In this document: positions 1-49,359 of the stretch, piece after piece | Position numbering within the stretch: position 1 is the first letter of the stretch | How the letters are laid out: each line of letters starts with the position of its first letter | Source of the DNA: Actinomycetota bacterium | Lineage (GTDB): Bacteria > Actinomycetota > Actinomycetes > Nanopelagicales > Nanopelagicaceae | DNA length: 49,359 nt | NCBI GenBank assembly: GCA_003151395.1 | Contig: PLXJ01000033.1 | Span: 37,564-86,922, forward strand | Direction of reading: 5' to 3' | Program-made: the position numbers and the translations under genes | Notes under the pieces: model-generated | What the model was told of the DNA's origin: nothing | The model's input: only the letters and a program-made list of their open reading frames with translations | Database searches by the model: none

Positions 1-325
1 CGCGGTTTGCGACGGTCATCACGATTGGAAGACCCAGGCCAGATGCGTTGTAGATGGCCTCAACCATGTAGAGCAAGCCCTGACTGGCGGTAGCGGTATA
101 TGCACGAGCTCCTGTGGCGCTAGCACCGATAGCAACTGACATCGCAGCAAACTCGGATTCCACATTGATGAACTCGCAGTTCGGCAAACTGCCATCTTTC
201 ACCAACTTGCTGAGTCCTTCGACGATGTGAGTTTGTGGGCTGATGGGATAAGCACAAATAACTTGTGGCCTGCAGGCGGCAATTGCCTCGGCCACCGCCT
301 CGGATCCTTCTACTTGTTTAAGCAT
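1..325 (-). CDS. porA: 2-oxoacid:ferredoxin oxidoreductase alpha subunit (partial)
   Basis: The reading frame starts at ATG 323-325 and runs off the left edge, giving about 108 residues. The visible part ([15 protein letters not shown], then [24 protein letters not shown]) matches the N-terminal pyrimidine-binding domain of pyruvate:ferredoxin oxidoreductase alpha chains. These complexes decarboxylate 2-oxoacids to acyl-CoA with thiamine diphosphate and pass electrons to ferredoxin. Its first 8 nt overlap the end of the gamma-subunit gene (ATGCTTAA), so the two are probably translationally coupled. Whether the substrate is pyruvate or another 2-oxoacid cannot be told here. The beta subunit would lie outside the window. 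Confidence 0.85.
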
Positions 326-887
326 GTGCGGCCACCTGTTTCATAACATATTCGTATGCTGCGGTTGCTGCGGCGATATTGCCGGCAGCGACCTTTGGTT
401 TGAATTTCTGCGAGATCGCGTGGGTAACGGAATCAAGGGAAACCACTCCGGTCAATGCGCTAAAGGCTCCTAGTAGTACCGCGTTTGGAACTGGCCGCCC
501 TAAGTGAGTCATAGCAAGTTCTGTTGCCGGCAAGATTGCGAGTGAATGGCTCCCAGATATCTTTTCGGCAAGGTGTAATTCTTCGGCGCTACTGGTGGAG
601 TTGATGATGACAAAGCCACCCGGTTTGAGTGCAGCAAAGACATCAATCTGCTTGATCAAACTGGCATCTTGAATGATGAGTGCATCTGGTTCCATGATCG
701 GTTCGCGCGCACGGATTTCGTGATCAGATATTCGGCAGTATGCAACGACGGGAGCGCCCGTTCGTTCGGAACCGAAACTCGGGAAAGCCTGTGCATGCTT
801 GCCCTCATTAAATACTGCCACTGCCAATAACTCCGCGGCGGTCACCACGCCTTGACCACCGCGTCCATGAATACGAACTTGAAACAT
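318..887 (-). CDS. porG: 2-oxoacid:ferredoxin oxidoreductase gamma subunit
   Basis: A 189-residue protein beginning [21 protein letters not shown], the signature of the gamma domain of pyruvate/ketoisovalerate:ferredoxin oxidoreductases; [12 protein letters not shown] and the later PNAVLLGA segment also fit. The frame stays open 16 codons further upstream, but the ATG at 885-887 is preferred because the family starts at this motif and AAAAGGGGCAGG lies just upstream. It overlaps porA by 8 nt. A separate delta (ferredoxin-like) subunit gene is not found between gamma and alpha, where four-subunit enzymes often carry it. The complex is cytoplasmic. Confidence 0.88.
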
Positions 888-1028
888 CGCGCCTGCCCCT
901 TTTCTAGACAGTGCGATTCTGCTCTTGCGCGGCAATCTTGTGTCGCTCCAGGACTGGGGCTGGCACTCAATACGCTATCTCACATTATTTGCGCGCAACT
1001 AATTTAAGGTTGAATCAAATTTTGAGAG

Positions 1029-1472
1029 TTAGCCCCGCCACAAATCCGTGCTCCACGTGACTTTGGTTGGTACCGGGAGCATTTTGGGTGGCCAGGAAAA
1101 CTTGGATGTTGCTTTTGGTGTCACGGTGACTTTGAGCAAATAATTCTTGCCATGAGTCTTTGTAAGACCTGTTAAGAGAACTTCCGCTTCTGTTTTAAAA
1201 ATCTGACCACTAACGCAAGTTGGATCGCAACTATTAATGTAAAAAGTTCCGGATCCAGAGGCAGATGAGGCGGACCAGGTGCTCCATTTAATATCAGCGA
1301 CACCGGCGCCTGCATCAGCGCAATACTCTGTAATCGATGCTGGCTTGACTACAGCAGCAGCACCGCAATTATTGTAATAAGAAGTGGCTGTCCCCTGAGT
1401 AAGTGCCAACCCAACCAGGACCGCGGTAACTATTAAAAGTGCCGTGATCGAGGTTTTAAGGGAAGGTCTCAT
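1029..1472 (-). CDS. secreted or membrane-anchored small actinobacterial protein
   Basis: 147 residues. An N-terminal hydrophobic segment (about residues 10-27, ITALLIVTAVLVGLALTQG) looks like a signal peptide or anchor. The rest has four cysteines, two of them in NSCDPTC, and the pattern CADAGAGVADIKWSTW. Secreted actinobacterial proteins of unknown function with a CAD...W..W core look similar, but no function is known. The start ATG 1470-1472 sits 6 nt after TAAAGT, so the mRNA may be leaderless; a GAGGT stretch is also present. This start region is part of an 18-nt exact copy of the phosphoribosyltransferase 3' end at 2622-2639. Confidence 0.7.
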   Translation of the reverse strand: MRPSLKTSITALLIVTAVLVGLALTQGTATSYYNNCGAAAVVKPASITEYCADAGAGVADIKWSTWSASSASGSGTFYINSCDPTCVSGQIFKTEAEVLLTGLTKTHGKNYLLKVTVTPKATSKFSWPPKMLPVPTKVTWSTDLWRG

Positions 1473-1488
1473 ACCTCGACTTTACCTT
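1471..1488 (-). repeat. 18-nt exact copy of the phosphoribosyltransferase gene 3' end (fragment A)
   Basis: Positions 1471-1488 are identical to 2622-2639, which encode the last residues (GKVEV) of the phosphoribosyltransferase. Here the same bases supply the probable -10 box and the ATG of the secreted-protein gene. On the minus strand the old frame reads GKVEV followed by TGA, overlapping the new ATG. Confidence 0.7.
1479..1484 (-). promoter_or_regulatory. candidate -10 box of the secreted-protein gene
   Basis: TAAAGT on the minus strand, 6 nt before the ATG at 1472. The spacing predicts a leaderless mRNA, although a GAGGT within the 6 nt could act as a weak ribosome binding site. Confidence 0.4.
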
Positions 1489-1550
1489 CATCTTCCTAGG
1501 CAAAGGTAGGCGAGTTGAGTAGGGACGTGTCCGTTCCATCCAAATTGAAA

Positions 1551-1574
1551 GGGCCCCGAGTTTCCCCGGGACCC
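1551..1574 (-). terminator. intrinsic terminator downstream of the tRNA
   Basis: On the minus strand GGGTCCCG and CGGGGCCC form a stem around a short AC-rich loop, followed by TTTC. It lies about 60 nt beyond the CCA end of the tRNA, as expected for a single-gene tRNA transcript. The U-tract is short. Confidence 0.6.
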
Positions 1575-1636
1575 ATGCTCAACTTCTCTAACTTTTTGAT
1601 CACTGCCAATAGATCAGTCGAGATGATTTGAGGCTG

Positions 1637-1713
1637 TGGTGTTGTCGACGGGATTCGAACCCGCATCCTGCGATTGGCGAAAACGCATGTGCTGCCAGTT
1701 ACACCACGACAAC
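1637..1713 (-). tRNA. tRNA of uncertain isotype with an abnormal anticodon arm (CCA encoded)
   Basis: The acceptor stem GTTGTCG/CGACAAC pairs perfectly and is followed by A73 and an encoded CCA (1637-1639). T8, a D-arm with GG at 18-19, and a T-arm GCGGG-TTCGAAT-CCCGT are standard. The D-arm resembles actinobacterial glutamine tRNAs. The anticodon arm does not fold normally. TGCG pairs with CGCA around an 11-nt interval, giving either a 9-nt loop after a T-T mismatch, or a mismatched stem with loop TTCGCCA (anticodon CGC) and one extra base between D and anticodon stems. Alanine is unlikely because G3-U70 is absent. It may be a non-standard tRNA or a recently damaged copy. Confidence 0.7.
1663..1681. 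repeat. inverted repeat, tRNA copy
   Basis: These 19 nt cover the 3' half of the anticodon loop, the 3' anticodon stem, the variable loop and the first two T-stem bases of the tRNA. They recur in inverted orientation at 1834-1852 with one difference (18/19). At the RNA level that difference is a G-U pair. Confidence 0.75.
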
Positions 1714-1796
1714 ATCACCTTCGGATAATGGCTCATCTACAAGGAATAGAATTTTCTTTTGTTGACTCCTGTGGGCATTGTGGGGGTGTGGATAGC

Positions 1797-1830
1797 AAAA
1801 AAAAGAGACCCGGGTATACCCCGAGTCTCT
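1797..1830 (-). terminator. strong intrinsic terminator (minus strand)
   Basis: On the minus strand AAGAGACTCGGGG, loop TATA and CCCGGGTCTCTT form an 11-12 bp stem with one mismatch, followed directly by eight T residues. It ends any minus-strand transcript arriving from above 1834 and isolates the tRNA from it. Confidence 0.8.
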
Positions 1831-1833
1831 TAA

Positions 1834-1852
1834 TTCGCCAATCGCAAGATGC
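1834..1852. repeat. inverted repeat, second copy
   Basis: Partner of 1663-1681 in opposite orientation, 18 of 19 positions identical. It lies immediately upstream (minus-strand sense) of the terminator at 1797-1830. It is not part of a second recognisable tRNA. Confidence 0.75.
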
Positions 1853-1862
1853 ACGAGAAGTA

Positions 1863-2027
1863 TTACACATATGCAGCCGACATGGCTTGACGAAACTGCT
1901 TAATATACAGAGGTGTGTTCAGCCGCAGCTTTAGAGTGGAGTGACCAAGGGAAATCAATCCATTTATCTGTGTGGGAATTATGATCCACGTTTCCAGAAT
2001 AAGTTGAGTCCGTCCGAATTTTGGACG
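1863..2027 (-). pseudogene. remnant of a second phosphoribosyltransferase 3' end (fragment B)
   Basis: Bases 1942-1975 match 2644-2677 of the phosphoribosyltransferase at 30 of 34 positions. In the matching minus-strand frame the remnant reads TDKWIDFPWS against TDKWIEFPWS, then diverges (LHSKAAAEHTSVY) to a stop. Upstream of the match the frame stays open only a few dozen codons, contains no start, and shows no further similarity. It is therefore a broken tail, not a functional gene. Confidence 0.55.
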
Positions 2028-2054
2028 CGCCATCGCCATTTCAGATCTCGCTGA

Positions 2055-2060
2055 TACAGT
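2055..2060 (+). promoter_or_regulatory. candidate -10 box of the PPOX-fold gene
   Basis: TACAGT, 7 nt before the ATG at 2068. No ribosome binding site precedes the start, which suggests a leaderless mRNA. Confidence 0.4.
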
Positions 2061-2067
2061 AGATTTC

Positions 2068-2613
2068 ATGGGACAAGTGCACGATCGAATTGACGGCAGA
2101 CTCCGTGAATTCATTGAGGCGCAGCACCTCTTTTTTGTCGGGACGGCGCCACTAGAAGCTAACGGACATATCAACCTTTCCCCCAAGGGGCATCAAAATA
2201 CTTTTGCAGTACTGGATGAATACACCGTGGCTTATCTCGACCTTACGGGGAGTGGAGCCGAATCACTTGCGCACATTCGACAAAATGGTCGCATCGTGGT
2301 CATGTTCTGCGCATTCGAAGGGCCACCGAATATCGTGCGATTGCACGGTCGAGGCAAGGTTCACACACCAGGTGACGAGAACTTCGAAGAACTTGCCGGT
2401 CGCTTCCCTTCCCTACCGGGTGCGCGCGCCGTGGTGACCGTCGACGTCTCGCGTGTCAGCAGTTCCTGCGGGTTCGCGGTGCCGCTATTCGAACACCTTG
2501 GGGACCGAGATTTGTTGGAGAAGTGGGCTGAACGTAAGACCGAGGACGAACTTGTTAATTACCGAACAACGAAGAACAAGACGAGCATCGACGGGTTGCC
2601 TGCGCTGGATTGA
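2068..2613 (+). CDS. pyridoxamine 5'-phosphate oxidase-family (PPOX-fold) protein
   Basis: 181 residues in the split-barrel flavin- or F420-binding fold. Typical segments are FIEAQHLFFVGTAPL and HINLSPKG near the N-terminus, then NGRIVVMFCAFEGPPNIVRLHGRG (about residues 89-112). These soluble proteins bind FMN, F420 or haem and reduce or oxidise small substrates; the substrate is unknown here. The gene converges on the phosphoribosyltransferase with only 6 nt between stops, and is flanked by partial direct repeats of that gene's 3' end, suggesting it arrived by an insertion event. Confidence 0.8.
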   Translation: MGQVHDRIDGRLREFIEAQHLFFVGTAPLEANGHINLSPKGHQNTFAVLDEYTVAYLDLTGSGAESLAHIRQNGRIVVMFCAFEGPPNIVRLHGRGKVHTPGDENFEELAGRFPSLPGARAVVTVDVSRVSSSCGFAVPLFEHLGDRDLLEKWAERKTEDELVNYRTTKNKTSIDGLPALD

Positions 2614-2619
2614 GGTGCG

Positions 2620-3090
2620 TTATACCTCGACTTTACCTTGGACTGACCAAGGGAATTCGATCCATTTGTCTGTCTGGCGCCATACATACTCAGGCTTAAC
2701 TATTGTTGTTGGTTTTTCGTAGAGCACTGCAAACCGAACTTCTGCGACGTAGCCAGTTAAGAAGTCTTTAACGAGTTTGAGCGTTTCTCCTGTATCAGCC
2801 ACATCATCTGCAACTAAAACCTTTGTTCCCTTTAGGTCTATGCGATCGGGAACTGGTGGCAGAACAACTGGCATTGGCAGACGTTCATCGATGCCGGTGT
2901 AGAACTCGACGCTCAAGGTGAAAGAGTTTTTCACGTCTATGGCGTAACCGAGTCCTGCGCCCAAAAAGAAACCACCACGAGCGATCGAAAGGATGATGTC
3001 GGGTTGGTATCCAGAGAGCAGAATTGTTTTGCCGAGTTCGCGGACCGCTACTCCGAATTGTTCGTACGATAATCGCTCTCGCTCATCCAT
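2620..3090 (-). CDS. phosphoribosyltransferase (purine-salvage type)
   Basis: 156 residues. The type I PRTase signature VLVADDVADTGETL lies at about residues 91-104 (PRPP-binding acidic pair and loop). SIARGGFFLGAGL at about 35-47 is the pyrophosphate loop region, and the C-terminus has the aromatic segment KWIEFPWS. Such enzymes transfer phosphoribose from PRPP to xanthine, guanine or hypoxanthine; the exact base cannot be read. It follows the ROK kinase gene by 9 nt. Its own candidate -10 box TAAGTT overlaps that gene's TAA stop and lies 6 nt before the ATG. Parts of its 3' end are duplicated at 1471-1488 and 1937-1975. Confidence 0.85.
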   Translation of the reverse strand: MDERERLSYEQFGVAVRELGKTILLSGYQPDIILSIARGGFFLGAGLGYAIDVKNSFTLSVEFYTGIDERLPMPVVLPPVPDRIDLKGTKVLVADDVADTGETLKLVKDFLTGYVAEVRFAVLYEKPTTIVKPEYVWRQTDKWIEFPWSVQGKVEV

Positions 3091-3096
3091 GGGCGA

Positions 3097-3102
3097 AACT
3101 TA
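3097..3102 (-). promoter_or_regulatory. candidate -10 box of the phosphoribosyltransferase gene
   Basis: TAAGTT on the minus strand. Its first three bases are the stop codon of the upstream kinase gene, and 6 nt separate it from the ATG at 3090. Confidence 0.4.
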
Positions 3103-3864
3103 CAGAGTTTTTAACTCCCAAGCGCGTACTCCACCCAAAATTCCTGCGGTGTTAGAGGCGATGATCACGTCATCGCCTAACTGCTTGATGACAGCGGGGC
3201 TGATGCGACGGGAGTTGCCACCGCCTATGTAAAGACGATCCCACCAGAAAACCGGACGCAGATCCTCCACCATTGATTTGATGCGACGGGACCAGAACAT
3301 ATCCCCCAACCTGCGACGTTCGTGTTCGCCAATCCAGGTGTCATAACTGGTGGCGCGGCGAATCGGTGCATGTGAGAGTTCAAAATGTGGCGCTAACTTG
3401 CCACCGTCGAACATACAAAAGCCAAGTCCAGTTCCTAGGGTGAAAACAACTTCCAATCCCGAGCCCGTGATTAGTCCCGCCGCGTGCACCTCGGCGTCAT
3501 TCATCACAAGTGCGGGCCTGCCAAAGAAATTGGCCACCGAGCTTTGCATGTCAAAGCCTTGCCACTGGGTTAAGAGGTCAGGGTCCATTCTGGTCAGTGG
3601 CCCTTTGGTATTTATGTAGTGCGGGGTGTGAACAACTACTCCATGTCGGATCATCCCTGGCATGCCAACCGTGACGCGATCAAAGGGCGGCAACTTCTCT
3701 GTTAATTCTTCAAAGGTGGCAATTAACTTTGTCGGGCTCACGGGGTACGGCGTAGAAGTTGAAATTGGTTGGGCGTGCAAGGTTCCCTTGCCATCGAGTA
3801 CTGACGCCTTAATGCTTAGACCACCACAGTCGATGGCCAGAGTCATCAGGTCGACAGAGGTCAT
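3100..3864 (-). CDS. ROK-family sugar kinase, polyphosphate-glucokinase-like
   Basis: 254 residues. N-terminal phosphate-binding motif LAIDCGGLSIKASVLD (about 8-23), a central FTLGTGLGFCMFDGG, and YIGGGNSRRI near residue 217. The length and absence of the CxCGxxGCxE zinc motif resemble actinobacterial polyphosphate/ATP glucokinases more than NagC-like regulators or GlcNAc kinases. The likely reaction is glucose phosphorylation in the cytoplasm; the phosphate donor is not readable. It lies 19 nt after the class III aminotransferase gene. An internal ATG at residue 7 is a possible alternative start. Confidence 0.75.
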   Translation of the reverse strand: MTSVDLMTLAIDCGGLSIKASVLDGKGTLHAQPISTSTPYPVSPTKLIATFEELTEKLPPFDRVTVGMPGMIRHGVVVHTPHYINTKGPLTRMDPDLLTQWQGFDMQSSVANFFGRPALVMNDAEVHAAGLITGSGLEVVFTLGTGLGFCMFDGGKLAPHFELSHAPIRRATSYDTWIGEHERRRLGDMFWSRRIKSMVEDLRPVFWWDRLYIGGGNSRRISPAVIKQLGDDVIIASNTAGILGGVRAWELKTL

Positions 3865-3883
3865 TGCTTGCCGCCGTTAGCCG

Positions 3884-5236
3884 TTAATTACCCGTGTAGT
3901 GCGCTGCAATTGATGTGAGTGCCTGATCCAATATCGCAACGCCTTCGCGGACTTCTGCTTCAGAAACATTGCATGGTGGGCAGACATGGATTCTGTTGAA
4001 GTTCATAAACGGAATCATGCCGGCTTTTTTGCAAGCAGCCATGAGTTCATTCATCGCAGGACTTGATCCACCGTAAGGCGCGAGGGGTTCATGAGTTGCA
4101 CGGTCCTTAACGAGTTCGAGCGCCCAGAAAACTCCAAGGCCACGGACTTCACCAATGACTTTATGTTTAGCCAGAAGTTCCTCAAGGAGTGGCTTGATAA
4201 CTTCTTGGCCGATGCGTGCTGCATGTTCGACCATTTTTTCGTCCGTCATTGCATCGATTGTCGCCACAGCGGCGGCAGTTGCTAATGGATGTCCGCTATA
4301 GGTAAGTCCACCAGGGAAAACACGATCCTTAAAGGAAGCCGCAATTTCATCGCTGATAATTACGCCGCCTAGTGGGACGTAACCGCTGTTAACGCCTTTG
4401 GCGAAGACAATGAGATCGGGTTCGGCGCTGGAGTGTTGGTAAGCAAACCATTTGCCGGTGCGCCCAAAGCCAGCCATGACTTCATCCGCAATCCACTTTA
4501 TGCCGTACTTGTCGCAAAGTGCGCGAACACCCTCTAGATATCCGGCAGGTGGAATCAAAACACCAGCGGTACCTACAACAGATTCGATCACGATCGCCGC
4601 AATAGTTGCTGGACCTTCAAAGATAATGACTTGTTCCAAATGCTCTAGTGCGCGTTGGCACTCCTCCGCCTCGCTAGTGGCCCAAAAGACGGTCCGGTAA
4701 AGGTATGGACCAAAGAAATGGACATGACCGGTGGCATTCTCATTGGGCCAACGACGTGGATCACCTGTTGCAGTGATCGCGGTTGTGGTGTTGCCGTGAT
4801 AGCTGCGATAGAAAGAGAGGACTTTGTGCTTGCCCGTGTGTAAACGAGCCAGACGAATCGCGTTTTCGATTCCATCCGCGCCACCGTTAGTGAAGAAAAC
4901 CTTATTTAGATGTTCCCCGGCGTGATCTGTGATCCGCTTTGCGGCTTCGCTACGTGCGTCGTTGGCATGTTGCGGGGCAATCGTCGCAAGTTTGGCGGCC
5001 TGATCCTGGATCGCCTTCACTACCTTGGGATGCTGGAACCCAATGTTGGTAAAGACCAACTGGCAAGAAAAGTCGAGGTACTTATTGCCGTCATAGTCCC
5101 AGAAGTAACTCCCCTGTCCCCCTGCAACCGGCATGGGAGTGATCTGGCCTTGCGCCGACCAGGAGTGAAATACATGAGCGCGATCGAGGTCAAATACCTC
5201 TTTGCCGCGTGTTGGGTTTGCTGATTGCTCTGTCAT
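3884..5236 (-). CDS. class III (omega-type) pyridoxal-phosphate aminotransferase
   Basis: About 450 residues of the aspartate-aminotransferase fold, class III. Visible motifs are FTNGGADGIENAIRLAR, the PLP ring-binding aspartate in IADEVMAGFGRTG and the Schiff-base lysine in FAKGVNSGYVPLGG. Close relatives use beta-alanine, taurine, putrescine or similar amines with pyruvate or 2-oxoglutarate; this one cannot be assigned. It leads a same-strand run aminotransferase, ROK kinase, phosphoribosyltransferase. A GTG at 5240-5242 adds two codons. The ATG at 5234-5236 is preferred because TTAGAT lies 7 nt before it. Confidence 0.85.
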   Translation of the reverse strand: MTEQSANPTRGKEVFDLDRAHVFHSWSAQGQITPMPVAGGQGSYFWDYDGNKYLDFSCQLVFTNIGFQHPKVVKAIQDQAAKLATIAPQHANDARSEAAKRITDHAGEHLNKVFFTNGGADGIENAIRLARLHTGKHKVLSFYRSYHGNTTTAITATGDPRRWPNENATGHVHFFGPYLYRTVFWATSEAEECQRALEHLEQVIIFEGPATIAAIVIESVVGTAGVLIPPAGYLEGVRALCDKYGIKWIADEVMAGFGRTGKWFAYQHSSAEPDLIVFAKGVNSGYVPLGGVIISDEIAASFKDRVFPGGLTYSGHPLATAAAVATIDAMTDEKMVEHAARIGQEVIKPLLEELLAKHKVIGEVRGLGVFWALELVKDRATHEPLAPYGGSSPAMNELMAACKKAGMIPFMNFNRIHVCPPCNVSEAEVREGVAILDQALTSIAAHYTGN

Positions 5237-5312
5237 GAGCACTATCTAAGCATCTAAACCACGGCACAGTAATCAGGGTTCTCTGTCTGGCGGAACACAG
5301 ATGAACAGCAGT

Positions 5313-5318
5313 TAAACT
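5313..5318 (+). promoter_or_regulatory. candidate -10 box of metZ
   Basis: TAAACT, 6 nt before the GTG start at 5325. No ribosome binding site is present, so a leaderless GTG mRNA is the simplest reading. Confidence 0.5.
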
Positions 5319-5324
5319 ACCCGC

Positions 5325-6548
5325 GTGACCCACCAAAACCGCCCTTGGGGCTATTCCAATACCAGCGACGGGCTAAAACCGAACTGGGCGTTACACGAAG
5401 ACACGCTTGCAGTTCGAGCCGGTCTGGCACGCTCTGGATTTGGCGAAACCGGAGAAGCGCTCTACCTCACGAGTGGATTTACTTACGACAGCGTCGAGCA
5501 AGCTGATAGCGCGTTTGCCGAAGATATCGATCATTACTTGTATGGACGCTTTGCAAACCCAACCGTATCGATGTTTGAAAATCGCCTTGCGGCAATCGAA
5601 GGCGCGCAAATGTGTGTTGGAACGGGAAGCGGAATGTCGGCGATGTTTGCGTCGATTGCATGCTTGGTATCAGCTGGTGACCGAGTTGTTGCTGCTGCAT
5701 CAATGTTTAGTTCATGTTGGGTCGTGTTGGCAGAGATCTTGCCAAAATGGGGAGTCAACGTCGAATTTGTAACAGGAAACGATCCGCAGATCTGGGCCGA
5801 TGCGCTTGGCGTGGAAACAAAGGCGGTCTTTCTTGAGACGCCTTCCAATCCAATGCTCGAACTCGTTGATATTCGAATGATCTCCGATCTTGCTCACAAA
5901 GTTGGAGCAACTGTCATCGTAGATAATGTGATGGCCTCGCCCATCTTGCAAAAGCCGCTAGCTTTAGGCGCAGATGTCGTGATGTACTCGGCAACAAAAC
6001 ATATTGATGGACAAGGCCGAGTTCTTGGCGGAGCGATCTTGGGCTCTGAAAGTTATGTTAAAGAGAAGCTCAATCCTTTCGTGCGCCATACCGGACCGTC
6101 ACTAAGCCCGTTCAATGCCTGGGTTCTTGTTAAGTCGCTTGAAACCATGTCCATGCGCGTGCATCGGATGACCGAAAATGCGCAAGCAATCGCCGAGTTC
6201 TTGGAGACGGTGCCGCAGGTAAAATCGGTGAACTACCCAGGTCTTGCCTCGCACCCGCAACACGAACTTGCTCGCAAACAGATGACTGGTGGCGGGACAA
6301 CGCTGTCTTTCGAAGTTGCCGGAGGTTCGGAAGCGCTTTTCAAAGTCATGAATAACTTGCGTGTCATTGATATCAGCAACAACTTAGGTGACAGCAAATC
6401 ATTGATTACACATCCTTATTCTTCAACGCACCGTCGCTTAGACCCTGAGGTAAAGGCGGCGATGGGGATTACCGAATCACTCGCCCGACTATCTGTGGGG
6501 CTTGAGTACTCGGGTGACTTGATTCGGGATCTCAAAGAGGCGTTTTGA
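5325..6548 (+). CDS. metZ: O-succinylhomoserine sulfhydrylase
   Basis: 407 residues, Cys/Met-metabolism PLP enzyme family. The PLP lysine lies in MYSATKHIDGQGRVLGG (K225), and YGRFANPTV (73-81) and ETPSNPMLELVDI (171-183) are family landmarks. The enzyme condenses O-succinylhomoserine with sulfide to homocysteine, the direct sulfhydrylation route to methionine. The HIDGQGR segment favours MetZ over MetY or cystathionine lyases. The start is GTG 5325 behind a TAAACT box. The final TGA overlaps the TTG start of the next gene by 4 nt. Confidence 0.9.
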   Translation: MTHQNRPWGYSNTSDGLKPNWALHEDTLAVRAGLARSGFGETGEALYLTSGFTYDSVEQADSAFAEDIDHYLYGRFANPTVSMFENRLAAIEGAQMCVGTGSGMSAMFASIACLVSAGDRVVAAASMFSSCWVVLAEILPKWGVNVEFVTGNDPQIWADALGVETKAVFLETPSNPMLELVDIRMISDLAHKVGATVIVDNVMASPILQKPLALGADVVMYSATKHIDGQGRVLGGAILGSESYVKEKLNPFVRHTGPSLSPFNAWVLVKSLETMSMRVHRMTENAQAIAEFLETVPQVKSVNYPGLASHPQHELARKQMTGGGTTLSFEVAGGSEALFKVMNNLRVIDISNNLGDSKSLITHPYSSTHRRLDPEVKAAMGITESLARLSVGLEYSGDLIRDLKEAF

Positions 6549-7012
6549 ACCACGTTAGGACGAGTCTCCTTCTACTTTTCACTTCCCTTGGTCTCATCGC
6601 TTGGCTTATATACCTAGCTATTTCGCTCCCAAATTCATATCCAGCAAATCACTGGGATCTGGCTTGGGTGGGCTTTGATGTCGCAATGGTTGCAGTCTTG
6701 CTGCTCACGAGTTGGGCAATATGGAAGAAACGGCAAATTGCGATTCCTGCCGCGCTGGTCGCGGCCACTTTCTTACTCATTGACTCGTGGTTTGATGTAG
6801 TGACATCAAATCCTGGTTGGGATCTAAATTTATCTGTATTGCTTGCAGTTCTCAGTTGCTCGCTCGCGACCTTTCTCTTTCGATTTAGCCACAGAGCGAT
6901 TCGGCAATCAATTCGCAATGCTTATTTGAGAGCGGGCAAGGAACTCTTGAGTGAATCACTGTGGCGCACTCCGCTCATGATCTTCGAGCGAGATATAGAT
7001 GAGTTGTTATGA
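6545..7012 (+). CDS. four-helix membrane protein of unknown function
   Basis: 155 residues starting at TTG 6545, overlapping the metZ stop (TTGA). Four hydrophobic stretches at about residues 8-28, 39-60, 66-87 and 94-115 are probably transmembrane. LAWVGFDVAM and LIDSWFDVVTSNPGWDL are polar-aromatic landmarks seen in uncharacterised actinobacterial membrane proteins. The tail is charged and likely cytoplasmic. Translational coupling to metZ suggests co-expression. It converges with and overlaps the patB-like gene by 6 nt. Confidence 0.7.
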   Translation: MNHVRTSLLLLFTSLGLIAWLIYLAISLPNSYPANHWDLAWVGFDVAMVAVLLLTSWAIWKKRQIAIPAALVAATFLLIDSWFDVVTSNPGWDLNLSVLLAVLSCSLATFLFRFSHRAIRQSIRNAYLRAGKELLSESLWRTPLMIFERDIDELL

Positions 7013-8149
7013 AAGCGCTGCGACCAATCGGTCGACGCCTTCAACGATAATCTCTTGGCTAGTTGCAAAATTTAAGCGTACAAATTGCTCGCATCCGGGT
7101 CCAAATAAATACCCAGGTGTGAGAGCTAATAGTCCACGGTTCAAAATAATATCTGAGGGATTCTCACCGAGCTCATAAGCAGTGAGATCGATCCAAGCGA
7201 GGTAGGAACAATTTGGAATCCTGAAAATTGCTTTTGGTAGTTTGCGTTGTAATTGCAGCGCCAAGAATTCGCGATTTGCATCCAAAGTTTCCATCAGAGA
7301 GGCTAACCACGCCGTCGACTCAAATGCTTTCGCTGCAGCGTGTGCGCCAAAAAGGGAGGCGCGATATCGAACCGAGACCGGCATGCTCTTCGCCAAATCG
7401 CGCATGCGCTCCGATTGGGTGATGATGAAAGCGCACTTCAAGCCAGCCAAGTTCCACGCTTTGCTTGCGGCCGTCACACAAATCCCCATCTCGCGTGCGT
7501 TTTCGCTCACGCTCAAAAATGGGACGAACTCAGACTCTGCAAAAACTAGTGGGGCGTGAATCTCATCGCTAAAAACGTAGACTCCATATTGTTTTGCAAG
7601 GTCGGCGATGGCTTCTAGTTCGGCGCGGGTGTGAACTGAGCCAGTTGGATTTTGTGGATTGCACAAGAAGTGGATTTTTGCGCCTGCCTTGTACCCCGCC
7701 TCGATGGCGGCCAAATCCAAGGTGTAATTCATGCCATCTTTACGCATCGGCGCATCAAGTACTTCACACTTCAATTCTTGAATCCAATTAAACATATTGA
7801 GATAAACCGGAGAGTTCACCATGATCAAGTCACCCGGAAGAACGATCGTTCGCGCCATTTCGATGTTGCCGACGCTCACATCGGTGCACAAGAAAAATTG
7901 CTCTTGATCGAAAACCCAGTTCCAACTATCACGTGCGTACTCTGCAAAGTGGCGATTTAAATGGCCGGTATCGCCCATGTATCCGGTGTCGGAGTTTTTG
8001 ACCATAGAAATAAGTACATCTTTGATCGGCTTTGCGAGTTCGAAATCCATTTCTGCAACCGGCATCGGTAGTACTTCTGGCGGGAAGTGAGTCCATTTTT
8101 CACTGGTCCGGGTCCGGAGCGTTTCGAGCGGAACAATCTCAACCTTCAT
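7007..8149 (-). CDS. patB: MalY/PatB-family cystathionine beta-lyase
   Basis: 380 residues, fold-type I PLP enzyme of the MalY/PatB C-S lyase group. Landmarks are MPVAEMDFELAKPI near residue 29, the NPQNPTGSVHTRAEL loop, SDEIHAPLVF (PLP ring contact) and the Schiff-base lysine in TAASKAWNLAGLK. It would cleave cystathionine or related thioethers to homocysteine, pyruvate and ammonia. The gene lies 19 nt after the alditol-oxidase gene and has its own TAGGAT box 6 nt before the ATG. Some relatives act in sulfur-compound catabolism instead. Confidence 0.85.
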   Translation of the reverse strand: MKVEIVPLETLRTRTSEKWTHFPPEVLPMPVAEMDFELAKPIKDVLISMVKNSDTGYMGDTGHLNRHFAEYARDSWNWVFDQEQFFLCTDVSVGNIEMARTIVLPGDLIMVNSPVYLNMFNWIQELKCEVLDAPMRKDGMNYTLDLAAIEAGYKAGAKIHFLCNPQNPTGSVHTRAELEAIADLAKQYGVYVFSDEIHAPLVFAESEFVPFLSVSENAREMGICVTAASKAWNLAGLKCAFIITQSERMRDLAKSMPVSVRYRASLFGAHAAAKAFESTAWLASLMETLDANREFLALQLQRKLPKAIFRIPNCSYLAWIDLTAYELGENPSDIILNRGLLALTPGYLFGPGCEQFVRLNFATSQEIIVEGVDRLVAALS

Positions 8150-8155
8150 AGCCCG

Positions 8156-8161
8156 ATCCTA
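8156..8161 (-). promoter_or_regulatory. candidate -10 box of the patB-like gene
   Basis: TAGGAT, 6 nt before the ATG at 8149, in the short gap after the alditol-oxidase stop. The AGGA inside it could instead be a ribosome binding site. Confidence 0.3.
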
Positions 8162-8168
8162 TTCCAGG

Positions 8169-9401
8169 TTATATACCCCAGGTACCCAATAGTTCATTGA
8201 CAAATTTACGATCGGGGTCGAGACCAGCACGATAGGTAGCCCATGATTTGAATTGCGGGTAGAGCTCATAAAAATCAAAGCCGTTGTCAGTAAAGAGTTT
8301 GCCCCAATGTGGTCGAGCTTTAAATGGGGCAAGTGCTGCCTCGATCGTAGGCAGAAAGGCGGTGACACCGGGGACATCTGGTTTCCATGTGAAGTGAATA
8401 GCCAAGCTATTGCGACCATAAGCCTCACTCAGCCAATTATCATCGGCGGCAATAGTGCGAAGTTCTGTTACCAACAAGAGCGGCTGAATCTGATGGCGAA
8501 GTGCGTGTACGGCTTGTAGCGCGGCACGGGCATCCTTGAAATCGACAAAATATTCGCTCTGTAATTCATCGCCAAAACTTGGGGTGAAATCTAATTTGAA
8601 ATGCGGTAGTCGCTCATGCCAAGGACCGACGACTCCCATTTGTTCGGTCGCACTCTCGGTAGAAGCTCCCGGTAATGGATGTGACTTTTGTTTTGCAAGG
8701 TTTGCCGAAAAGAGTTCATCCCCTGGCAAGGTATCGATATCAATGCGGGACTTGACCCAAATTTGATCAACTAAAAGTTCGCCCCAAGTAGTGAAGGCCG
8801 AAACACTGTAGCCCGCGCCCATCACTCCCTCGAAATGATTGATGAGGTTTTCGAATGGTAGATCGAGATAAATCGACTGCGCAACCTCAAATGCAGGAAC
8901 GATTTTTAAGGTCACGTGATGGATAATTCCAAGTGCGCCTAACCCGACGCGGGCCGCCTTGAGCTCATCTCCCGAAATAGAGAGGTCGTCACCTGTTGAA
9001 GTGATGAGTTCGATTGCGCAGACAGCCGCCGATAAATTCTGATTTCTTAGCCCAGAACCATGTGTCCCCGTGCTCGTTGCCCCGACGACGGTGATGTGCG
9101 GAAGTGATCCCATATTAGGCAGCGCAAACCCGACCTCGTTAAGGGCGATCGCTAACTCACCGTATCGAACACCTGCAGCAACCCGAACTTGCGCTCCCGC
9201 GACATCAATCTCAATATCTTTTGGAAAGTGTTCAAAGGAGAGAAGTAGGTCCTTGCAGTCCGCGATTTTGTTGAACGAGTGAACGCTTCCCAAGGCTCGC
9301 ACGTTCTCCGCCGCGGTGATCGCCGACTTGAGGTCTTCTATATTGGTTGGCCTAACAACCAGCGCAGCATCGAATGTGACGTTGCCACTCCAATTCTTCA
9401 T
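8169..9401 (-). CDS. FAD-linked alditol/xylitol oxidase-family protein
   Basis: 410 residues. The start MKNWSGNVTF and the following RALGSVHSFNKIAD segment match alditol oxidases, where the histidine of G-S-x-H-S-F-N carries covalent FAD. GSLPHITVVGATSTGTHGSG is the second FAD-binding segment, and the C-terminal half has the D-arabinono-lactone-oxidase-type substrate domain (HWGKLF). It would oxidise a terminal hydroxyl of a polyol with oxygen, giving hydrogen peroxide. It is last in an operon with two membrane-protein genes and overlaps the preceding one by 4 nt. Substrate unknown. Confidence 0.82.
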   Translation of the reverse strand: MKNWSGNVTFDAALVVRPTNIEDLKSAITAAENVRALGSVHSFNKIADCKDLLLSFEHFPKDIEIDVAGAQVRVAAGVRYGELAIALNEVGFALPNMGSLPHITVVGATSTGTHGSGLRNQNLSAAVCAIELITSTGDDLSISGDELKAARVGLGALGIIHHVTLKIVPAFEVAQSIYLDLPFENLINHFEGVMGAGYSVSAFTTWGELLVDQIWVKSRIDIDTLPGDELFSANLAKQKSHPLPGASTESATEQMGVVGPWHERLPHFKLDFTPSFGDELQSEYFVDFKDARAALQAVHALRHQIQPLLLVTELRTIAADDNWLSEAYGRNSLAIHFTWKPDVPGVTAFLPTIEAALAPFKARPHWGKLFTDNGFDFYELYPQFKSWATYRAGLDPDRKFVNELLGTWGI

Positions 9402-9802
9402 TCCGCGATCTTATCTCTGCGAGCAACTCGAATTTGGCTCACGATCCCCACAACGGCAAAAGCAACCATCACCCCGATGACGCTATAGATAATTAAGTAG
9501 ACATCGCGTGGAACTCGGCGGGCGACTATCAAAATATACAATTGAGGCAACATGAAGTTGAGAGCGGATAACCATCCCCATTTCTGAGTCTCTGACCACC
9601 TCTTGTGAATGACCGCAACTACCAATCGCGCTGATGCTAAACCGTAAAACCATGATGTAATTAGGTCGATAACGAAGAAAATATAAGGATTAACTCCGTA
9701 CTTATGGAGCGCTTTCCAGACAACGAAGGTCGCGACAAAGGTATAGAGAATAATTGTGGAGGCCCAGAGACGCTCCCAGAAGGTCTGGCGTTTAGTTCTC
9801 AA
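9398..9802 (-). CDS. small integral membrane protein
   Basis: 134 residues with about four hydrophobic segments (residues 14-30, 39-61, 78-94 and 101-121) separated by short basic loops. The C-terminus is charged. It overlaps the DUF1295 gene by 4 nt upstream and the alditol-oxidase gene by 4 nt downstream, so all three are one translational unit. No family is recognised with confidence. Its place between a membrane reductase-like protein and a flavin oxidase suggests a shared lipid or redox role. Confidence 0.7.
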   Translation of the reverse strand: MRTKRQTFWERLWASTIILYTFVATFVVWKALHKYGVNPYIFFVIDLITSWFYGLASARLVVAVIHKRWSETQKWGWLSALNFMLPQLYILIVARRVPRDVYLIIYSVIGVMVAFAVVGIVSQIRVARRDKIAE

Positions 9803-10620
9803 GTTAATTTCTTACGAAATCCAGGCTTAGCGAACCACGGGATGACAGCCGAAGTGCTCGCTTGATAATCGGCATATTCTGGATATTTCTCGAGGGATAG
9901 TTTTTCGGTGAATTTTGTCGACCCGACAAAAAGCAGAGTAAGTAAAACTGGTCCGATAATTGTCCAACCGAAAAGCAACCCAGCAGCGTTAGCACCGATC
10001 AGGTAGAGAACCCACCACTGGGCCAGTTCAAAGAAGTAATTGGGATGACGCGAAAATTTAAAGAGCCCGCCGGTCAAGAAACGGATTTCTGGAGTGCCTC
10101 CGTGTTTGATGATTCCCGCTTTTGTTTGTTGGAAATCCCATTGTTGCTGATCTGCGATCGTCTCCCCGATAAGAAAGATTATAAATACTGTGACGAGTAC
10201 TACGTCCCAGGAGTCAAAGGCGATACCGCGATGGTTATACGCGTTCAGTGCGGGAAGCGCGATCAATACCAACAAAAAATTCTGATAAAGAACAATGAAG
10301 AAGAAATTAAATAGTTGGAACTGCCATGGCTTCATGCTGGCGCGCAACACTGGCCAGCGATAATCCTCTGCACCGGAATAGCCGCCCTTGCGGGCAAAAT
10401 TAAAGGTAAGGCGAGCGCCCCAGCACAGGACGACCAAGGCCATAACATTGAGGCGAGTATTGTGAAAATGCGCAGCGCGTGCGAACTCACCCACATAAAT
10501 CACTGGGGCGATGGACCACATACGATCAACCCAGGAGTGCTCCTTTGTGACGAGCGAAAGGATCCAGCAGCCGGCACATACAACTGCAAAAGTCGCGAAA
10601 ACCGTATGAAGAGGCGTCAT
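9799..10620 (-). CDS. DUF1295 / steroid-5-alpha-reductase-like membrane protein
   Basis: 273 residues with six or seven transmembrane segments. The C-terminal landmark GGLFKFSRHPNYFFELAQWW (about 187-206) is the cofactor-binding motif shared by DUF1295, isoprenylcysteine methyltransferase and steroid 5-alpha reductase families; SWVDRMWSIAP near the N-terminus is also typical. Members are presumed NADPH-dependent membrane reductases of lipid-like substrates. It heads a three-gene overlapping operon and is divergent from the lycopene cyclase genes. TAAAAT lies 6 nt before its ATG. Confidence 0.82.
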   Translation of the reverse strand: MTPLHTVFATFAVVCAGCWILSLVTKEHSWVDRMWSIAPVIYVGEFARAAHFHNTRLNVMALVVLCWGARLTFNFARKGGYSGAEDYRWPVLRASMKPWQFQLFNFFFIVLYQNFLLVLIALPALNAYNHRGIAFDSWDVVLVTVFIIFLIGETIADQQQWDFQQTKAGIIKHGGTPEIRFLTGGLFKFSRHPNYFFELAQWWVLYLIGANAAGLLFGWTIIGPVLLTLLFVGSTKFTEKLSLEKYPEYADYQASTSAVIPWFAKPGFRKKLT

Positions 10621-10626
10621 AACGCG

Positions 10627-10632
10627 ATTTTA
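10627..10632 (-). promoter_or_regulatory. candidate -10 box of the DUF1295 operon
   Basis: TAAAAT on the minus strand, 6 nt before the ATG at 10620. The first gene of this operon lacks an upstream ribosome binding site. Confidence 0.5.
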
Positions 10633-10653
10633 ACCCAGCGCCTCCAATAATGA

Positions 10654-11004
10654 GTGAAACAATGGCGTATGCGAAGCTGGGGATATATGGCGATGCTCCT
10701 ATTCACCGTCATCGGCTCGTTCTGGCTCGAAATCTTTCTTAAAGTAGGGGTGCTTCGTCGCGTCCGTCGATTGATTATGAGCATCTTGCCCATCGCACTT
10801 CTCTTTGTCGGCTGGGATGCCTATGCAATCTCACGTCATCAGTGGCACTTTGATCTGACGCAGATTCTGCGGATTTATGGACCATTTAATATCCCGCTTG
10901 AGGAGTACCTCTTTTTTATTGTTGTTCCAATTGCCGCAATCATGACTTTGGAGGCTGTGCGCAAGCGCCGCCCCCATTGGCTCATCGGGGATGAAGGGCC
11001 ATGA
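10654..11004 (+). CDS. crtYc: lycopene cyclase subunit CrtYc-like
   Basis: 116 residues with three hydrophobic segments. ILPIALLFVGWDAYAISRHQWHF (about 43-65) and the PLEEYLFFIVVP segment (80-91) are the conserved core of the heterodimeric lycopene cyclase family. With CrtYd it would form a membrane cyclase turning linear lycopene-type ends into rings. The start is uncertain: GTG 10654 gives the full frame, while ATG 10669 and ATG 10687 give starts closer to the family's usual N-terminus. It overlaps crtYd by 4 nt. No other carotenoid gene lies in the window. Confidence 0.82.
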   Translation: MKQWRMRSWGYMAMLLFTVIGSFWLEIFLKVGVLRRVRRLIMSILPIALLFVGWDAYAISRHQWHFDLTQILRIYGPFNIPLEEYLFFIVVPIAAIMTLEAVRKRRPHWLIGDEGP

Positions 11005-11315
11005 CCTACACACAGATTGCAGTTTTCGCTGTGGCTTTGGCTGCGGGGCTCGATCTATATATATTGCGGACTCGCTTACTAACGCGCAAAGCATTTTGGA
11101 CCTCCTACGCCATCATCCTTCCCTTTCAACTGCTCACGAATTGGTGGCTGACCTCTAGGAATATCGTGATGTATGAGAGAACCCAGATTATGGGCGCAAG
11201 GCTCGCCAGCGCTCCGCTCGAAGATATCGCCTTCGGGTTTGCGCTTATCTTGGGCGTGCTGACGCTCTGGGTATTCTGGGGCAGGCGTGGATTTACGCAA
11301 AAAAATCCTAAGTAG
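11001..11315 (+). CDS. crtYd: lycopene cyclase subunit CrtYd-like
   Basis: 104 residues and three transmembrane segments. The motif SAPLEDIAFGFALIL (about 71-85) corresponds to the P-x-E-D/E motif of the partner half of heterodimeric lycopene cyclases, and LPFQLLTNWWLT fits too. The start ATG overlaps the crtYc stop (ATGA), so equal synthesis of the two halves is expected. Whether rings are beta or epsilon cannot be read. Confidence 0.82.
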   Translation: MTYTQIAVFAVALAAGLDLYILRTRLLTRKAFWTSYAIILPFQLLTNWWLTSRNIVMYERTQIMGARLASAPLEDIAFGFALILGVLTLWVFWGRRGFTQKNPK

Positions 11316-11318
11316 AAT
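11313..11318 (+). promoter_or_regulatory. candidate -10 box of trhO
   Basis: TAGAAT, 6 nt before the ATG at 11325 and overlapping the crtYd stop codon. It would give a leaderless trhO mRNA. Confidence 0.5.
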
Positions 11319-11324
11319 TGCGCC

Positions 11325-12230
11325 ATGGAACTTCAAAAGGTCATCTTGTATTACGGCTTTGCGCCGTTGCCTGACCCTGAAGCTATCCGCTTGTGGCAGC
11401 ACAAACTCGCTGAGGGGTTAAACCTCAAAGGCAGGATTTTGATTTCAGAGCATGGAATTAATGGAACATTGGGCGGCAATATGTCCGACCTCAAAAAGTA
11501 TGTGAGCGCCACTAAACAATACCGGGGATTCAAGCGGATCGATTTCAAATGGTCAGAAGGAACCGGCGCTGACTTCCCTCGCCTGGCGGTTAAGGTCAAA
11601 CCCGAGCTCGTCGACTTTGGTCTACCGATTGATGTAAAAGTAACGGAGAAAGGCGTTGTGAATGGCGGCAAGCACCTCAAGCCCTACGAATTAAATAAGT
11701 TGGTTGAAGAGCGCGGCGATGAAGTCTTGTTCTTCGACGGACGCAATGGGTACGAGGCAAAAATAGGACGGTTTAAGAACGCTATCGTCCCGGATGTTTC
11801 TCACACTCGCGATTTTGTCTCCGAAATTCAATCTGGAAAATACGATCACTTAAAAGATAAGCCGATTGTTACTTACTGCACTGGCGGTATCCGTTGCGAA
11901 ATACTTTCAACGGTCATGATTGATCGAGGTTTTAAAGAGGTTTATCAACTCGAAGGTGGGATCGTTCGCTATGCCCAAAAATACGGTGACGACGAACTTT
12001 GGCAAGGATCGCTCTACACCTTTGATCGCCGAATGACGATGGATTTTTCGGATCACACGCCAGTACTAGGTGAATGCGAAAAATGCGGTGGGGCGACAAA
12101 ACAGTTCTATAACTGCGGAAAAATTTCTTGTCACTCATTGATTTTGCTCTGCGATGACTGCGCTATAAGCAGTGCCAATAAAGCATGCACCCACGAATAC
12201 AGCGCACGTGACTCCGAAATGGTTGGCTAA
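11325..12230 (+). CDS. trhO: tRNA uridine-34 hydroxylase (rhodanese-like)
   Basis: 301 residues. The N-terminal acylphosphatase-like part contains ILISEHGINGTLGG, and the central rhodanese domain has the active-site cysteine in VTYCTGGIRCE. The C-terminal tail is cysteine-rich (CEKCGG, CDDC), typical of TrhO/YceA. The enzyme hydroxylates uridine 34 in tRNA anticodons, the first step to 5-carboxymethoxy- or methoxyuridine, using oxygen. Cytoplasmic. The next gene lies on the opposite strand and its stop abuts directly. Confidence 0.9.
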   Translation: MELQKVILYYGFAPLPDPEAIRLWQHKLAEGLNLKGRILISEHGINGTLGGNMSDLKKYVSATKQYRGFKRIDFKWSEGTGADFPRLAVKVKPELVDFGLPIDVKVTEKGVVNGGKHLKPYELNKLVEERGDEVLFFDGRNGYEAKIGRFKNAIVPDVSHTRDFVSEIQSGKYDHLKDKPIVTYCTGGIRCEILSTVMIDRGFKEVYQLEGGIVRYAQKYGDDELWQGSLYTFDRRMTMDFSDHTPVLGECEKCGGATKQFYNCGKISCHSLILLCDDCAISSANKACTHEYSARDSEMVG

Positions 12231-12656
12231 CTACTTTTGATTTGCTGCAGTAATTGCGGCTTTGTACTCCTGCAACGCGTTCGAAACTGACTCCTTATAG
12301 GCTCTGGCAATTTCATTCGCGGAAACTTTATATGCATCGTGGGCTGCTTTGCGCGCTGCCTTGTCTTTGCCCGCTGTTGTGAGCGCTTGCATCATTGTCG
12401 CATTTGCATCTGCGAAGGCGAGGTCACGACCATTTTGAGCTTGGGTCATTTCGGCCCGATAAGCCGCACGAGCGGCTTCACGTGCTGCTTTTTTAGCGGG
12501 TGACGCAACGCTGCCGGGAATTGGTGCAGGAATTGACGTTGGACTGACTGTTGGCGTTGGGCTGACGGTTGGCGCAACCGCTTGCGATGTCACGGGGATA
12601 AAACTCAAGGCAGTAACCGCCCCGATGATCCCCAGCGATCGCTTCATAACGATCAT
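12231..12656 (-). CDS. secreted alanine-rich helical protein
   Basis: About 141 residues. A signal peptide (MKRSLGIIGAVTALSFIPVTSQA) is followed by a Pro/Thr/Ser-rich spacer of VSPTPTVSPT type. The rest is an alanine- and lysine-rich region with repeated A-x-x-A-Y spacing (AAREAARAAYRAEM, AARKAAHDAYK), probably alpha-helical. The frame extends further upstream, but AGGAGGATA directly before the ATG at 12654-12656 marks the start; ATG 12645-12647 is the alternative. Divergent from the esterase gene 42 bp away. Function unknown. Confidence 0.68.
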   Translation of the reverse strand: MIVMKRSLGIIGAVTALSFIPVTSQAVAPTVSPTPTVSPTSIPAPIPGSVASPAKKAAREAARAAYRAEMTQAQNGRDLAFADANATMMQALTTAGKDKAARKAAHDAYKVSANEIARAYKESVSNALQEYKAAITAANQK

Positions 12657-12686
12657 TATCCTCCTAATTCTCACAAGTTGTACCGT

Positions 12687-12692
12687 TACTAT
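12687..12692 (+). promoter_or_regulatory. candidate -10 box of the secreted esterase gene
   Basis: TACTAT, 6 nt before the ATG at 12699, with no ribosome binding site. This supports the short start over the long open frame that begins at 12582. Confidence 0.5.
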
Positions 12693-12698
12693 CCCAAG

Positions 12699-13637
12699 AT
12701 GAGATTCGCGCGCGGCATACTCATCGCTACGCTCTCCGCCTGCCTGCTGCTTCTCGCGCTGCAACCGGTCTCACATGCACTCCCAGCAAGTTTGAAGGTT
12801 GTTGAAATCAAGGTCAAGAGTCCGGAGAAAGATTTCCCAGTTCGCAACGTCTGGGTGATGACTCCCAACCTACCCGCAACCCAAATTAATCTCCTACCAG
12901 TTGTTTACATGTTGCATGGTTGGCCTGGAACACCGAGTGGATTGATCGCTGGTGTGCAGGCACCTCTAGCCGTTGCCTTTGCGCACGGAGTCGCACCGTT
13001 CATTGCAGTTTTCCCAGATGGCAATGCGCTCACGCACTCAGATTCCGAGTGGGCAGACTCATATGACGGACGCGCCATGATCGAAACATGGCTCACAAAA
13101 GATGTTATCCCTGCGGTCGAATCCGGGAACATCCGCACGCGCAAAGACCGTGCCATCTTGGGATTTTCGATGGGTGGGTATGGAGCAGCGATCATTGGAT
13201 TGCACCACCCAGAGTTATTTGGACAGGTAGTGACGCTTGCTGGATATTTTGTGATCGATGACTTGACCAACGCCTTTGGGTCTGAAGAAGCAACGGACAA
13301 AAAAGTCATTTATCAAACGCCGGTTTCATTTCTTAAAGTGGCTAGTCAAATGCGCTGGTTCTTAGGCGAATCATCCCAGGATTACACCGCACTAATCCGC
13401 GGACAGGCTGCCTCCTGGGCAAGTAAATTAAAGGCCGTTAAGGCAACTGACACCTTGAGTTACTCCGGGGGTGGACACTCATATGTCTTTGTGGGCAATG
13501 AAGTTCCAATTTTTACAAAATGGTTTAAATGGGGAGTTGTAACGCCCCCTTCTTCAAAGGCAACTCCGACGCCTACGGTGTCTGCAGTTCCCATTACACC
13601 TGCACCCGTTACTCCGGGCAAAATTCCACTCTTGTAG
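12699..13637 (+). CDS. secreted alpha/beta-hydrolase esterase (antigen 85/esterase D type)
   Basis: 312 residues. A signal peptide (about 1-27, ending SHA) precedes an esterase domain. YMLHGWPG forms the oxyanion region, GFSMGG at about 155-160 contains the nucleophile serine (S157), an aspartate lies in the following sheet region, and GGGHSY provides the histidine. The C-terminal 40 residues are Pro/Thr/Val-rich, possibly a wall-spanning tail. The substrate is an unknown ester, perhaps an acyl glycan or lipid. The frame is open from 12582, but that extension overlaps the divergent gene and lacks family similarity. Confidence 0.82.
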   Translation: MRFARGILIATLSACLLLLALQPVSHALPASLKVVEIKVKSPEKDFPVRNVWVMTPNLPATQINLLPVVYMLHGWPGTPSGLIAGVQAPLAVAFAHGVAPFIAVFPDGNALTHSDSEWADSYDGRAMIETWLTKDVIPAVESGNIRTRKDRAILGFSMGGYGAAIIGLHHPELFGQVVTLAGYFVIDDLTNAFGSEEATDKKVIYQTPVSFLKVASQMRWFLGESSQDYTALIRGQAASWASKLKAVKATDTLSYSGGGHSYVFVGNEVPIFTKWFKWGVVTPPSSKATPTPTVSAVPITPAPVTPGKIPLL

Positions 13638-13653
13638 CAATCCAAAGAAAGTT

Positions 13654-14649
13654 TTAAATTGCGCGCGACAAACTGTAGCTGAGCGAGAAAACAACAAACA
13701 CTGGAATTGTTGCCCACGTCAACGCTGAAACCCTCATGCTTGCCGTTATAACCAAAGCCACAACAATGGCTGCTGCAATTCGCCAATCATCGCCAACGAT
13801 AAAGTCAACCCAAAAATCTATAAAGGACTTAAGTGCGGCTACAAATTTATTTGCGATTGGCCGCGGTTCAATTTTCGGCTTAGCCACTGCAGTAGCTTCC
13901 CGTGGATTGCGATGAATTACTTTCATAGCTTCAACGACGATCAACGCAAAAATCCAGACCGATGCAATAATCGCGAGCACCGCCCAATTGTCTCCTGGCC
14001 AGTGTGCCTTCTGTCCTGCAGCGCCTTCTGCACCCCAGAAAATTCCGAATGATGTTAACAAGATCCCGACGATGAATTTTAAAGTGTTCTCTGGAACCTT
14101 TGATAACGGAGTTTTAAGTACGAAACCGGCGGCGCAGACAATGACAACAGCAATCAAAGCGGCGACAGAAGCCAAGGTAACTTTGTGCGCAATCGTTCCA
14201 AAGGTTAAAACGATGAAGACCACTTCTAGCCCTTCAAGCAAAACTCCCTTGTAAGCGAGGGTAAACGCGTACCAATCTGCAACGCCATGTCGAGTCTGTT
14301 TCGCGGCCGCGCGCGCAATTTCCAACTCTTCCTGAAAAATCTTCTCTTCATCGTGCAACGCCTTAAAGCCACTGGAGCGGAGAATTGCTTTGCGCAACCA
14401 GGTGAGACCAAAGACAAGCAACAATCCACCCACAGCGATGCGTAATACCGAAATCGGAAGGTGAGAGATAGTTGGACCAAAAATCGCAATAATGATCGCG
14501 AGGGTGAATAGGCCGGCGTAAACACCACGCAGTGCAGACTTCCAATCACGCGCGGTTCCAGCCGCCAAAACTATGGTTACCGCCTCAACTGCCTCCACCG
14601 AACAGGCGAGAAAAACCGAAATAAATAGCGCATAGGACGCACCAGACAT
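13654..14649 (-). CDS. COG4280-type integral membrane protein
   Basis: 331 residues with about eight transmembrane segments. Two internal repeats each carry acidic residues within a helix: ACSVEAVEAVTIVLAAG near residue 15 and VLLEGLEVVFIVLTFG near residue 135. This duplicated glutamate arrangement recalls ion-transport families such as FTR1 and TerC/UPF0016, and suits a metal or other cation carrier, but no substrate is known. A charged loop (about 92-125) separates the halves. The gene begins 1 nt after the FUSC gene, with GAAAGAGG upstream, so the two form one operon. Confidence 0.72.
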   Translation of the reverse strand: MSGASYALFISVFLACSVEAVEAVTIVLAAGTARDWKSALRGVYAGLFTLAIIIAIFGPTISHLPISVLRIAVGGLLLVFGLTWLRKAILRSSGFKALHDEEKIFQEELEIARAAAKQTRHGVADWYAFTLAYKGVLLEGLEVVFIVLTFGTIAHKVTLASVAALIAVVIVCAAGFVLKTPLSKVPENTLKFIVGILLTSFGIFWGAEGAAGQKAHWPGDNWAVLAIIASVWIFALIVVEAMKVIHRNPREATAVAKPKIEPRPIANKFVAALKSFIDFWVDFIVGDDWRIAAAIVVALVITASMRVSALTWATIPVFVVFSLSYSLSRAI

Positions 14650-14650
14650 T

Positions 14651-15859
14651 TCAGCCTCTTTCCAGATACGAGCGAATGCGCTTTGGAATCAATCGATATA
14701 GCCGATTCTGCCATGAACGCGCCTGCTCAATCGGAGATATTGCCAAGACCTGTTTACTCGAAGGACCTTCAGGAGTCGGAACATTTCTGATCGCTGGTGA
14801 AATCTGATCCAGTGAATCGGCGATGACGATTGTGCTGGAGACGACTCCCATCACGCGAGCGATTTGCCCGGTTGCAATCTCTTCATGATCAGCGAGCGCG
14901 TCTGCGGTGAGTGCCTCTGCGCCACTTCGGATTTCCGCGGTGAGTGGATCTTTGACGATGCTATAAGGATCAAATCGAAAATCCTCGGCGCTCACGGTGA
15001 GCGCATAACTAGCCGTCGCGAGCAATGCGCCAATGCTTTGCGAAATTTCTGATTTAACTCCCCCGTGCAAGCGCAGGTCGTACAGGATCCTAGATGTTGC
15101 GCGAGTCTGCACAATCATGTGCTCGACGGCAATCCCTCGGACATACAATTTTTCGGCGTTGGCCGATCTAGATGCCGGCAACCATTTGGCAAAGACTCGG
15201 GCTTCAATCACTTGATTGCGGACTGATGGAATCTCCTCCGCTAATAACCTTGCGCGCGCCAGCCAGCGACCAGCTTCCTCGAGTGAGTAACTACCTACCA
15301 ACCCCTCACCCATGATTGCCAACAATGCTGCGCATCGATCCGTAAGTGAAGAGATCCGATCAATTGTTCTTTTCGCTGGAGTTTTGGGGTGGGCGATGGT
15401 CGAAAGCACAATGGCGATCCCCGCACCAATTAGCGTTTCAACTAAGCGATTGGCCGCATTAGTTTCGCTTAAACCCGGTCCGATGACGATCAGCGCTGTT
15501 ACAGGAACGTTAATCGCTGCAACTTCTCCGAGGTGCAAGACTCTGGCGGCAACGAGCGAAAGCAAGACCGTGATTCCAACCGTGACGATTCCGAGCCCAA
15601 AGAAATGCAGAGCAAGTAGCGCCGCACCGGCGCCGACGGAAGATCCAACGACTTGCCCCAAACCATCACGCGTAGATTTGTAGAGTGATGAGCGAACCGT
15701 AAGCACCGCGACGATCGCCGCAACAACTCCACCATTTTTAGAGACGGTATCGCCAAGTTGCCAGGCAACGGCGGCGGCAAAGCCGGTAACCAAAACTTGT
15801 TGGATCCAGTACCAGCGGACTACAAATTGTTGGAGCAACCGGTCAAAACGAATTCTCAC
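14651..15859 (-). CDS. FUSC/aromatic-acid-exporter-like membrane protein
   Basis: 402 residues. An N-terminal block of about five or six transmembrane segments (to about residue 160) includes VLTVRSSLYKSTRDGLGQVVGSSVGAG, the landmark of the FUSC/ArAE family. The C-terminal half is soluble and helical. Relatives export aromatic carboxylic acids or act as permease-like envelope proteins; the substrate is unknown. The start is GTG 15857-15859, preceded at 7 nt by TATTCT. It is cotranscribed with the COG4280-type gene. Confidence 0.78.
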   Translation of the reverse strand: MRIRFDRLLQQFVVRWYWIQQVLVTGFAAAVAWQLGDTVSKNGGVVAAIVAVLTVRSSLYKSTRDGLGQVVGSSVGAGAALLALHFFGLGIVTVGITVLLSLVAARVLHLGEVAAINVPVTALIVIGPGLSETNAANRLVETLIGAGIAIVLSTIAHPKTPAKRTIDRISSLTDRCAALLAIMGEGLVGSYSLEEAGRWLARARLLAEEIPSVRNQVIEARVFAKWLPASRSANAEKLYVRGIAVEHMIVQTRATSRILYDLRLHGGVKSEISQSIGALLATASYALTVSAEDFRFDPYSIVKDPLTAEIRSGAEALTADALADHEEIATGQIARVMGVVSSTIVIADSLDQISPAIRNVPTPEGPSSKQVLAISPIEQARSWQNRLYRLIPKRIRSYLERG

Positions 15860-15866
15860 GGAGTTA

Positions 15867-15872
15867 AGAATA
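15867..15872 (-). promoter_or_regulatory. candidate -10 box of the FUSC operon
   Basis: TATTCT on the minus strand, 7 nt before the GTG start at 15859. It lies in the short gap after the cysE stop. Confidence 0.4.
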
Positions 15873-15876
15873 GATG

Positions 15877-16368
15877 TTAAATATAGAACTCAACTTCGTT
15901 TCGTTGCGAAAGTGAGCGTGTAACTACTTGATTGGCACCAATGGTTGAACCTTCGCCGACGGTGATATTTCCTAGAACTTTTGCACCTGCGCCTAAAATC
16001 ACGTTATTTTCAATCGTTGGATGGCGCTTTCCCTTATCAAGGCTACGGCCTCCGAGTGTGACTCCGTGATAGATGGTGACATCGTCCCCGACAATTGCCG
16101 TCTCACCAATAACAACCCCCATGCCATGATCGATAAAAACACGTCGACCGATGGTGGCACCAGGATGAATCTCTATACCCGTTTTGCTGCGGGTGTAATT
16201 GGAGATCATTCGTGCGATGAAGCGCATATGTTTCTGCCAGAGCCAATGTTCTAGGTGATGAGCCCAGAGCGCGTGGACGCCTGGATATGTGAGCGCAACT
16301 TCTAGGCGATTTCGCGCAGCAGGATCCCGCTTCAAAACATTAGCGAGATCCTCTGCGATAAATGACAT
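15877..16368 (-). CDS. cysE: serine O-acetyltransferase
   Basis: 163 residues, the short form common in Gram-positives. The C-terminal left-handed beta-helix hexapeptide repeats are visible ([43 protein letters not shown]), with the catalytic Asp-His in the IDHG segment. It makes O-acetylserine from serine and acetyl-CoA. It lies 17 nt downstream of cysK on the same strand, so both steps of cysteine synthesis are co-expressed. The C-terminus ends NEVEFYI. Confidence 0.93.
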
Positions 16369-16385
16369 AAGTGGTGGAATATAAG

Positions 16386-17336
16386 TTAGATGGTTGGCGC
16401 TACAGGTTCGTCAATGAATTCCTTATAGAGCGGCGTTGATAGATAACGCTCACCGAAAGAAGCCAAGACAACAACAATGATCTTGCCAGCGAATTCTGGA
16501 CGATCTGCGATTTGTGCAACGCCCCAGAGCGCAGCACCTGATGAAATTCCAGCAAGAATTCCCTCTTCTTGCCCTGCGCGCTTTGCGTAGGCGAATGACT
16601 CTTCATTAGGGGCAGAGAGCACTTCGTCATAAATTGAGGTGTCGAGTACTGCGGGAATGAAGTTCGGTCCGATCCCTTGTAGTGGATGGCCTGCAGGTGA
16701 TCCACCGGTGAGAATTGGTGAAGCTGCTGGTTGTACGGCAAAAATCTTGATATTCGGATTCTTTTCTTTCAGTGCTTGTCCAACACCGGTGATTGTTCCT
16801 CCGGTACCAATTCCCATGACAACTGCTGCAACTTGTCCATCGGTGTCATTCCAAATTTCGGCAGCGGTCGTTGCACGGTGGATGGCAGGACCAGCTTGGT
16901 TTTCAAATTGACGGACTAATACTCCGCCTTCTTCGGCGCCAATTTTTTCTGCCGCTTCAACAGCTCCGCGCATGCCTTGTGCGGCAGGAGTCAAAATAAG
17001 TTTTGCACCAAGTGCGCGCAGCAATGCGCGACGCTCCTTGGACATCGAATCTGGCATCGTCAGCACAACTTTGTATCCGCGGGCGGCACCGACGGAGGCG
17101 AGTGCAATGCCAGTGTTACCTGATGTGGCTTCGACGATTGTTCCACCGGGCTTTAGCGCTCCGGACTTTTCTGCATCATCAACCATTGCGACGGCAAGGC
17201 GATCCTTAACGGAGGCGGTTGGGTTATAAAACTCAAGTTTGGCTGCAACTATGGCAGTGGATTCCGGAAATAAACGCTGGATCTTGACTAGCGGTGTGTT
17301 ACCAAACACTTCTGAAATATTGTTATAAATCTTCAT
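16386..17336 (-). CDS. cysK: cysteine synthase (O-acetylserine sulfhydrylase)
   Basis: 316 residues, PLP fold-type II. The Schiff-base lysine is K44 in NPTASVKDR, the asparagine loop is [11 protein letters not shown], and the phosphate-binding loop is [20 protein letters not shown] lies near the C-terminus. It converts O-acetylserine and sulfide to cysteine. CAGGAGAATAA precedes the ATG, a clear ribosome binding site. The 121 nt between cysK and argG show no riboswitch that I can recognise. The terminal FYI-type residues of CysE nearby fit a CysK-CysE complex. Confidence 0.95.
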
Positions 17337-17457
17337 TTATTCTCCTGTAATGGGATTCTCCACGACCAATGAGGTGAAAAGGTAGCAGGAATACTCAATA
17401 GCTTCTCGGTGAGGACTGGTATCTGCAAGTGGTTCGCAAACTTGAAATCGGTGATTA

Positions 17458-18801
<1,344 letters not shown>

Positions 18802-18863
18802 CCTGCCCCATTATTCACAGCCAAAAATAAGCAAATTTAGGTGCTATTTCGATTTTCTGGATT

Positions 18864-18869
18864 TAGCCT
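18864..18869 (+). promoter_or_regulatory. candidate -10 box of the secreted Gly-rich protein gene
   Basis: TAGCCT, 6 nt before the ATG at 18876. The intervening CTCCTC has no purine-rich site. Confidence 0.5.
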
Positions 18870-18875
18870 CTCCTC

Positions 18876-19439
18876 ATGAGAAATTCGAAGAAAAATTCAA
18901 TAGTTGCTCTGGCCGCAATTGCCCTACTTACCGTGAGCGTACTTCCAGCAAGCGCTGCAACCAAGACAACGACAACAAAACCGGCCGTCACTGCCGCACC
19001 TCGTGCTGGTGGATTCGGTGGTGGTCAAAACTCTCCTGCATTTGCAAAATACACTGCATGCTTAGCAAAAGCCGGAATTAAACTCCCCGCCTTTGGTGGA
19101 GGCCGTCGTACCGGGGTTCGTCCAACTGCGGCCCCTGCACCTGGTACTGCTCCACGTCCTCGCCCAACTTTCTCGATGACACCAGCACAACAAAAGGCTT
19201 TCACTGCATGCGCTGCGTTACGTCCTAATTTTGGAGGTTTCGGTGGTGCCGGTGGTGGTAACGGTAAGGGTGGAGGCACCGCACCTGGCGCTATTGCACC
19301 AAAGACCGGTACAAGCGCTGCCTATTTCGCTTGTCTCAACGCCCACGGTTTGCCAGTTACTACCCCAGCTCAAATCGCTGGCCTGGATAACCAAAATACG
19401 AAGGTATTAGCTGCCGAAAAAGCTTGCGCTGGCAAATAA
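18876..19439 (+). CDS. secreted Gly/Pro-rich protein with repeated cysteine motifs
   Basis: 187 residues. A signal peptide (about 1-27, VLPASA-A) is followed by a Thr-rich stretch. Three short repeats follow: SPAFAKYTACLAKAGIKLP, then QQKAFTACAALRP, then AAYFACLNAHGLPVTTPAQI, each an aromatic residue then A-C-L/A. They are linked by glycine-, proline- and arginine-rich low-complexity segments. A fourth cysteine is near the C-terminus (EKACAGK). Small secreted actinobacterial proteins with Y-x-A-C-L-x-x-x-G repeats are known but uncharacterised. No function can be assigned. Confidence 0.75.
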   Translation: MRNSKKNSIVALAAIALLTVSVLPASAATKTTTTKPAVTAAPRAGGFGGGQNSPAFAKYTACLAKAGIKLPAFGGGRRTGVRPTAAPAPGTAPRPRPTFSMTPAQQKAFTACAALRPNFGGFGGAGGGNGKGGGTAPGAIAPKTGTSAAYFACLNAHGLPVTTPAQIAGLDNQNTKVLAAEKACAGK

Positions 19440-19443
19440 TTAA

Positions 19444-19878
19444 TCAGAAATAGAGTTGATCGATTCGTTCGATCCACTCGGAATGTTCATCGTATTTCCG
19501 CGCCACAATCTGAATGATGAGCGATTCGTGGCGCGGAAGATCCAACCGATCTAAAACAAGTTGGCCATTACTTTGCGATGTTCTGATCAAAGCCCAGAAA
19601 CCCCCATCAGAAACCCGCGCAAAAAAATCCCCTCCGCGTAGCCCGTGCTCCAGCGCGAAGGCGACCTTTATTAGCCCCTCTTGGAATTCCGAGATAGACG
19701 CAAAATCCCCTGGACGTTGGGCGATGGTGAGGATCGCCAAATCGCGACCGTCGCGTTTGGCAGTCGCAATCTCTCTTTTGAGCGCTTCATGGAAGAGAGC
19801 GGGTGACATGCTCTGGGTGAGCGAATCGGTGAGGCCATCGTTCTGGAACTCCACCTCTCGTAGTTCAAAAGCACCCAT
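19444..19878 (-). CDS. degenerate GGDEF-domain-like protein
   Basis: 144 residues. The pattern follows the GGDEF fold in order: DSLTQSMSPALFHEALKREIATAKRDGRDLAILTIA at about 17-52 (against DxLTGLxNRRxF...LALLxxDID), then ALEHGLRGGDFFARVSDGGFWALIRT at about 75-100 (against LRxxDxxARxGGDEFxxLL). The catalytic GGDEF loop is SDGGF and the first metal-binding aspartate is replaced, so cyclic-di-GMP synthesis is unlikely. It may bind nucleotide or act as a structural relic. The -10 box TAACCT lies 6 nt before the ATG, back to back with that of the divergent membrane-protein gene. Confidence 0.65.
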   Translation of the reverse strand: MGAFELREVEFQNDGLTDSLTQSMSPALFHEALKREIATAKRDGRDLAILTIAQRPGDFASISEFQEGLIKVAFALEHGLRGGDFFARVSDGGFWALIRTSQSNGQLVLDRLDLPRHESLIIQIVARKYDEHSEWIERIDQLYF

Positions 19879-19884
19879 TTCGTA

Positions 19885-19890
19885 AGGTTA
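19885..19890 (-). promoter_or_regulatory. candidate -10 box of the degenerate GGDEF gene
   Basis: TAACCT on the minus strand, 6 nt before the ATG at 19878. Only 6 nt separate it from the plus-strand box at 19897-19902. Confidence 0.45.
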
Positions 19891-19896
19891 CTTGGA

Positions 19897-19902
19897 TACG
19901 CT
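19897..19902 (+). promoter_or_regulatory. candidate -10 box of the small membrane-protein gene
   Basis: TACGCT, 6 nt before the ATG at 19909. Its -35 region would fall within the start of the divergent gene, so polymerase can probably occupy only one of the two promoters at a time. Confidence 0.45.
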
Positions 19903-19908
19903 TTCCAG

Positions 19909-20286
19909 ATGAGCGTCAGCGATGAACTATTTGAAAAGAGCCGAAAAACGGCGATCACCATGTTGCGCGTCGAGTCGATCATCCTTCTCGCTCTCATTAT
20001 CTACCTAGCCCTCCTCGATGCAATTCGCACCAAGCCCTTAAACGCTCCCCTCGCCCTCGCCGGAGATTTCATAGGTCTGACTCTCGGTGCGATCGGACTA
20101 TTTGCCTGCTCAATTGCCTTTAAGAATCGAAAGGGTTGGGGTCGCGCTCCTGCGGTCCTAGCCAACTTAATTGCCCTCGGCGTCGCTTATTTCATGGCCT
20201 CGGGAAAGTTTTACATCGGCGCTATCCCACTAGGAATAATCGCATTTATCACGGCCGGAGCATCCGTCTTGGGGTATCGCGAGTAA
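19909..20286 (+). CDS. small four-helix membrane protein
   Basis: 125 residues with four hydrophobic segments (about 19-39, 46-67, 80-97 and 101-121) and a short charged N-terminus (SVSDELFEKSRKTAIT). The arrangement resembles uncharacterised actinobacterial integral membrane proteins. No motif gives a function. It is divergent from the degenerate GGDEF gene and followed 112 nt later by kgd. Confidence 0.68.
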   Translation: MSVSDELFEKSRKTAITMLRVESIILLALIIYLALLDAIRTKPLNAPLALAGDFIGLTLGAIGLFACSIAFKNRKGWGRAPAVLANLIALGVAYFMASGKFYIGAIPLGIIAFITAGASVLGYRE

Positions 20287-20398
20287 TTCGCGTTCACCAT
20301 TCCCTAGAGCGCTACCTCACAACCTTGAGTCGGTAGGTTCTCCGCGAAGGCGATTAAGATTAACCTGTACCTGATCCTCATTCGGAAAGAGAGCGCCA

Positions 20399-23300
20399 GT
20401 GTCGGCTTCGAACACCCCCGCAAATCATTTTGGTGGTTCATTTGGCCCCAATGAATGGCTAGTAGATGAGATGTATGAGCGGTATCAGCAAGACCCGGCA
20501 TCCGTTGACAAGGCGTGGTGGGATTTCTTCGCCGATTACACGCCACCGGCCCAAGCAGCGACATTTGTAAGCACTCCACCGATTCCAAAATCTTCGCAGG
20601 CGACGACGCCTCCTGTAGTTCCAACTGCGACAAAAATTGTTGCACCAGCAACGCAAGTTGCGCCAGTTGCTCCAGTTGCGCCCGCAGTTGCAGTCGTTCC
20701 TAAATCAACACAGGTCGTGCAAGCACCTCAAACTTCGACAACGGCAATGCCAGCAGATCCAATTGTTAAACCAATTCCTACGCTTGTAACCCCTGGCGCA
20801 TCAACGCTTGAACCAATTCGCGGAGTAGCCGCTCGAGTAGTTCAGAGCATGGAAGCGTCACTCAGTGTTCCGACGGCCACAAGTGTTCGCGCAATTCCAG
20901 CAAAATTACTGATCGACAACCGCACCGTCATCAACAATCACTTAAAGCGTGGCCGCGGCGGAAAAGTATCATTCACACACTTAGTTGGTTACGCAATGAT
21001 CAAGGCGCTTCGCGCAATGCCAGAAATGAATACATTTTTCGCCGAGCAGGATGGCAAGCCAACTTTGGGTCGCCCAGAACATATCAACCTAGGAATCGCA
21101 ATTGATTTAGCAAAGCCGGATGGCACTCGTCAATTGTTAGTACCTTCAATAAAAGGTTGCGAAGATTTGGACTTCGCGCAATTCTGGGCTTCGTACGAAG
21201 AGACGGTACGTAAAGCTCGTGGCGGATCGCTCACGCTGGAGGATTATGCGGGCACCACGGTTTCACTCACCAATCCAGGAACGCTGGGCACCGTTCATTC
21301 AGTTCCCCGCTTGGTCCAAGGTCAGGGCTTAATTCTCGGCGTAGGTGCGCTGGACTACCCGGCAGAATTCTTAGGGGCGAGTGAAGAAACCCTCACCAAC
21401 CTTGCTATTTCCAAGGTCATCACCCTTACAAGCACGTATGACCATCGCGTTATTCAAGGTGCGCAATCTGGCGATTTCCTACGTCGCATCCACGAAATTC
21501 TGCTTGGCGCCGAAAACTTCTACGACGAGATCTTCGCTGCGCTTCGCATTCCTTATGTTCCAATCCGCTGGGCTGTTGATTTCCAATTCTCCAAAGATGA
21601 TGAGATCAGCAAAAGCGCTCGCGTGCAGCAACTTATTGAGTCCTACCGCACCTTTGGCCACTTGATGGCCGATACCGATCCCCTGCGCTATCGCCAGCGT
21701 ACCCACCCGGACCTCGATGTCGTCACACACGGGCTATCGCTCTGGGATCTGGATCGCGAATTTGCTACAGGCGGCTTTGGTGGAAAACCGTTTATGAAGT
21801 TGCGCCGCATCCTTGGTATTTTGCGTGACTCGTATTGCCGAAGTGTTGGCGTCGAATATATGTATATGGAAGATACTGTGGAGCGAAAGTGGATGCAGGA
21901 GCATGTTGAAGTCGGTACGCCTCGCACACCTCGCGAAGAGCAATTACGTATCTTACGCAAACTCAATTCGGCGGAAGCCTTCGAATCTTTCTTGCAGACT
22001 AAATATGTCGGCCAGAAGCGCTTTTCTCTCGAAGGCGGAGAATCGCTAATACCGTTACTTGACGCGATCTTGGATAGTTCTGCAAAGAGCGGGCTCGAAG
22101 AAGTCTGCATTGGTATGCCACACCGTGGCCGCCTCAATGTATTAGCAAACATCGGTGGCAAGTCCTACGGCCAGATTTTTCAAGAGTTCGAAGGGCATTA
22201 CGCCGAGAACTCTGTACAAGGTACTGGCGACGTTAAGTATCACCTCGGCACCCAAGGGGTGTTTACCGCAGACTCTGGTGAAAGCACCAAGATTTATCTA
22301 GCCGCTAACCCTTCACACCTCGAAGCGGTTAACCCGGTTCTTGAAGGTATTGTCCGTGCAAAGCAAGATATCAAGGGTGATCCAGGCTCTTACACGGTAC
22401 TACCGATTCTTGTGCACGGCGATGCTGCATTCGCCGGACAAGGAGTTGTCTCTGAGACTCTTAACTTGTCACAGTTAAAGGGATACCGCACAGGCGGAAC
22501 GATTCATATCGTTGTAAATAACCAAGTTGGATTTACAACATCACCTCATGCTGCTCGCTCATCAACTTACTCGACCGATATCGCAAAGATGATTCAAGCT
22601 CCAGTTTTTCATGTCAATGGGGATGATCCAGAATCAGTTGTTCGCGTATCGCGTCTGGCCTTCGAATATCGACAGAAGTTTCACAAAGATGTTGTCGTCG
22701 AGATGGTTTGTTACCGTCGTCGTGGCCACAATGAGGGCGATGAACCAAGCTTCACGCAGCCAATGATGTACAAACTGATTGATGCTAAGCGCAGCACTCG
22801 TAAGTTATATACCGAGGCGCTAATAGGTCGAGGCGATATCACCGTTGATGAAGCCGAGGAAGTCTTGCGTGATTACCAGGAACAACTCGATGCCGTCTAC
22901 GCCGCAGTCCATAACGTCGAACCAGAACACTCTTCAATTCACGCCCCAGAAGTGACCGCTCCAGAGTCTGTAATCACTGGAGTTGATGAGGCGACGCTCC
23001 GCAAGATCGCTGCAACCCAGGTTGCTACTCCAGAAGATTTTGTGGTTCATCCACGCTTAGCTCCACAGTTAGCCAAGCGCACCGAAATGTTGGATGAAGG
23101 CACCGTCGACTGGGCAACCGGTGAAATGCTGGCATTTGGTTCCCTGCTTTTGGAGGGGCACCCAATTCGCCTCGCTGGACAAGATGTCAGGCGTGGAACT
23201 TTCTCTAATCGCCACGCAGTCATAGTCGATCAGAACACCGGAGGGGACTGGTTCCCACTTCGCGCGCTTATCAATGACGACAATCAATTCTTTGTCTTTG

Positions 23301-24118
23301 ATTCATTGCTCTCGGAATATGCGGCAATGGGATTTGAATATGGATATTCAGTAGAACGCGATGACGCCTTGGTTCTTTGGGAGGCCCAGTTCGGTGATTT
23401 CGCCAACGGTGCCCAATCCATCGTTGATGAATTCGTGTCCAGCGCTCTCCAAAAATGGGGTGAACGTTCCTCTGTCGTACTCCTGCTACCTCATGGTTAT
23501 GAAGGTCAGGGTCCGGATCACTCCTCCGCTCGTATTGAACGCTACCTCGCCCTTTGCGCAGAACAGAACATGACCGTCGCACAACCAAGCACGCCCGCTT
23601 CGTATTTTCATCTCCTACGTTGGCATATGAAAAACGCCGCTCGTCGTCCGCTCATTGTCTTTGAACCTAAATCAATGCTGCGTTTAAAAGCTGCTGCCTC
23701 AGGCTTGGCCGATTTCACATCAGGAACATTTAGACCGCTCATCGATGACACGACGGTCACCAACGCCAATCGCGTGATCTTCTGCTCAGGTAAGGTCTAT
23801 TGGGATCTCGTTGCCGAACGTACAAAACTTGGTGAAACCGGTACTGCGATCGTTCGCATCGAACAGATTTATCCATTCCCAATTCGAGAATTTATTAACG
23901 TCGCAAACGCCCACCCGAACGCTAACTTGCTCTGGGTGCAAGATGAACCCGCCAACCAAGGTCCATATCCTTTTGTGGCGCTCAATACCTTTGAGGCGCT
24001 CGATGGACGCACCTTACGCCGCGTTTCTCGCAGAGCAACCGCCAGCCCCGCAACGGGTTCGCACCACTTGCATGAGGAAGAACAGCACGCACTTATTACC
24101 GAGGCATTTACTCGCTAA
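20399..24118 (+). CDS. kgd: multifunctional 2-oxoglutarate dehydrogenase E1/E2-like enzyme
   Basis: 1239 residues, matching the actinobacterial Kgd/OdhA fusion in length. Residues 1-48 are the E1o N-terminal tail; 50-130 is a Pro/Ala/Thr linker; about 135-365 is an E2 succinyltransferase domain with its active-site histidine in TYDHRVIQGAQSGDF (H349). The rest is the thiamine-diphosphate E1 part, with MPHRGRLNVLANI and GDAAFAGQGVVSETLNLSQL near 674. It decarboxylates 2-oxoglutarate for the TCA cycle and works with pyruvate dehydrogenase E2/E3. The start GTG 20399 follows GAAAGAGAG. Its end overlaps the convergent sodX gene by 4 nt. Confidence 0.95.
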   Translation: MSASNTPANHFGGSFGPNEWLVDEMYERYQQDPASVDKAWWDFFADYTPPAQAATFVSTPPIPKSSQATTPPVVPTATKIVAPATQVAPVAPVAPAVAVVPKSTQVVQAPQTSTTAMPADPIVKPIPTLVTPGASTLEPIRGVAARVVQSMEASLSVPTATSVRAIPAKLLIDNRTVINNHLKRGRGGKVSFTHLVGYAMIKALRAMPEMNTFFAEQDGKPTLGRPEHINLGIAIDLAKPDGTRQLLVPSIKGCEDLDFAQFWASYEETVRKARGGSLTLEDYAGTTVSLTNPGTLGTVHSVPRLVQGQGLILGVGALDYPAEFLGASEETLTNLAISKVITLTSTYDHRVIQGAQSGDFLRRIHEILLGAENFYDEIFAALRIPYVPIRWAVDFQFSKDDEISKSARVQQLIESYRTFGHLMADTDPLRYRQRTHPDLDVVTHGLSLWDLDREFATGGFGGKPFMKLRRILGILRDSYCRSVGVEYMYMEDTVERKWMQEHVEVGTPRTPREEQLRILRKLNSAEAFESFLQTKYVGQKRFSLEGGESLIPLLDAILDSSAKSGLEEVCIGMPHRGRLNVLANIGGKSYGQIFQEFEGHYAENSVQGTGDVKYHLGTQGVFTADSGESTKIYLAANPSHLEAVNPVLEGIVRAKQDIKGDPGSYTVLPILVHGDAAFAGQGVVSETLNLSQLKGYRTGGTIHIVVNNQVGFTTSPHAARSSTYSTDIAKMIQAPVFHVNGDDPESVVRVSRLAFEYRQKFHKDVVVEMVCYRRRGHNEGDEPSFTQPMMYKLIDAKRSTRKLYTEALIGRGDITVDEAEEVLRDYQEQLDAVYAAVHNVEPEHSSIHAPEVTAPESVITGVDEATLRKIAATQVATPEDFVVHPRLAPQLAKRTEMLDEGTVDWATGEMLAFGSLLLEGHPIRLAGQDVRRGTFSNRHAVIVDQNTGGDWFPLRALINDDNQFFVFDSLLSEYAAMGFEYGYSVERDDALVLWEAQFGDFANGAQSIVDEFVSSALQKWGERSSVVLLLPHGYEGQGPDHSSARIERYLALCAEQNMTVAQPSTPASYFHLLRWHMKNAARRPLIVFEPKSMLRLKAAASGLADFTSGTFRPLIDDTTVTNANRVIFCSGKVYWDLVAERTKLGETGTAIVRIEQIYPFPIREFINVANAHPNANLLWVQDEPANQGPYPFVALNTFEALDGRTLRRVSRRATASPATGSHHLHEEEQHALITEAFTR

Positions 24119-24468
24119 GGCTTAACAGCCCGTCCGCGTTTGTACCGAAGTAATACTCGTCCGATAACTTCGGGCGCGGTTACTGCTCCCCATTGCCTTG
24201 AGTCAGTACTTGCGGATTTGTTGTCCCCCTCGACCCATATCCCTGTTTTATCCACCCGGATCACGCGCTTTATCAAGAGAATACCTGGATAGCTTTCACG
24301 TTCAACGACGACGACTTTACCTACCAAACGTTGAGAACTCTTAGTTTCGTTTGTATTTAGTGTGCGAAAGAGTAGCCAATCGTCATGCTGGTATGTGGGA
24401 TTCATCGAGTGACCGCTCACCGCTATTGCCCGCACGGGCAGTTGAGTTCTAAATGGAAGGCGCGCCAT
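24115..24468 (-). CDS. sodX: nickel superoxide dismutase maturation protease (S24/S26 type)
   Basis: 117 residues. The signal-peptidase-like core has the catalytic serine in VSGHSMNPTY (S21) and the lysine in LLIKRVI (K67), followed by VEGDNKSASTDSRQWG, the usual GDN...DSR box. It has no clear membrane anchor. Its divergent position beside sodN indicates it removes the NiSOD leader to expose the nickel-binding histidine. The frame extends to a GTG at 24489, but the ATG at 24466-24468 fits the family start. Confidence 0.88.
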   Translation of the reverse strand: MARLPFRTQLPVRAIAVSGHSMNPTYQHDDWLLFRTLNTNETKSSQRLVGKVVVVERESYPGILLIKRVIRVDKTGIWVEGDNKSASTDSRQWGAVTAPEVIGRVLLRYKRGRAVKP

Positions 24469-24518
24469 GGGAGTAGTAGTCTGACACACACGACCGACCG
24501 ATTTTCAAAGGAGCACCT

Positions 24519-24908
24519 ATGTTCAAGCCAACTCTCGTTGGATTAGCGCACTGCGATTTACCGTGTGGAATCTATGATCCCGCACAAGCCAAACTTGAGG
24601 CGCAGTCTGTAAAAGCTACAATGGAAAAGTACGCGGCCAGTAGCGATGTAGATTTCAAGTCACGCGCGATCGCTGTTAAGGAAGAGCGTTCTGAACTCGT
24701 TAAACATCACCTCTGGGTTTTATGGACCGACTACTTCAAGGCCCCACATTTTGAAGCTTACCCACAACTCAACACCCTCTTTAACGAAGCAACCAAGCTC
24801 GCTGGTGCAGGTGGAACAAAGGGAACTACCGACGTTGCAGTTGCAGATAAGTTGCTTGCAAAGATCGATGAGATCTCAGAAATTTTCTGGGCAACCAAGA
24901 AAGCTTAA
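24519..24908 (+). CDS. sodN: nickel superoxide dismutase
   Basis: 129 residues. HCDLPCGIYDP begins at residue 11, the nickel-hook motif: after cleavage before His11 the new N-terminal amine and imidazole with Cys12 and Cys16 bind nickel. The ten-residue leader MFKPTLVGLA would be removed by the neighbouring protease. The rest is the four-helix bundle of NiSOD. A strong ribosome binding site (AAAGGAG) stands 6-7 nt before the ATG, in contrast to most genes here, and suggests high expression. It converts superoxide to oxygen and hydrogen peroxide in the cytoplasm. Confidence 0.96.
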   Translation: MFKPTLVGLAHCDLPCGIYDPAQAKLEAQSVKATMEKYAASSDVDFKSRAIAVKEERSELVKHHLWVLWTDYFKAPHFEAYPQLNTLFNEATKLAGAGGTKGTTDVAVADKLLAKIDEISEIFWATKKA

Positions 24909-25325
24909 TTAACTAGCGGCGCTGGTGTGTGGCAAATTTTCTGCCGCGCTTCGTGCCATAAAGGAAACACGATCTACTAATCGCCGTTGCACTTGTGCCA
25001 CGGCGATTATTCGTTGATCCTGATGCACTTCACATTCAAAGGTCAGTATATTTTCCGAAAATTCGGTGGCTCGAACTAGTGCTCGCACTTCGCTGCCGAT
25101 TGAAACTGCTCCACGCATTTGGATTGCTGCGCCGATTGTGAAAGACGTTTCACCGGTTCCAAAGAATTCTGCGATGGCCGCGCTACAGGCGCTTTCTACA
25201 ACGTTAAGTGTGCAGTTGGCGGCTAAGACCGGTAAGTCATTTATGCCTTGCGCCACGCCGGTATCCAACGGTCTGACCGTCAGGGATGCCATCCCCACAG
25301 AGCCAAGGAATTGTGCCGGATCCAT
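24909..25325 (-). CDS. hotdog-fold thioesterase, FlK-like
   Basis: 138 residues. LPVLAANCTLNVVESACSAAIAEF followed by GETSFTIGAAIQMRGAVSIGSEV is the layout of fluoroacetyl-CoA-thioesterase-like hotdog proteins. The acidic E in VVESACSAA and the T in GETS align with the catalytic region. It probably hydrolyses a short acyl-CoA, or acts as a house-cleaning thioesterase. Its stop directly abuts sodN. TAGGTT lies 6 nt before the ATG. Confidence 0.75.
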   Translation of the reverse strand: MDPAQFLGSVGMASLTVRPLDTGVAQGINDLPVLAANCTLNVVESACSAAIAEFFGTGETSFTIGAAIQMRGAVSIGSEVRALVRATEFSENILTFECEVHQDQRIIAVAQVQRRLVDRVSFMARSAAENLPHTSAAS

Positions 25326-25331
25326 CCCTAA

Positions 25332-25337
25332 AACCTA
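25332..25337 (-). promoter_or_regulatory. candidate -10 box of the thioesterase gene
   Basis: TAGGTT on the minus strand, 6 nt before the ATG at 25325, in the 37-nt gap after the anti-sigma gene. Confidence 0.45.
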
Positions 25338-25362
25338 ACGGATCATCCCTTAATAAGTTGAG

Positions 25363-25749
25363 TTACTCATCCTCAGTAAAGTCGTGGCGAATTTCGTGAG
25401 TGATCTCCTGAGTAACCTGGATAGAGGTTGTTCCATCAAAAGAGAAGTTTGTAATGGTCGTTGAAGAGGAGAAGAAACCCACTTGATTCTGCCCGGATAG
25501 GGCAGCGGTCTGTTGTCGGATCCGCTCGTGAAGGTCCTCTGGAGCCTGCTCGTTGCAGGTATTACGAAGTAAATTTTTCATAAAAGCGAGCGCGGCACTT
25601 TCGTGAACCATGACCTCGTTGCAATTTAGGCACTCCTGGAAATGGAATTGAAAAATCTGATATTCCAGCTCGGAGGGCAGTTCGTTGTCGAGATAGAGAA
25701 AAAGGGTTGGCAAGATTTGATCGCAAGGTACGGAATGAACGTTACTCAT
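25363..25749 (-). CDS. rsrA: zinc-binding anti-sigma factor, RsrA-like
   Basis: 128 residues. C9 and the HFQECLNC motif (H36, C40, C43) give the zinc-binding cysteine/histidine set of the mycothiol-system anti-sigma factors, in the same spacing as RsrA. Oxidation of the zinc cysteines would release the sigma factor. The C-terminal half, with alternating acidic and histidine residues, is unlike well-known RsrA proteins. The start ATG lies inside the end of the sigma gene (8-nt overlap), the usual coupling of a sigma and its antagonist. Confidence 0.88.
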
Positions 25750-26383
25750 CGCTACCTCCCCGATTAAAGCCGCGATCTTTGGCGTACTCCGCCAGTGAAG
25801 TCCGCAATAATTTCCGTCCGCGGTGCAAGCGAGACATCACCGTGCCTGCCGGAACTCCAACGATTTCCGCGATCTCTTTATAAGAAAATCCTTCGACATC
25901 GGCGAGATAGACCGCAATTCGAAAATCCTCTGGCATTGCCGCGAGCGCTGCTCGGACATCTAAATCTGCGATTCCATCAAGGGCAACATCTTCGGCAGAA
26001 CGGCCTTGATCACTGGTATGGCTCGCTGCCTCGTAAATCTGCCAATCTTCTAGCTCGCCATCGCTGATCTGCGGCCGACGCTGATCCTTGCGATAGGTGT
26101 TGATAAAGGTTGTCGTCAGAATTCGATAGAGCCAAGCCTTTAAATTGGTGCCTGGTTCAAATTGATGAAATGCCACGAAGGCTTTGGCGTAAGTGTCTTG
26201 CACCAAATCTTGGGCATCATGTTGATCCTTGGTGTAGCGAATTGCCGCCGCATATAACTGATTGGTGTATTGCATTGCATCGCGCTCAAATCGCGCTTTC
26301 TTTTGGGCAGCACTTTCTGCGGCGCGATCTACTACCGCTACTTCCGAATTGCTGGCGTCCATGACGGCCAAGGCTACACTCAC
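25742..26383 (-). CDS. sigR: thiol-stress sigma factor SigR/SigH-like
   Basis: 213 residues, ECF sigma factor. Region 2 is [40 protein letters not shown] (about 29-69), followed by [15 protein letters not shown]. Region 4 is [41 protein letters not shown] (about 149-190). It would direct thiol-redox genes after release from RsrA. The GTG start at 26381-26383 falls about where transcription should begin from the SigR-type promoter at 26392-26418. An ATG 21 nt inside is an alternative. Downstream rsrA overlaps. Confidence 0.94.
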
Positions 26384-26391
26384 ACGTTGAG

Positions 26392-26418
26392 AACCACCTG
26401 AGCGAGCGCTTTATTCCC
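26392..26418 (-). promoter_or_regulatory. SigR-type autoregulatory promoter
   Basis: On the minus strand GGGAAT (26413-26418), 18 nt, then GTT (26392-26394). This equals the GGGAAT-N18-GTT consensus of actinobacterial SigR/SigH promoters. The predicted start is within a few bases of the GTG codon, giving a leaderless sigR-rsrA mRNA under positive feedback. Confidence 0.75.
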
Positions 26419-26437
26419 TCCTGACCTGCTGTTCTGA

Positions 26438-27157
26438 CTAAAAGAGGGTCTCTGGCTCCCCCAATTCAATGGGAGCAATAAGGCGTGGTCCATTATTCGC
26501 CGTTGAATTGACCAGCGGCGCAACTGGGTAGGCCTCCAACCCACGGGCAGGATCTTTAACCTCCAGCAAAGCACGTAGTTCTTCGACTCGATTGATAGCT
26601 GGATCGAGCCAGGCGTTCCAGCGATCAGTCGGGAGAAAGGTCGGCATCCGACTATGAACAGTTGCCAAAAATTCAACTGATGGCCTCGTGATGATTGCCG
26701 CGCTCTGCTTAATGCTTCCATCCGGTGCACGCCAACGATCCCAAATTCCAGCGAAGGCGATGAGACCAGTGCCGTGAATAAAGAAAGGCTGCTTCGGTGA
26801 GTACGGACCCATCTCTGTTGCCCACTCGTAATACCCGGTTGCTGGAATCAAACAACGGCGCGAGGTAAACGCCTTTCTAAATGTTGGTTTTTCGTCCACG
26901 GTTTCTACCCGAGCATTGATCGCCTGGGATTGTGATCGAACTGCTTCTTGCACATCCTTGGCCCACGGAGCAATAAGTCCCCATGAAGCAGTTGTTAATT
27001 CCCGTTTTGCTTCCTGGTTGTCTCGAACAATATATATCTCACGGGTCGGAGTGATATTCCAATCAGCAGGAAGTATTGGGCCGGCATACCCAGTTGAAAT
27101 CGCGAACGCTTCCAGGATGTCATCTTGCTCTGCTGATAGAGCATATCGACCGCACAT
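26438..27157 (-). CDS. SOS-response-associated protease (SRAP/HMCES, YedK-like)
   Basis: 239 residues. The protein begins MCGRYAL: after loss of Met, Cys2 forms the thiazolidine crosslink to abasic DNA. The N of WNITPTREI, the E of PATGYYEW (proton shuttle) and the H of VHSRMPTFLP are the other active-site landmarks. It shields abasic sites in single-stranded DNA. Its start is back to back with aroA. The neighbourhood sigma-SRAP-aroA-rsgA resembles that of sigH in mycobacteria. Confidence 0.92.
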   Translation of the reverse strand: MCGRYALSAEQDDILEAFAISTGYAGPILPADWNITPTREIYIVRDNQEAKRELTTASWGLIAPWAKDVQEAVRSQSQAINARVETVDEKPTFRKAFTSRRCLIPATGYYEWATEMGPYSPKQPFFIHGTGLIAFAGIWDRWRAPDGSIKQSAAIITRPSVEFLATVHSRMPTFLPTDRWNAWLDPAINRVEELRALLEVKDPARGLEAYPVAPLVNSTANNGPRLIAPIELGEPETLF

Positions 27158-27164
27158 GAGCGTA

Positions 27165-27170
27165 AAGGTA
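27165..27170 (-). promoter_or_regulatory. candidate -10 box of the SRAP gene
   Basis: TACCTT on the minus strand, 7 nt before the ATG at 27157. Seven bases separate it from the aroA box on the other strand. Confidence 0.45.
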
Positions 27171-27177
27171 TCTCAGG

Positions 27178-27183
27178 TAGGCT
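27178..27183 (+). promoter_or_regulatory. candidate -10 box of the aroA operon
   Basis: TAGGCT, 6 nt before the ATG at 27190, with no ribosome binding site between them. Confidence 0.5.
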
Positions 27184-27189
27184 TTAGAT

Positions 27190-28464
27190 ATGACGAATCT
27201 GTGGCGCGCTCCCTACCGCGGCAATCAGCCGATGGCGGCGACACTCACAATTCCAGGTTCCAAATCCGTCACTAACCGAGCGCTCATTCTGGCCGCGCTC
27301 TGCGATTCGCCATCGATTTTGCGACGGCCGCTTCATTCGCGCGATTCGGCCCTCATGATTGCGGGGCTCAAAGCTCTCGGAACGACCATCGAGACCGCCT
27401 CGAATGGTGATTTGGCCATTACTCCTAGCCAGTTGTTTGGCCCAGCAGCAATCGATGTCGGCAACGCTGGAACGGTGATGCGTTTTCTTCCTCCGATTGC
27501 CGCCATGGCAAAGGGCATCATTCATTTTGACGGCGATGCCCGATCTCACGAACGACCACTCGGACCTGTTATCAAGGCACTGGAATCTTTGGGAGTCAGC
27601 ATCGAGCATGGGGACCGCTACAGCCTTCCGATGACGATCAATGCCAACGGTCAACTTCGCGGGGGAATCGTCGAGGTGGACGCCACCCTTTCAAGTCAAT
27701 TTATTTCGGCTCTTCTTTTAGTTGCACCTGCGACAAAAGAGGGAATCACAATTAAGCACATTGGACGCTCGCTCCCCTCCTTGCCGCACATTGAAATGAC
27801 CATAGCGATGCTCCGCGAAAAAGGGGTCGAAGTTACTGTGGGAGCTAATGAGTGGGCGGTAAGACCAGCGGTCATGCACGGAGCCAGTTCCGTGATTGAA
27901 CCCGATCTTTCTAACGCTGCGCCTTTCATGGGAGCCGCGATGCTTTGCGGTGGCACCGTCGTCATAGCGGATTGGCCACACACAACGACACAACCGGGTG
28001 ATCAATTGCGGGAAATATTTACTGCGATGGGAGCCGATGTCGAACTTCGCGGTCGGGACCTGGCAATTACCGGCAATCAAATTCATGGAATTGATATAGA
28101 CCTACATGATGTTGGAGAGTTAACTCCATCGATCGCGGCGATCTGCCTCTTTGCGGATTCACCGTCGTATCTTCGGGGCATCGCGCATTTACGCACCCAC
28201 GAGACCGATCGCTTGGCCGCCCTTGCGACCGAGATAAATAATTTAGGCGGAGAGGTAGTCGAGGAACCATCCGCACTTCGAATCTTCCCAAAACCTTTAC
28301 ATGCGGGAGTATTCCATACCTATGATGATCACCGGCTAGCAACCGCTGGAGCCATGATCGGCTTACGAGTCGAAGGAATTGATGTCGAAAATATTGAAAC
28401 CACCCAAAAGACCCTGCCGGATTTTCCGGGCGCGTGGGCCGAACTATTAAACGGAGTTCGATGA
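27190..28464 (+). CDS. aroA: 3-phosphoshikimate 1-carboxyvinyltransferase (EPSP synthase)
   Basis: 424 residues. The substrate-binding motif is IPGSKSVTNRALILAAL near residue 20, followed by VGNAGTVMRFLPPIAA (about 95-110) and the late TYDDHRLATAGAMIGLRV. It transfers enolpyruvate from PEP to shikimate 3-phosphate in chorismate synthesis. It heads an operon of four genes joined by 4-nt overlaps (aroA, rsgA, hisN, then a P-type-ATPase-like domain protein). Confidence 0.95.
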   Translation: MTNLWRAPYRGNQPMAATLTIPGSKSVTNRALILAALCDSPSILRRPLHSRDSALMIAGLKALGTTIETASNGDLAITPSQLFGPAAIDVGNAGTVMRFLPPIAAMAKGIIHFDGDARSHERPLGPVIKALESLGVSIEHGDRYSLPMTINANGQLRGGIVEVDATLSSQFISALLLVAPATKEGITIKHIGRSLPSLPHIEMTIAMLREKGVEVTVGANEWAVRPAVMHGASSVIEPDLSNAAPFMGAAMLCGGTVVIADWPHTTTQPGDQLREIFTAMGADVELRGRDLAITGNQIHGIDIDLHDVGELTPSIAAICLFADSPSYLRGIAHLRTHETDRLAALATEINNLGGEVVEEPSALRIFPKPLHAGVFHTYDDHRLATAGAMIGLRVEGIDVENIETTQKTLPDFPGAWAELLNGVR

Positions 28465-29441
28465 CCGCTCGCGAACTCGATGAGGATGACGTTCGGATTC
28501 GACCGAAACGCTCTTCAAGGCCGCGCACAAAAGATCGTCCTGATTATTCCGAAGCAATTCTCGCCCGCATTATTGCCGTGGATCGCGGGCGAAGCGCCGC
28601 GTTGATTGAGGGTACAGATGTAATTCTCACCGCGATGAAAGCCCGTGAACTTGGTAAAAAATCGGTGGTTGTTGGAGATATCGTCCGAATCGTTGGCGAT
28701 ATTTCGGGCAAACTCGACACCCTCGCTCGAATTGTTGCTGTTGAGCCAAGACGGAACGAGCTGACGCGCACGGTTGAAGATGACGCGGGCATGGAGCGCA
28801 TGATCGTTTCCAACGTCGATCAAATCGGAATTGTGCTTGCCGCAGCAAACCCAGAGCCTCGCCACGGTTTTATTGATAGAGCTCTCGTCGTAGCATTTGA
28901 TCAACGAATTACTCCACTCATCATCATGACCAAATGTGATCTTGGAGATCCTTCCGAATTTTTATCGGCCTACAAAGATCTGGATGTCGAATCAATTCAA
29001 ATTCAAAGAGGCGGTGATCTCACGCCGTTGCGGCAACATTTAGCGGGCAAGCGCACCGTGCTTCTTGGACATTCGGGGGTTGGTAAATCCACACTGGTTA
29101 ATGCGCTGGTCGATAGCGCCAACCGCGCGACTGGGGTTGTTAATGATGTGACAGGCCGTGGCCGCCACACATCTTCCAGCGCAATTGCGCTTGAGCTCAA
29201 TGACAGATCGGGCTGGATTATTGATACTCCTGGGGTTCGCTCTTTTGGATTGGCTCACGTCCAACGTGATCGAGTGATCGGGGCTTTTTCCGAATTTGCG
29301 GCGGCGATCGAACATTGCCCTCGAAACTGTTCACACGATGAAGAAGAATGCGCCCTCAATACCATGATCACCGATCCCAACTCACTTGCTCGGTTGGTCA
29401 ATCTCCGAGGACTCCTACGCGAAGGTAAACTAAATTCATGA
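28461..29441 (+). CDS. rsgA: ribosome small-subunit GTPase RsgA
   Basis: 326 residues. An N-terminal OB-fold domain precedes a circularly permuted GTPase: G4 appears first (IIMTKCD), then G1 LLGHSGVGKSTLVNAL, and G3 DTPGVRSFG. The C-terminal zinc domain is HCPRNCSHDEEECAL (C, C, H, C ligands). It assists late 30S assembly. The ATG overlaps the aroA stop by 4 nt; an upstream GTG in the same frame lies inside aroA and is not needed. Confidence 0.94.
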   Translation: MTARELDEDDVRIRPKRSSRPRTKDRPDYSEAILARIIAVDRGRSAALIEGTDVILTAMKARELGKKSVVVGDIVRIVGDISGKLDTLARIVAVEPRRNELTRTVEDDAGMERMIVSNVDQIGIVLAAANPEPRHGFIDRALVVAFDQRITPLIIMTKCDLGDPSEFLSAYKDLDVESIQIQRGGDLTPLRQHLAGKRTVLLGHSGVGKSTLVNALVDSANRATGVVNDVTGRGRHTSSSAIALELNDRSGWIIDTPGVRSFGLAHVQRDRVIGAFSEFAAAIEHCPRNCSHDEEECALNTMITDPNSLARLVNLRGLLREGKLNS

Positions 29442-30223
29442 GAGATCTCGCCCAAGACTTGCTACTGGCACATCAACTAGCGGATGTCGCTGACTGGATC
29501 AGCCGTGATCGCTATCAATCACTTGACTTAGTTATAGAAACAAAACCCGACCTCACACCGGTGACGGATGCAGACAAAGCGGTTGAAAGAAAGATCCGCG
29601 AAGTTCTCGCGGCGCAGCGCCCGGATGACTTGATCGTGGGTGAAGAATTTGGCACTCCATCTCTGGATGGGAAAAATTATTATTGGGTGATTGATCCGAT
29701 CGATGGAACTAAGAATTTTCTCCGCGGGATCCCAACGTGGGCCACCCTTATCGGTCTTTGCAATCCGGAAGGAGAAGTTGTTGTTGGGGTAGTCAGTGCG
29801 CCTGCACTTTATCGACGCTGGTTTGCCGCGCTTGGACATGGTGCTTATGTCAGCGAAAATTCTGGCGAGCCAATCCAACTCAAAGTTTCTAAAGTTCGTG
29901 AACTCAAAGATGCCTCCTTGTCATACTCCGATCTTGTCGGATGGGGCCAGCGCCGCGAGGCAATACTTCTTTTGCAAGAGAGAATATGGCGCACCCGAGG
30001 GCTCGGGGATTTTTGGTCACATATGTTGGTCGCCGAAGGTGCGGTAGATATTTCCGTAGAACCGACACTGGCGCTCTGGGATATGGCCGCGCTAGATATC
30101 ATCGTTCGCGAAGCAGGCGGCACCTTTACCAATTTGGATGGAACGCCAGGTTCACATGGTGGTAACGCCGTAGCAAGTAATGGACTACTGCACCACGATT
30201 TCCTTGCGGCGCTTAATTCATGA
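29438..30223 (+). CDS. hisN: histidinol-phosphatase (inositol-monophosphatase family)
   Basis: 261 residues. The metal-binding motifs are GEEFG (about residue 67), DPIDGTKNFLRG (about 87-98) and WDMAALDIIVREAGG (about 211-225). The family dephosphorylates histidinol phosphate in actinobacterial histidine synthesis; other small phosphomonoesters are possible. The gene overlaps rsgA upstream and the next gene downstream by 4 nt each. Confidence 0.87.
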   Translation: MRDLAQDLLLAHQLADVADWISRDRYQSLDLVIETKPDLTPVTDADKAVERKIREVLAAQRPDDLIVGEEFGTPSLDGKNYYWVIDPIDGTKNFLRGIPTWATLIGLCNPEGEVVVGVVSAPALYRRWFAALGHGAYVSENSGEPIQLKVSKVRELKDASLSYSDLVGWGQRREAILLLQERIWRTRGLGDFWSHMLVAEGAVDISVEPTLALWDMAALDIIVREAGGTFTNLDGTPGSHGGNAVASNGLLHHDFLAALNS

Positions 30224-30726
30224 GATTCCTCTGGTTTAGAAAGAAGAAAAAGGCCGCGCCACCGGTTGAAATCGAGGTAGTTCGCGAGCCCGAAGAAGTT
30301 TTTTCGGTTATAGATTTCCAATGCATAACCAATCCAGTAGCTGGATCAAGCCCATCCAATCACTCAAAGTCCTTAAATGGAATTGAGTTAAGCGCTCAAG
30401 AAATCGATTCGTTGATCTTGTCACTGCTTTCGCAGGCACACTCCCCCGCTGATATTGCTGCTCAGGAATTCTTTCAAGAGCGAGGCGCCAATGTCTTGCC
30501 CGTGCGCGATTACTCCTTTAGCCCTGAACGCGGATATAGCGGACGAGTTCAAGAAGCAGATGCAACGCGGACCGTTTTGATCGGTGGCGCTGCTGTTATT
30601 GCACGCGCAACAACCCCATTCTGTGAAGAGATAGCGGCAGCAGTTATAGAAACGCCTAACGCGAAAGTTGTCGCGATCGATGGGATCGCCTATGCGATCT
30701 ACTCAATAGATCGCGAACTTATTTAA
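30220..30726 (+). CDS. stand-alone P-type-ATPase nucleotide-binding-domain-like protein
   Basis: 168 residues. After a basic N-terminus (FRKKKKAAP) and a variable stretch, about residues 62-166 follow the N-domain of heavy-metal P-type ATPases: SLLSQAHSPADIAAQEFF (like SEHPLAxAI), YSFSPERGYSGRV (like F...PGxGVxG), TVLIGGAAVI (like VxVGNxxLL), and AKVVAIDGIAYAIYSIDREL (like TVVxVAxDGxxxGxIxxxD). No transmembrane segment, DKTGT phosphorylation motif or actuator domain is present. It overlaps hisN by 4 nt and converges on zwf with a 4-nt overlap. Assignment rests on pattern reading; it could be a regulator or relic. Confidence 0.6.
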   Translation: MRFLWFRKKKKAAPPVEIEVVREPEEVFSVIDFQCITNPVAGSSPSNHSKSLNGIELSAQEIDSLILSLLSQAHSPADIAAQEFFQERGANVLPVRDYSFSPERGYSGRVQEADATRTVLIGGAAVIARATTPFCEEIAAAVIETPNAKVVAIDGIAYAIYSIDRELI

Positions 30727-32108
30727 AGTTCTAACCAACCGTGATGAGGTAACTCATCTGCTCGCTCTGGTCCCCAAGTACCCTTGAAATAAGGCGAGAG
30801 GTGCGGTTCATTATTGATAACGCCCTCCACAATTCGCCAGGTTTCAAGCACAGAATCAATGTGTGTAAATCGCTTATGATCCCCCGCCATCGCAGCCCGC
30901 AATAGCCTTTCGTACGCTTCTTGACGTTCGCCGAGAGCTGCCGAAAAGTTAACGGTCAACTTCACCGGCTCTGTCTTGAGGTGGTCTCCGGGAGATTTGG
31001 CTTGTAATTCAATATCCACCCCATCGCTTTTACCTAAACGGAATCGGAGCAAGTTCGCAGCTCCCTCTTGACCTTCAGCAAAGAGTAAGCGTGGTGGTTG
31101 TTTAAACTCAATTATTACTTCGAGCGTGGTCTCCTCGAGGTTCTTCCCGGTGCGGAGATAAAAAGGCACACCAGACCAACGCCAGTTATCAACAAACATC
31201 GTCGCAGCGGCATAAGTCTCGGTCGTAGAACCAGGGGCAACTCCGGCTTCATCGAGATAACCCACATATTGACCACGAACCACATTCTCTGGCTTAAGCG
31301 CTGCAATGGCCCGGAAAACTTTGAGTTTTTCGTCTTCCATCGTCTTTGAAGTCAGGTCCGAAGGCGGTTCCATCGCGATAAGTGCGAGTACCTGCAACAG
31401 GTGATTTTGAACTACATCACGAATTGCACCGACTCCATCATAAAACGCACCGCGACCTTCTACACCAAAATCCTCCGCCATCGTGATCTGAATGCTGTTG
31501 ATATAGCGATGGTTCCAGAGCGGTTCCCATATTGAATTTGCAAAACGGAAAATCAAAATATCTTCAACCGACTCTTTACCTAAGTAATGGTCAATTCGAT
31601 AAATGCGTTCTTCGGGAAGAACCGTTTCCAATACTTCTTGTAGCGCAATAGCCGAGTGGAGATCGCGACCGAATGGTTTTTCAACCACGAGACGGCAGCG
31701 CTCAGTTAATCCAACTTTTGCGAGGCCTTGAGTAACGTTTCCAAAGAATGCTGGAGGAATAGCTAAATAAATCACCGGACATTGCTTATCTTTTAACACC
31801 GCTGCGAGATCCTCGTACAATTTGGAATCTTCGTAATTACCGACAACCAACGTAAGTTCTTCATCAAGCCGGGTAAGAATTGCGGGATCTGGGTTGGGGA
31901 AAGCTACCTTTATCGCCTCGAGTGCATGCGCGGTAAATTGCTCGTGATTCCACTTTGTTGAAGCAACACCGACTACGGGACACTGCAAGGAATCATTGAC
32001 CGCCATGCTGTAAAGGGCAGGGAATAGCTTTTTCTTTGCCAAATCACCCGTTGCTCCGAAGAGAACTAGAGCGTCTGCGTCGCCGAGCTCTATTTTGCGC
32101 GCGTTCAC
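30723..32108 (-). CDS. zwf: glucose-6-phosphate 1-dehydrogenase
   Basis: 461 residues, slightly shorter than the usual 480-510. The NADP-binding N-terminus is VLFGATGDLAKKKLFPALY, and the active-site segment is RIDHYLGKE; EKPFGRDL is another landmark. It oxidises glucose 6-phosphate to 6-phosphogluconolactone. The GTG start shares one base with the gnd stop (TAGTG). It is the last gene of the pgl-gnd-zwf run, although the reaction order is zwf, pgl, gnd. Confidence 0.94.
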   Translation of the reverse strand: MNARKIELGDADALVLFGATGDLAKKKLFPALYSMAVNDSLQCPVVGVASTKWNHEQFTAHALEAIKVAFPNPDPAILTRLDEELTLVVGNYEDSKLYEDLAAVLKDKQCPVIYLAIPPAFFGNVTQGLAKVGLTERCRLVVEKPFGRDLHSAIALQEVLETVLPEERIYRIDHYLGKESVEDILIFRFANSIWEPLWNHRYINSIQITMAEDFGVEGRGAFYDGVGAIRDVVQNHLLQVLALIAMEPPSDLTSKTMEDEKLKVFRAIAALKPENVVRGQYVGYLDEAGVAPGSTTETYAAATMFVDNWRWSGVPFYLRTGKNLEETTLEVIIEFKQPPRLLFAEGQEGAANLLRFRLGKSDGVDIELQAKSPGDHLKTEPVKLTVNFSAALGERQEAYERLLRAAMAGDHKRFTHIDSVLETWRIVEGVINNEPHLSPYFKGTWGPERADELPHHGWLEL

Positions 32109-33133
32109 TACTTCTTTTTCGCTTCCAGATGGCCGCCAAATTTCTTTCTCATAGCAGAGAGAACCTTATTGGCATACAAATCATTCCCCCGAGAGGTAAA
32201 ACGACCCATCAGCGCGGCGCTCAATACATTTGAAGGAACGCCAGCGTCAATGGCAGTCTGAACCGTCCAACGACCCTCGCCAGAATCAGCAACCGAACCT
32301 TCATAGCCGGCAAGTTTGGGATCCTCGGTGTAGGCCGTGGCCGTGAGATCAAGAAGCCATGATGCGACGACAGATCCGCGGCGCCACACTTCAGTGACCT
32401 CCTCCATATCGAATTCATATTTAGTTTCGACGTGATCGCCAACAGCGATTGGATGCTTAATCCCTTGTGCCGCTGCATGAATTAAGTTGAGACCTTCTGC
32501 GTAAGCCGCCATCGCTCCGTACTCAATACCGTTGTGAACCATCTTTATAAAGTGACCCGACCCGACCGGGCCGCAATGCAGAAATCCATATTCGGCTTGC
32601 GAAGGTTCACCTGTACGACCAGGCGTCCGGGGCGCAGATTCAACTCCTGGCGCCATCGCCATGAATATTGGAGACAGCCGATCGACAACTGACTGATCGC
32701 CACCAATCATTAATGAGAAACCGCGTTCTAGTCCGTAAACTCCACCCGAGGTTCCGACGTCAACGAAATTAATTCCTTTTGTGGCAAGCCAAGCGGCATT
32801 TGCGATGTCATCACGGTAAAAAGTATTTCCGCCGTCGATAATGGTTGATCCCGGCGCTAAGTGCTCTGCAATTGCATGAATCGTCGCTTGCGTAACTTCC
32901 GCTGGAACCATGACCCAGACAAATTGCGGATTTGAAGCGTCATTGAACTTTGCAAGGTCTGCTAGTGATGAAAGTGGAGTAAATCCCTCGGTGGCGACTG
33001 CTTGAACCGTTTCTGGATTGACATCGTAGACCGCGATATTTACTGGAGATTGGGCGTGCTTTTGAATTCGCCGTGAGATGTTGGCGCCCATGCGCCCCAA
33101 CCCAACGACAGTTAACTGAATTTCGCTCATCAT
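32108..33133 (-). CDS. gnd: 6-phosphogluconate dehydrogenase, short type
   Basis: 341 residues, the short form rather than the roughly 470-residue form. The dinucleotide site is VVGLGRMGANISRR, followed by IDGGNTFYRDD, GTSGGVYGLERGFSLMIGG and the catalytic lysine segment HFIKMVHNGIEYGAMAAYAE. It decarboxylates 6-phosphogluconate to ribulose 5-phosphate. Short forms often use NAD, but the cofactor is not certain here. GAGGAGAGC precedes the tandem ATG start. Confidence 0.92.
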   Translation of the reverse strand: MMSEIQLTVVGLGRMGANISRRIQKHAQSPVNIAVYDVNPETVQAVATEGFTPLSSLADLAKFNDASNPQFVWVMVPAEVTQATIHAIAEHLAPGSTIIDGGNTFYRDDIANAAWLATKGINFVDVGTSGGVYGLERGFSLMIGGDQSVVDRLSPIFMAMAPGVESAPRTPGRTGEPSQAEYGFLHCGPVGSGHFIKMVHNGIEYGAMAAYAEGLNLIHAAAQGIKHPIAVGDHVETKYEFDMEEVTEVWRRGSVVASWLLDLTATAYTEDPKLAGYEGSVADSGEGRWTVQTAIDAGVPSNVLSAALMGRFTSRGNDLYANKVLSAMRKKFGGHLEAKKK

Positions 33134-33186
33134 GCTCTCCTCTAGTAAACCGTTCTAGTATTAATCCGTTATAGATAGATACTCAC

Positions 33187-33882
33187 TTACGCGGGGAGGT
33201 CTGTCAGAATCTGGAGTTGACCGTGAGGTGAACTTTTACCCAAGAGACCCACTGGACCCGATTCGATCCCCTGCAACGCTGCAGCCTTACCCGCCCCAAG
33301 TGCAAAGACGAATATATGTTTGGCGTTTGCCAACCTCAAGAGTGAGAGACTCACCCGTGATGGAGGTAACTTAGGTGAATTATGGACTGGTATTGCTGGC
33401 GTAGCGACTTTAGGGTCAAAAAGACCAGGAAATAGGCTGGCAATGTGGCCATCCTCCCCGATGCTGAGGACTACCGCATCAAAAGGGTGATTACCGAGTT
33501 CTAGCGATAACTCGGAGGCATAATTCGCAGCGGCGAGATCTAGACCGTCCTCGCACTCCACCCGATGAAAGACGATATTAGATTTGCATAAGCCAAATCC
33601 AGCGATCAATGCAGTGTCGTTTCGATCCGGGCCATCGAAAGAGGTAAAGCGCTCGTCTGAGAACCAAACATGAAGCATTGAACCCTCGAAGGCGTTATTG
33701 ATTCGAATCAGCCTAAAGAGTGCCTGGTCAATCGCCTTCACGATGCCGATCCCAGTGCGACCACCGGTGATCACAATATGAGCTGTCTTGGTGTTGCGCC
33801 ACGCATCCGAAACAGCTGTGATGACACTTGAAGCACAAAGATCCACCAAATTGTCATCTGATGGGTCGCGGAGGAAGTTCAC
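33187..33882 (-). CDS. pgl: 6-phosphogluconolactonase
   Basis: 231 residues. ITGGRTG near residue 39, VWFSDERFTSFDGPDRNDT (about 87-105) and VVLSIGEDGHIASLFPG (about 136-152) are the motifs of the NagB-like 6-phosphogluconolactonases. It hydrolyses the lactone made by Zwf. The start is GTG 33880-33882 with TAAGAT 7 nt upstream. The gene precedes gnd by 53 nt on the same strand. Confidence 0.9.
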   Translation of the reverse strand: MNFLRDPSDDNLVDLCASSVITAVSDAWRNTKTAHIVITGGRTGIGIVKAIDQALFRLIRINNAFEGSMLHVWFSDERFTSFDGPDRNDTALIAGFGLCKSNIVFHRVECEDGLDLAAANYASELSLELGNHPFDAVVLSIGEDGHIASLFPGLFDPKVATPAIPVHNSPKLPPSRVSLSLLRLANAKHIFVFALGAGKAAALQGIESGPVGLLGKSSPHGQLQILTDLPA

Positions 33883-33889
33883 TTTGCTA

Positions 33890-33895
33890 ATCTTA
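33890..33895 (-). promoter_or_regulatory. candidate -10 box of the pgl-gnd-zwf operon
   Basis: TAAGAT on the minus strand, 7 nt before the GTG at 33882. Confidence 0.4.
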
Positions 33896-34047
33896 CTTCG
33901 AAGCCCGATGATTTGGAATTTGGAACCGTCCGGCGATAATCAACACATTTATTTTTTTGACCACAATGAGGACTCTTAATTCCGCAGTGAACGAGCGTGT
34001 TAGAGTGAACGGGCAGAAATATTGACGATGAGTATCGGAGGTTTGGA

Positions 34048-35058
34048 TTGCCAAAACGCCAACCTTCTATGTTGGATGTAGCAAAAAAAAGTGGAGTTTC
34101 GCATCAAACTGTTTCTCGAGTTGTGAACAACCATCCGAATGTAAGTGAGAAGACTCGCCAAAAAGTGCTGCTCGCAATTAAGAATCTAGGTTATCGCCCA
34201 AATCACGCTGCGCGAATGTTGGCCACGGGCAAAACCTCAACTATTGGCGTTCTTAGTCACGACACGACGCTTTTTGGACCGGCGAGTGTCTTGCATGCGG
34301 TCCAATTTGCAGGACGAGAATTGGGGTATGCAGTCAGTTTGATTTCCCTCAAATCAATCTACCCTGAGGAAGTTATGGCTGGGATTCAGGAACTTGCAGA
34401 CCTTGGTGCTGAAGGCGTCATCATCATTGCACCCCAATCCGCCGAGTACAAAATGCTGAATCGAACTTCACGAGAACTGCCCGCGGTAATTATTGAAGGA
34501 AGAGATACCGCCACCATTCCTTCGGTGGAAGTAGATCAATTCCTGGGGGCGAAAAGCGCAGTGGAACACCTCATTCAACTTGGGCACAAAAACATCGCGC
34601 ATATATCAGGACCTAAAAATTGGTTTTCTGCTCAACGTCGATTAGAAGGTTGGAAAGCAGCGCTAGCGGATGCAAATTTGAAATCCTCCACGGTTAAGGA
34701 AGGTGATTGGTCACCGCGTTCTGGGTATCTTGCAACGAAGGAAATACTGATGGACCGAACGATTACTTCAATATTTTCAGCGAATGACGATATGGCCTTA
34801 GGGGCGCTTAAAGCTATCAATGAGGCTGGACTAGCAATTCCAGAAAAATTTAGTTTGGTCGGTTTTGACGATGCACCTGCTAGCGCGTATCTCACGCCAG
34901 GTCTCACCACGATTCATCAAGATTTTGACGAAGTAGGAAAACAAGCACTCGCCCTCCTCTTGAAGTTGGTGAGAGGAGAAAAATTAAATAAACGCAGAAT
35001 TACGGTAGCCCCCGAACTTATTATTCGCGCCAGCACTGGAAAGCCACCTAGAAGATAG
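34048..35058 (+). CDS. LacI-family regulator of the arabinose genes
   Basis: 336 residues starting at TTG 34048, 6 nt after GGAGG. The N-terminal helix-turn-helix is MLDVAKKSGVSHQTVSRVVNNHPNVSEKTRQKV, and the rest is a periplasmic-binding-protein-like effector domain ending SLVGFDDAPASAYLTPGLTTI. It lies directly upstream of araB, whose promoter contains a LacI-type palindrome. It is probably a repressor relieved by L-arabinose or a derivative, the role AraR plays elsewhere. Its recognition-helix region (GVSHQTVSRV) is identical to that of the second LacI protein at 46484. Confidence 0.88.
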   Translation: MPKRQPSMLDVAKKSGVSHQTVSRVVNNHPNVSEKTRQKVLLAIKNLGYRPNHAARMLATGKTSTIGVLSHDTTLFGPASVLHAVQFAGRELGYAVSLISLKSIYPEEVMAGIQELADLGAEGVIIIAPQSAEYKMLNRTSRELPAVIIEGRDTATIPSVEVDQFLGAKSAVEHLIQLGHKNIAHISGPKNWFSAQRRLEGWKAALADANLKSSTVKEGDWSPRSGYLATKEILMDRTITSIFSANDDMALGALKAINEAGLAIPEKFSLVGFDDAPASAYLTPGLTTIHQDFDEVGKQALALLLKLVRGEKLNKRRITVAPELIIRASTGKPPRR

Positions 35059-35084
35059 CCCTCCAAAACTATGCGAGAAAGCGC

Positions 35085-35113
35085 TTGACAACCCTCTTGT
35101 TAACGATAACAAT
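35085..35113 (+). promoter_or_regulatory. araB operon promoter
   Basis: A perfect -35 box TTGACA (35085-35090), 17-nt spacer, and AACAAT (35108-35113). A shifted reading gives TAACAA at 16 nt. A leader of about 90 nt would precede the ATG at 35211. Confidence 0.6.
35097..35112. promoter_or_regulatory. LacI-type operator over the araB promoter
   Basis: TTGTTAACGATAACAA has 6-bp arms TTGTTA/TAACAA around a central CG, the shape of LacI-family operators. It covers part of the spacer and the -10 box, so a bound repressor would block polymerase. A related palindrome is at 40009-40024. Confidence 0.65.
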
Positions 35114-35210
35114 TTCTCATTGTTTGCACGTTCACATTTGAAAGGTGCTGGTTTGTGTTAAGGCCAAATTTCATAATTCAATTTCTCCTCTGTTCCTACG
35201 AGTCGCAAAA

Positions 35211-36896
35211 ATGATGCTGCCTGCGAATTCCTTGGGACTAAACGAAAAATACGTGGTGGGTATCGACTTCGGGACTCTTTCTGGGCGCGCATTGATAGTT
35301 CGTGCCTCAGATGGATATGAGATAGCCACCTCTGTATATGAATACCCGCACGCAGTCATTGAAGATTACTTACCTGGAAGTTCTGTAAAATTACCACCCG
35401 ATTGGGCGCTGCAATCCCCTTCAGATTACATCGGAGTTCTCAAAAATGCGGTACCTGCGGCGTTAGCTCTTTCCGGTATTGATCCGAAAGACGTGATTGG
35501 AATTGGCACCGATTTCACAGCGTGCACTGTATTGCCAGTGGATGCATCTGGAACGCCTTTGTGCGAATTAGACAAATTTAAAGATAGACCTCACGCCTAC
35601 GTCAAATTATGGAAACATCATTCCGCGCAACCACAGGCAGATCGAATTAACGAACTGGCGCATTCGCGTAACGAAAAATGGATTCATCGCTACGGTGGGA
35701 AGATTTCTTCTGAATGGGAATTTGCAAAGGCACTGCAACTTTTGGAAGAGGATCCAGAAGTTTATTCTGCGACCAAACATTGGGTCGAAGCCGCAGATTG
35801 GATCATTTGGCAACTATGCGGCAATTATGTAAAGAACATTTGTACTGCTGGATACAAAGCGATCTACCAAGACGGTAACTATCCATCTCCCGAATTTTTA
35901 GAAGTGCTTAATCCTCTCTTCAAAGATTTTGTTACAGAAAAAGTCGATCACCCGCTGGCCCAGTTGGGCGACAAGGCCGGAACACTTTCCCCTATTGCTG
36001 CGCAATGGACTGGATTACCTGTTGGTATCTGCGTTGCCGTGGGTAACGTTGACGCGCATGTGACTGCCGCCGCCGCCAATGCTGTCGCACCTGGTCAGAT
36101 GGTCGCGATTATGGGTACTTCAACTTGCCATGTCATGGTCTCTGATGTTCTGGCCGAGGTCCCTGGGATGTGCGGTGTAGTTTTCGGTGGAATCGTTCCA
36201 ACGCAATGGGGCTACGAGGCGGGCCAAAGTGGTGTTGGAGATATATTTGCTTGGTTCACAACCTCTTTTGTAAATGAGCAATACCAGGCGCAAGCCAAAG
36301 AACGTGGCGTTGACATTCACACTCTTCTCTCGGATCTCTCCTCGGAAATGCCAGTTGGCTCGCACGGGTTAGTTGCATTGGATTGGGAAAGTGGCAACCG
36401 CTCGACACTAGTAGACCATCGACTCTCTGGGTTGATTGTTGGACTCACACTTGCCACAAAACCAGAAGAGATTTATCGGGCCCTTGTGGAGTCAACAGCG
36501 TTTGGTGCGAGAAAGATCGTAGAAACCTTCGATAACTCAAGCGTTAAAGTATTTGATTTCGTTGCTGCCGGTGGCTTGATTAAGAATCAATTCGTCATGC
36601 AAATTTACGCAAACATCTTAAATCGACCAATTCACGTCATTAAATCAGCGCAAGGTCCAGCCCTTGGCTCTGCTATACATGCAGCAGTTGCTGCCGGTGC
36701 GTATAGTGATATCCGTAGTGCTAGCGCGGCGATGGGTCGCATGGAACGCGATGCCTACCTTCCTGAGGCAAAGGCAGTGGATGTCTACAACAAACTTTAT
36801 GCTCAGTACAGCGCCCTCTATGCAGCTTTTGGTGAAAACGAGATGATGCATGAGCTGCGTGACATCCGTGATGACGCGATTGCGAGTGTGAGATAA
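35211..36896 (+). CDS. araB: L-ribulokinase
   Basis: About 561 residues. The FGGY-kinase phosphate loop is VVGIDFGTLSGRALIV near the N-terminus, followed by GIGTDFTACTVLPVD, GNVDAHVTAAAANAVAPGQMVAIMGTSTCHVM and the C-terminal AAGGLIKNQFVMQIYANIL. It phosphorylates L-ribulose with ATP. The frame is open to a GTG at 35145, but the family begins shortly before the phosphate loop, so ATG 35211 or 35214 is preferred. It is followed 2 nt later by araD. Confidence 0.94.
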   Translation: MMLPANSLGLNEKYVVGIDFGTLSGRALIVRASDGYEIATSVYEYPHAVIEDYLPGSSVKLPPDWALQSPSDYIGVLKNAVPAALALSGIDPKDVIGIGTDFTACTVLPVDASGTPLCELDKFKDRPHAYVKLWKHHSAQPQADRINELAHSRNEKWIHRYGGKISSEWEFAKALQLLEEDPEVYSATKHWVEAADWIIWQLCGNYVKNICTAGYKAIYQDGNYPSPEFLEVLNPLFKDFVTEKVDHPLAQLGDKAGTLSPIAAQWTGLPVGICVAVGNVDAHVTAAAANAVAPGQMVAIMGTSTCHVMVSDVLAEVPGMCGVVFGGIVPTQWGYEAGQSGVGDIFAWFTTSFVNEQYQAQAKERGVDIHTLLSDLSSEMPVGSHGLVALDWESGNRSTLVDHRLSGLIVGLTLATKPEEIYRALVESTAFGARKIVETFDNSSVKVFDFVAAGGLIKNQFVMQIYANILNRPIHVIKSAQGPALGSAIHAAVAAGAYSDIRSASAAMGRMERDAYLPEAKAVDVYNKLYAQYSALYAAFGENEMMHELRDIRDDAIASVR

Positions 36897-36898
36897 CT

Positions 36899-37570
36899 AT
36901 GGAGGTTGATTTCGATATCCGAGTACGTTTGGTCAACTTCAATGTTGACCTACAACGCTATGGGCTAGTTGCATGGACCGCTGGCAATGTTTCAGAACGT
37001 TTGCCAGATGGCAAGAGTTTCATCATTAAACCCAGTGGAATAAGTTATAACGACCTCTTGCCTTCGATGTTGGTAGTCTGCGACCTCGACGGACAAGTCA
37101 TTGAAGGAAATTACGCGCCATCTAGTGACACGGCTGCCCACGCATATGTGTATCGAAATATGCCGAAAGTAGGCGGCGTAGTCCACACTCATTCAAATTA
37201 CGCGACCGCATGGGCGGCCATCCATAGTCCAATCCCCTGTGCTTTAACAGCAATGGCAGATGAATTTGGCGGGGCGATTCCATTAGGTGCCTTTGCGTTG
37301 ATTGGAAATGATGACATTGGCAAAGCAATTGTTGAAACCTTGCGAGATAGTCGCTCGCCTGCGGTGATTATGAAAAATCATGGAGTTTTCACAATAGGTA
37401 AGGATGCGCGAGCGGCAGTGAAGGCAGCTGTAATGTGTGAAGACGTAGCAAAAACCGCTTGGATCGCAAAGTCGATGGGCGTTTTACACGAAATCGCTCC
37501 GGAAGACATTGATCGACTCTATAACCGCTACCAAAATGTCTATGGCCAAAAACAAGGAGAAGACAAGTGA
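36899..37570 (+). CDS. araD: L-ribulose-5-phosphate 4-epimerase
   Basis: 223 residues, class II aldolase fold. [25 protein letters not shown] (about 31-55) holds the phosphate-binding region. [10 protein letters not shown] (zinc histidines at about 98 and 100) and [10 protein letters not shown] (third histidine) complete the metal site. It yields D-xylulose 5-phosphate, entering the pentose phosphate pathway. It sits between araB and araA with a GTGA overlap to araA. Confidence 0.93.
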
Positions 37571-39078
37571 CGTTGCAATCGAATCCAAGCGCCGAAATTT
37601 GGTTTTTTACCGGTAGCCAATCGCTTTACGGGGATGAAACTCTGCGCCAAGTGGCCGAGCAGTCACAGGAGGTCGTTCGCACACTCAATTTAGCCGGCGC
37701 TATACCAGTTAAGATTATTTGGAAACCAGTCCTCAAAACACCTGAGGCGATAAAGCAGATTTGTTTGGAAGCATCTTCAAACCAAAACTGCATCGGCGTC
37801 ATAACGTGGATGCACACTTTTTCACCATCAAAAATGTGGATTGGGGGCTTAATCAACTTAAGTAAGCCGCTCCTCCATTTACATACTCAAGCAAATGCAC
37901 AATTGCCGTGGGATTCCATCGACATGGACTTTATGAATCTCAATCAAGCAGCCCATGGCGACCGCGAGCATGGACATATTCAATCACGTATCAATAACGG
38001 ACGAAAAATAGTTGTCGGTCATTTCGCTGATCCAGTGGTTATCAATCGGATCGCCAACTGGGTACGCGCCGCAATTGGGTGGGATACTTCGCAGACTCTT
38101 AAGATGGCTCGCTTTGGCGACAATATGCGAAGCGTTGCAGTCACCGATGGCGATAAAACAAGTGCGCAAATGCGCTTTGGGTTTTCGGTTGAGGCTTATG
38201 GCATTAACGATCTGGCAGCCGAGATCTCCCAAGTAACTGAAGCAGAGATAGACGATTTGGTTTTAGAATATTTGCAAACCTATGATGTAGTTGAATCGCT
38301 TCAACCAAAAGGCGATCTGCATCACTCATTAAGATATGCGGCTAGCATTGAAATTGGGATGCGAAAATTCCTTACCAGAGGTGGGTTTTCAGCCTTCACG
38401 ACTAATTTTGAAGATCTCGGCTCGCTGCGACAACTTCCGGGACTAGCCGTACAACGGCTCATGGCAGATGGGTATGGTTTCGGCGGAGAAGGTGATTGGA
38501 AAACTTCAGCGCTTCTACGCATTGTGAAATCAATGTCTGTCGGTCTACCTGGTGGAACTTCATTCATGGAGGACTACACCTATCATTTCGGTCCCGGTGA
38601 GCCAAAAGTCCTAGGCGCCCATATGTTAGAAGTTTGTCCAAGTATCACGACAGGAAAAGCAAAATGTGAGATTCATCCGCTTGGAATCGGAGGTAAAGAA
38701 GATCCGGTGCGCTTGGTCTTTGCTGCCACGCCAGCTCCAGGCATGGTTATCAGTTTGACCGACTTGGGTGAAAGGTTCCGATTAATCGCGAATGAAATTG
38801 AAATCGTAGAATCAGATCAACCGTTGCCGAAATTACCTGTAGCCCACGCAGTTTGGAAACCACTTCCATCCCTGTCCACATCTGCTGAATGCTGGATTTA
38901 TGCAGGGGGTTCACACCACACAGTCTTGACGACTGCAGTCGGAGCGGAAGTTCTTCGAGATTTCGCCGAAATAGCTGGAGTAGAACTTCTAAGTATCGGC
39001 GTCAAAACTGACCCGATTGAATTTCGAAAAGAAGTTCGTTGGAATGCCTCATATTTTAAACTTTCATCCGGTGTTTAA
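37567..39078 (+). CDS. araA: L-arabinose isomerase
   Basis: 503 residues, close to the 500 of E. coli Ara[24 protein letters not shown] is the N-terminal signature; [12 protein letters not shown] and the metal-site glutamate segments around [12 protein letters not shown] and FMEDYTYHF follow, then MLEVCPSI. It converts L-arabinose to L-ribulose. The GTG start overlaps the araD stop, with AAGGAG 7 nt upstream. Confidence 0.95.
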
Positions 39079-39110
39079 GTGGTAATCCTGATAAATCAGA
39101 AAACACTTTC

Positions 39111-39998
39111 TTGATCAACATTTCAGCTGGGGATTATCAAGCAAAAATTCGCACGAGCGGCGGCGGATTATCAGAATTGATATTCCAGAGCCGCAACCTA
39201 GTTGAACCGTATGATGAAACAGATACGAGTGAACGTTATCGTGGTGATCTATTAGCACCCTGGCCCAATCGTATTCGAGATGGTCGTTACCTAATCGGTG
39301 ATCAAGAATTTCAAGTGCCAATCAATGAGACCGATCGAAATAATGCCCTCCATGGGCTTGTAAATGTGCTCGAGTGGCGAGTAAAAGTAAGTTCGACTTC
39401 GAAAGCAATACTGGAATCGACTTTGCCAGCATCCGACTTCTACCCCACTACATTACAAATGTGGGTAAGTTACGAACTTGACCAGGGCGGCTTGACTTGG
39501 AAAATTGGTGCTAAAAATATTGGATCAACAAAAGTTCCCTACGGGGCATCCATTCATCCTTATCTCATCGCTCAACCAGATCAACACGTCGATGATTGGT
39601 CGCTTCAACTACCTGCAGCTGAGGTGCTTGATATTGATCCGGACCGTTTGCTTTCTCTCGAATTAATATCGGTTGAAAGGAAGGAATTTGACTTCCGAAA
39701 CGGGGATGTGATCGGAGAACGTTTTATCGATCACGCATTCAAAGTCGAGAGTTCAACAATGGCGCGAATTGTGGATGTGGTAGCCAAAAATGGCCGCGGG
39801 GTCAGAATGGAATTTGATAATTCCTCGACTTGGATTCAAATCCATACGGCGGACCGTATTGGTGAAAAGAACAGCAGAATGTGTCTTGCTGTTGAACCAA
39901 TGAGTTGCCCACCGGATGCATTTAACTCAAAGGTGGATCTCATCTGGTTGCAACCCGGCGCTGAACACACGATGGCCTGGAAGATTAGCGCCATTTAG
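39111..39998 (+). CDS. aldose 1-epimerase (mutarotase)-like protein
   Basis: 295 residues, galactose-mutarotase fold. LLAPWPNRIRDGRY (about 45-58) with the substrate-binding asparagine and arginine, NALHGLVN with a catalytic histidine (about 80), PYGASIHPYL with the second histidine, and a late glutamate region (CLAVEPMSCPPDAFN) fit the family. In an arabinose operon it would interconvert anomers of L-arabinose before isomerisation. The start TTG 39111 is the best in-frame option but lacks a good ribosome binding site. Confidence 0.85.
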   Translation: MINISAGDYQAKIRTSGGGLSELIFQSRNLVEPYDETDTSERYRGDLLAPWPNRIRDGRYLIGDQEFQVPINETDRNNALHGLVNVLEWRVKVSSTSKAILESTLPASDFYPTTLQMWVSYELDQGGLTWKIGAKNIGSTKVPYGASIHPYLIAQPDQHVDDWSLQLPAAEVLDIDPDRLLSLELISVERKEFDFRNGDVIGERFIDHAFKVESSTMARIVDVVAKNGRGVRMEFDNSSTWIQIHTADRIGEKNSRMCLAVEPMSCPPDAFNSKVDLIWLQPGAEHTMAWKISAI

Positions 39999-40008
39999 TT
40001 CTATCTTT

Positions 40009-40024
40009 ATGTTATCCCTAACAT
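40009..40024. promoter_or_regulatory. candidate second LacI-type operator
   Basis: ATGTTATCCCTAACAT has perfect 6-bp arms ATGTTA/TAACAT spaced as in the araB operator core (TGTTA-N4-TAACA). The centre is CC rather than CG. It lies just after the epimerase stop and upstream of the transporter genes. Confidence 0.45.
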
Positions 40025-40086
40025 TGATGACGATTTTTGAAAACTTTTGAAAATCTGCTCGTTGATAGCACTTTTTAGGGAAATTT

Positions 40087-40103
40087 CGTTACAGAATCGT
40101 TAC
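40087..40103. repeat. CGTTAC direct repeats upstream of the sugar-binding-protein gene
   Basis: CGTTAC occurs at 40087-40092 and 40098-40103, 11 bp apart, about one helical turn. TACCAT at 40101-40106 could be a -10 box. An activator or repressor site is possible; no recognised consensus is met. Confidence 0.3.
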
Positions 40104-40154
40104 CATAAAAAGGGTATGCGACACCAAATGTGAAGGCTAACATCTGCTCACCGT

Positions 40155-40205
40155 CCTCACACCGCTGCAACGGTGTGAGGAAGAGTAGCCCGACTCTTTT
40201 CGGGC
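40155..40205 (+). promoter_or_regulatory. structured 5' leader of the transporter operon
   Basis: CCTCACACCG pairs perfectly with CGGTGTGAGG (40155-40164/40171-40180, 6-nt loop). A second stem GCCCGA/TCGGGC (40188-40193/40200-40205) competes with AAGAGT/ACTCTT (40181-40186/40193-40198). The ribosome binding site AAGGAGG follows at about 40213. No terminator-like U-tract is present. It could stabilise the mRNA or modulate translation. Confidence 0.45.
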
Positions 40206-40227
40206 CCCAGCCAAGGAGGACTAGGAA

Positions 40228-41193
40228 ATGAAGCGTATTCTGAAAGGTGTTGCAACGGCAGGGATACTTGCCCTCGCATTAACTGGCATTACTGCAGGTA
40301 GCAGTTCTGCAGCAAGCAAAAAATTGATCGTGGTTGGGTTCGCCCAAACTGGATCCGAGAGCGGATGGCGCGCTGCCAACACGCTGTCCATGAAGGCTGC
40401 ATTCTCGAAGGCGAACGGTTTCAAATTGATCTTTAATGCGGCTGACAATAAGCCCGAGGCTCAGATTGCCGCTGTTCACAGTTTCATTAACCAACGCGTT
40501 AATGCAATCGTCATCGCTGCAGTAGTAGAGACCGGATGGGACAACGTGCTCAAGGAGGCTAAGGCTGCAAAGATCCCTGTGTTTCTAGAAGACCGGACCA
40601 TCAGCTCCGCCCCTAGCCTCTACGCCACTTGGCTCGGAGACAATTTCTTGAAGGAAGGCACAACTGCCGGACTTTGGGCGAAGCAAATGGTGGGCACTAC
40701 GCCAACCAACATGGTCGTTATTGAGGGTACAACTGGTTCAGCTCCTGCGATCGATCGTGCAACCGGCTTTAACGCCGCAATTAAGGGAAGCCCAATCGTT
40801 ACGTTGGACTCACAGACCGGTAACTTTACTCGGGCTGGTGGAAAGACCGTCATGGAGGGATTCCTGCAGAAATATCCAAAGAAGATCCAACTCTTGTTCG
40901 CTCAAAATGACGACATGGGCTTGGGTGCCCTTGATGCCATCAAAGCTGCCGGTTTGATACCTGGCAAGGACATCAAGATCGTAACTATCGACGGTACGCA
41001 CGATGGGTTGACTGCTCTATCTCAAGGGGAGTTCAACTACGTCGTAGAGTGCAACCCACTGCTTGGAGCAGGCGTGGCCTCACTCGTCAAAGCTGTCCTT
41101 GCGGGCAAATCCGTTCCAAAAGCGAACACCGCACTTGATGGCGCCTTTGATCAGGCGCAAGCAACTGCAGCGTTGCCTACTCGCAAATACTGA
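40228..41193 (+). CDS. YtfQ-type sugar ABC transporter substrate-binding protein
   Basis: 321 residues. A Sec signal peptide (about 1-29) ends SSSAASKK with no lipobox cysteine. The mature part begins VVGFAQTGSESGWRAANT and continues with INQRVNAIVIAAVVETGWDNVLKEAK and FLEDRTI, the pattern of YtfQ-like pentose/hexose furanose-binding proteins. In this operon the likely ligand is L-arabinose, perhaps in furanose form, or a short arabinoside. A strong ribosome binding site and flanking hairpins suggest higher expression than the membrane parts. Confidence 0.88.
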   Translation: MKRILKGVATAGILALALTGITAGSSSAASKKLIVVGFAQTGSESGWRAANTLSMKAAFSKANGFKLIFNAADNKPEAQIAAVHSFINQRVNAIVIAAVVETGWDNVLKEAKAAKIPVFLEDRTISSAPSLYATWLGDNFLKEGTTAGLWAKQMVGTTPTNMVVIEGTTGSAPAIDRATGFNAAIKGSPIVTLDSQTGNFTRAGGKTVMEGFLQKYPKKIQLLFAQNDDMGLGALDAIKAAGLIPGKDIKIVTIDGTHDGLTALSQGEFNYVVECNPLLGAGVASLVKAVLAGKSVPKANTALDGAFDQAQATAALPTRKY

Positions 41194-41218
41194 TAGCTCG
41201 GGACAAAAAGTAGCACCG

Positions 41219-41252
41219 ACTAGTGGGACGAGCCTCTACTCGTCCCACTAGT
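41219..41252 (+). other. intercistronic mRNA hairpin
   Basis: ACTAGTGGGACGAG and CTCGTCCCACTAGT form a perfect 14-bp stem with a 6-nt loop between the binding-protein stop and the ATPase gene. No U-tract follows, so it is more likely an mRNA-stabilising or partial-attenuation element that raises binding protein over ATPase and permeases. Confidence 0.6.
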
Positions 41253-41293
41253 TCACTTAATCCCCCAATCAAGCTAGAAAGGATTTCTAAATC

Positions 41294-42814
41294 GTGAGCG
41301 AGAATGCCGTAGTCGTCGAGATGCGGGACATTTCGATTGAGTTTCCTGGGGTTAAAGCCCTAGACGATGTCGACTTCACGCTACGTAGCGGTGAGATCCA
41401 TTCGCTCTTGGGTGAAAACGGGGCTGGGAAAGCAACGCTCATCAAGGCACTCACTGGGGTCTACTCGATCGATTCCGGGACAATCCGAGTCTCTGGAACA
41501 GAACGCACCTTCGCGGGAACCGCCGACGCACAAACCGCTGGTATCGCAACGGTTTATCAAGAAATTAATTTATGCACAAATTTAACTGTTGGGGAAAATG
41601 TAATGCTGGGTCACGAAGTACCTGGCAGGTTTGGAATCAACTGGCGAGCCACTCATGCAAAGGCAACTACTTATTTGCGTCAACTCGGTGTGGACGTTGA
41701 CCCACGCTCTCAACTAGCGAGCCATTCCCTTGCGATTCAACAACTCATCGCGATCAGTCGCGCCATGGTCGTAGATTGCCGCGTTCTCGTCCTCGACGAG
41801 CCGACATCGAGCTTGGACCGATCCGAGGTTGAACAACTTTTCGCTGTCATGCGTCGGTTGCGATCACGCAACGTTGCTATCCTATTCGTCTCACATTTCC
41901 TTGATCAGGTCTACGAAATTTCCGACCAAATGACGGTGCTTCGCAATGGCAAACTGGTGGGCGAGTATCAAGTCGGGGAACTAAGCCGATCCGAGTTAAT
42001 TTCCAAAATGCTCGGCCGAGAATTGGACGAACTTGAATCAATTGCGCGCAATGCATCGCGCACAATTGACCGGACCGGAAACCCGATTCTTAAAGTCACT
42101 GGACTGGGCCGTAAGGGAGGGATCGAGCCTACCGATCTGGATGTATACGATGGCGAGATTGTCGGTTTTGCGGGTCTCCTCGGATCCGGAAGAACGGAAT
42201 TAGTGCGCGTAATTTATGGCGCTGATCGATCAGACCACGGCGCGATCGAGGTACGCGGCAAATCGGTCCGACTTAGCACCCCGCGCCATTCTTCCGATCA
42301 CAAGATCGCCTTCTCCTCTGAAGACAGACGTGCCGAAGGGATTATTGGCGATCTCACAGTGGCTGAAAATATTGTTTTAGGGATACAGGCTAAACGAGGA
42401 TGGCTACGCCGGGTAAGCAAGGCGCAGAGTGATGAGGTTGTTGCGCATTACATCGAATCTTTGGATATCAGGCCCGCCAGCCCTCACATTCTCATGAGCA
42501 ATCTCTCCGGCGGCAATCAACAGAAGGTGCTGTTAGCGCGATGGCTGGCAACTACTCCACAACTACTTATTCTGGATGAACCTACGCGCGGAATCGATAT
42601 CGGCGCAAAGGCCGAAATTCAACGTGAAATCGCTAAACTTGCCGCAGCGGGGCTTGGTGTTATCTTCATTTCATCCGAACTCGATGAGGTATTACGACTT
42701 TCGCAACGCGTTGTCGTTCTGCGCGACCGGCGCAAGATCGCTGAGTTCGACAACCACGAAAATTTCGACATTGATGACATCGTGGCACTGATCGCTAAGG
42801 AGGGCGCAGCATGA
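41294..42814 (+). CDS. sugar ABC transporter ATPase 1 (tandem NBD, altered Walker A)
   Basis: 506 residues with two nucleotide-binding domains in the RbsA/YtfR pattern. NBD1 has GENGAGKATLIKAL (40-53): the serine after K46 is alanine (GCA at 41432-41434), removing the usual magnesium ligand. Walker B is VLVLDEPTSSLD and the H-loop is FVSHF. NBD2 has the family's naturally altered Walker A (GLLGSGRTE) and canonical NLSGGNQQK and LILDEPTRGID. It would power uptake with the two permeases. Its stop overlaps the next gene (ATGA). A paralogue with intact Walker A lies at 44944. Confidence 0.9.
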   Translation: MSENAVVVEMRDISIEFPGVKALDDVDFTLRSGEIHSLLGENGAGKATLIKALTGVYSIDSGTIRVSGTERTFAGTADAQTAGIATVYQEINLCTNLTVGENVMLGHEVPGRFGINWRATHAKATTYLRQLGVDVDPRSQLASHSLAIQQLIAISRAMVVDCRVLVLDEPTSSLDRSEVEQLFAVMRRLRSRNVAILFVSHFLDQVYEISDQMTVLRNGKLVGEYQVGELSRSELISKMLGRELDELESIARNASRTIDRTGNPILKVTGLGRKGGIEPTDLDVYDGEIVGFAGLLGSGRTELVRVIYGADRSDHGAIEVRGKSVRLSTPRHSSDHKIAFSSEDRRAEGIIGDLTVAENIVLGIQAKRGWLRRVSKAQSDEVVAHYIESLDIRPASPHILMSNLSGGNQQKVLLARWLATTPQLLILDEPTRGIDIGAKAEIQREIAKLAAAGLGVIFISSELDEVLRLSQRVVVLRDRRKIAEFDNHENFDIDDIVALIAKEGAA

Positions 42815-43878
42815 CCAGGTTTTTTCGGAGTCGATTGGTATGGCCGATGGGTGCGCTCGTGGCCCTGGTGTTACTCAATACAATTTCCAGGCCCAGCTTC
42901 CTCAGCATCTCGGTAAAAAATGGACAGTTATACGGATCGATTATCGACATCCTCCGAGATAGTGCCCCGCTTATGCTCGTTGCGCTGGGTATGACACTTG
43001 TGATTGCAACACGAGGAATCGATCTTTCGGTGGGGGCTGTAATGGCGATCTCCGGAGCGGTTGCCTTGCAATTTATTTCCAAGTCCACATCACCAAACCG
43101 CGTCGGAACTGTTTTGATCGCAATTGGCATCGGGGTCTTCATCACATTGCTACTCGGATTGTGGAACGGATTCTTGGTTGCGGTGGTCGGTATTCAACCA
43201 ATTATTGCAACGCTCGTACTCATGCTCGGTGGCCGAGGAATCGCCTTACTGATAACAGGGGGCTTCATCACAACCATCACCAGCTCCCCGTATGCCCAGA
43301 TGGCGCAAGGACATCTACTAGGCCTTCCACTCGCCTTCTTCTTTTCAGTCGGGGCAATTGCAATCGTCGGTCTGTTAGTCCGCAGAACCGCCCTCGGTGT
43401 TCTTACCGAATCGGTAGGTATCAATCCATCGGCTAGTCGACTTGCAGGTGTCAGATCACGTGGCATCATCTGGAGTATCTACGGAATTAGCGGACTGCTC
43501 GCAGGCTTGGCCGGAATTCTTTATAGCTCAAACATCATGGCCGCTGACTCAAATAATGCCGGTTTTCTTATTGAACTTGATGCAATCTTGGCGGTGGTGC
43601 TCGGTGGAACCTCCCTCCGAGGCGGGAAGTTCACCCTGTCTGGAACCGTTATCGGAGTTTTTATCATCCAAACCCTGACATCTACGATCACCTTTCTCGG
43701 GGTCCCACCAGCTGTTACTCCCGTCTTCAAAGCGCTAGTAGTAATTCTCGTCTGCCTCTCGCAATCGAGCCGAGTTCGACAATATCTGGGACGAATACGA
43801 CACTTACGAGCGGCCAAACCGCCTATCCGCCTATCCGGACTAGAGACTGAGGTTCTCGCAGAACGGAAGTCAGGATGA
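42811..43878 (+). CDS. sugar ABC transporter permease 1 (YtfT-like)
   Basis: 355 residues with eight to ten transmembrane segments. LVALGMTLVIATRGIDLSVGAVMAISGAV (about 57-85) is the hallmark of the RbsC/YtfT permease family, and LDAILAVVLGGTSLRGGKFTLSGTVIG (about 250-276) is the ATPase-coupling loop. A charged C-terminal tail of about 35 residues is unusual for the family. The gene is joined to the ATPase upstream and the second permease downstream by ATGA overlaps. Confidence 0.9.
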   Translation: MTRFFRSRLVWPMGALVALVLLNTISRPSFLSISVKNGQLYGSIIDILRDSAPLMLVALGMTLVIATRGIDLSVGAVMAISGAVALQFISKSTSPNRVGTVLIAIGIGVFITLLLGLWNGFLVAVVGIQPIIATLVLMLGGRGIALLITGGFITTITSSPYAQMAQGHLLGLPLAFFFSVGAIAIVGLLVRRTALGVLTESVGINPSASRLAGVRSRGIIWSIYGISGLLAGLAGILYSSNIMAADSNNAGFLIELDAILAVVLGGTSLRGGKFTLSGTVIGVFIIQTLTSTITFLGVPPAVTPVFKALVVILVCLSQSSRVRQYLGRIRHLRAAKPPIRLSGLETEVLAERKSG

Positions 43879-44894
43879 GAAATACAAACACTATGGATGC
43901 CACATCAACAGGTGCCATCAAAAGTGGAATGCGTCGAAAAATGAAGGCGCGGCTTTCATGGATTCCAGTTTTGGCAGCTCTGGCAATTCTCATTCTCATG
44001 TTGATCGCTGGCCAGGTGCATTTTGGCTCGTTCGTCACCCCGGCCATGCTCTCCTCTTTACTCGTCGACAACGCCTACCTTGTTGTACTCGCTGCTGGCA
44101 TGACATTTGTAATTCTGACCGGCGGAATCGATTTGTCAGTGGGATCGGTAATGGCTTTCACGGGTATGTTGAGTGCCAAATTGCTTTCTGTCGGTGTACC
44201 AGTAGCGTTGGTAATACCGCTGATGCTTATTGCCGGAGCGTTATTCGGCACCATGATCGGTGTGCTGATCCACTTTTTTGATGTGCAACCATTTATCGCA
44301 TCGCTTGCAGGAATGTTCCTCGCGCGCGGTCTTTGCTTCGTTGTTAGTTTGGAAGCAATACAAGTCAAGGATCCGTTCGTACTCGGCCTCGAATCTGCCA
44401 GGCTTGGTTATGGCGATTGGTATATAACTCCGACTGGAATAATTGCATTGATAGTTATAGCCATTGCGGCATGGGTATTGGCATACACACGCTTCGGCCG
44501 TACGGTTTACGCGATCGGAGGTAACGAACAATCAGCTCGTTTGATGGGCCTAGCGGTTGCCCGCTCCAAAATCCTCGTCTATGTTGTAAGCGGGGTCTGC
44601 GCCGGGATCGCAGGACTCATCTTTACTTCTTATACCGCGGCCGGTTACAGCCTCAACGGCATAGGTACTGAGTTGGACACCATAGCGGCAGTCGTTATCG
44701 GCGGCACTCTCTTGACCGGCGGCAGCGGCTACATGGTCGGCTCATTGATCGGGGTATTTGTATATGGCGTCATCAAAACAGCGATCACTTATCTTGGCGC
44801 AGATGCATCATGGGAGCGAATCTCAATTGGTATTCTGCTGCTCGCCTTCGTGGTGGTTCAGCGGTTCATCGTGGCGAGAGCCAACCGGAACTGA
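43875..44894 (+). CDS. sugar ABC transporter permease 2 (YjfF-like)
   Basis: 339 residues. After a basic N-terminus (SGMRRKMKARLSW) come eight to ten transmembrane segments. LAAGMTFVILTGGIDLSVGSVMAFTGML and TELDTIAAVVIGGTLLTGGSGYMVGSLIG are the same landmarks as in permease 1, but the proteins are clearly different paralogues, as YtfT and YjfF are in E. coli. The two would form a heterodimeric channel. Confidence 0.9.
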   Translation: MRNTNTMDATSTGAIKSGMRRKMKARLSWIPVLAALAILILMLIAGQVHFGSFVTPAMLSSLLVDNAYLVVLAAGMTFVILTGGIDLSVGSVMAFTGMLSAKLLSVGVPVALVIPLMLIAGALFGTMIGVLIHFFDVQPFIASLAGMFLARGLCFVVSLEAIQVKDPFVLGLESARLGYGDWYITPTGIIALIVIAIAAWVLAYTRFGRTVYAIGGNEQSARLMGLAVARSKILVYVVSGVCAGIAGLIFTSYTAAGYSLNGIGTELDTIAAVVIGGTLLTGGSGYMVGSLIGVFVYGVIKTAITYLGADASWERISIGILLLAFVVVQRFIVARANRN

Positions 44895-44943
44895 CCCGAA
44901 CCATTAAGGTGAGTTCCAAACTACACCAAGCAAGGAGCGGGAG

Positions 44944-46470
44944 GTGGCCGTGGATGGGGAACCTGTTTTAGAAGTCACGGCGGCTAATCTTCGCTTTGCT
45001 GGAGAATTTGCTCTTGACGCGGTCAACTTTCGTATGTTTGCCGGTGAAGTTCATTCTTTGATGGGTGAGAACGGTGCGGGGAAATCGACGCTCATCAGAG
45101 CGCTGACCGGTGACCTTCACCTTGACTCCGGAAAAATACGGTTCTACGGTCACCCATTGGAATTCCCCAACCCCGCGGCCGCCCAACGGGCCGGCATTAG
45201 CACGGTTTATCAAGAAATTGATGTGCTCCCTAACCTCACGGTGGCAGAGAACATAATGCTTGGCCGGGAACCGCGGCGATGGGGATTCATTGATTGGAAG
45301 CAGATGCGGGTGGCGGCCACTGAAGCCTTATCCGCCCTAGGAGTTGATATCGACCCTGCCTCCCGGTTGTCGAGTCATCGACTTGCAACCCATCAGATGG
45401 TTGCAATTGCGCGAGCAATATCGGCAGATGTAAAGGTGCTTGTGCTAGACGAGCCCACCTCAAGTTTGGACCAAGACGAGGTAGCCGAACTCTTTAGGGT
45501 GATTCGAGAGCTTAAGGCACGGGGCGTAGCAATTTTATTCGTCTCACATTTCCTCGAACAGGTATACGAGATATGTGATCGCATAACAGTCCTTCGCAAC
45601 GGCAAGCTCGTCGGGGAATACCTAACTCCGCAGCTTCTGCGCATCGATCTAGTTCAAAAAATGCTTGGTAGCGATGCAAATCGCTTCGATATTCTAAATG
45701 CGAAACAGTCTCCCCCAATAGAGCGCGATGGCAGGACGGTAATTGTGCGGGCCCGTGGCATCGCCAGGCGCGGACGGCTGCCGGCCACCAATGTAGAAGT
45801 GTTTGAAGGAGAGCTGTTGGGCTTCGCAGGACTCCTGGGGTCGGGTCGAACTGAACTCGCTCGCCTCCTCGTTGGCGTGGAGTCAATCGATGCCGGTGAA
45901 TTAACGATTGATGGGGTGCGTAGGAGGCTTCGAAAGCCGCGTCAAGCACTTCATATTGGTCTCGCATACTCGTCAGAAAACAGAAGGTCTGAAGGCATCA
46001 TCCCTGAATTGACCCTCCGCGAAAATATTAATCTTGCCCTTCAGGCTGAACGTGGTTGGCTTCGTCGCATTTCACACCACCGACAAACGGAACTCACGGC
46101 TAGCTGGATCGAAGCGCTAGATATCCGACCAACAAACCCTGAAGGTCTCGCACGGCATCTCTCTGGTGGAAACCAACAGAAATTAATTCTTGCACGATTG
46201 ATGGCACTGGCGCCAAGACTAATCGCTCTTGACGAGCCAACCAGAGGAATCGACATAGGCGCAAAGATCGAAATCCAACATCTCATTACTGATTTGGTTG
46301 ATGCAGGTTTGACGGTCATCTTTATTTCGGCCGAGCTCGAAGAGGTACTTCGAGTAGCGCATCGCATCGTTGTACTTCGCGATCGTCAAATTGTGGCAAC
46401 GGTCAACCCCAACGTCGCCACAATAGAAATGTTGCTCTCTCTCGTGGCGAAAGCGGAGGATGACGAATGA
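44944..46470 (+). CDS. sugar ABC transporter ATPase 2 (tandem NBD, intact Walker A)
   Basis: 508 residues, paralogous to the ATPase at 41294 over the full length. NBD1 has intact GENGAGKSTLIRAL (K47, S48) and VLVLDEPTSSLD; NBD2 has GLLGSGRTE, HLSGGNQQK and ALDEPTRGID. The start GTG 44944 follows AAGGAG by 6 nt. A second ATPase after two permeases is unexpected for a YtfQRT-YjfF operon and suggests an ATPase heterodimer or a second, partly lost transporter. It is followed by a LacI gene. Confidence 0.9.
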   Translation: MAVDGEPVLEVTAANLRFAGEFALDAVNFRMFAGEVHSLMGENGAGKSTLIRALTGDLHLDSGKIRFYGHPLEFPNPAAAQRAGISTVYQEIDVLPNLTVAENIMLGREPRRWGFIDWKQMRVAATEALSALGVDIDPASRLSSHRLATHQMVAIARAISADVKVLVLDEPTSSLDQDEVAELFRVIRELKARGVAILFVSHFLEQVYEICDRITVLRNGKLVGEYLTPQLLRIDLVQKMLGSDANRFDILNAKQSPPIERDGRTVIVRARGIARRGRLPATNVEVFEGELLGFAGLLGSGRTELARLLVGVESIDAGELTIDGVRRRLRKPRQALHIGLAYSSENRRSEGIIPELTLRENINLALQAERGWLRRISHHRQTELTASWIEALDIRPTNPEGLARHLSGGNQQKLILARLMALAPRLIALDEPTRGIDIGAKIEIQHLITDLVDAGLTVIFISAELEEVLRVAHRIVVLRDRQIVATVNPNVATIEMLLSLVAKAEDDE

Positions 46471-46483
46471 GACCGAGGTACTC

Positions 46484-47506
46484 ATGACTCCTTCGAAGAA
46501 ACCGGTGCGACCAGCGAACATATTCGATGTCGCCCGACTCGCTGGTGTTTCACATCAGACAGTTTCCCGAGTCTTAAATGATTCACCGCAAGTACGGCCA
46601 GCAACAAGACAACGAGTAGAACAAGCAATTACGCAGCTTCGATACAGTCCCTCACCAGCCGCGCGCGCGTTGGTTACCCGACGAACCCGAATGATTGGAC
46701 TCATCACTCCAGGTTCCGCAGATTTTGGGCCGAACTCAATCGCGCTCCACTTCAGCGACGCGGCACGGGACGCACGCTATGGAGTTCTTAGCGTATCTTC
46801 CGTTGATGCTGGAGCCGCTTCGATTCGTCCGTCAATCGAATCCCTGCTTAGTCAACGCGTAGAAGCAATAGTTCTTATCGTTGCGGACATAAATGTCCTA
46901 AACGCAGCCCGCAGCCATGATGTCGGCGTGCCTATCATCGCCGTTGCTGCTGGCGCACGTCTTCGACCCATGACAATATCGATCGACCAATATCGTGGTG
47001 CCCGGACTGCGACCCGACACCTCGTTGAGCTCGGGCATCGTCAAATCGCCCACCTTGCAGGCCCGCCATCCGCCCCAGATGCCATCGAACGATGCAGAGG
47101 GTGGCGCGATGAACTCGCCTCCGCCGACCTCGTTGCACAAGAACCGGTATACGGTGATTGGTCCGCTGCAAGTGGTTACCAATTTGGTCAATCGCTCCGC
47201 GCCGACGCAATGCCTTCAGCCATATTTGCCGGAAACGACCAAATGGCGCTGGGGATAATTGCTGCGCTCAAAGCACGCGGCCTGCGAGTACCACAGGACG
47301 TCAGCGTGATTGGATTTGATGACATTCCCGAGGCCGCATTTTATGATCCGCCTCTGACGACGCTCAATCAGGACTTTGCCACTCTCGGGGAACTGACTAT
47401 GCAACAAGTACTTATTGCAATTGAGGAACCGACTAGCACGACAGGGGCTACTCCGATCCCTACACGGTTAGTCGTTCGTGGTTCGACGGCTCCCCCACGT
47501 AAATAA
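46484..47506 (+). CDS. second LacI-family regulator
   Basis: 340 residues from ATG 46484, with GAGG 6 nt upstream; an ATG at 46460 inside the ATPase gene is possible but has its GGAGG directly adjacent. The HTH is NIFDVARLAGVSHQTVSRVLNDSPQVRPATR and the effector domain ends SVIGFDDIPEAAFYDPPLTTL. The recognition-helix region equals that of the first regulator, so the two may share operators. It is the last gene of the transporter operon, convergent with the GH51 gene. Confidence 0.88.
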   Translation: MTPSKKPVRPANIFDVARLAGVSHQTVSRVLNDSPQVRPATRQRVEQAITQLRYSPSPAARALVTRRTRMIGLITPGSADFGPNSIALHFSDAARDARYGVLSVSSVDAGAASIRPSIESLLSQRVEAIVLIVADINVLNAARSHDVGVPIIAVAAGARLRPMTISIDQYRGARTATRHLVELGHRQIAHLAGPPSAPDAIERCRGWRDELASADLVAQEPVYGDWSAASGYQFGQSLRADAMPSAIFAGNDQMALGIIAALKARGLRVPQDVSVIGFDDIPEAAFYDPPLTTLNQDFATLGELTMQQVLIAIEEPTSTTGATPIPTRLVVRGSTAPPRK

Positions 47507-47521
47507 ATTGCTCGAAGTCAT

Positions 47522-49027
47522 TTAGTGCAGTGAAACTCGGACCATCTGCCATGAAGCAGGCGGCAAAGTTACTTGAATCTTTCCATCCTTGGCTATGGAA
47601 GTAATTTCTTTATTGGGTTGTACGGCTTCACCAACTTCTAGATTGTTAGTGCGTTTGAGATTGGTATCAGAAATTGTTACTTGTTCGACAACGGTGATAT
47701 CTCTGAAACCGGTCATATCAATCTCAGTTGTATAAGAATCGGCGAGTGATCGATTGACCATAAATAGTGCTGCAGAATTCGAAGATTCATCATAAGTGCA
47801 GATTGCATCTAGCGCGGAGACAGTGCCGTATTTCTCTGTAGTGATCTTTGGTGAATCAATTCTGGTAATGAGCGTCTTTCCCTTGCCGTAACGAGCGGTA
47901 TATGCAAATGGAAAAAAGGTCGTCTGACGCCACGCGGGATGGCCTTTTTCCGCTCGAATTGGAGCGATTACGTTAACTAATTGAGCAAGGCATGCCATCT
48001 TCACACGATCGCTACGACGCAAAATACTAATCAGTAAATTGCCAACCACAACCGCATCAGCCACGTTGTACTCATCTTCAATAATGCGTGGAGCTAATTC
48101 CCAAGTTTTTGCACGCTCCAAACCCTGGTAGGCAGATAGTTGCCAGACATTCCATTCATCTAACGACAACGTGATCGTCTTATCTCTTCGCTGTTTTGCC
48201 TTCACTGCATCTGCAATATTGCAAACCTCATCAATGAAAAGATCGAGATCTGTAGCGCAGAGTAAAAATTCCTGAGTATTGCCGTGATCCTCGAAGTATA
48301 CGTGAAGCGAAATATGGTCAACTAAATCATACGAGTCTTCCAAAACAGTCTCTTCCCATTGTCCAAAAGTTGGCATTGCCCTACCTGAACTGCCACAGAC
48401 TACAAGTTCAAGGTTCTCATCCATCTGACGCATGCCGCGCGCGACATCACTTGCCAACGTTGCATAATCTTTTGCAGATTTATGCCCAAGCTGCCAAGGA
48501 CCATCCATCTCGTTACCAAGACACCAAACTTTGATGCCATAGGGTTTCCGCACGCCGTTTTCAACTCGATAATTCGCCCACTTAGAATCGGCATCAACGT
48601 TGGTGTATTCCAGCAATTCAAGGGCTTCGCTCAATCCCTTAGATCCCAGGTTGATCGCCATCATTGGCTCAACGCCAGCCTTCTCGCACCAAACCATAAA
48701 TTGATCAAGACCAAATTGATTGCTCTCAAGGGAATGCCAGGCAAGATCTAAACGTTTTGGGCGACCGGATTGTGGCCCCACGCCATCTTTCCAGTCATAG
48801 CCAGAGAGAAAGTTGCCACCTGGATAACGAACAATCGTTACTCCTAGTTCTTTCACAAGCTCGATAACATCCGAACGGAAACCATCTTCATCTGCAAATT
48901 TAGAATCCGGTTCGTAGATTCCTTCATAAATGCAACGACCCATGTGCTCTGCAAACGATCCATAGACTCGCGGATCGATTTCAGAAATTTCGAAATTTCG
49001 ACCGATGCTGATTTTGGATGGGAGCAT
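47522..49027 (-). CDS. abfA: intracellular alpha-L-arabinofuranosidase, GH51
   Basis: 501 residues, no signal peptide. EHMGRCIYEGIYEP and VRYPGGNFLSGYDWKDGVGP are GH51 landmarks. The acid/base glutamate is in CLGNEMDG (E173) and the nucleophile in SLDEWNVW (E291). It removes terminal L-arabinofuranose from imported oligosaccharides, feeding AraA. GAAAGGT lies 7 nt before the ATG. It is on the opposite strand to the transporter operon, so it has its own promoter. TTGCAA and AATAAT 18 nt apart (about 49081-49110) are a weak candidate. Confidence 0.94.
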   Translation of the reverse strand: MLPSKISIGRNFEISEIDPRVYGSFAEHMGRCIYEGIYEPDSKFADEDGFRSDVIELVKELGVTIVRYPGGNFLSGYDWKDGVGPQSGRPKRLDLAWHSLESNQFGLDQFMVWCEKAGVEPMMAINLGSKGLSEALELLEYTNVDADSKWANYRVENGVRKPYGIKVWCLGNEMDGPWQLGHKSAKDYATLASDVARGMRQMDENLELVVCGSSGRAMPTFGQWEETVLEDSYDLVDHISLHVYFEDHGNTQEFLLCATDLDLFIDEVCNIADAVKAKQRRDKTITLSLDEWNVWQLSAYQGLERAKTWELAPRIIEDEYNVADAVVVGNLLISILRRSDRVKMACLAQLVNVIAPIRAEKGHPAWRQTTFFPFAYTARYGKGKTLITRIDSPKITTEKYGTVSALDAICTYDESSNSAALFMVNRSLADSYTTEIDMTGFRDITVVEQVTISDTNLKRTNNLEVGEAVQPNKEITSIAKDGKIQVTLPPASWQMVRVSLH

Positions 49028-49124
49028 ATATTTACCTTTCGAAGTGGATTACAAAATGACAAAAATTAGGTTATTCAATCGCTCCAGCATTATTTCCACC
49101 CCGCCAATAAGGTTGCAAAGACAG

Positions 49125-49137
49125 ATAAGAATCTTAT
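49125..49137. promoter_or_regulatory. AT-rich palindrome upstream of the GH51 gene
   Basis: ATAAGA-A-TCTTAT is a perfect odd palindrome about 100 nt before the GH51 start. It could be a regulator site, or a weak end structure for the small ORF at 49140-49220. It does not match the araB operator. Confidence 0.3.
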
Positions 49138-49139
49138 TT

Positions 49140-49220
49140 CTAGCATGATCTTGGTGTACCGACCGCACGTCCTTTGGTCCCTGCAGCATTATCTAATTCT
49201 TTTGCCGCCGTTCTGGACAT
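49140..49220 (-). CDS. candidate 26-residue small protein
   Basis: A short frame from ATG 49218-49220 to TAG, with AAAGGAG 4 nt before the ATG (49225-49231) and TAGGAT (49249-49254) as a possible -10 box. The peptide is small, polar and basic (MSRTAAKELDNAAG at the N-terminus, GTPRSC at the C-terminus), without a membrane segment. It stands alone between the initiator tRNA terminator and the GH51 gene. Function unknown; support comes from its translation signals only. Confidence 0.4.
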   Translation of the reverse strand: MSRTAAKELDNAAGTKGRAVGTPRSC

Positions 49221-49292
49221 TCTGCTCCTTTAATTTTTACTGTTTCAAATCCTACTTGAGAGCTGATAAGGCAAGATAAAGGCAAAAACAAA

Positions 49293-49316
49293 GGCTCCCC
49301 GCGCGAGCGAAGAGCC
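49293..49316 (-). terminator. intrinsic terminator of the initiator tRNA
   Basis: On the minus strand GGCTC...CGC/GCG...GAGCC forms a GC-rich stem followed by TTTGTTTTT. It lies 16 nt past the tRNA 3' end. Confidence 0.75.
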
Positions 49317-49332
49317 ATAGTCTTTTTGATAG

Positions 49333-49359
49333 TAGCGGGGACAGGATTTGAACCTATGA
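49333..49359 (-). tRNA. tRNA 3' part, probably initiator tRNA-fMet (partial)
   Basis: Only the T-arm and the 3' acceptor strand are inside the window: ATAGG-TTCAAAT-CCTGT and CCCCGCT followed by A73. The TTCAAATCCTGTCCCCGCTA ending is that of actinobacterial initiator tRNAs, where position 72 does not pair with C1. The anticodon is outside the window, so the isotype is inferred. Confidence 0.7.

Follow-up and report, generated by a model that had tools for sequence, protein, structure and literature searches.

Why does a bacterial tRNA gene stand beside a short inverted copy of part of itself? In the 49,359-nt stretch of Nanopelagicaceae DNA that we analyzed (the window), the 19 nt at 1834–1852 (minus strand, GCATCTTGCGATTGGCGAA) are an inverted copy, identical at 18/19 positions, of positions 1663–1681 in a tRNA gene, as stated in the preliminary description of this DNA. 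An RNA read from the minus strand is predicted to pair without a break, and with one G-U pair, with nucleotides 33–51 of the tRNA; when the flanking U-G is included, the duplex has 20 pairs and a predicted energy of -35.8 kcal/mol. Just as had been proposed, the paired region runs from the 3′ part of the anticodon loop through the 3′ strand of its stem and the variable region into the T stem, of which it includes two bases. The signals said to border the segment are present as well, with an extended -10-like box, TGTAATACT (1859–1867, minus strand), 7 nt upstream and an intrinsic terminator directly downstream, composed of a 12-bp hairpin (1803–1831, minus strand) and a U-run that extends to 1797. 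We therefore place here a predicted anti-tRNA small RNA (sRNA) of ~57 nt (1797–1853, minus strand), starting after the -10-like box, composed of the antisense segment and the terminator, and kept in four genomes. By our estimate, the chance of an 18/19 inverted match anywhere in 49 kb is ~0.3, which is not rare, and that of such a match within 200 nt is about 0.002, being far lower inside a tRNA.

The sRNA gene is part of an RNA-only module on the minus strand (1534–1873), which is the sole stretch common to the window and loci L017, L018, and L019 (73–81% identity). This ~340-bp unit carries no protein gene and contains, in the direction of transcription, the sRNA gene, a tRNA-like gene, a trailer hairpin, and a terminator. 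The -10-like box of the sRNA, whose promoter activity is inferred from its sequence, aligns with TGCAATACT or CGCCATACT in orthologues and with TGNCATAAT or TGGCATACT in paralogues; promoters in the modules were recognized by eye only. Between the sRNA terminator and the putative tRNA promoter are repeated YCCACA motifs (1770–1792, minus strand), the first of which, TATCCACA, is DnaA-box-like. The tRNA-like gene (1637–1713, minus strand), in which the inverted repeat and duplex prediction place the sRNA target at 1663–1681, is followed by a 3′ trailer hairpin (1578–1632, minus strand) and by the terminator of the tRNA-like transcript (1548–1574, minus strand). The loop of the trailer hairpin (about 1603–1612, CTATTGGCAG) contains ATTGGC, the complement of the GCCAAU in the anticodon loop of the same transcript. 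In Rfam, the module matches tRNA only and no other known RNA family. An 18-nt direct repeat (1471–1488, with its other copy at 2622–2639) flanks the module region and is possibly the trace of an insertion. This repeat is exact, and a second direct repeat of 66 nt is 77% identical between 1910–1975 and 2612–2677. Both copy the 3′ end of a phosphoribosyltransferase-like ORF (2620–3090), and their copies bracket the module together with a neighboring pyridoxamine-oxidase-like gene, possibly as insertion scars.

The partner of the sRNA is only in part what it had been taken for. It is indeed a tRNA for both ARAGORN and Rfam, which call it at 1713–1637 on the minus strand; however, it is a special tRNA-like RNA rather than a housekeeping tRNA. 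Like tRNA genes (RF00005), the tRNA-likes have the tRNA fold, good D and T loops, and matches with both programs. In contrast to tRNA genes, they have a mismatched or extended anticodon arm and a long structured trailer, and they join a Gly- or Arg-like body to an Ala/Val-type anticodon. In the window, the body is Gly-like (GTGGTGTAAYTGGCAGCAC..., with U73 in most relatives), and the anticodon arm, which contains a mismatch, is best drawn with a 9-nt loop or with a mismatched 6-bp stem that has an extra pair. The canonical 7-nt loop on a paired 5-bp stem is absent from the window and from most Gly-like members, in which the conserved anticodon loop is instead [TC]TTN[GA]CCAA. The automatic Ala (CGC) label is therefore doubtful, given this Gly-resembling body, the odd anticodon loop, and the missing G3:U70 pair. 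Since canonical Ala, Val, Gly, and Arg tRNAs are found in the genomes, the tRNA-likes are surplus to the canonical set.

The sRNA segment is present in three more genomes of the bacterial family, G138 (JACPZY010000070.1), G118, and G034. The stretch common to these orthologues is ~300–340 bp and corresponds to 1534–1873 of the window, and the adjacent genes are unrelated across the four genomes. Free decay of the inverted copy beside a kept tRNA, which would have spoken against a function, is not what related genomes display: the two copies change together. For example, in L018 (G118), one pair is altered on both sides, from G to A in the sRNA and from C to U in the tRNA. Decay has instead gone the other way in G034, where the sRNA segment is almost identical but the tRNA-like gene is degenerate (30 bits, its acceptor stem disrupted) and has lost the match. 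This is as expected if a toxin decays first. Nevertheless, L004 and L019, in which the sRNA remains without a matching target, could represent plain decay in progress, which counts against a toxin–antitoxin reading. No empty site was found for the window module, the flanking gene being missing from near relatives. The possibility of a phage or plasmid element was discarded, as searches of viral contigs, phages, and plasmids gave no matches.

The predicted pairing is not confined to these orthologues: about 59 other loci of the bacterial family have it in other sequences, which turns the single locus first described into a family of modules. We ran R1, a covariance model of the tRNA-like RNA, over 201 family genomes. 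Since R1 also scores ordinary tRNAs at up to about 71 bits, only higher-scoring matches of 75–76 nt and their relatives were fetched. Almost all Gly-like loci have, upstream on the same strand and typically 100–145 nt away, a segment of 10–22 nt that is complementary to their own tRNA and has a terminator directly after it. In 42 non-redundant Gly-like loci, the mean complementarity score is 13.4 with the locus's own tRNA vs. 9.2 with those of other loci, a value reached by 0/20,000 permutations, in which loci of <92% identity count as independent; for 36 canonical tRNAs used as a control, the mean is 8.9 and the maximum 11.3. The predicted duplex energies agree, at -26.7 kcal/mol for own vs. 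-16.0 kcal/mol for other partners, and the own partner ranks first in 28/37 cases. In the class that targets the anticodon arm, where 14 pairs could be followed in 24 distinct loci, 93.2% of the cells are paired, as opposed to 23–44% when the alignment is slid. Both sides have changed in 10 of these 14 pairs, and the covariation score is 0.600 vs. 0.173 ± 0.019 in shuffles. These comparisons show that the predicted pairing is selected and specific for the neighbor, and, with dozens of pairs each matched to its own partner, evolution has tested it many times. The idea of a minimal antisense RNA, made of a pairing segment and a terminator and directed at its neighbor, is thus upheld by covariation across dozens of independent loci. 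A coincidence, or a recent inverted duplication that serves no function, might have accounted for a lone 18/19 match in 49 kb, which is not impossible; family-wide covariation and the permutation tests refute this reading, and we regard it as vanishingly improbable. Besides a match with three mismatches, no further target of the window sRNA was found in its own genome.

In a second group of Gly-like loci (class B), with UAC/CAC-type and some other anticodons, the upstream RNA is longer and contacts its partner differently. A hairpin loop (YTGGTAA and variants) complements the anticodon loop and tracks its changes, as in TTGGTCA with UGACCAA (L080) and TGGCTA with UAGCCA (L087). A further segment, UGGAG..., complements the 3′ strand of the acceptor stem, base 73, and CCA. 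UGG is found opposite CCA in 16/17 class-B loci (the 17th, L094, has an automatic register shifted by one), and yet the genes encode CCG, CTG, CGG, or CGC at that place. Since this sequence exists only in a tRNA that has received its CCA tail, the selected target is the mature tRNA. This match to a posttranscriptionally added CCA, which is the strongest single argument for an RNA product as the target, agrees with the original suggestion of an antisense RNA aimed at a tRNA. Class-B sRNAs are reminiscent of T-box riboswitches, in that they contact the anticodon loop by a hairpin loop and the NCCA end by UGGN, ahead of a terminator. However, in contrast to T-boxes, their pairing continues through the acceptor strand, and the neighboring gene supplies their ligand. 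The element reading the anticodon and the UGGN–NCCA pairing are found in class B only; the window locus belongs to class A and forms one long antisense duplex without either element. Membership of the T-box family was rejected, as the architecture of the family model (Stem I/antiterminator) is missing and there is no Rfam match, RF00230 giving none at E ≤ 1 in L014, L015, L078, and L083.

A second family of modules, in which the tRNA-likes have an Arg-like body and anticodons of the GAC/AAC type, was traced with another model, R2, and yielded 17 non-redundant loci. Here, the sRNA is divergent from the tRNA-like gene, starts a few bases past a -10-like box, and again comprises an antisense segment and a terminator. 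Its specificity is just as marked, with an own score of 14.9 vs. 7.9, 0/20,000 permutations, and the own partner first in 15/17 loci. A layout that can be divergent requires an sRNA capable of acting in trans. A third layout is seen in the Arg-like locus L143 (G085:C113), in which the antisense segment and terminator lie downstream on the opposite strand (convergent). Beyond the bacterial family, no convincing tRNA-like was found by R1 in 148 genomes of the class and 396 of the phylum or by R2 in 296 genomes of the phylum, in searches that would miss members built on another tRNA body. The lone outside matches, L101 (tRNA-Gly CCC; R1) and L162 (tRNA-Ala GGC; R2), look, from their anticodons, like ordinary tRNAs.

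Most Gly-like and Arg-like transcripts carry, like that of the window, a 3′ hairpin with a loop matching the anticodon loop (TTGGYR with YRCCAA, TTGGTCA with UGACUAA, or TCGTCAG with CUGACGA). In the 42-locus set, the trailer–anticodon score is 5.14 for own vs. 4.61 for other pairs, with 2/20,000 permutations reaching it. Before processing, the trailer may keep the anticodon bound; the match, although significant, is hard to place in a toxin model and counts against it. Other motifs look regulatory. Upstream of the sRNA, at about the -35 region, the palindrome TTACTCYGAGTAA is found in 27/37 loci vs. 2/37 control flanks (in Gly-like loci, e.g., L017, L083, and L092) and is likely to be the operator of a regulator. 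TTWTNCACA occurs as an exact match between the sRNA terminator and the tRNA-like gene in 14/37 loci vs. 0/37 control flanks. One or two DnaA-box-like TTWTCCACA motifs, ~20 bp apart, precede the tRNA-like promoter in the window (1770–1792) and at equivalent positions elsewhere. In L081 and in the first module of L087, an identical GTGTGGTGTCTCCAGACATCGAGGACGGATGTCTCCAG takes the place of the usual trailer directly past the 3′ end of the tRNA-like gene, and looks like a repeat inserted at a tRNA 3′ end.

Some modules are embedded in arrays. Direct repeats, RCCAACCCCACTAATCGTTAATRCAACCCCT in one genus and GGATCCGGCTTATAGGGCGACTCTTCT in others, recur every 0.5–3 kb between small ORFs (seen in L172, L173, and L087, from G034 and G138) and are also present in the flanks of L014, L062, L066, L083, L068, L071, L073, L078, and L089. 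For about 10 modules, they stand on both sides at a constant distance; none flank L169–L171 or, as a point against the toxin–antitoxin reading below, the window copy. The arrays are integron-like cassette arrays; none of the ten ORFs checked in L172 is an integrase or recombinase. Toxin–antitoxin cassettes of known integrons carry their own promoters (PMC11023631). The modules resemble them as small units with (predicted) promoters in cassette-like arrays, but have no protein toxin or antitoxin, and their repeat sites lack an attC assignment.

What might such pairs of RNAs do? The best explanation overall, to which we give slightly better than an even chance, is that the two small RNAs act on each other, the sRNA inactivating the tRNA-like RNA. 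Both would be made from their own promoters; the 5′ 19–20 nt of the sRNA would bind the 3′ half of the anticodon arm and unfold the tRNA-like RNA, leaving it unable to act in translation. Less certainly, free tRNA-like RNA would be harmful through its body of Gly or Arg type, an anticodon that reads GYN codons, and an abnormal anticodon loop; as a guess, the harm might come from the mismatch of body and anticodon at GYN codons or from a frame-shifting loop. What the classes have conserved is not a single structure but the outcome, with the anticodon region and/or the acceptor end covered, which fits inactivation of the tRNA-like RNA. Whether each pair is in addition a portable all-RNA toxin–antitoxin or addiction cassette seems to us evenly balanced. 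The organization is of that type, with two small adjacent genes and self-specific partners in a patchy and portable unit, and such a cassette would also explain the self-specific paralogues, the protein-free portability, the loss of the tRNA in G034, and the modules in repeat arrays. The fullest version, to which we lean a little less than evenly, is that these are undescribed selfish or protective all-RNA cassettes, with the tRNA-like as toxin and, as antitoxin, an anti-tRNA sRNA recognizing mature tRNA, that have spread in this small-genome Actinomycetota family, partly in integron-like arrays.

The main rival involves no addiction. The tRNA-like could be a useful special tRNA or translational regulator, kept off by the sRNA until needed, with its dose or timing controlled, e.g., by stress- or replication-linked expression. 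Canonical T and D loops would suit working tRNAs with a tuned dose, the operator-like TTACTCYGAGTAA in 27/37 loci and the DnaA-box-like motifs suggest regulated expression, and the modules are kept in small genomes. We nevertheless find this unlikely, though well worth considering, because distribution is patchy, many paralogous self-specific pairs coexist per genome, the modules are portable among unrelated loci, and the tRNA part has decayed in G034. Improbable in our view is T-box-like attenuation, with the sRNA as a prematurely terminated leader and the tRNA product deciding on its own read-through. The tandem layout and nearly constant distance in Gly-like families would agree with it, as would class-B leaders that touch the anticodon and CCA end in T-box fashion; however, the divergent sRNA of the Arg-like families cannot serve as a leader, most loci have a -10-like box (by eye) immediately before the tRNA-like gene, and neither an antiterminator overlapping the terminator nor an Rfam T-box match was seen. 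More improbable still is a functional dual RNA, whose sRNA/tRNA-like complex would itself act as a guide, anticodon-nuclease decoy, or sponge. The long specific pairing, and trailer and class-B hairpins predicted to bind the anticodon loop too, could point to such a complex, but the site of pairing differs among modules (the 3′ or the 5′ side of the anticodon arm, or the anticodon loop plus acceptor end), so that no common complex is conserved, and the ORFs of 56 loci include no recurring protein partner beside the modules.

Inactivation of the tRNA-like RNA by the sRNA has partial parallels in known systems. As in type I toxin–antitoxin systems, a small antisense RNA with its own (predicted) promoter and terminator lies beside its target gene, and paralogous pairs are orthogonal. 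However, the target is a tRNA-like RNA, apparently recognized in its mature CCA-tailed form, rather than a toxic-peptide mRNA; it has a tRNA fold and no conserved ORF that could encode a hydrophobic or nucleolytic peptide. CreTA likewise combines an RNA toxin and an RNA antitoxin centered on a tRNA, with CreT sequestering a rare tRNA via a mini-ORF and CreA repressing the CreT promoter with Cas proteins (PMC8501985). In contrast, the module sRNA is complementary to the tRNA-like RNA and resembles no crRNA, consisting by inspection of antisense and terminator only, without repeat-like handles. We found no description of such modules in Rfam or the open-access literature, and in the latter no bacterial sRNA dedicated to a tRNA. 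Toxic tRNA-likes would make the modules a protein-free type of toxin–antitoxin system, whereas useful ones would make them a new posttranscriptional control of a tRNA. Either way, they offer natural orthogonal tRNA/anti-tRNA pairs that are directly testable in laboratory strains. VapC toxins cleave tRNA anticodon loops, and one small ORF that is VapC/PIN-like by eye (L020:2604–3011, a single occurrence) lies near the orthologous module in G138.
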